Shown: positions 1 to 25,028 of the stretch, piece after piece | Position numbering within the stretch: position 1 is the stretch's first letter | Layout: every line of letters begins with the position of its first letter | IMG/VR virus record: IMGVR_UViG_3300037427_000498 | Coordinates: 1-25,028 of that record | Reading direction: 5' to 3' (one strand) | From: a virus | DNA length: 25,028 nt | Program-made: the position numbers and the translations under genes | Notes under the pieces: generated by a model | What the model saw: the letters and a program-made list of their open reading frames with translations, nothing else | Databases searched by the model: none | What the model was told of the DNA's origin: nothing

Positions 1-264
1 GCAACACCTGAACAAATTGCAGCCGCAAAACAAGAAACGATTGAGAGTGATTTTGAAGTATGGGAAAAGAACTGGGAAATAGTTATTATGTTTACAAGGC
101 TTACAACTCAGTGGAATGTCAGTATGAACGGGATGACAGGATTAAATTATTCATCTCTCGAATACTTATGTAAACTGTATGAAGTAAAAGATCCTGTCGT
201 TCTCTTTGAGGGGATTCAAGTCATGGAAATGGCAGCTTTGTCCTGTATGAATAAGAAGAAGTAA
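1..264 (+). CDS. Tail assembly chaperone, DUF1799-like (partial, C-terminal 87 aa)
   Basis: The reading frame is open from the first base and ends at a TAA that overlaps the tape-measure ATG (TAATG). The 87 visible residues contain two spaced tryptophans, then a TQWNVSMNGMTGLNY stretch, which matches the core of the DUF1799 phage family (typically TQWR...G..GLDY). In lambda-like tails the small ORFs just ahead of the tape-measure gene encode the G/GT chaperones that coat the tape measure during assembly, often made by frameshifting. The position here fits that role. The N-terminus and any frameshift site lie outside the window. Confidence 0.72.
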   Translation, partial: ATPEQIAAAKQETIESDFEVWEKNWEIVIMFTRLTTQWNVSMNGMTGLNYSSLEYLCKLYEVKDPVVLFEGIQVMEMAALSCMNKKK

Positions 265-2465
265 TGGCTGGTTCTGCTGTAACTGAATTACAGATAAAAC
301 TCACAACTGCGGGAGTAGATAAACTTCCTCAGTTATCAAGAGCTTTTAGTACGTTTGGTAGAGATGTAAAAAAAGCTGATTTAAACTTTAAAGAATTTGG
401 AAAAGAATTAAAGAAACATCAAGTAGAAAATGTAAGAAGTATCAATAATACTCGTGCTTTAGCAAACACATGGAAAGAACTTGCAGCAAGTGTTGAATTT
501 GGCAGTAAAGAATTTAAAGAAGCAACACTAGAGGCGCAAAGATTAAATAGAGAACTGCAAAAGATGGAGGGAAGAGGTGGAAAAGGTCGTTTTGGTGCTG
601 CTGCGAAGATCGCTGGTACTGCTGCTGGCGCAACTGTCTTTGGTGGCCCTCTAGGAGGCGCGGGTGCATTAATTGGAGGAGTTGCGGGAGGAGTGGAAGG
701 AGCCGTTACTGGAGGCGTTTATGGCGCAATGGCGGGGCAAGCCTTAAGAGGGATAGGGGAGACAGCAACTTACGCAGCAGATATTAAAAAGCAAAGGATG
801 GCTCTGAAATTAGTTGTTGGAGATAACGATAGATATGCAAAATCAATGCAGTTTATACAGAAGACAAGTAAAGAATTAGCGATTCCGCAAGAAGTTATAA
901 CAAGACAATTTACTCAATTATCTGCTTCTGTTTTAGGTGCAGGGGGTTCGATGGATGATGCTGAGAAATCCTTCCTTGCCGTAACGAGTGGTATCAGGGG
1001 TACAGGTGGAAGTATTCAAGATATGAACGCTGCTTTGACTGCGACTTCTCAGGTATGGAGCAAGGGAAAGGTCAGTGCAGAGGAATTGCGTCAGCAGCTT
1101 GGTGAAAGACTTCCTGGTGCGTTTACAATCTTTGCTGCTTCGATGGATAAGACTCCTGCTGAACTAGATAAAGCATTAGAGCAAGGCAAAGTAACGCTAT
1201 CTGATTTCCTTGCTTTCTCTGAAAGTTTGATTGATAAGTATAGCGAAAAAGCAGTGATGATTGCTCAGTCTACTTTTGCTGCTGGAGACAGGATGCAGAC
1301 AGCTTTAAGTAAGTTAAAAGAAAGCATGGGAACTTTAATTCAACCAATAGGCGCACAAATACAAGAATTTATGACACGTGGAATTGAAGCGTTAGATAAA
1401 GCTGTTAGGGGCGTTTTAGAAAATATTCCTAAATTAATTTCTCATAGTAGAACTCTTCTTAAACTTGCTAGTGCTTATGCTGCTGTCTGGACAGGCATTA
1501 TTGCTACAAAGGCTTTAGCTGCGATTATTAAGGGTGCAAAAATTCTTTTAGATATAGACAAAGCAAGATTAGCACTTACGAAAGCTAGAGCCGCAATAGA
1601 GGCCACTTTAGCGGCAGTGGCATCATCTCCTGGGCTGTGGACAAGGATTGCAGCAGGTGGAACAGTTGCGGTAGGTGCTTATGCTCTTTTAGATAAAGTT
1701 ATCAATGATGCAACAGCATCAGTTGAAAAATTATTTACAGAAATTGATTTAATAGGAGATATTACATCGGGAAAACTTAAATCTTCTATTGAAGATACAG
1801 GTAAAAAAAGTATTGATATTTGGAAGAATATGAAAGCAGGGGTAGATTCTTACAAGAAGGGTATTAGTGATTTCTCCCAACAAATACAAGATACGGTACA
1901 AAATGCTTTCAAAGGGATGGAAGATGCGTTGGTTAATTTTGTAATGACAGGAAAAATGAATTTTGCTGATTTTGCTCGTTCTATCATTGCGGATTTAACA
2001 AGAATATTTATAAGAAGTCAGATGCTAAGTATGTTCAGTGGTTTTGGTTTAGGTAGCTTGTTTGGTGGTGATGCGGCTTGGGCAGGTCTTGGCCCTGGTT
2101 CTGCTTTAAATTCTCCGACGTTGCCAAAAGGAGCTAATGGATTAGTGGTTGGGAAAAACGGAATTGTACCTTTCGCAAAAGGTGGCGTAGTCGATAGACC
2201 CACACTATTCCCATTTTCCAAGGGAGTTGGCCTGATGGGGGAGGCAGGTGAAGAAGCAGTAATGCCCCTGCGGAGAGGGAAAGATGGTCGTTTAGGTGTT
2301 GAAGCTTCTGGTGCAGGTGTTGGTAATATTGTCGTCAATGTAGATGCTTCTGGTTCCTCTGTTGAAGGTGACGCAGGGCAAGCTGAAGAGTTAGGACTTA
2401 TGTTGGGTGCAGCAATTCAAGCTGAAATTATTAATCAGCAAAGACCTGGAGGACTTCTAGCATAA
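264..2465 (+). CDS. H: Tail tape measure protein (lambda H-like)
   Basis: This 733-aa protein should set tail length and be ejected into the cell envelope on infection. The N-terminus is charged and helical. A Gly/Ala-rich stretch at about residues 110-165 is followed by a tape-measure N-terminal-type domain (about 165-360; DIKKQRMALKLVVGD, then VSAEELRQQLGERLPGAF). Hydrophobic segments lie near 395-425 and 450-480. A lambda tail-component-like domain (about 545-610, MNFADFARSIIADLTRI) precedes a Gly-rich tail with GLMGEAGEEAVMPLRRG, a hallmark of tape-measure C-termini. It is shorter than lambda H (853 aa), which would predict a somewhat shorter tail. The start overlaps the upstream stop and the end overlaps the next ATG, so translation is probably coupled. 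Confidence 0.95.
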   Translation: MAGSAVTELQIKLTTAGVDKLPQLSRAFSTFGRDVKKADLNFKEFGKELKKHQVENVRSINNTRALANTWKELAASVEFGSKEFKEATLEAQRLNRELQKMEGRGGKGRFGAAAKIAGTAAGATVFGGPLGGAGALIGGVAGGVEGAVTGGVYGAMAGQALRGIGETATYAADIKKQRMALKLVVGDNDRYAKSMQFIQKTSKELAIPQEVITRQFTQLSASVLGAGGSMDDAEKSFLAVTSGIRGTGGSIQDMNAALTATSQVWSKGKVSAEELRQQLGERLPGAFTIFAASMDKTPAELDKALEQGKVTLSDFLAFSESLIDKYSEKAVMIAQSTFAAGDRMQTALSKLKESMGTLIQPIGAQIQEFMTRGIEALDKAVRGVLENIPKLISHSRTLLKLASAYAAVWTGIIATKALAAIIKGAKILLDIDKARLALTKARAAIEATLAAVASSPGLWTRIAAGGTVAVGAYALLDKVINDATASVEKLFTEIDLIGDITSGKLKSSIEDTGKKSIDIWKNMKAGVDSYKKGISDFSQQIQDTVQNAFKGMEDALVNFVMTGKMNFADFARSIIADLTRIFIRSQMLSMFSGFGLGSLFGGDAAWAGLGPGSALNSPTLPKGANGLVVGKNGIVPFAKGGVVDRPTLFPFSKGVGLMGEAGEEAVMPLRRGKDGRLGVEASGAGVGNIVVNVDASGSSVEGDAGQAEELGLMLGAAIQAEIINQQRPGGLLA

Positions 2466-2812
2466 TGGCAACTTTTCCTTCTATTGATCCAGTTTACGGA
2501 TTTCAAAAGAGATCAAAACCTACTAATCGTGTTGTTCGTTTTGCTGATGGATACGAACACCGTATTCTTTTTGGCTTAGATGCACATACAAATCCAAAAG
2601 TTTATTCTTTAAAATTTGATGTCACTGAAACAGATTCAGACACTATAGAAACATTTTTAGATGCAAGAGCTTTAGATCAAGCAAGTTTTGATTGGACTCC
2701 TCATGGTGAAGAGTCTTCTTCTAAATACGTTTGTGATTCATGGAATAAATCAATTCCATATTTAGATAGAGCAATTATTACAGCAACATTTAGGGAAGTA
2801 TTTGAGCCATGA
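2465..2812 (+). CDS. M: Minor tail protein, lambda gpM-like
   Basis: At 115 aa this is close in size to lambda gpM (109 aa). It has the family pattern: an N-terminal strand ending in VRFADGYEHR, a central LKFDVTETDSDTIETFLDAR segment, an aromatic FDWTPHGE loop and a C-terminal ATFREVFEP strand. gpM-type proteins link the tail-tip complex to the tail tube. It starts within the tape-measure stop (ATAATG) and its last codons overlap the next start by 4 bp. Family membership is inferred from motifs and from the conserved H-M-L-K-I-J order. Confidence 0.88.
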   Translation: MATFPSIDPVYGFQKRSKPTNRVVRFADGYEHRILFGLDAHTNPKVYSLKFDVTETDSDTIETFLDARALDQASFDWTPHGEESSSKYVCDSWNKSIPYLDRAIITATFREVFEP

Positions 2813-3456
2813 GTTTAGATCCAATTATTAGTGATCTACAGAAGACAAATCCTTCTGCAATTATTGAATTATTTGAACTTGAACTAGACTCGACATTACA
2901 TGGTACGCAAACTACCATGACATATCGTTTTCATGCAGGAAGTAATTTAGATTTAAACGGTAAAGTTATTTGGCAATTAAATGAATATCTTCGTTACCCA
3001 GTAGAGGCCAGTGGTTTTGCTTTTCAAAAAGGTCAACTCCCTAGACCACAAATAACAATTAGTAACGCATTGTCTTTAATTAGTGCTGTAATGTTAGAGG
3101 TTAATTTAATAACTGCTGGTAATGATTTAACAGGTGCAAAAGTAACAAGAATTAGAACATTAGCTAAATTTTTAGATGTAGAAAACTTTGCATCTTTTGG
3201 TTTATTTGATCAAGAAGATGATTCAGGTTTTATTGGTTTAGAAGATAGTGATTTATTTGCACAAGAATCTGTTAGCCCTGGGACTCCTGCTAATAATGAA
3301 TTTCCAAGGGAAGTGTATTATATAGACAGAAAAGTAGCTGAGACTAGAGATATTGTTACTTTTGAACTAGCAAGTATTACTGATTTAGCAGGAATGAGAT
3401 TACCAAAACGTCAATGCACTAGAGATCTTTTCCCTTCTATTGGTACATTTATATAA
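2809..3456 (+). CDS. L: Minor tail protein, lambda gpL-like
   Basis: This 215-aa protein lies between the M and K homologues, where lambda has gpL, a tail-tip component. The family pattern is visible: LFELELD near the N-terminus, YRFHAGSN, ASGFAFQKGQLPRPQITISN, and a C-terminal FELASITDLAGMRLPKRQ strand. Lambda gpL continues into a four-cysteine domain that binds an iron-sulfur cluster. Here the protein stops about 15 residues after the equivalent point (CTRDLFPSIGTFI) and contains only one cysteine, so the cluster cannot be present in that form. It overlaps both neighbours by a few bases. Confidence 0.85.
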   Translation: MSLDPIISDLQKTNPSAIIELFELELDSTLHGTQTTMTYRFHAGSNLDLNGKVIWQLNEYLRYPVEASGFAFQKGQLPRPQITISNALSLISAVMLEVNLITAGNDLTGAKVTRIRTLAKFLDVENFASFGLFDQEDDSGFIGLEDSDLFAQESVSPGTPANNEFPREVYYIDRKVAETRDIVTFELASITDLAGMRLPKRQCTRDLFPSIGTFI

Positions 3457-4175
3457 TGGGTTGGAGAGTTAAAGCGTTACAACACGCTAAAGAAGAAGAT
3501 CCAAAAGAATCTGTTGGATTGTTGTTAAATATTAAAGGTAAAAATGTTTATTATCCTTGTCGTAATTTAGTTAGTGATTCATCCATTTATTCTCAACAAT
3601 GTTTTATTTTAGATCCTGAAGATTATGTAAAAGCAGAGGATTTAGGCCAAATAGTTAGTGTGATCCATTCACATCCAACAACTCCAGCAGTTGCTAGTGA
3701 AGCGGATAGAGTTAGTTGTGAAGCAGGTAGTTTACCTTGGCATATTATTAACCCTAAAACAGAACAATGGGGATATTACGAACCAACAGGATACAAGCCA
3801 CCGTTAAAGGGAAGATCATGGTGTTGGGGCGTTACTGATTGTTGGAGCCTAGTTAGAGATTTTTATGAAGAAGAGTTAGGAATTACGTTACGTGACTGGG
3901 AACGACCAATAACACCTGAAGAATTTTTAGAGAATCCTATATTTGAAGAGTGTACGAAAGCAGCAGGTTTTTATTTGTTAAAACCAGATGAAAAATTAGA
4001 GAACGGGGATGTTTTATTAATGTCAATCATGGGTAAGGGTTTAAACCATGCTGCAATTTTTTTAGATGGGGAAGTTTTACATCATTTAGCAGATCGTTTA
4101 AGTTGTCAGGAACCATATTCAGAATGGTTGTTAAAATGTACGGGAGGGAGGTATCGCTATGCTCAAGACAATTAA
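3456..4175 (+). CDS. K: Tail assembly protein, JAMM protease + NlpC/P60 fusion (lambda gpK-like)
   Basis: This 239-aa protein has the two-domain lambda gpK plan. The N-terminal JAB/MPN metalloprotease domain shows E18 and the zinc motif HSHPTTPAVASEAD (H71, H73, D84). The C-terminal NlpC/P60 cysteine peptidase domain shows the nucleophile in VTDCWSLVRDF (C129), the general-base histidine in LNHAAIF (H198), and H209/H210 as a possible third residue. gpK is needed for tail-tip assembly and may cut peptidoglycan or a tail protein. Both catalytic sets look intact. The start overlaps the L stop, and the end overlaps the I start by 17 bp. Confidence 0.92.
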   Translation: MGWRVKALQHAKEEDPKESVGLLLNIKGKNVYYPCRNLVSDSSIYSQQCFILDPEDYVKAEDLGQIVSVIHSHPTTPAVASEADRVSCEAGSLPWHIINPKTEQWGYYEPTGYKPPLKGRSWCWGVTDCWSLVRDFYEEELGITLRDWERPITPEEFLENPIFEECTKAAGFYLLKPDEKLENGDVLLMSIMGKGLNHAAIFLDGEVLHHLADRLSCQEPYSEWLLKCTGGRYRYAQDN

Positions 4176-4785
4176 ATTATATGGTGATCTGAAAGAGATC
4201 ACAGGACATAGTGAATTAGATGCTCATGTAAATAGTGTGGGTGATTGTATAAGATTTTTATTAATGAATTGGCCTCAATTAGAGGGTCACATGAATGAAA
4301 GATATTATCAAGTTTTAACAGACGGTAATGAGATAGGAGAAGAAGAGATTCATTATCCAGTTGCAGAAGAAATAAAAATTGTTCCTGTTATTGCTGGAGC
4401 TGGAGGAGGAGTTGGGAGATTCTTGATTGGAGCAGCTTTGATTGGATTTGCTATTGCGACAGGTGGACTGGGAGCAACTGCTCTTTCTTTGGGTGGTACT
4501 GGTTTTACTGGTGGACTTACAATGCTTGGAGGGAAAGTCGCTATAGGTGCGATAGCTGGAAATATTGGTATAGGTTTGGCTTTGTCTGGTGTAGCAGAAA
4601 TGTTATGGCCTATGCCTGAGCCTCCTAAATTTGAGAATGATCAAGATCCACGTATCTCATTCAACTTCGGTGGAACGCCTAATACTTCACGAGCAGGAAC
4701 AACACTCCCAGTTGTCTATGGAGAAATTTTTACAGGTTCAACAGTGATTAGTATGGATGTAACAACTGATCAGGTTAGAGGATGA
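4159..4785 (+). CDS. I: Tail assembly protein, lambda gpI-like
   Basis: This 208-aa protein has the lambda gpI layout: a ubiquitin-like beta-grasp N-terminus (MLKTIKLYGDLKEITG to about residue 80), a hydrophobic Gly/Ala-rich segment (about 85-150) and a C-terminal segment with PVVYGEIFTGSTVIS, typical of the junction to J. gpI is an assembly factor for the tail tip. It begins inside K and overlaps J by 4 bp. The Gly-rich centre resembles a membrane-active hairpin, but that is a general property of the family. Confidence 0.88.
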   Translation: MLKTIKLYGDLKEITGHSELDAHVNSVGDCIRFLLMNWPQLEGHMNERYYQVLTDGNEIGEEEIHYPVAEEIKIVPVIAGAGGGVGRFLIGAALIGFAIATGGLGATALSLGGTGFTGGLTMLGGKVAIGAIAGNIGIGLALSGVAEMLWPMPEPPKFENDQDPRISFNFGGTPNTSRAGTTLPVVYGEIFTGSTVISMDVTTDQVRG

Positions 4786-7700
4786 CTAACACAATAAGAG
4801 GATCTGGTGGCGGTGGAAAACAACCACCAAAGCCAACTCGTGCGCCTGATACTTTAAACAGCAGATCGTTTGTAACGATTCAAGATTTAATTAGTGAAGG
4901 TGAAATTGAAGGATGGGCCACAGCTTCCAAAGAAGGAGCAACAAAAGGTTCAATGACTTATAATACTGCTTGTTTAAAAGATATTTTTTTAGATAACACT
5001 CCAATCCTTCAATCAGGTGCTGATTCTGCTAATCCTCAAGCAACAGATTATAACTATCAAAATATAACTTTCATTCCTCGTTTTGGAACGTCTAATCAAG
5101 TACATATACCAGGGATACAACAGTTATCTAATCCGATTGCGGGCTTTCCTAGATCGTGTACTGTTGCTAATGGTGGTGTTACTCAACAGATCACTACAAC
5201 AACTGTTGATGCTGTTCGAGTTACAGTTACTTTTCCAGCAATACAAGAATCAACAGAAGATGGTGATCTATTAGGAAGTAGTGTTCAATTAAAAATACAA
5301 GTTCAATATAATTCAGGTGGTTTCTCAGACGTTATTACAGATACAGTTACAGGTCGTACAGGTGATGCTTATACAAAGGATTACAGAGTAACGCTAGATG
5401 GAGCTTTCCCTGTTGATGTGAAAGTAGTTCGTGTAACTGCTGATAGTACTGACGGATCTTTGGTTAATGCTTTTCTTGTCTCAGGGATGCAAGAGCTAGT
5501 CGATGATCATCAAACTTATGCTGATAGTGCTTATGCTGCTATCACTCTTGATAGTAAAGTAGTCAGTAATATTCCACAAAGAAAACATAGAATTAGAGGT
5601 TTAAAGATAAGGATTCCAGGTGCAGGGGCATCGGCTTCTGGAACGCCAACTGTTGATAGTAATACAGGAAGGATTGTATATCCAAGTGGTTATATATTTA
5701 ATGGGACTATGGGTGCAGCACAGTGGTGTTCATGTCCTGCGATGATTTTATTAGACATACTTACGACGACAAGATATGGATTAGGAGATCATGTAAGTGA
5801 TAGTAATTTAGATTTATTTAGTTTCGTTAATGCTTCTAAATTTGCAAATGAGTTAGTTGATGATGGTTTTGGAGGAACAGAAGCAAGATTTAGTTGTAAT
5901 GTAAATATTTTATCAGCAGGAGAAGCTTTCACTCTTATTGAACAATTATGTGGAGTAATGCGTTGTATGCCCATTTGGAGCGCAGGGCAGATTTCTCTCG
6001 CACAAGATAAACCTACTGATGCAAGTTTTTTATTTAGTCTTGCAAATATTACTGAGGAAGGATTTTCTTATAGTGGCTCGTCATTAAAGACAAGACATTC
6101 TGTAGTAGCTGTTAGTTATTACAATATGGATTCAAGAGAAATAGATTATGAAGTCGTAGAAGATAGTGTTGCCAAGGCCAAACTGGGCGTTGTCAAAAAA
6201 GATGTTCGAGCTTTTGCTTGCACGAGTAGGGGACAAGCACAAAGGATGGGAAAAGCAATACTTTTTGCCGAACAGAACGAGTCAGAAATTGTTGCTTTTA
6301 CTACATCTGTAGATGTCGGAGTGTCAATTAGGCCAGGATCAGTAATAGACATAAACGATCCAGTACGTAGTGGTGCAAGGCGATCTGGTCGTATAAATAC
6401 TGCAACTACAACTGCAATTACTGTTGATGATTTACAAGATATATCAACATTTACAGGAGCAAATCAAAAATGCAGTGTTCAGATGCCTGACAATTCTGTT
6501 GAAACAAAGAATGTTTTAAGTGTTACTAGCGGTGTGATTAATTTAGATTCCGCTTTATCTGAAGTTCCTAATGTTAATTCAATCTGGTTTTTAACTAGCG
6601 ATACAATTGAAGCTCAAAAATTCAGAGTCGTAACAGTTGAAGAAGTTGATGGGATTAATTATAAAATTACAGCGTTATCTTACAAACCAAATAAATACGC
6701 CAATATTGAAGATGGTTTAGCTTTGGCTGCAAGAAATATTTCAATATTAAATGCACCAGCAGTTCCACCAACGTCTATTACTTTTGAAGAAAAAACTGTT
6801 GTAAGAAATGGTGTCGCAATCTCAAGATTATTTGTAACTTGGGTTCCTGTTGTTGGTGTTACCCAATACTTAGTTCAATACAGACATAGGAATGGAAATT
6901 ACGAAAGTTCAGTTGTATTTAGACCTGATATTCAAATAGATAACAGTCAAGCTGGAGCGTATGAATTTCAAATATTTTCTTTTAATGCTTTATTAGAAAC
7001 TTCTCCTACATCTCTGGATGCAACCTTTAACGCACAAGGTAAAACAGAGTTGCCAGCTAATGTTCAAAATTTAACAGCAGAACCAATTGGAAATAATTTA
7101 CTAAGACTTAGATGGGATAAATCAACTGATGCTGATGTTTTACATGGAGGAAGAGTTTATGTGAGGCACTCTAATAAAACTGATGGGTCTGGTACTTTTG
7201 CTGGTTCAGTTGACCTCGTAAATGCACTAGCAGGAAACACTTCAGAAGCGACTGTGCCAGCTTTAGAGGGTGAGTACATTTTAAAATTTCAAGATGATGG
7301 AGGACGTTTTTCATCAGGGGAAACAAGCATCATTATTGATCTTCCAGATGTAGGTCAAGAGTTAGCAGTTTTAACTAAGAGAGAAGATTTATTAGGGACA
7401 CCGTTTAGCGGAAGTAAAACAAATGTGACTTTTACAGGAGGAGCTTTACAGCTAACAGATCCAGCAGCGAATCAAACAGGAACTTATGAATTTGCAGATA
7501 CTTTAGATTTAGGTGGAGTATTTACTCTGACTTTAAAAAGACATATTCAAAGTTTAGGTGTTCTAGTTGGAAACAATATTGATTCTTGGGCTGATATAGA
7601 TAGTGTCTCAAGTTTCGATGGAGATCCAGCAAACGATACTGATTGCCAAGTCTATGTAAAAACAAGTACTGATGCTTCAAGTTATGGTTCGTTTAATGTC

Positions 7701-8102
7701 TTTGCAAACGGTGAATTTAAAGCAAGAGCATTTCAATTTAAGGCAAATCTTATAACGACAAATACGAACCAGAATGTCAATGTTCAGCAGTTAGGTTATA
7801 CAGCGATATTGCCTTCTAGGACAGAGCAAAGTACAACAACAATTTCTTCAGGAACAACTGCTGGAGGTAAAACTATTACGTTTGCGAAACCATTCTTTGT
7901 TGGAACGGCAAGTTTAGGAGGTGCTAATTCTTATTTACCTGCTATTGGTATTACTGCACAAAATATGGCAACAGGTGATTATTTTACGATTACGAGTGTT
8001 TCAGGTACAGGCTTCACTGTTAAGTTCTTAGCAAGTAATGGTTCAACAGTTCTTGATAGAAATTTCACATACCAAGCTGTTGGATTCGGCAAAGGGGTAT
8101 AG
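4782..8102 (+). CDS. J: Tail tip / host specificity protein, lambda gpJ-like
   Basis: At 1106 aa this is about the length of lambda J (1132 aa). The N-terminal TIQDLISEGEIEGW is a near-universal J signature. The phage tail-tip attachment core follows (about residues 200-640, including QWCSCPAMILLDILTTTRYG and AFTLIEQLCGVMRCMPIW). Two fibronectin-III-like repeats follow (about 664-753 and 755-853), then a beta-rich C-terminus that probably varies with the receptor. J forms the central tail hub and tip. It ends with TAG at 8100-8102. The reading frame then stays open through 8 further codons into the collar-fibre gene. Confidence 0.93.
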   Translation: MTNTIRGSGGGGKQPPKPTRAPDTLNSRSFVTIQDLISEGEIEGWATASKEGATKGSMTYNTACLKDIFLDNTPILQSGADSANPQATDYNYQNITFIPRFGTSNQVHIPGIQQLSNPIAGFPRSCTVANGGVTQQITTTTVDAVRVTVTFPAIQESTEDGDLLGSSVQLKIQVQYNSGGFSDVITDTVTGRTGDAYTKDYRVTLDGAFPVDVKVVRVTADSTDGSLVNAFLVSGMQELVDDHQTYADSAYAAITLDSKVVSNIPQRKHRIRGLKIRIPGAGASASGTPTVDSNTGRIVYPSGYIFNGTMGAAQWCSCPAMILLDILTTTRYGLGDHVSDSNLDLFSFVNASKFANELVDDGFGGTEARFSCNVNILSAGEAFTLIEQLCGVMRCMPIWSAGQISLAQDKPTDASFLFSLANITEEGFSYSGSSLKTRHSVVAVSYYNMDSREIDYEVVEDSVAKAKLGVVKKDVRAFACTSRGQAQRMGKAILFAEQNESEIVAFTTSVDVGVSIRPGSVIDINDPVRSGARRSGRINTATTTAITVDDLQDISTFTGANQKCSVQMPDNSVETKNVLSVTSGVINLDSALSEVPNVNSIWFLTSDTIEAQKFRVVTVEEVDGINYKITALSYKPNKYANIEDGLALAARNISILNAPAVPPTSITFEEKTVVRNGVAISRLFVTWVPVVGVTQYLVQYRHRNGNYESSVVFRPDIQIDNSQAGAYEFQIFSFNALLETSPTSLDATFNAQGKTELPANVQNLTAEPIGNNLLRLRWDKSTDADVLHGGRVYVRHSNKTDGSGTFAGSVDLVNALAGNTSEATVPALEGEYILKFQDDGGRFSSGETSIIIDLPDVGQELAVLTKREDLLGTPFSGSKTNVTFTGGALQLTDPAANQTGTYEFADTLDLGGVFTLTLKRHIQSLGVLVGNNIDSWADIDSVSSFDGDPANDTDCQVYVKTSTDASSYGSFNVFANGEFKARAFQFKANLITTNTNQNVNVQQLGYTAILPSRTEQSTTTISSGTTAGGKTITFAKPFFVGTASLGGANSYLPAIGITAQNMATGDYFTITSVSGTGFTVKFLASNGSTVLDRNFTYQAVGFGKGV

Positions 8103-8126
8103 AATAGTTCAAAACGTAAAAACGTA

Positions 8127-9200
8127 GTGTCACAGGTTACGAATTTTACAGTTGAAAATGCCGCAGGTAATGTAGTTCGTGCTGACATTAACAGTATTCT
8201 TGATGCGATAAAGACAAACAATAGCGGTGGTTCAGATCCTAGTAATCCAGTAAAGTTTATGCTTTACGGAAATTCTAGTAATGACAAATTAAAAGTTTAT
8301 GACGGGTCAAATTTTAGAGATATAGGAGATGTAGGAGAAGACAATTTAGGTTTATTGCTCAGGTCAGGTGGCACGATGACTGGTGTTATCTTGGCTGATG
8401 ATGCTGTAGGAGCAAGCACACCTGCATTAGCTTTTGATGGAGATGCCGATACAGGAATATTTAGAAAAGCAGCAAATACTATTGGATTAGCAACTGCTGG
8501 AACAGAAAGAGCAATTATTGATAGTAACGGTATAACGATCCAAGCTCAAGGAGATATAAGACTTGCAGATTCAGATAGTAGTCATTTTGTAGCGTTACAA
8601 GCTGCTTCAACTGTTAGTTCAAATCTTACTTTTACTCTTCCATCGGCTGATGGTTCCAGTGGACAACTACTTCAGACAAATGGTTCGGGTGTTCTCTCAT
8701 TCTCAACTGTTAATGGTGTTCCATCTGGTGCAGTCTTCTGTTTAGCGGTTGCAACTGTTCCATCTGGATATTTGGAATGTAATGGAGCTTCTGTTAGTCG
8801 ATCTACTTACGCTGCTTTATTTGCCATTGTTGGTACAGCTTATGGATCAGCAAGTGGTACAACCTTTAACCTTCCTGACTTAAGAGGTGAATTTGTTAGA
8901 GGTTTTGATAATGGTAGAGGTGTTGATTCTGGTCGATCTGTAGCAAGTTCTCAGTCAGGTCAAAACGAATCTCATACTCACGCTGCAACGGTTACTGATC
9001 CTGGTCACAACCATGCGTTCTCTGCTGCGAAATCAATTGGTGGTCATACAGATGATGGTGGCGCACCAGATGAAAGATCAACCACTCAAGATTTAACAAC
9101 TGGAAGTAAAGTGACAGGGGTAACTGTTTCAAACGCTGCTACTGGAGGGAATGAAACAAGACCTCGTAACATAGCAATGATGTACGTCATCAAAACATAA
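8127..9200 (+). CDS. Tail fibre protein with C-terminal phage tail-collar domain
   Basis: This 357-aa protein starts at GTG, chosen because SQVTNFTVENAAGNVVRAD is a common cyanophage fibre N-terminus and the next in-frame ATG would remove it. No clear Shine-Dalgarno sequence precedes it. The middle contains a fibre-shaft module (ALAFDGDADTGIFRKAAN, then a LPSADGSSGQLLQTNG motif). Residues about 197-357 form a tail-collar domain: VPSGYLECNGASVSRSTYA, FNLPDLRGEFVRGFDNG and a C-terminal ETRPRNIAMMYVIK. The His-rich part has HTH and HNH triplets, like the metal-binding HxH motifs of trimeric phage fibres. A role as a trimeric adhesin is likely. Confidence 0.88.
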   Translation: MSQVTNFTVENAAGNVVRADINSILDAIKTNNSGGSDPSNPVKFMLYGNSSNDKLKVYDGSNFRDIGDVGEDNLGLLLRSGGTMTGVILADDAVGASTPALAFDGDADTGIFRKAANTIGLATAGTERAIIDSNGITIQAQGDIRLADSDSSHFVALQAASTVSSNLTFTLPSADGSSGQLLQTNGSGVLSFSTVNGVPSGAVFCLAVATVPSGYLECNGASVSRSTYAALFAIVGTAYGSASGTTFNLPDLRGEFVRGFDNGRGVDSGRSVASSQSGQNESHTHAATVTDPGHNHAFSAAKSIGGHTDDGGAPDERSTTQDLTTGSKVTGVTVSNAATGGNETRPRNIAMMYVIKT

Positions 9201-11333
9201 ATGGCAAATCGTAAAATCTCGGAATTTACAGCCTTAACGGCTCCAGCATCGGGTGATACCTTTGCAATTCTTGATGTAGATGCTACTGGCTCAGAAAAAA
9301 ATAAAAAGATTACTTATGCGAATGTTTTAGGTAAAGCTCCAGATGGTAGTGCTGCTGCTCCAGCTTTTAGCTTTAGTTCAGATACAAACTCAGGAATTAG
9401 TGGCGGTTCAGATACTCTTGTTTTAAGTACAGGTGGAACGGCTGCTATCTCTGTTGATAGCTCTCAAAATGTAACTTTAAGCGCAAATCTTATTGTTAAT
9501 GGAACGACAACAACAATAGATAGCACAACGCTTACTGTTAAAGATAAGAATATAGAGATTGCAAAAGGGAACGGTAATGATGCTGCTGTAGATGGTGCAG
9601 GAATAACAATTGATTCAACAGAAGGTGATAAGACTTGGAACTGGGTTGATTCAACAGATGCCTGGACAAGTTCAGAACATATTGATCTTGCATCAGGAAA
9701 AGTTTTAAAGGTTGCTGGTACTCAAGTACTTTCTGCTACTAACTTCACAGGAACTTCTGCTGTTGCGACAACAGTAACAGTTGCAGATGAAAGTTCAGAT
9801 ACAAGTTGCAATGTCTTATTTGCGACTGCTGCGACAGGAAATCTCGCACCAAAATCAGGAACAAATTTAACTTTCAACTCTGACACTGGTGCGTTAACTG
9901 CTACCTCTTTTGTTGGTGCTTTAACTGGAAACGTAACTGGAAACACTTCTGGTTCATCAGGTTCTTGTACTGGAAACGCTGCCACTGCAACGGCTTTAGC
10001 CACAGCAAGGGCAATTAACGGTGTTGATTTTGATGGAACAGCAGCAATAACAGTAACGGCTGCGGCTGGGACTCTTTCAGGAACAGAGTTAAAAAGTACT
10101 GTTGTTACTTCAAGCTTGACTTCTGTTGGAACGCTTTCATCTTTAGCCTCTGGAGCAATAACAACAACAGATAATCTCTCTGTTGATAATGCCAAAGAAG
10201 TTCGTTTTTATGAAGCAGATTCAAATGGTTCTGCTTATGTAGGAATTAAAGGAGCAACAGATAAAGGATCAGAAGCTAGTTACACAGTTTCATTACCAGC
10301 AGACGCACCAACAGCAAACCAGATTCTGAAGGCTGATGCTTCTACACCTACAAATTTAACTTGGGCTACTGACTCAGGTGGTATTCCTACAAGTGGAGGA
10401 ACATTTACTGGAAAGGTTACTCATAACTACACTTCTTCTTTAAGAGTTCCTGCTGGCACGACAGGAGAAAGAGATGGATCTCCTGGCAATGGTGACTTTA
10501 GGTATAACTCAACGAATAGCAAATTTGAAGGATACCAAGGCGGTTCATGGGGTGAAATTGGTGGAGGCGGTTCAGGTAATGCTGATCTATTAGATATTGC
10601 ATCTTCTTCTGGAACAGGTGGAGGTGGAGCTACTTTTGATGGTTCTCGTTACCGCTTCAAGCTTGTTACTCATGGAACAAGTGATGCTGTTACTCCTGTT
10701 AATGCAGAGATTTTAAGAGTTTCAATTAATGGTGTAATGCAAAAGCCCAATGATGGGTCAGGTCAAGGTGATATGTCTGAAGGTTATGTAGTTTCTGGAA
10801 CGGATATTATCTTTGATTCTGCTCCTGCCTCTGGAGCCTCATATTTCATTGTCAATATGGGGACTCAAATAGCAGTAGGAAATGCAACTACATTTACTGT
10901 TGCTGATGAATCTTCAGATACAACTTGTTTCCCTGTATTCACAACTGCGGCAACTGGTGATTTAGCACCTAAGTCTGGAAGTAACCTTGCATTTAATAGT
11001 GCGACTGGAGCGTTAACAGCGACCTCGTTTGTTGGAAGTGGAGCAAATTTAACGGGTTTACCTGCTGGAGTAACGATTAATAATAATGCTGATAATCGAG
11101 TTATTACTGGATCGGGAACAGCTAATACGTTAGAAGGTGAAGCTACATTTACATTTGACGGAACAAAAACAACAACTCCTGTTGTTACTGCTTCAAATGG
11201 AATTGTTGAGACAGCAGCTACAATTGGAACGAACCATACAATAACCAGTAATTATAATGCGATGAGCGCAGGGCCAGTTACAGTATCAGCAACAGTTACA
11301 GTTCCATCAGGTTCTGTTTGGACAGTTATCTAA
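9201..11333 (+). CDS. Repetitive tail fibre / structural protein
   Basis: This 710-aa protein is rich in Thr, Ser, Ala and Gly and begins directly after the collar-gene stop. The N-terminus (ISEFTALTAPASGDTFAILD) and the module VNGTTTTIDSTTLTVKDKNI (about residues 100-120) occur in many cyanophage fibres. Two copies of a 46-residue repeat, from VADESSDT to TSFVG, lie at about 194-239 and 567-612. A LPADAPTANQILKADAS trimer-type motif lies between them. The C-terminus is a Val/Thr-rich strand ending TVPSGSVWTVI. It is probably a fibre shaft. Function is inferred from repeats and context; no enzymatic motif was seen. Confidence 0.8.
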   Translation: MANRKISEFTALTAPASGDTFAILDVDATGSEKNKKITYANVLGKAPDGSAAAPAFSFSSDTNSGISGGSDTLVLSTGGTAAISVDSSQNVTLSANLIVNGTTTTIDSTTLTVKDKNIEIAKGNGNDAAVDGAGITIDSTEGDKTWNWVDSTDAWTSSEHIDLASGKVLKVAGTQVLSATNFTGTSAVATTVTVADESSDTSCNVLFATAATGNLAPKSGTNLTFNSDTGALTATSFVGALTGNVTGNTSGSSGSCTGNAATATALATARAINGVDFDGTAAITVTAAAGTLSGTELKSTVVTSSLTSVGTLSSLASGAITTTDNLSVDNAKEVRFYEADSNGSAYVGIKGATDKGSEASYTVSLPADAPTANQILKADASTPTNLTWATDSGGIPTSGGTFTGKVTHNYTSSLRVPAGTTGERDGSPGNGDFRYNSTNSKFEGYQGGSWGEIGGGGSGNADLLDIASSSGTGGGGATFDGSRYRFKLVTHGTSDAVTPVNAEILRVSINGVMQKPNDGSGQGDMSEGYVVSGTDIIFDSAPASGASYFIVNMGTQIAVGNATTFTVADESSDTTCFPVFTTAATGDLAPKSGSNLAFNSATGALTATSFVGSGANLTGLPAGVTINNNADNRVITGSGTANTLEGEATFTFDGTKTTTPVVTASNGIVETAATIGTNHTITSNYNAMSAGPVTVSATVTVPSGSVWTVI

Positions 11334-11339
11334 TTAATT

Positions 11340-12395
11340 ATGGCAATTACAATTGATGGCTCTACTGGATGGACTTACGCAGACGACATCAAACAAAAGT
11401 TTGGGACAGGAGATGATTTAGAAATCTACCATGATGGATCTCACTCTAGGATTAAAGACACTGGTACTGGTTACTTAATTATAAATACTGATACAGGTGT
11501 CTTAATTAAAAACGGAGCAGATGATGAAGGTATAGCTTATTTCACGCCTAATGGTGCTGTTGAGTTGATGTACGACAACAGTAAGAAGTTTGAGACGACT
11601 AACTTAGGAGCACAAATTACTGGAGAATTAACATTAACAAGTCATCTAAAAATGGGTGATGGCGATGTAATTGCTATTGGTGACAGTGAAGATCTAAAAC
11701 TCTACCATGACGGTACGAACTCATATATTCAAAGTCAACAAGGAGAGTTGAAAATACAGGGTGCTACTGGAAAAATTCGTCTTAAACCTAAAGACACCGA
11801 ACAATCCATAGTATGCCATCCTAACGGAGGTGTGGATATCTATTACGACAACACCAAGCATTTTGACACAAACGCATCGGGCGTTACTGTTTTCGGGGGT
11901 GATGGTTCTGGTAGAATTTTACCCGGAACTAATAATGCGGGATATATTGGAGATTCATCAAACAAATGGAATGCTGTATACGCTGCAACTGGTACTATTC
12001 AAACTTCTGATAAGAATGAAAAGAATACAATTGTAGACACTGATTTAGGTTTATCCTTCGTTAATAAATTAAAACCTGTATCTTATAAATTCAATATAGG
12101 AACTAGAACACACTATGGTCTTATTGCTCAGGATGTAGAAACAATATTATCTGATATAAGTAAACCTACAACTGGTTTTGCTGGTTTTATTAAAGAAGAC
12201 ATTCCAGATAAGTTATATGTAGAGGAAGATGAGATACCTGAAGGTAAGAAAGTAGGTGATATTAAGACTGCTGCCTATACAACTTATGGTCTTAGATATA
12301 ACGAATTTATATCCCCACTAATCAAAGCAGTACAAGAACTATCCGCAGAGGTCGAGACATTAAAAACTAAAGTAGCTGCATTGGAGGGTGGTTAA
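11340..12395 (+). CDS. Tail fibre with S74 self-cleaving intramolecular chaperone domain
   Basis: In this 351-aa protein two related beta-rich repeats (about residues 26-98 and 118-185) share LEIYHDG/LKLYHDG and YDNSKKF/YDNTKHF. From about residue 220 there is an endosialidase-chaperone (peptidase S74) domain: TSDKNEKNTI with the Ser-Lys dyad S223/K228 at the usual +5 spacing, THYGLIAQDVE, YTTYGLRYNEFISPLIKAV, and a closing coiled coil (AEVETLKTKVAAL). In this family the domain trimerises the fibre and then cuts itself off just before the serine. That predicts a mature fibre of about 222 residues. Confidence 0.9.
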   Translation: MAITIDGSTGWTYADDIKQKFGTGDDLEIYHDGSHSRIKDTGTGYLIINTDTGVLIKNGADDEGIAYFTPNGAVELMYDNSKKFETTNLGAQITGELTLTSHLKMGDGDVIAIGDSEDLKLYHDGTNSYIQSQQGELKIQGATGKIRLKPKDTEQSIVCHPNGGVDIYYDNTKHFDTNASGVTVFGGDGSGRILPGTNNAGYIGDSSNKWNAVYAATGTIQTSDKNEKNTIVDTDLGLSFVNKLKPVSYKFNIGTRTHYGLIAQDVETILSDISKPTTGFAGFIKEDIPDKLYVEEDEIPEGKKVGDIKTAAYTTYGLRYNEFISPLIKAVQELSAEVETLKTKVAALEGG

Positions 12396-13040
12396 ATGAC
12401 TGGAAAGATTAAACTGCCACACGCAAGTGGGAATAGCATGAGCATCGCAGCTCCTGCAACGAATCCTGCATCTGATTTAACGCTGACTTTACCTGCAACG
12501 ATTGGTACTGCTGGTCAAGTTTTAAAGAATAGCTCTACACCTGGAACGCTTGAGTTTGGTGCGGCAGGTGGAATTACAGTAGCAGACCAATGGAGAAGAA
12601 CCAGTGGACTTACTACAAATAATGGTGAGAATTTTATTACATCTGATTGGGAGTCAGTAGATTCTAGTGGATTAGGTACATTAGGAACTAACATGTCTGA
12701 AAGTGGAGGTATATTTTCCTTTCCTTCAACTGGTATATATTTCGTTTCTTATCAAGCGTATTGCGAAACAAGTAGCGATTCAACTGTTAACTCAATTAGT
12801 ATTTATATAACTGATGATAATAGTTCATATAGTTCTCGTGCTTCTTCTTTAATGTCAATTGAATCTGATCCAAGTGGATATGCTTATGCAAACGGTCATT
12901 GCGAGGCAATGGTAGATGTAACTAATATTAGCAACGTAAAAGTTAAATTTAGAGTTTATAGTAATGGTTATGTTGATTGGAATTCAAGCACTGCTGAAAA
13001 TAGATTACATACAACATTCATTCGTATGGGGGATACCTAA
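12396..13040 (+). CDS. Fibre-associated protein with C1q/TNF-like jelly-roll C-terminus
   Basis: In this 214-aa protein the N-terminal 60 residues carry a fibre module (DLTLTLPATIGTAGQVLKN, then TLEFG) also present in the collar fibre and the repetitive fibre. The C-terminal half (about 100-214) has a C1q-like pattern: GGIFSFPSTGIYFVSYQAYC, alternating hydrophobic strands, and a final HTTFIRMG strand. C1q-like heads in phages are trimeric receptor- or glycan-binding tips. It starts at the base after the previous stop and its stop overlaps the next ATG. The fold assignment is from sequence pattern only. Confidence 0.65.
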   Translation: MTGKIKLPHASGNSMSIAAPATNPASDLTLTLPATIGTAGQVLKNSSTPGTLEFGAAGGITVADQWRRTSGLTTNNGENFITSDWESVDSSGLGTLGTNMSESGGIFSFPSTGIYFVSYQAYCETSSDSTVNSISIYITDDNSSYSSRASSLMSIESDPSGYAYANGHCEAMVDVTNISNVKVKFRVYSNGYVDWNSSTAENRLHTTFIRMGDT

Positions 13041-13399
13041 TGTTATATACAAAACAAAAAGCTCTTTATTCTTTAAAGCCAGATAAAAGTTGGTCTTGGA
13101 GTGGAGACGATTATTCAGGCTTGGACTACAACGGAGGTGATACAGCTCCAACTGAATCTGAAATAAATGCAGAAGTTACAAGATTAACAAATGCAGAACC
13201 TATGAGATTATTGAGAATAGAAAGAGATGCACGATTAGCAAAATGTGATTGGAGAGCAAATTCTGATCTCACATTGTCGGATTCATGGAAAACTTATCGT
13301 CAAGCTTTACGAGATTTACCAGCATCTTCGACTCCAACAATCGACAGTAAAGGAAATTTAAATATGGCATCTGTTACATTTCCCACGGAGCCTAGTTAA
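13040..13399 (+). CDS. Putative phage tail fibre assembly chaperone-like protein
   Basis: This 119-aa protein has a C-terminal half with RDARLAKCDWRANSDLTLSD, followed by WKTYRQALRDLPASSTP. This is the recognisable core of the small phage tail assembly chaperone-like (APC) family, where DW...D......YRQ.LRD.P is conserved. The N-terminus has an aromatic SWSWSGDDYSGLDY stretch. It sits between two fibre genes and its start overlaps the previous stop, as expected for a fibre-folding helper. A minor structural role is the main alternative. Confidence 0.6.
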   Translation: MLYTKQKALYSLKPDKSWSWSGDDYSGLDYNGGDTAPTESEINAEVTRLTNAEPMRLLRIERDARLAKCDWRANSDLTLSDSWKTYRQALRDLPASSTPTIDSKGNLNMASVTFPTEPS

Positions 13400-13401
13400 T
13401 T

Positions 13402-14535
13402 ATGTCCATACTCAAAGTCAACGCAATTAGACAAACAACAGCAACGAGTGATGCTGTTACTTTGGCAACCGATGGAACGTGTACTGTTAAGGCTACTAAT
13501 AATCTAAGCAACAGAAATTTGATAATTAATGGGGCAATGCAAGTTGCTCAGAGAGGTACTTCATCTACTGCTGATGGATATAAAACTGTTGATAGATTTA
13601 AGCACGAGTATGGTGGAGAGAATGAAGCACCTACTTTTGCACAACACGCCTTAACTTCTAGTGATACAGGCCCGTGGGCTAAAGGTTTTAGAAAATCTTT
13701 CCATGTAACGAATGGAAACCAAACAGGTGGTGCAGGTGCTGCTGATTATCTAACTATTTCATATCGACCAGAATCACAAGACATAGCTAATTCTGGTTGG
13801 GATTATACAAATACTTCAAGTTATATAACACTTTCATTTTGGGTAAAGTCTAGTGTTGCTCAAGAGTTTCATGGCTTTTTACTTACAGCCGATGGTACAA
13901 GACAACTATATTCATTTAGCACAGGTTCTTTATCTGCCAATACTTGGACAAAAGTAACAAAGACAATCCCTGGAAATAGTAATTTAGAGTTTGATAATGA
14001 TAATACAGAAGGTTTAATTTTAAGATGGGCACTTTATAGAGGTACGGATAAAACAGGAACAATAACTCAAAATCAATGGGGTACTTTTGATAGTGCAATT
14101 AGATACCCAGACATTACTTCTACATGGTGGACAACCAATGATGCAACCTTTGAAATAACAGGACTTCAGTTAGAAGTTTCAGACCATGCCACAGAATTTG
14201 AGATGAGATCGTATGGTGATGAATTAGCTAGGTGTCAGAGGTATTATCAAAACATCGATGTTAGACTTACTACAGGAAGTTATTCATATAAATACATGTA
14301 TGAAGAGACTTTTACTCTTATGACTGAAATGAGAACAGCACCAACTTTATCTGCTAGTAGTGCATATGGCGTTAATACAGGAACCTTTCATACTAATACT
14401 GCTGATGATTATACTACTATGACTGATGGATGTACCCTTGTAGACTCAAGCACAACTGCTCTTGCTATACGTGGAGGTAGTAATAGTACATATCATTATA
14501 TGAAAGGTAGAGTTTCACTAACCTCGGAGCTTTAA
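13402..14535 (+). CDS. Putative receptor-binding tail protein with carbohydrate-binding-like domain
   Basis: This 377-aa protein has a short N-terminal anchor (ILKVNAIRQTTATSDAVTL) followed by NLIINGAMQVAQRGTS, a widespread phage fibre/baseplate motif. A beta-sandwich-like region (about residues 60-270) contains YITLSFWVKSSVAQEF and FEITGLQLEVSDHATEFEMR, patterns of carbohydrate-binding-module-like domains in phage adhesins, then the conserved YGDELARCQRYYQ. The C-terminal 100 residues look variable. It probably binds a surface polysaccharide; this is inferred from the motif set. A GGAG sequence lies about 12 bases before the ATG. Confidence 0.7.
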   Translation: MSILKVNAIRQTTATSDAVTLATDGTCTVKATNNLSNRNLIINGAMQVAQRGTSSTADGYKTVDRFKHEYGGENEAPTFAQHALTSSDTGPWAKGFRKSFHVTNGNQTGGAGAADYLTISYRPESQDIANSGWDYTNTSSYITLSFWVKSSVAQEFHGFLLTADGTRQLYSFSTGSLSANTWTKVTKTIPGNSNLEFDNDNTEGLILRWALYRGTDKTGTITQNQWGTFDSAIRYPDITSTWWTTNDATFEITGLQLEVSDHATEFEMRSYGDELARCQRYYQNIDVRLTTGSYSYKYMYEETFTLMTEMRTAPTLSASSAYGVNTGTFHTNTADDYTTMTDGCTLVDSSTTALAIRGGSNSTYHYMKGRVSLTSEL

Positions 14536-14537
14536 TT

Positions 14538-14708
14538 ATGGTTTTAAATTATAAATTGGTAGGTGCAGATCCTAGAACGGGAGAAGCAGCGAATGTCATC
14601 ATTAGAACAACAGATGGTGCTCAGATACCAAAAGCTCCTGGTAACACAGACTACCAAGAGTACCTAGAATGGGTAGCAGCAGGTAACACAGCGGAGGCAG
14701 CAGACTAA
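14538..14708 (+). CDS. Small tail-fibre-associated protein (56 aa)
   Basis: This short gene starts with ATG at 14538, eight bases after a GGAG Shine-Dalgarno-like site, and its TAA overlaps the next gene's ATG (TAATG). The product begins MVLNYKLVGADPRTGEA and ends YQEYLEWVAAGNTAEAAD. The IP..pGN.dYqeYL.W...GN pattern is common in small ORFs next to phage fibre genes and resembles the end of tail-chaperone-like proteins. It is probably a fibre assembly helper or minor component. The tight packing on both sides supports it as a real gene. Confidence 0.68.
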   Translation: MVLNYKLVGADPRTGEAANVIIRTTDGAQIPKAPGNTDYQEYLEWVAAGNTAEAAD

Positions 14709-15571
14709 TGGGATTAACACAAGTCAACTCAGGTGGAATCGAAGATGGTTCTATCGTTAATGCTGATATTAAATCTGATTCAGCAATAGCCTTAAGTAAA
14801 TTAGCTTCAACTCCAGCAGTATTGACTGGTTCGACTAATAATACGATTACTACGGTTACAGCAGCGAACGCTATTCAAGGTGAGGCAAATCTTACCTTTG
14901 ATGGTAGCGAACTTACCGTAACAGGTGATATTCACGTTAGTGATGCATCTCCTGGTATCAAATTTACTGATACTGATGCCTCTGGTGGCTTTGGAATGGT
15001 TGGTGTAAATAATACATCTGGATCATTAGTTTTGCGTTCAGATGATGGTAATGCGTTGTCTAGTAGTTTTATGGGTTTTGAAGTAGATGGTGGAGAAAAA
15101 GCCCGCATAACATCAGGTGGTAATGTAAAAATAAATGACGGTGATCTATTAATAGGAACTTCTGGTCACGGTATTGACTTCGGTGCTACTTCAGATGCAA
15201 GTGGAGCAACAAGTGAAAAACTTGACGACTATGAAGAGGGTACATGGACACCTGCTATGCAGTATAATGTCGCATCATCAACAGGTATATATACAAAAAT
15301 AGGAAGAGTAGTTCATATAGGATTTAATGTGAATGTTAGTAGCAATAGTACTAATCAGGCAATGGTTATAACTGGATTACCTTTTACTGCTTTGAATAGT
15401 AATGGGAACTTAACTGGAAGTGTTTCTGCCACAAATCTAGGTTCTGCGTTTATCTTTTTCACTAACAATAGTGCTGATGGTATACATTTAAGAACTTATT
15501 CTAATGCTGATGTAATGATGTCTGATTTTTCTGGCAAATGGTTATATGGTACTGCTACATACATGACATAA
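14708..15571 (+). CDS. Tail fibre protein (DDYEEGTWTP type)
   Basis: In this 287-aa protein the N-terminus has a connector module (GGIEDGSIVNADIKSDSAIA, LSKLAS). A segment ending GEANLTFDGSELTVTGDI is related to the end of the 710-aa fibre. A shaft with IKFTDTDASGGFGM follows, then the widespread marine-virus motif KLDDYEEGTWTPAMQYN (about residues 190-207). A beta-rich head occupies the last 80 residues. It is probably a distal fibre or adhesin. It starts inside the preceding stop and is the last of the fibre genes. Confidence 0.75.
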   Translation: MGLTQVNSGGIEDGSIVNADIKSDSAIALSKLASTPAVLTGSTNNTITTVTAANAIQGEANLTFDGSELTVTGDIHVSDASPGIKFTDTDASGGFGMVGVNNTSGSLVLRSDDGNALSSSFMGFEVDGGEKARITSGGNVKINDGDLLIGTSGHGIDFGATSDASGATSEKLDDYEEGTWTPAMQYNVASSTGIYTKIGRVVHIGFNVNVSSNSTNQAMVITGLPFTALNSNGNLTGSVSATNLGSAFIFFTNNSADGIHLRTYSNADVMMSDFSGKWLYGTATYMT

Positions 15572-15636
15572 TATTAGACCGTTAGCAAGTCTTAAAACTA
15601 AGCCATAAACCTATTTAGCTCGGAGAGCTTCCTTAA

Positions 15637-15921
15637 ATGGCAATAACAAAAACACTAGAGAACGACAAAATAGAAGTCGTTTCAAAATGGAACATACAGG
15701 TAAGAACTGCAACCGTCATCAAAGAAGATGGTAAAGAACTTACCCGTTCCTTTAGTAGAAAAGTATTAACACCAGGAAACCTTGACGCAAGTGACAACCT
15801 AGTAGCTACTGATATATCTGGAGAAGATGCAGATGTTCAGGCTATATGTAACGCAGCTTGGACGGATCAAGTAAAGACTGACTACACTGCTTTCTTAGTA
15901 GCTAACAAAACCACTGTTTAA
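15637..15921 (+). CDS. Conserved cyanophage-type hypothetical protein (94 aa)
   Basis: This is a small soluble protein with no signal peptide or membrane segment. Notable parts are IEVVSKWNIQVRTATVIKED, RSFSRKVLTPG and a C-terminal ICNAAWTDQVKTDYTAFLVA. I do not know its function. The 65 bases before it contain a small AGCTC-GGA-GAGCT hairpin sitting over a GGAG site 11 bases before the ATG, which could affect initiation. It precedes the coiled-coil gene by two bases and probably shares its transcript. Confidence 0.72.
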   Translation: MAITKTLENDKIEVVSKWNIQVRTATVIKEDGKELTRSFSRKVLTPGNLDASDNLVATDISGEDADVQAICNAAWTDQVKTDYTAFLVANKTTV

Positions 15922-15923
15922 AT

Positions 15924-16157
15924 ATGTCTGACATCATCGAATCTCTTGTTGAAGATTATCAACAAAAACTAGAAGCTGAAAAGCAAAATCTTCAAAAACT
16001 TGAAGAAGCTAAAAGTATCTCTATACGAAACATTGATCGCATTGAAGGTGCTTTAGTTGGTGTAAAAGATGCACAAGCTAAATTACTTTCGTCTGCTGCT
16101 GCTGAATGTGAAGTGAACCCAGAAAATACAGAGGTAACAGAGGCAGAAGTCCAATAA
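15924..16157 (+). CDS. Small coiled-coil protein (77 aa)
   Basis: The first 60 residues are strongly helical and charged with heptad-like spacing (VEDYQQKLEAEKQNLQKLEE, then IRNIDRIEGALVGVKDAQAK), so a coiled coil is likely. The C-terminus is acidic (NPENTEVTEAEVQ). No enzymatic motif was seen. It begins two bases after the previous stop. A structural or assembly role is possible because it lies between the fibre genes and the cyanophage structural-type block, but function is unknown. Confidence 0.68.
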   Translation: MSDIIESLVEDYQQKLEAEKQNLQKLEEAKSISIRNIDRIEGALVGVKDAQAKLLSSAAAECEVNPENTEVTEAEVQ

Positions 16158-16207
16158 CAAGAATTAGGCTAGTGTGAGCAAGAGCTTTTAAAATTGCGTC
16201 TCTTATC

Positions 16208-16435
16208 ATGCAAAAAATTCTCAACATTATTAGTTTACTGTCCTTTGTTTTAGTTGTTTCTATAACAGGGGGCGGTGTTTTTGGTTATCTCTGGATTACA
16301 AATGAAGAGAACCAAGAAAAGCTAAAGCAGCAACTGATTGAACAAGTCACTGGATCGTTGAAGATGCCTGGACTTTCTGGCCCTGTCCTTCCTACTGCTG
16401 CGCCTAAAGGTGGAATGTCTGTTCCTAAGTTTTGA
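16208..16435 (+). CDS. Small single-pass membrane protein (75 aa), cyanophage-conserved type
   Basis: Residues 5-27 (ILNIISLLSFVLVVSITGGG) form one transmembrane segment, followed by YLWITNEENQEKLKQQL, an amphipathic helix and a Pro/Ala-rich end (GLSGPVLPTAAP, then SVPKF). From memory this layout matches a small protein found next to the proline-rich structural-type protein in T4-like cyanophages, and the same order is seen here. Its stop overlaps the next gene's TTG start. It could be a virion membrane anchor or an envelope-acting protein; neither can be shown from sequence. Confidence 0.65.
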   Translation: MQKILNIISLLSFVLVVSITGGGVFGYLWITNEENQEKLKQQLIEQVTGSLKMPGLSGPVLPTAAPKGGMSVPKF

Positions 16436-17163
16436 CAGAGATACCAAGAATAGGAGTCAATTCTATTGGGATTGAGTCAGTCAGAACTTATATCATTAAC
16501 GCTCCAAAAATTAATACTCCCAATGTCCCTGTGGTTGTCCCTATGGGATTTCCTGTTGTTAATATTCCTGGCTGCGTAGAAGCAAGACGATCCAATGAGA
16601 ATGAAAACTTAGTAACTAATGACCCTGATGGGAATTTAATTCTGTGCGATGCACAATATCCGTCCTACGACGCAATGAATTATGTGCCTGAAGAGCTTAT
16701 CTACACAGAAGAATCAAAACCTCAACGATACGAACAACCAGAAACGCCTCCAGCACCAGAAGTACCAAAAGCAAAGCCAACAGATTGTCCTCCCGAGGGT
16801 GCGCCTGAAGTTGGGACAAAAGTAGAAGAAGGTACTAAACAGATTATTAAGTATGAATTGGTTGGAAACCGTTGTGTAACTAGATATAAAAAATTAAATG
16901 TTCAACAACAGATAATTGATGCGATACCTACTGTTCCTCAAGTGGTGAAAACAGGCGGAATTACTCTTGTGGCTACAACTGCTGCATTGAGTACCCCATT
17001 GCTTTTGAGAGCCGTCAAGCCCATCATTAAACAGATAGTAAATAGAGTTAAAAAGATATTAGGTAAGAAAGTGGAGCGTCCAAACTTATCGGAAAGAAGA
17101 ACTATTTCTTATCGGGAGAAACGAGGACTTCCTCCTTTGAAGAAGAAGAAGAAGAAGAAATAG
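16432..17163 (+). CDS. Cyanophage structural-type protein, proline-rich (PRIGVNSIGI family)
   Basis: This 243-aa protein starts at TTG overlapping the previous TGA; the family N-terminus PRIGVNSIGIESVRTYIINA begins within five residues, so this start fits. Residues about 25-45 are Pro/Val-rich (INTPNVPVVVPMGFPVVNIP), a conserved GNLILCDAQYPSYDAMNY follows, then a Pro-rich linker. A hydrophobic segment (about 180-200, TGGITLVATTAALSTP) precedes a basic tail ending in seven lysines from an AAG run. From memory, homologues are conserved in T4-like cyanophages and are thought to be virion-associated. The last 62 bp overlap the convergent minus-strand gene. Confidence 0.75.
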   Translation: MTEIPRIGVNSIGIESVRTYIINAPKINTPNVPVVVPMGFPVVNIPGCVEARRSNENENLVTNDPDGNLILCDAQYPSYDAMNYVPEELIYTEESKPQRYEQPETPPAPEVPKAKPTDCPPEGAPEVGTKVEEGTKQIIKYELVGNRCVTRYKKLNVQQQIIDAIPTVPQVVKTGGITLVATTAALSTPLLLRAVKPIIKQIVNRVKKILGKKVERPNLSERRTISYREKRGLPPLKKKKKKK

Positions 17164-17752
17164 GTGGAATATTATGTCTGTGAGGTAAGACCTGTCCCAT
17201 CTTTGGTAAAACTAAAACATCTTCACATAAAGAATAGAAGACAGAATTTTTAGCAAATTCAATTCCAGATTTCTTAAGCGCACCGCACTCTTTCAGACGT
17301 GCAACGTGCCAAGATAATTCTTTGTCTTTTAGTATTTGTTCTTGGATTCCTATTTGCGTGTCAGCAGCCCTCTTACATCTTTTCTGTAAAGAGTTATCTA
17401 ATGGCATGGAGAAAGTAATACTAAATCCCCAATTTAAACTTGCAGAATCTTTCTGACCTGTCCTTACATCTTGGTGATAAAGAATAGTTCCATCATCGTC
17501 ATACACTGGCGAGGAATACCAATATTCATGTGGAAGCTGTTGCTGGAAGCTGTCGGTTAGGAAGGGAGAAGCCGTGAGCATTGGCCCCTGACAAACTATT
17601 CCACCACCGTATTGATTTTGTATCATATTACCTTGCAAAGATTGTATAGCCATGTTGGTTACTGAACCACTGGAATTAGCTACAGGAGCTGCGGTTTGGG
17701 AGGTATTTGCTAATACTTTTAACGGGTTAAGTGCGAATATTATTGAGAGAAT
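17102..17752 (-). CDS. Secreted-type cyanophage protein, non-standard start (about 216 aa)
   Basis: The conserved part begins at a signal-peptide-like segment, YLYILSIIFALNPLKVLA, followed by NTSQTAAPVANSSGSVTNMA, GIVCQGPMLTASPFLTDSF and a Cys/helical domain (CKRAADTQIGIQEQIL, WHVARLKECGALKKSG). It ends in seven serines. Homologues I recall from cyanomyoviruses carry an N-terminal signal peptide here. The frame is open back to an ATG at 17911, but that would add about 50 polar residues read through the upstream gene. No ATG, GTG or TTG lies between, so a rare ATT (17752) or ATA at the upstream stop is possible. The given start is a compromise. Confidence 0.6.
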   Translation of the reverse strand: MLSIIFALNPLKVLANTSQTAAPVANSSGSVTNMAIQSLQGNMIQNQYGGGIVCQGPMLTASPFLTDSFQQQLPHEYWYSSPVYDDDGTILYHQDVRTGQKDSASLNWGFSITFSMPLDNSLQKRCKRAADTQIGIQEQILKDKELSWHVARLKECGALKKSGIEFAKNSVFYSLCEDVLVLPKMGQVLPHRHNIPPISSSSSSSKEEVLVSPDKK

Positions 17753-18168
17753 GTAGAGGTAGTTTCTGTAACGCTTTCTACCTGAGTTGTACGAGTTATG
17801 TTTGTTATATTTGATAAACCTGGCCCGTGATAAACCTGATTCATTTGAAACGCTGCCCCTGCATTTTTGATAGTTACATTGGGCATTGTTGTTAGATCGG
17901 CTCCAGTCCATGAATAAGTTGTCCCATTTACAGTTTGGTTAATAGTTGTAGGGTCAGGTAACATTGTTGATCCATCTATTTCTAAATTTGCCCCTGTTAT
18001 AGATAGAGAATGACCAGTATTATAATCTGTTGAAACTATTGTTTCTGTTATGTTTTGAGTGGTACGTGTGACGGCTGACATGCTTCCGCTAGAAAAGTTA
18101 GGAACGACTGGGACAGCTAAGGTCTCAGTAGTATTTAATAATAATAATAGCGGGAGATAACGCTTCAC
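17740..18168 (-). CDS. Secreted-type cyanophage protein with signal peptide (142 aa)
   Basis: It starts at GTG (18168-18166), which overlaps the stop of the upstream micro-gene in GTGA. The N-terminus MKRYLPLLLLLNTTETLA is a basic-hydrophobic signal peptide with an A-x-A-like end before VPVVPNFSSGSM. The mature part is Thr/Asn-rich and beta-like, with GTTYSWTGADLTTMPNVTIK and AFQMNQVYHGPGL, ending in a TTQVESVTETTSTFSQ repeat-like strand. No catalytic motif was seen. I recall homologues in T4-like cyanophages paired with the downstream gene. It is likely exported or a virion surface protein. Confidence 0.7.
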   Translation of the reverse strand: MKRYLPLLLLLNTTETLAVPVVPNFSSGSMSAVTRTTQNITETIVSTDYNTGHSLSITGANLEIDGSTMLPDPTTINQTVNGTTYSWTGADLTTMPNVTIKNAGAAFQMNQVYHGPGLSNITNITRTTQVESVTETTSTFSQ

Positions 18169-18260
18169 TTATTAATATCGTAATAATGTTTCCACATGAT
18201 CAAATTAAAGATCAGGAGAACTACAACAAAGACTGAGCAGATAAGGATTGGAACGTGCAT
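18165..18260 (-). CDS. Membrane micro-protein (31 aa)
   Basis: This very short gene runs from ATG at 18260 to TGA at 18165. The start overlaps the upstream stop (TGATG) and its stop overlaps the downstream GTG (GTGA), so it is coupled on both sides. The product is almost entirely one transmembrane helix (ICSVFVVVLLIFNLIMW) with a short tail of basic, aromatic and acidic residues (KHYYDINK). Without it there would be a 91-bp gap in an otherwise overlapping operon. Function is unknown; a holin-like, anchor or chaperone role for the neighbouring secreted proteins could be considered. Confidence 0.66.
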   Translation of the reverse strand: MHVPILICSVFVVVLLIFNLIMWKHYYDINK

Positions 18261-18772
18261 CAGTCCACCACCGATTCAACTATGGTTTGTGCCGTACAAC
18301 TAGAACCTGCTCCCATTGTTCCCGCACAAGTATGAACACCTGAACTGAGACTCGTTATGGTCGCTCCAGAAACACCACCACTTCCTGTAACTGTTGAACC
18401 AAGAGAAGGTAGTGCAGGAACAACGCCACCTGTAACCGTAGTTGCACTTTGAACTGCATCACCAACAGTTAGGCTTTCTGTCATCGAATAGGCAGACCCA
18501 GCAGTGGTTATAGCGAAGTCAGTATCTACAATTGCTGGTACTCCTGATGTAACCGAATCAGCCGTCAATCCTCCGATGGCACCAGAGGTCGTAGTGCCTG
18601 AAACGGTAGTACTAGGAGTCACGTTATTGCCTGTAACGCTGTAAGTCGTTCCAATACGATTTGCGGAACTATATGCAGCATCTAAGGTAACTTTTGCTGA
18701 TGTAGTGATTGAGTGCCGCATATCTGCTTGCACTGGACTTGCTAGTAGAAGCAAGATTAAAAACTTTTTCAT
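18260..18772 (-). CDS. Secreted-type, Thr/Ser/Gly-rich protein with signal peptide (170 aa)
   Basis: The N-terminus MKKFLILLLLASPVQA is a clear signal peptide with cleavage expected after VQA, before DMRHSITTSAKV. The mature chain is low in charge and rich in Thr, Ser, Gly and Val, with repeated strand patterns (GTTYSVTGNNVTPSTTV, TVTGGVVPALPSLGSTV) and two cysteines near the C-terminus (HTCAGTMGAGSSCTAQ) that could form a disulfide after export. The start overlaps the upstream stop in ATGA and the stop overlaps the micro-gene start. No enzyme motif is seen. An exported or virion-decorating adhesin-like role is inferred. Confidence 0.7.
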   Translation of the reverse strand: MKKFLILLLLASPVQADMRHSITTSAKVTLDAAYSSANRIGTTYSVTGNNVTPSTTVSGTTTSGAIGGLTADSVTSGVPAIVDTDFAITTAGSAYSMTESLTVGDAVQSATTVTGGVVPALPSLGSTVTGSGGVSGATITSLSSGVHTCAGTMGAGSSCTAQTIVESVVD

Positions 18773-19230
18773 GTGAGTTTTCCTGTTATTGGATCGACTT
18801 CTTTGCCTGTGATGGGGTCGACCTTTGTAGCAGTAGGGGTTTTAGTAATTAATTCTATAGGTTGTTTGATAATGATTGTTTGATAACCGCTACCGTTTCC
18901 TACAGTTTTTCCATTTCCATTCGTTTCATCTTCTTTCTTTTTCTTCTTCGCTCCAGCAGCAGCATTAACGCTAATCCCTAGTCCTCCCAGGATGTTTCCC
19001 AAAAGACCTGCCGCAAAAGTGCTATCTACACGAGGTTGGTCTGGAATGTCCACTCCAAAGAGTCTCGAAGGCAATTTTATATATCCAAGAGACAAGACGA
19101 GCAAGCACCAAGTTAAAATAAATCCTTGTGCGACTGTAGAGACAAGGAACGTAATCTTTTCTTGGTAATCAGGCTTGTCATCCTCCTCTACAGCAATAGC
19201 TTTTGCTTGGGGGCTTGATTTTTCAGCCAT
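18769..19230 (-). CDS. Membrane-anchored cyanophage-conserved protein (153 aa)
   Basis: The start chosen is the internal ATG at 19230, giving MAEKSSPQAKAIAVEEDD, because the family begins there and the longer frame from 19284 would overlap the divergent gene. One transmembrane segment (about residues 27-50, FLVSTVAQGFILTWCLLVLS) is followed by LGYIKLPSRLFGVDIP, STFAAGLLGNILGGLGISV, a lysine run and a C-terminal degenerate repeat, VDPITGKEVDPITGK. I recall this family from T4-like cyanophages. It heads the minus-strand operon and overlaps the next start in ATGA. The function is unknown. Confidence 0.72.
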   Translation of the reverse strand: MAEKSSPQAKAIAVEEDDKPDYQEKITFLVSTVAQGFILTWCLLVLSLGYIKLPSRLFGVDIPDQPRVDSTFAAGLLGNILGGLGISVNAAAGAKKKKKEDETNGNGKTVGNGSGYQTIIIKQPIELITKTPTATKVDPITGKEVDPITGKLT

Positions 19231-19275
19231 AGAAAAGTAGAAACAATAGTCTAAGATTACTCCAAAAGGATAAAA
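19231..19275. promoter_or_regulatory. Divergent intergenic region between minus operon and plus-strand gene
   Basis: Forty-five bases separate the start of the membrane-anchored protein (minus) from the small plus-strand membrane gene. It holds an AAAAGGAT Shine-Dalgarno-like site ahead of the plus-strand ATG. AT-rich -10-like hexamers occur on the minus strand, but any -35 would lie inside the plus-strand gene. A promoter for the minus operon must lie here or just upstream; I cannot fix its position. Confidence 0.4.
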
Positions 19276-19461
19276 ATGCCTCAAGAACTACTGGCGGCAC
19301 TGATCGGAGCAGCTATTTCTGGAGCGTTAATGGTTTTAGCGAACCAAACAAACAAGAGACAGCGTGATATACGTGAAATTTTCCATCGTTTAAATGCTAT
19401 TGATAAAGAGATAGCTACACTAACTGCTAGACGGGATCCAGACTCATGGAGGAAAAGATAG
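19276..19461 (+). CDS. Small membrane protein with C-terminal helix (61 aa)
   Basis: Residues 4-23 (ELLAALIGAAISGALMVLAN) form one hydrophobic Gly/Ala-rich helix, followed by a charged helical tail (QRDIREIFHRLNAIDKEIAT). The layout resembles small phage lysis or accessory proteins such as holins or i-spanin-like ORFs, but nothing proves it. An AAGGA-type ribosome site lies just upstream. The end overlaps a further 36-aa ORF, suggesting a two-gene unit. Confidence 0.65.
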   Translation: MPQELLAALIGAAISGALMVLANQTNKRQRDIREIFHRLNAIDKEIATLTARRDPDSWRKR

Positions 19462-19556
19462 CAATGGCTAGGGCCAGGATTAAAGAATTAGAATTATTGA
19501 TAAAACACTGGGAAAAACAAAACCCCCTACCGTCCAAGCTAGGGGGTGATGTCTAA
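19446..19556 (+). CDS. Short helical ORF (36 aa)
   Basis: ATG at 19446 lies inside the previous gene, 16 bases before its end. The product is a charged helix (MARARIKELELLIKHWEKQ) followed by NPLPSKLGGD. The overlap and coherent helix suggest a real gene, possibly a coiled-coil partner of the preceding membrane protein. The last third is also the site of a strong minus-strand hairpin, so the C-terminal residues may simply reflect that structure. Confidence is moderate because of the small size. Confidence 0.42.
   Translation: MEEKIAMARARIKELELLIKHWEKQNPLPSKLGGDV
19513..19547 (-). terminator. Minus-strand Rho-independent terminator-like hairpin
   Basis: ACCCCCTA (19522-19529) pairs with TAGGGGGT (19540-19547) around a 10-base loop. 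Read on the minus strand, the stem is followed by TTTGTTTTT, the usual U-rich tail. On the plus strand no T run follows. It could end transcription from the Cys-rich mini-ORF or from antisense readthrough out of the early operon. Confidence 0.6.
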
Positions 19557-19623
19557 CATGGCAGTAGTTATCTAATCTCACCGCCTCGTTGAATAATTAA
19601 GCTTGCAGCCTCCTAATAAATTG

Positions 19624-19734
19624 CTATCTAACTTTAACCAGTTCTTTTTTGTTGTTCAATAGGTAAGCTCTCTCAATTTGCCTTCTCCTTTCAAGGCAGT
19701 GTGAACAAAAACATACAATCGTTCTTTGCTCCAT
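19624..19734 (-). CDS. Putative Cys-rich mini-protein (36 aa)
   Basis: ATG at 19734 runs to TAG at 19624 on the minus strand. The product starts MEQRTIVCFCSHCLERRRQ and then has a basic helix. The clustered C-x-C-x-x-C could bind a metal, but a full four-ligand site is not present unless His12 contributes. It lies between two minus-strand terminator-like hairpins, consistent with a small independent unit. No clear ribosome site or promoter was found, so it may be a chance ORF. Confidence 0.33.
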   Translation of the reverse strand: MEQRTIVCFCSHCLERRRQIERAYLLNNKKELVKVR

Positions 19735-19761
19735 AGCCCTGCTAAATTAATTAGTGGTTGT

Positions 19762-19801
19762 AACAACAAAACCTCCCCTTCTGTGCAAATCTAGGGAGGT
19801 T
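19762..19801 (-). terminator. Second minus-strand terminator-like hairpin
   Basis: AACCTCCC (19770-19777) pairs with GGGAGGTT (19794-19801) across a 16-base loop. On the minus strand the stem runs into TTGTTGTT, a weaker U-rich tail. It lies downstream, on the minus strand, of the early operon and of the antisense of three small plus-strand genes, so it may stop readthrough. Confidence 0.5.
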
Positions 19802-19861
19802 CTGAAGTCGTGATGGGGATCACTAAGCCAAATCTAGCGATTTTATATAAGCTTGTGAAGA

Positions 19862-20059
19862 GTGAGTCTATTTATGAGAAAACTATTCAAGCCTTTCCTG
19901 CCTCTTCTCTATTCTTTTTTGCGTAGCGAATCAGGTAAAAAACTGTTACTGGATCTATTGAAATCAGCAGCAAAACAGACTACAAATACACTTGATGACG
20001 AGGCTGTAAATTTTCTTCAGTCAAGGTTATTCCCTAAATCCAATACGAATTTACAATGA
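19862..20059 (+). CDS. Small hypothetical protein with LDDEAV motif (65 aa)
   Basis: The frame starts at GTG (19862) or at an in-frame ATG 12 bases later (19874). The N-terminus is basic-hydrophobic (MRKLFKPFLPLLYSFLRSES), then GKKLLLDLLKSAAKQTTNTL and DDEAVNFLQSRLF. The pattern 'T.NTLDD.AV..L' occurs in several small phage ORFs near lysis genes, but I cannot assign a role. Its TGA overlaps the next ATG (ATGA). Confidence 0.6.
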   Translation: MSLFMRKLFKPFLPLLYSFLRSESGKKLLLDLLKSAAKQTTNTLDDEAVNFLQSRLFPKSNTNLQ

Positions 20060-20238
20060 GTATGTATAAGCCAGAGTGGCGCAAAGAAGACGAAAAAAGA
20101 GCAATGGATATGGAGCGTTGGTACGTTCTAGATGGACGACATAGGAAAACGCTTTCTGATGGATCTGACAATCCTATGTATGGGATCTACACTGGGTTAG
20201 CAGCCAAAGGTAAAGAACTAGATGGAGAGTTTAGATGA
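20056..20238 (+). CDS. Small hypothetical protein (60 aa)
   Basis: This is a charged, soluble protein with RKEDEKRAMDMERWYVLDGR and ending YTGLAAKGKELDGEFR. No known domain is recognised. It starts in an ATGA overlap with the previous gene and overlaps the next start by 17 bp, so it belongs to a coupled three-gene unit. The tight packing supports it as real. Confidence 0.6.
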   Translation: MSMYKPEWRKEDEKRAMDMERWYVLDGRHRKTLSDGSDNPMYGIYTGLAAKGKELDGEFR

Positions 20239-20512
20239 ACAATTCATTCTGTTAGATCAACTAATGGAACCTCCTACAGTTGAACAAGAACTGGAGCTGG
20301 AGAAAAAGATTAGATGGTTTTCAGAAGGAGCTACTAAAGATCAACTCTTAAGGCATTGCGAAGCATCAGAAAGACAGAACTTTCAACAGACACAATTTAT
20401 TGCTAATTGTTTAACTGAAATAGCAAGATGCAAAGCTAAAATTGCTTGCTTAGAAAATCCTGTAAGACAACCTACATTTAAAAATTTCATAAGAAAAGTA
20501 TTTGATTTATGA
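20222..20512 (+). CDS. Hypothetical helical protein (96 aa)
   Basis: This is a mostly helical, acidic-to-neutral protein (MESLDEQFILLDQLMEPPTV, then ELELEKKIRWFSEGATKDQL) with a C-terminal coiled-coil-like stretch (CLTEIARCKAKIACLEN) containing several cysteines. No function is recognised. It ends 6 bp inside the convergent zinc-ribbon gene and marks the meeting point of the plus-strand unit and the early minus operon. Confidence 0.6.
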   Translation: MESLDEQFILLDQLMEPPTVEQELELEKKIRWFSEGATKDQLLRHCEASERQNFQQTQFIANCLTEIARCKAKIACLENPVRQPTFKNFIRKVFDL

Positions 20513-20722
20513 AGGAACAAATGTTGCATCAGATCCAGATTTTCCCCATTTAACTTCGCTGCTTTTTATTACAACTTCTGGGTATTGAAGAGAGTACCAA
20601 CGGTATTCACAGATAGGACATCTTCTGCGCCTAATAGTGACCCCATCGTTGTCTCGTTTAGTGCATACAACTCTAGTCCTAAAAAAAGAACACTTAGGAC
20701 AAGGGCAAAATGTCTGATTCAT
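20507..20722 (-). CDS. Stand-alone zinc-ribbon protein, NrdR-like (71 aa)
   Basis: Two cysteine pairs, C8-x2-C11 and C35-x2-C38, frame a zinc ribbon. The segment TRVVCTKRDNDGVTIRRRRC, followed by PICEYRWYSLQYPEV, closely resembles the N-terminal ribbon of the ribonucleotide reductase repressor NrdR (TRV..S......RRRR.C..C..RF). The ATP-cone domain of NrdR is missing. It could bind DNA alone or act as a decoy or partner of host NrdR; a general zinc-ribbon transcription factor is the alternative. It is the last gene of the minus-strand operon. Confidence 0.72.
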   Translation of the reverse strand: MNQTFCPCPKCSFFRTRVVCTKRDNDGVTIRRRRCPICEYRWYSLQYPEVVIKSSEVKWGKSGSDATFVPS

Positions 20723-20725
20723 TAT

Positions 20726-20935
20726 TTACGGAGCTGGAACGAGTATGTGTTGTGCGTGTTCTGACCTTCTTTTATCAGGCCATTTAACTTCGTAGTAATA
20801 ACAAATCCGATCTCTTTTGTTGTGTTTTTCTATGATTTTAGTAATCGTTCCTCTGTTTGATTCTGTTCTTAGAAATACTCCTGTATTCCTTTTTTTATTT
20901 ACTTGATCATTGATCTTGTATTTCGGTGAGGGCAT
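20726..20935 (-). CDS. Small SH3-like basic protein (69 aa)
   Basis: This basic protein has YKINDQVNKKR, a central GTITKIIEKHNKRDRICYYY and EVKWPDKRRSEHAQHILVP. The strand-turn-strand layout resembles KOW/SH3-like barrels, in which 'V.W.d......h....L' recurs in phage proteins, and this points to nucleic acid or protein binding. The assignment is tentative. Its start lies 29 bp inside the preceding gene and its stop is three bases before the zinc-ribbon ATG. Confidence 0.55.
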   Translation of the reverse strand: MPSPKYKINDQVNKKRNTGVFLRTESNRGTITKIIEKHNKRDRICYYYEVKWPDKRRSEHAQHILVPAP

Positions 20936-21104
20936 TTTTTTGTAGGTAAAGTTCGACTAATTTTTTTTTGCTGTAATGAGCGTTTGTATCGGCTAATGAT
21001 CTTAACTTTCTACTTGGAAGGTCAACAAGAAATCTTGCAAATCCTTGACCTGGATCAGGACTTTTATAAACAAAACCTGATCCAAGCCAGTTTAAAATGT
21101 CCAT
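20907..21104 (-). CDS. Hypothetical protein (65 aa)
   Basis: Notable parts are MDILNWLGSGFVYKSPDPGQ, LVDLPSRKLRSLADTNAHYS and KKKLVELYLQ. No domain is recognised; the helix-turn-helix-like spacing near 'LRSLADTNAHYSKKKLVELY' is weak. It overlaps the downstream gene by 29 bp and follows the upstream stop by four bases, in keeping with the operon's packing. Confidence 0.55.
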   Translation of the reverse strand: MDILNWLGSGFVYKSPDPGQGFARFLVDLPSRKLRSLADTNAHYSKKKLVELYLQKNALTEIQDQ

Positions 21105-21108
21105 CTGT

Positions 21109-21426
21109 TCATTTTATTTCGTTGCTAATCTCATGTGGAAATCCTCCTGGAAATTGTATTGTGTAGTTTTTAAGATCACTCCAACTCCTTCCTACCATTC
21201 CTTCTGTATTAAGTTTGCCATCACTCAGGATAGGAACTAAAGTAACGCATATTTCAGTAAGTTCAGAACCTATTAGTTCATCTTTTTCTTCATCCCAATC
21301 AGGTTCAAGATCAATATAAAAATCATAAATACGATAAGTTTCTTCTTTCCCCTCTTTAGTTTTTCTAAAAACAAATGATCCTTTTAAGGACTCAAGTGTT
21401 AAAGCGGATTCGTGGTGAAGTTTCAT
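21109..21426 (-). CDS. Hypothetical protein (105 aa)
   Basis: The start chosen is ATG at 21426 because it overlaps the previous stop as ATGA; a longer in-frame start at 21441 exists. The product has alternating strand patterns (LKGSFVFRKTKEGKEETYRI, YDFYIDLEPDWDEEKDE, ITEIC-like strand, YTIQFPGGFP) and is acidic. No family is recognised. It sits mid-operon with early-type genes. Confidence 0.62.
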   Translation of the reverse strand: MKLHHESALTLESLKGSFVFRKTKEGKEETYRIYDFYIDLEPDWDEEKDELIGSELTEICVTLVPILSDGKLNTEGMVGRSWSDLKNYTIQFPGGFPHEISNEIK

Positions 21427-21611
21427 AGTTCTTTTTTCCAAAGGATATTGGCTTTAGGATTATTATCCTTAGCCTTTTGATAAGCTTCTTCTTTTGAGTA
21501 TCCCCAATACTTCATATTGCGTCCTTGCATCTTTGGTTGACAGACCCAGAACACATGTAACTTTGCAGTAGGTGGAATACTATTAGAAGAAACAATAGAG
21601 TGATAAGTCAT
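21423..21611 (-). CDS. Hypothetical protein (62 aa)
   Basis: This small protein starts MTYHSIVSSNSIPPTAKLHV and ends in a helix-turn (YWGYSKEEAYQKAKDNNPKA). The GYSKEEAYQKAKD part resembles short helical hairpins in small phage regulators, but no function can be assigned. It overlaps both neighbours by four bases (ATGA type). Confidence 0.6.
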   Translation of the reverse strand: MTYHSIVSSNSIPPTAKLHVFWVCQPKMQGRNMKYWGYSKEEAYQKAKDNNPKANILWKKEL

Positions 21612-21847
21612 GCATTTAAGAAGGATCTAACCGTCTTGCCTTTAGCAAGGGATGGACATCCTTCTCCAATCTGGATTTCAATTGCCTTTTCTGGCTCTTT
21701 GGCCTTGAGAATGCGGATCGCACTTTCTTTACTGCCAGCAAGGATGTTGCCCCTACAAATCCTGTGATTAGTAAGGGTAAGTTCGTAGGGGTAAACTCTG
21801 GTGACAGAGTGGATCTGATCGTCATTTGCTGATTGTAATAAGCTCAT
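21608..21847 (-). CDS. Hypothetical protein (79 aa)
   Basis: The start chosen is ATG at 21847, one base after the stop of the preceding gene; the longer frame from 21904 would overlap that gene by 56 bp. The product begins MSLLQSANDDQIHSVTRVYP, followed by LTLTNHRICRGNILAGSKES, AIRILKAKEPEKAIEIQIGE and a basic end. The pattern of strands and one helix suggests a compact alpha/beta fold. No family is recognised. Confidence 0.6.
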   Translation of the reverse strand: MSLLQSANDDQIHSVTRVYPYELTLTNHRICRGNILAGSKESAIRILKAKEPEKAIEIQIGEGCPSLAKGKTVRSFLNA

Positions 21848-21848
21848 T

Positions 21849-22187
21849 TCAGAAGGGCATCTCTGATGAAGATTCTGCAATCTTTTGTGGGTTGATATTC
21901 CCAAAATAAGAACTGTAATTACCTTCTCTACCTTTACCGTTTAAGTAAATAACAGGTACTTCTTTTTCCTGCTTAGTTTCAAAGATCCATACCTTGCCTT
22001 CTTTATGCTTCATGTGATCGCTTTCTAATGCCATCAAATGATTAATAAGATCAGGAATTGAATCAACAGGAATACAAAGTGAAATTGTCTTTGGATTCTT
22101 ATCCTTATCATCAAAGTTGTTGTCACCAACAGACCACTTGATTGGATACTTGAAAGCAGGTTCGAAAGAGTTGTTAAACTGTGGCAT
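21849..22187 (-). CDS. Putative ssDNA-binding-like early protein with SSB-type C-terminal tip (112 aa)
   Basis: The first 90 residues are strand-rich (FKYPIKWSVGDNNFDDKDKN, KTISLCIPVDSIPDLINHLM, VWIFETKQEKEVPVIYLNGK) with a Gly/aromatic GREGNYSSYFGN loop. The C-terminus is SSSEMPF, similar to the acidic ...DIPF tip by which bacterial SSBs recruit partners. Position two genes after an annealing protein supports a DNA-metabolism role. I do not recognise an OB-fold with certainty, so SSB function is an inference. Confidence 0.5.
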   Translation of the reverse strand: MPQFNNSFEPAFKYPIKWSVGDNNFDDKDKNPKTISLCIPVDSIPDLINHLMALESDHMKHKEGKVWIFETKQEKEVPVIYLNGKGREGNYSSYFGNINPQKIAESSSEMPF

Positions 22188-22347
22188 TGTCTTTAAGAAT
22201 TGCGTAATGAGAAAGAATAATCTCGTTTGTTAGAGATGAAAGAGTGACCTGTGCATCAGATCCATAACGAAGTTGAACTTCGCGCTGCATTGCTTCAAAA
22301 GCTGCATTGTCTATTAAGGCGTTAAGCCTGACTTTTTCGCTAGGCAT
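22174..22347 (-). CDS. Putative ribbon-helix-helix small regulator (57 aa)
   Basis: This short gene runs from ATG at 22347 to TAA at 22174, overlapping the annealing-protein gene by 8 bp and the next gene by 14 bp. The product has a strand-like start (EKVRLNALIDN), a helix (AAFEAMQREVQLRYG) and a second helix (LSSLTNEIILSHYAIL), the size and order of an Arc/CopG-type RHH domain. It may regulate the operon or bind DNA during recombination. The tight overlap makes a real gene likely; the fold is inferred. Confidence 0.62.
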   Translation of the reverse strand: MPSEKVRLNALIDNAAFEAMQREVQLRYGSDAQVTLSSLTNEIILSHYAILKDNATV

Positions 22348-22972
22348 TGTTCAACTCCCGAAGTAATTCCTGAAGATGAATATCTGACATTTGTTTTAGT
22401 TTTGAACCTGATCCTGTGACTTTATAAAGCTTTGCCTTTTCTTCAACCCACTTTTTCGCCTCGTCATCTTTTTTCTTTGAATTAAGTAAAACCATGATTT
22501 TTTCAATGGTTTCATCTTTTGATGGTTTGGCAGGTTGCTTTAGTTGAGACTCAGGAACGATGTCGATCTTTTCATCAGAAATTTCTTCATCAGCCCAAAG
22601 TTCAAAACCTAGAGAGAAGAAAAACGCACTAGCAGCGCATAAGGATCTCCGATGAGAATCCGTAATTTCTCTTGCTCCAATAGCTTCGTATTTAATGGCC
22701 TGGTTCATGTTGTTCATAATCGAGAACGGAAACAAGCTGGTGCATGTTCCATCATCGTTTCTGAAATAACCCTGTAAGTAACCAGTCCCATTTGGAGCTT
22801 TCCAAACGGGATTGCCATCATCGGTTTCAAGGCAGTAAGTCCATTCAGGAGCTTTGTCATTTAATAGCTGAGCAATTTTTGCCCATGCCATGTACTTAGC
22901 TTTGAACTTGCCACCGCCTTTTTCGTGAACATCTTTTTTCTGGATTGTTCCAGATAAATTTGGTCTAGGCAT
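22340..22972 (-). CDS. Single-strand annealing protein, DUF1071/Sak-type
   Basis: In this 210-aa protein residues about 25-131 match the DUF1071 recombinase family: KYMAWAKIAQLLNDKAPEW, GTGYLQGYFRNDDG, LFPFSIMNNMNQAI, then REITDSHRRSLCAASAFFFS and LGFELWADEEI, the conserved 'R.L..A.A..GLG...YA.E.L' end. Such proteins anneal complementary ssDNA and act with an exonuclease in phage recombination, with a Red-beta-like role. The C-terminal 75 residues are Lys-rich and helical, likely for partner or SSB contact. It is the first gene of the minus-strand early operon. Confidence 0.82.
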   Translation of the reverse strand: MPRPNLSGTIQKKDVHEKGGGKFKAKYMAWAKIAQLLNDKAPEWTYCLETDDGNPVWKAPNGTGYLQGYFRNDDGTCTSLFPFSIMNNMNQAIKYEAIGAREITDSHRRSLCAASAFFFSLGFELWADEEISDEKIDIVPESQLKQPAKPSKDETIEKIMVLLNSKKKDDEAKKWVEEKAKLYKVTGSGSKLKQMSDIHLQELLRELNNA

Positions 22973-23012
22973 TTGTGAAATTCATTGCTTATATTCTACA
23001 TAGCTTCATAGG

Positions 23013-23043
23013 ATTATAACAACATATAAACATATCATCACAA
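23013..23043 (-). promoter_or_regulatory. Predicted promoter for the minus-strand early operon
   Basis: On the minus strand a perfect TATAAT (23018-23013) is preceded 19 bases upstream by TTGTGA (23043-23038), a sigma-70-like arrangement with a slightly long spacer. Transcription would start near 23006, giving a leader of about 35 bases before the annealing-protein ATG. An alternative TTGTTA/TAGAAT pair lies a little downstream. Confidence 0.5.
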
Positions 23044-23068
23044 TCTGTTTACGCAGCAAATATCCAAT

Positions 23069-23137
23069 GACACTATGACGACACTATGTAGTGTCAATGT
23101 GACACCATATAGTGTCAATCTAACACCATTGAGTGTC
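23069..23137. promoter_or_regulatory. Tandem palindromic operator / iteron array, 21-bp period
   Basis: Three imperfect palindromes start at 23080 (GACACTATGTAGTGTC), 23101 (GACACCATATAGTGTC) and 23122 (AACACCATTGAGTGTC), with centres exactly 21 bp apart, about two DNA turns, so all face the same side of the helix. An extra half-site (GACACTATG) lies at 23069, 11 bp before the first. The array lies between the divergent annealing-protein promoter and the RHH-protein gene, the expected place for an autoregulatory operator; an iteron-like replication origin is the alternative. Confidence 0.75.
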
Positions 23138-23140
23138 ACC

Positions 23141-23848
23141 ATGACCCAACGTATAAACATCTATTTAGACGACGAATTAGCCCTTGAACTTAAAAAGAAC
23201 AAGCCTAAATTCTTGTCCCTGTCTGGGTATTGTTCTTTTGTTCTTGCTCAAGCACTTGACAAGGACGCTAGACTATCCGCGTACCATGTCGGTGCGGGAG
23301 AAAGGGAACTATCAAACGAAGCAGAGGTTCAAACTTCAAATCAAAGTTTGAAATCTACTTCTAATATTTCTTCTGTTTCTGATTCAGAAAAAGAAAAAAT
23401 TTCCCCACCTTTGAAACTTTTGGGAGATGGTGTCGGGAGGGAGTCTGAGGGAACCCCTAGGAAGAAACCACATGAAATTAATAGCATTGCAAAGAGAAAA
23501 AAAATAGCTCCTGAACAGCTAAGACCTTACTGGGATAAAATCGAATCCTTTTGGCGTGTTAAGCAAGGCAGCAAAAACTTACAAGCCTATACTTTACAAG
23601 TTACGGAACTAGAAAAAATACTTGAACATCTTGGAAAAGACGTTTTAGTTGATCAACTTGATGCTGCTTGTATGGCTGGAACTTGGTCACAAATTAATTT
23701 TAAGCGCACTCTTCAATTTATAGAAAGAGATAAAAAGTCAAAACCTGAACCTGAGATGAAGCATCCTGCTTATAAGGTTCACACTGCTAAAGATTTGGGT
23801 TACGACAACGGCCCTACAAAAAATCCTATTCTGAAGGATATTTTTTAA
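23141..23848 (+). CDS. RHH-domain DNA-binding protein, possible replication/regulatory protein (235 aa)
   Basis: The start chosen is ATG at 23141, giving MTQRINIYLDDELALELKKN, a ribbon-helix-helix N-terminus (strand RINIYLDD, helix ELALELKK, second helix SGYCSFVLAQAL). An earlier in-frame ATG at 23075 would add 22 residues made only of the operator repeats. After a Ser/Glu-rich linker (about residues 60-115) comes a helical domain (APEQLRPYWDKIESFWRVKQ, TWSQINFKRTLQFIER). This could be a replication-initiator or helicase-loader-like part; I do not recognise the family. It probably binds the adjacent palindromes. Its stop overlaps the methyltransferase ATG. Confidence 0.7.
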   Translation: MTQRINIYLDDELALELKKNKPKFLSLSGYCSFVLAQALDKDARLSAYHVGAGERELSNEAEVQTSNQSLKSTSNISSVSDSEKEKISPPLKLLGDGVGRESEGTPRKKPHEINSIAKRKKIAPEQLRPYWDKIESFWRVKQGSKNLQAYTLQVTELEKILEHLGKDVLVDQLDAACMAGTWSQINFKRTLQFIERDKKSKPEPEMKHPAYKVHTAKDLGYDNGPTKNPILKDIF

Positions 23849-24630
23849 TGAAATTAAATTATATTTACAACGAATGTTGTTTGTCTACACTAAAAAGAAT
23901 ACCTAGTAATTCTTTAACTATGACAATTACTTCTCCACCTTATAACATGAATTTAAGAATAAGAAACGGTCAATATTGTTCTAGGCAAATTAAAAAAGAA
24001 TTAACAACTAAGTACAAAGATTTTTCAGATAATCTTCCTATAAACGAATATAATTCATTTCACAGTAAAGTTCTTGGTGAATTATTAAGAGTTAGTCAAT
24101 TGATTTTCTATAACATTCAAATAGTTACAGGTAGTAAAAAATCTATTTTTAAAATGATAGGTGATTACTCAGATTATTTAAAAGAAATAATTGTATGGGA
24201 TAAAGGAAAAGCAGAGCCATCTATTGCTGAAGGAGTTATAAATAGAAGAACAGAATTGATTTTAATTTTCGATAAAGACAATTCTATTAGTAGAAAATTT
24301 AATAATGCTGTATTTAACAAAGGAACATTAGAAGATCTCTGGTTGATTCCAAGTGGTAAATCGCAATTAAAAGATCATAAAGCTATTTTCCCAGAAAAAT
24401 TAGTTTATAAAATACTTGCAAATTTTACAAAAGAAAAAGATATTATTTATGATCCTTTTATGGGGTCTGGATCAACTGCCGTAGTATGTAAAAAAATGAA
24501 TAGATTTTTTATAGGAAGTGAAGTAAATGAAGAATATATTGATATAGCAAAGCAAAGATTACATACAAATAAATTAGAGCAATTAAATCCTAACTATAAA
24601 AATTACATTCAATCTAATTTGCCATTTTAA
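23848..24630 (+). CDS. DNA methyltransferase, beta-type (N6-adenine or N4-cytosine), orphan
   Basis: In this 260-aa protein catalytic motif IV TSPPYNMN (residues 28-35) comes before the SAM-binding motif I DPFMGSGST (202-210), the beta-class order. The segment HKAIFPEKLV (177-186) and the end FFIGSEVNEEYIDIAKQRL are typical of this family. SPPY occurs in both N4-cytosine and N6-adenine enzymes, so the target base is open. No restriction endonuclease gene is adjacent. A role in protection from host restriction, or in marking phage DNA, is likely. It starts in a TAATG overlap with the RHH gene. Confidence 0.9.
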   Translation: MKLNYIYNECCLSTLKRIPSNSLTMTITSPPYNMNLRIRNGQYCSRQIKKELTTKYKDFSDNLPINEYNSFHSKVLGELLRVSQLIFYNIQIVTGSKKSIFKMIGDYSDYLKEIIVWDKGKAEPSIAEGVINRRTELILIFDKDNSISRKFNNAVFNKGTLEDLWLIPSGKSQLKDHKAIFPEKLVYKILANFTKEKDIIYDPFMGSGSTAVVCKKMNRFFIGSEVNEEYIDIAKQRLHTNKLEQLNPNYKNYIQSNLPF

Positions 24631-24633
24631 TTT

Positions 24634-24939
24634 ATGGAACGCGCATTTGATAAAACTTCCGTCATCAAAACTCTTAGAGACGGAATTAAAAAAGGGTATT
24701 GGACTCTTGAAGATTTAGATCAACCTAGTAGTGGTTCGATGCACACCAGAGATATTTACGGACGCACTGAATCTGGAAATGTTTCTGCCTTAAGGCTTCA
24801 AACGATACCTGCTCATAAAAACCTTCTTCGTGAAGCTTCTCCTGAAGTTGCTGTTGAAGTTATCGACCCTAAAGATTTTATTCCTAAACCTAAAAATGAA
24901 CTTAGCTCCGAAACCTCTGATTCAAGTGAACCCTACTAA
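24634..24939 (+). CDS. Hypothetical protein (101 aa)
   Basis: The N-terminal half is basic and helical (DKTSVIKTLRDGIKKGYWTL, EDLDQPSSGS) with a conserved-looking MHTRDIYGRTESGN segment. The C-terminal half is Pro/Glu/Ser-rich and probably disordered. No catalytic residues are evident. It follows the methyltransferase by three bases and overlaps the start of the nuclease by 44 bp, so it is cotranscribed and may act with one of them. Confidence 0.62.
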   Translation: MERAFDKTSVIKTLRDGIKKGYWTLEDLDQPSSGSMHTRDIYGRTESGNVSALRLQTIPAHKNLLREASPEVAVEVIDPKDFIPKPKNELSSETSDSSEPY

Positions 24940-25028
24940 AGGCTCACGTTATTACCTCAACGAAGAAAAACCTTCTCTTAAATACGCTTCTGTTACTGCA
25001 ATTCTTGCAGCGACACAATCAGAACAGA
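24896..25028 (+). CDS. Probable PD-(D/E)XK (RecB/Cas4-like) nuclease, partial N-terminus
   Basis: ATG at 24896 opens a frame that continues past the window end (44 codons). Visible parts are IQVNPTKGSRYYLNEEKPSL and KYASVTAILAATQSE. The pattern G.RYY....... .SVT.IL..T is typical of the N-terminus of phage RecB-like PD-(D/E)XK exonucleases, a likely partner of the annealing protein across the control region. The catalytic residues lie beyond the window, so the call rests on this short motif and the context. Confidence 0.6.
   Translation, partial: MNLAPKPLIQVNPTKGSRYYLNEEKPSLKYASVTAILAATQSEQ

Follow-up and report, generated by a model that had tools for sequence, protein, structure and literature searches.

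What does a phased repeat array do when it lies directly before the gene of an RHH-domain protein in a phage, and do its bases also encode part of that protein? The question is raised by a 25,028-bp virus record, which was analysed over its whole length (hereafter the window). A sequence-only reading of the window had noted three palindromes at 21-bp spacing before the RHH gene and an upstream ATG from which they are read as a 7-residue repeat. In phage lambda, the iterons lie in the middle of the O gene and are translated (PMC7466680). RelB dimers bind hexads along one face of the helix (PMC2812701).

Materials and methods

Relatives of the RHH gene were gathered by protein and by a conserved DNA element inside the gene. 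The structure model was built from 16 family sequences. Periodicity was tested in the 90 bp before the RHH start of 28 dereplicated loci, using dinucleotide shuffles and two control regions. Coordinates of replaced segments were counted from the start of the search pattern in the 44-bp element.

Results

The array is a series of half-sites one helical turn apart

The array and its two flanking genes are as follows.
22340-22972, minus strand: divergent gene for a Sak-type single-strand annealing protein (Pfam SSAP_Sak, 3.1e-8)
23069-23137, strand not assigned: array of seven half-sites, consensus GACACYA (GACAC/GTGTC boxes), directly 5' of the RHH gene
Half-sites by strand: 23069 plus, 23080 plus, 23089 minus, 23101 plus, 23110 minus, 23122 plus (AACACCA), 23131 minus (GAGTGTC)
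23141-23848, plus strand: RHH-domain protein of 235 aa, with a putative start codon (model and alignment with relatives)

The three palindromes (23080-23095, 23101-23116 and 23122-23137) are spaced at exactly 21 bp, and an extra half-site, GACACTA, stands ahead of them at 23069. When both arms are counted, the half-site centres lie at 23071, 23082, 23093, 23103, 23114, 23124 and 23135, in steps of 11, 11, 10, 11, 10 and 11 bp. The array can equivalently be described as three 16-bp palindromes with a 21-bp period plus one half-site. Because the centres are about 10.5 bp apart, the unit of the array is one helical turn. The motif GACACYATNNAGTGTC, with two or fewer mismatches, matched the window five times over both strands, every time inside the array, and shuffled windows gave a mean of 0.32 matches and a maximum of 3 (100 shuffles). 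A chain of half-sites at 10/11-bp steps scored 9, compared with a maximum of 6 in 100 shuffles. Palindrome self-complementarity alone was weak (17 of 21 arm pairs; shuffles of the 25 kb reached 19). The array is distinguished by repeated identity and spacing, not by self-complementarity.

Coordinates, motif count and shuffles thus confirm the three palindromes at 21-bp spacing and the additional half-site before the RHH gene. By the centre spacing, the basic unit is the half-site of 10.5 bp and not the 21-bp palindrome, as had been read. The half-site described as offset by 11 bp is present at 23069; it is no separate feature, simply the first member of the 10.5-bp series. Rfam gave no credible match to the array or to the 44-bp element, and a sigma70-type scan found no convincing promoter at the window array.

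Locus context and a close relative

The array occupies the divergent control region of a replication/recombination module. The cultured-phage relatives of the annealing protein were all in Synechococcus and Prochlorococcus phages. Neighbouring genes are RecB-like exonuclease and RusA-like, both named from sequence pattern. GC skew gave no clear origin signal. The close relative L002 (89% protein identity) keeps the array and the gene; one base differs in half-site HS2 and one in HS7, and the rest of the seven half-sites are kept.

A type II toxin-antitoxin system with an RHH antitoxin was considered and rejected, since no toxin-like gene was seen directly downstream in the window or L002. The immediate downstream neighbours are an N6/N4 methyltransferase in the window and a small protein and an exonuclease-like gene in L002.

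Three further observations concern this region. The N6/N4 DNA methyltransferase gene (23848-24630) separates the initiator gene from the small gene that comes next. L002 is without it and has the two flanking genes adjacent, so the difference looks like a recent insertion or loss. On the minus strand of the window, two ORFs (21608-21904 and 21616-21825) overlap in different frames, and both are open in L002 (2471-2764 and 2476-2685). The short contigs L004 and L005 are close relatives in the annealing-protein gene. At the expected start of the initiator region (in L005, upstream of the annealing-protein gene) their sequence is a different one and may contain an ORF for an HNH-type homing endonuclease.

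The protein looks like a lambda-O-like initiator with an RHH-like N-terminus

In the structure model, the protein is laid out as an RHH region (residues 1-43), a disordered linker (44-102) and a helical C-terminal domain (116-200). The window protein had no Pfam or PHROG match, and Foldseek searches with the model returned nothing significant. There was a weak profile match to pRN1 ORF56 (E 0.49), and one family member matched VAPB_antitox (E 0.0096). Because curated-model and fold searches gave no match, the RHH label is given on the basis of secondary structure and pattern. The model places helices at residues 11-20 and 27-42 (pLDDT 73-87) after a helix-free N-terminus, with the N-terminal strand unassigned in the monomer. 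With a strand followed by two helices, the latter seen in the model, the N-terminus appears RHH-like.

The C-terminal domain aligned with a set including the initiator of cyanophage KBS-S-2A (hhalign 98.4%, E 8.7e-15), and the relative L114 matched KBS-S-2A by tblastn (E 1e-4). The KBS-S-2A protein is classed as 'replication initiation O-like' (phrog_678, 1.2e-17). It has an HTH N-terminus, and its gene contains four intragenic 17-nt repeats spaced mostly at 24 bp. Other RHH members have other initiator-type C-terminal domains (phrog_270, 5e-10 to 4e-7), and their matches to replication-initiation PHROGs range from 5e-10 to 3e-3. A winged-helix/HTH N-terminus is absent from the window protein and nearly all relatives; only L055 and L079 carry an HTH with the 44-bp element. 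The interior of the window gene (23140-23848) holds no repeat array; the array sits upstream.

As the window protein alone matches no family, its initiator identity comes by homology through its relatives. On this basis, it resembles a lambda-O-like replication initiator that has an unusual domain for DNA binding. Bacterial genomes yielded no member of the protein family, which is therefore not a common prophage gene. The literature, incompletely covered, gave no description of RHH-type phage initiators.

Phased arrays with clade-specific motifs recur across the family

The gene is one of a large family found in uncultured phages. The half-site motif is clade-specific (GACACYA, TGATGCA, NATCNGTNCA, AGCACTACCGC, TTGCCGNAAT or TGGCAA), as in the following arrays.
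L053 and L020: TGATGCA/TGCATCA array, 10-bp step
L067: NATCNGTNCA array, 10-bp step
L072: AGCACTACCGC array, 11-bp step
L059: TTGCCGNAAT array, 10-bp step

Self-similarity occurred at lags 10, 11, 20 and 30 across the 28 loci, the control regions being flat; the choice of lags went back to the window and the oceanic loci and preceded the collection of most of the 28. Mean self-identity was 0.359 at lag 10, 0.303 at lag 11 and 0.325 at lag 20, and about 0.25 at most other lags and in the controls. The test gave p<0.05 in 20 of 28 loci (Fisher 2e-31), missing this level in the other 8, and in 0/26 and 2/27 controls. Periodicity was absent from the winged-helix member L079 (p 0.91). An earlier test for a strict 6-mer chain in the oceanic loci, weak for several of them, was superseded by the lag test.

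L114 was the only other member found with the window's version of the recognition strand (MTQRIN[IL]YL). It ranks first among 27 other loci for the window's half-site motif (p 0.004), a post hoc result from one case, with the motif score of L048 nearly equal. When spacing is set against codons in the relatives, as had been proposed, helical-turn phasing is kept with clade-specific motifs and the upstream frame is not.

The array and the RHH domain are replaced together

In 22 locus pairs, not all independent, the array and the RHH domain (about 200 bp) are replaced between otherwise similar flanks. L067 and L093, for example, share 84% identity over -2493 to -222 and 91% identity from -21 onwards; the stretch between these parts, -221 to -22, shows no similarity. 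Their RHH starts lie at -142 and -133, respectively, and the replaced piece consists of the array (about 75-80 bp) and RHH codons. Most of the 22 pairs have their left border 66-106 bp ahead of the RHH start and their right border between -8 and -33. C-terminal parts are also swapped, with borders at the other edge of the 44-bp element (+23 to +35). Each of two N-parts occurs with each of two C-parts, giving four combinations (L067; L073/L096; L072/L093; L102/L110/L127), with exchange borders at the two element edges.

Since the array and the RHH domain stay together through replacement, they would be cognate, and this is the strongest evidence for it. The comparative evidence that the two are a cognate pair is strong, and the earlier proposal of an RHH protein with its own binding array gains support from family-wide phasing and joint replacement alike.

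A conserved 44-bp element marks the cassette border

The right border of the cassette coincides with one further feature.
23256-23299, plus strand: DNA element TTGACA-N7-TA-N3-TAYCCGCGTACYRTGTCGGTGCGGGA, within the linker that joins the two protein domains

Conservation of the element at the DNA level extends over about 77 loci (the window and L052-L127), with one copy per locus. Positions beyond the search pattern are also invariant (T-21, T-8, A-7, T-3 and A-2). Variation at CGT/TGT/CAT affects codon positions 1-2, the wobble positions all being constant, and L065, as well as L047 and L058, translates the element in another frame. It is therefore conserved as DNA or RNA, and RLxAYxVGA was rejected as a conserved protein motif. 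A possible hairpin (CCGC..GCGG) lies within it. Cultured phages yielded two weak partial matches only. Bacterial and archaeal genomes yielded one match, probably by chance, which lends no support to a host-matching att site. L055 and L079 have the element, an HTH replication-protein domain as N-terminus and no upstream array.

Possible roles of the element are an exchange joint, an origin core, an internal promoter and an RNA signal. We suggest only tentatively, and with more doubt than belief, that it serves specifically as an exchange joint (or as an origin core common to all versions). Through such a joint, phages could exchange the 200-bp specificity cassette of array and RHH domain and, independently of it, the C-terminal domain; a single recombination step would then alter replication specificity.

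The upstream reading frame is probably a by-product of the array

The bases of the array are also crossed by an open frame.
23075-23140, plus strand: in-frame upstream extension crossing the array (MTTLCSVNVTPYSVNLTPLSVT), open in the window and L002

The in-frame ATG at 23075 and the degenerate 7-residue reading (TLCSVNV, TPYSVNL, TPLSVTM) do exist in the window. The repeat has seven residues because of the DNA period. One of the three frames of the window's 21-bp unit is stop-free, and it is the heptapeptide frame; the in-frame reading is therefore about a one-in-three coincidence.

In the oceanic relatives L006-L045, a dozen more distant loci, the upstream frame stops 8-12 codons before the RHH start and has no ATG. 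An exception is L020, a partial locus with the frame open for 26 codons. Between the window and L002, the extension has one synonymous and two non-synonymous codon changes, and the first 57 codons of the gene have three changes, all synonymous; both counts are small. The RHH start of the oceanic relatives aligns to 23141. The start was placed there because the upstream frame of these relatives is closed and the codon changes to L002 are not biased towards synonymous ones. On the same grounds, an alternate N-terminus from ATG 23075 was rejected as the main reading, and the suggestion that it is functional was not supported.

Arrays run into translated sequence in the L048 group and in the L052/L064 group, and the L048 group has an in-frame ATG where its array begins. 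Base sharing between array and coding sequence thus occurs in the family, yet not as a conserved trait. A dual role, with the array also serving as coding sequence from ATG 23075 so that a longer initiator with a heptad-repeat N-terminus is made, is very unlikely. The ATG and open frame kept in both the window and L002, the ATG of the L048 group and the translated 21-bp palindromes in the O-like initiator L025 (phrog_678, 1e-18) would fit it. They are outweighed by the closed oceanic frames, by the two non-synonymous changes among three and by a repeat unit that permits only one open frame. The translated 7-residue repeat is probably a by-product of the array.

Similar arrays were observed elsewhere. 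At 9490-9673 of L025, tandem 21-bp ACAC-GTGT palindromes are translated in frame (SVTATPP) in the O-like ORF, which is followed by a DnaC-like loader. Palindromes of the same kind are translated in frame (SVETTPG) at 1168-2136 of L023; its ORF has no family match, and L023 was therefore left out as an initiator. In L026, an unrelated phage, a 21-bp array of ACAC-N6-GTGT palindromes with TATAAT-like cores (3881-3936) adjoins a portal-like gene and may be a promoter/operator set.

Discussion

We favour, with moderate confidence, a reading in which the RHH protein is a lambda-O-like initiator and the array its cognate site, and in which binding both represses the initiator's own gene and nucleates the origin. 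The parts of this reading differ in strength. Binding of the array by the RHH protein is a well-supported prediction, autoregulation of the initiator gene is likely from the position of the array, and a part in the origin is suggested by analogy with lambda O and its ori. Dimers of the MetJ/CopG/Arc class place their strand pair in the operator's major groove. Here, adjacent RHH dimers would line up along a single face of the DNA, each turn of the helix offering one half-site, by likeness to RelB and omega on their repeats (PMC2812701, PMC9499535). The bound dimers would cover the DNA up to the start codon and so repress the initiator gene. The same complex would serve as origin iterons, where the C-terminal domain would recruit replication proteins, much as lambda O acts on iterons inside its own gene (PMC7466680). 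The guess of the sequence-only reading, an operator, an iteron set or both, was a good one, given a C-terminal domain shared with O-like replication initiators. A point against our reading is that lambda-type iterons are usually larger, intragenic and beside an AT-rich stretch.

The RHH protein could instead act as an autoregulator only: it would repress its own operon, and perhaps also the gene of the divergent annealing protein, and replication would begin at another site. RHH proteins are classical autoregulators, and many members have an array that adjoins or overlaps the start codon. A promoter-like TTGMCN-N15-18-TANNNT, a pattern chosen post hoc, precedes the start in 10/24 loci (0.24 expected), and frequently ends where the array begins; the window has none. 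This account has to explain an O-like C-terminal domain and the winged-helix relative KBS-S-2A, whose initiator gene itself contains the repeats, a less plausible place for an operator. We regard it as possible but rather unlikely. That the array is a partition (centromere-like) site for an RHH ParB-type protein, comparable to omega/parS of pSM19035, is highly improbable. RHH ParB proteins do bind long tandem repeat arrays (PMC9499535), but the neighbouring ORFs include no apparent ParA gene, the match of the C-terminal domain is to replication initiators, and the pitch is 10-11 bp, not 7. Chance or a functionless tandem duplication can practically be dismissed. Slippage can generate short repeats, and nothing else speaks for it; phased arrays of differing sequence occupy the same place across the family, and the array is replaced jointly with the RHH domain.

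In kinship, the locus is a variant of lambda O/ori and of RHH operators, not a wholly new type. It resembles lambda O and ori-lambda, with their Stx-phage relatives, in having N-terminal DNA-binding and C-terminal domains and repeated sites tied to the initiator gene. It differs in having an RHH domain where lambda O has a winged helix, in an array that lies upstream and touches the start codon where lambda iterons are intragenic, in a half-site pitch of 10-11 bp, and in an origin activity that we infer. With the RHH autoregulators Arc, CopG, RelB and omega it shares an N-terminal strand followed by two helices, and side-by-side half-sites before its own gene. Unlike them, it has a long C-terminal initiator domain. 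Their hexads or heptads measure 6-7 bp, and the Arc operator has two half-sites; the window family has five to seven half-sites at a 10-11 bp pitch. Iteron-type replicons also carry direct or inverted repeats about two helical turns apart beside the initiator gene, but most relatives here have a unit of a single helical turn, and the initiator differs in type from RepA/TrfA. In lambdoid modular exchange, functionally linked DNA and protein parts move jointly between short conserved joints. Linked DNA and protein parts are swapped between conserved joints here too, although the joint is a 44-bp element within one gene and the unit is about 200 bp (the array and about 40 codons).

These findings suggest that environmental phages include a large group, apparently not described so far, with initiators that each combine an RHH domain with a phased site array of its own. 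Peptide repeats read in frame from 21-bp units can be by-products of a binding array. Natural swaps tie each array to its domain, and the dozens of matched protein-site pairs provide material for an RHH recognition code, as well as a testable model for how phages change their replication specificity.
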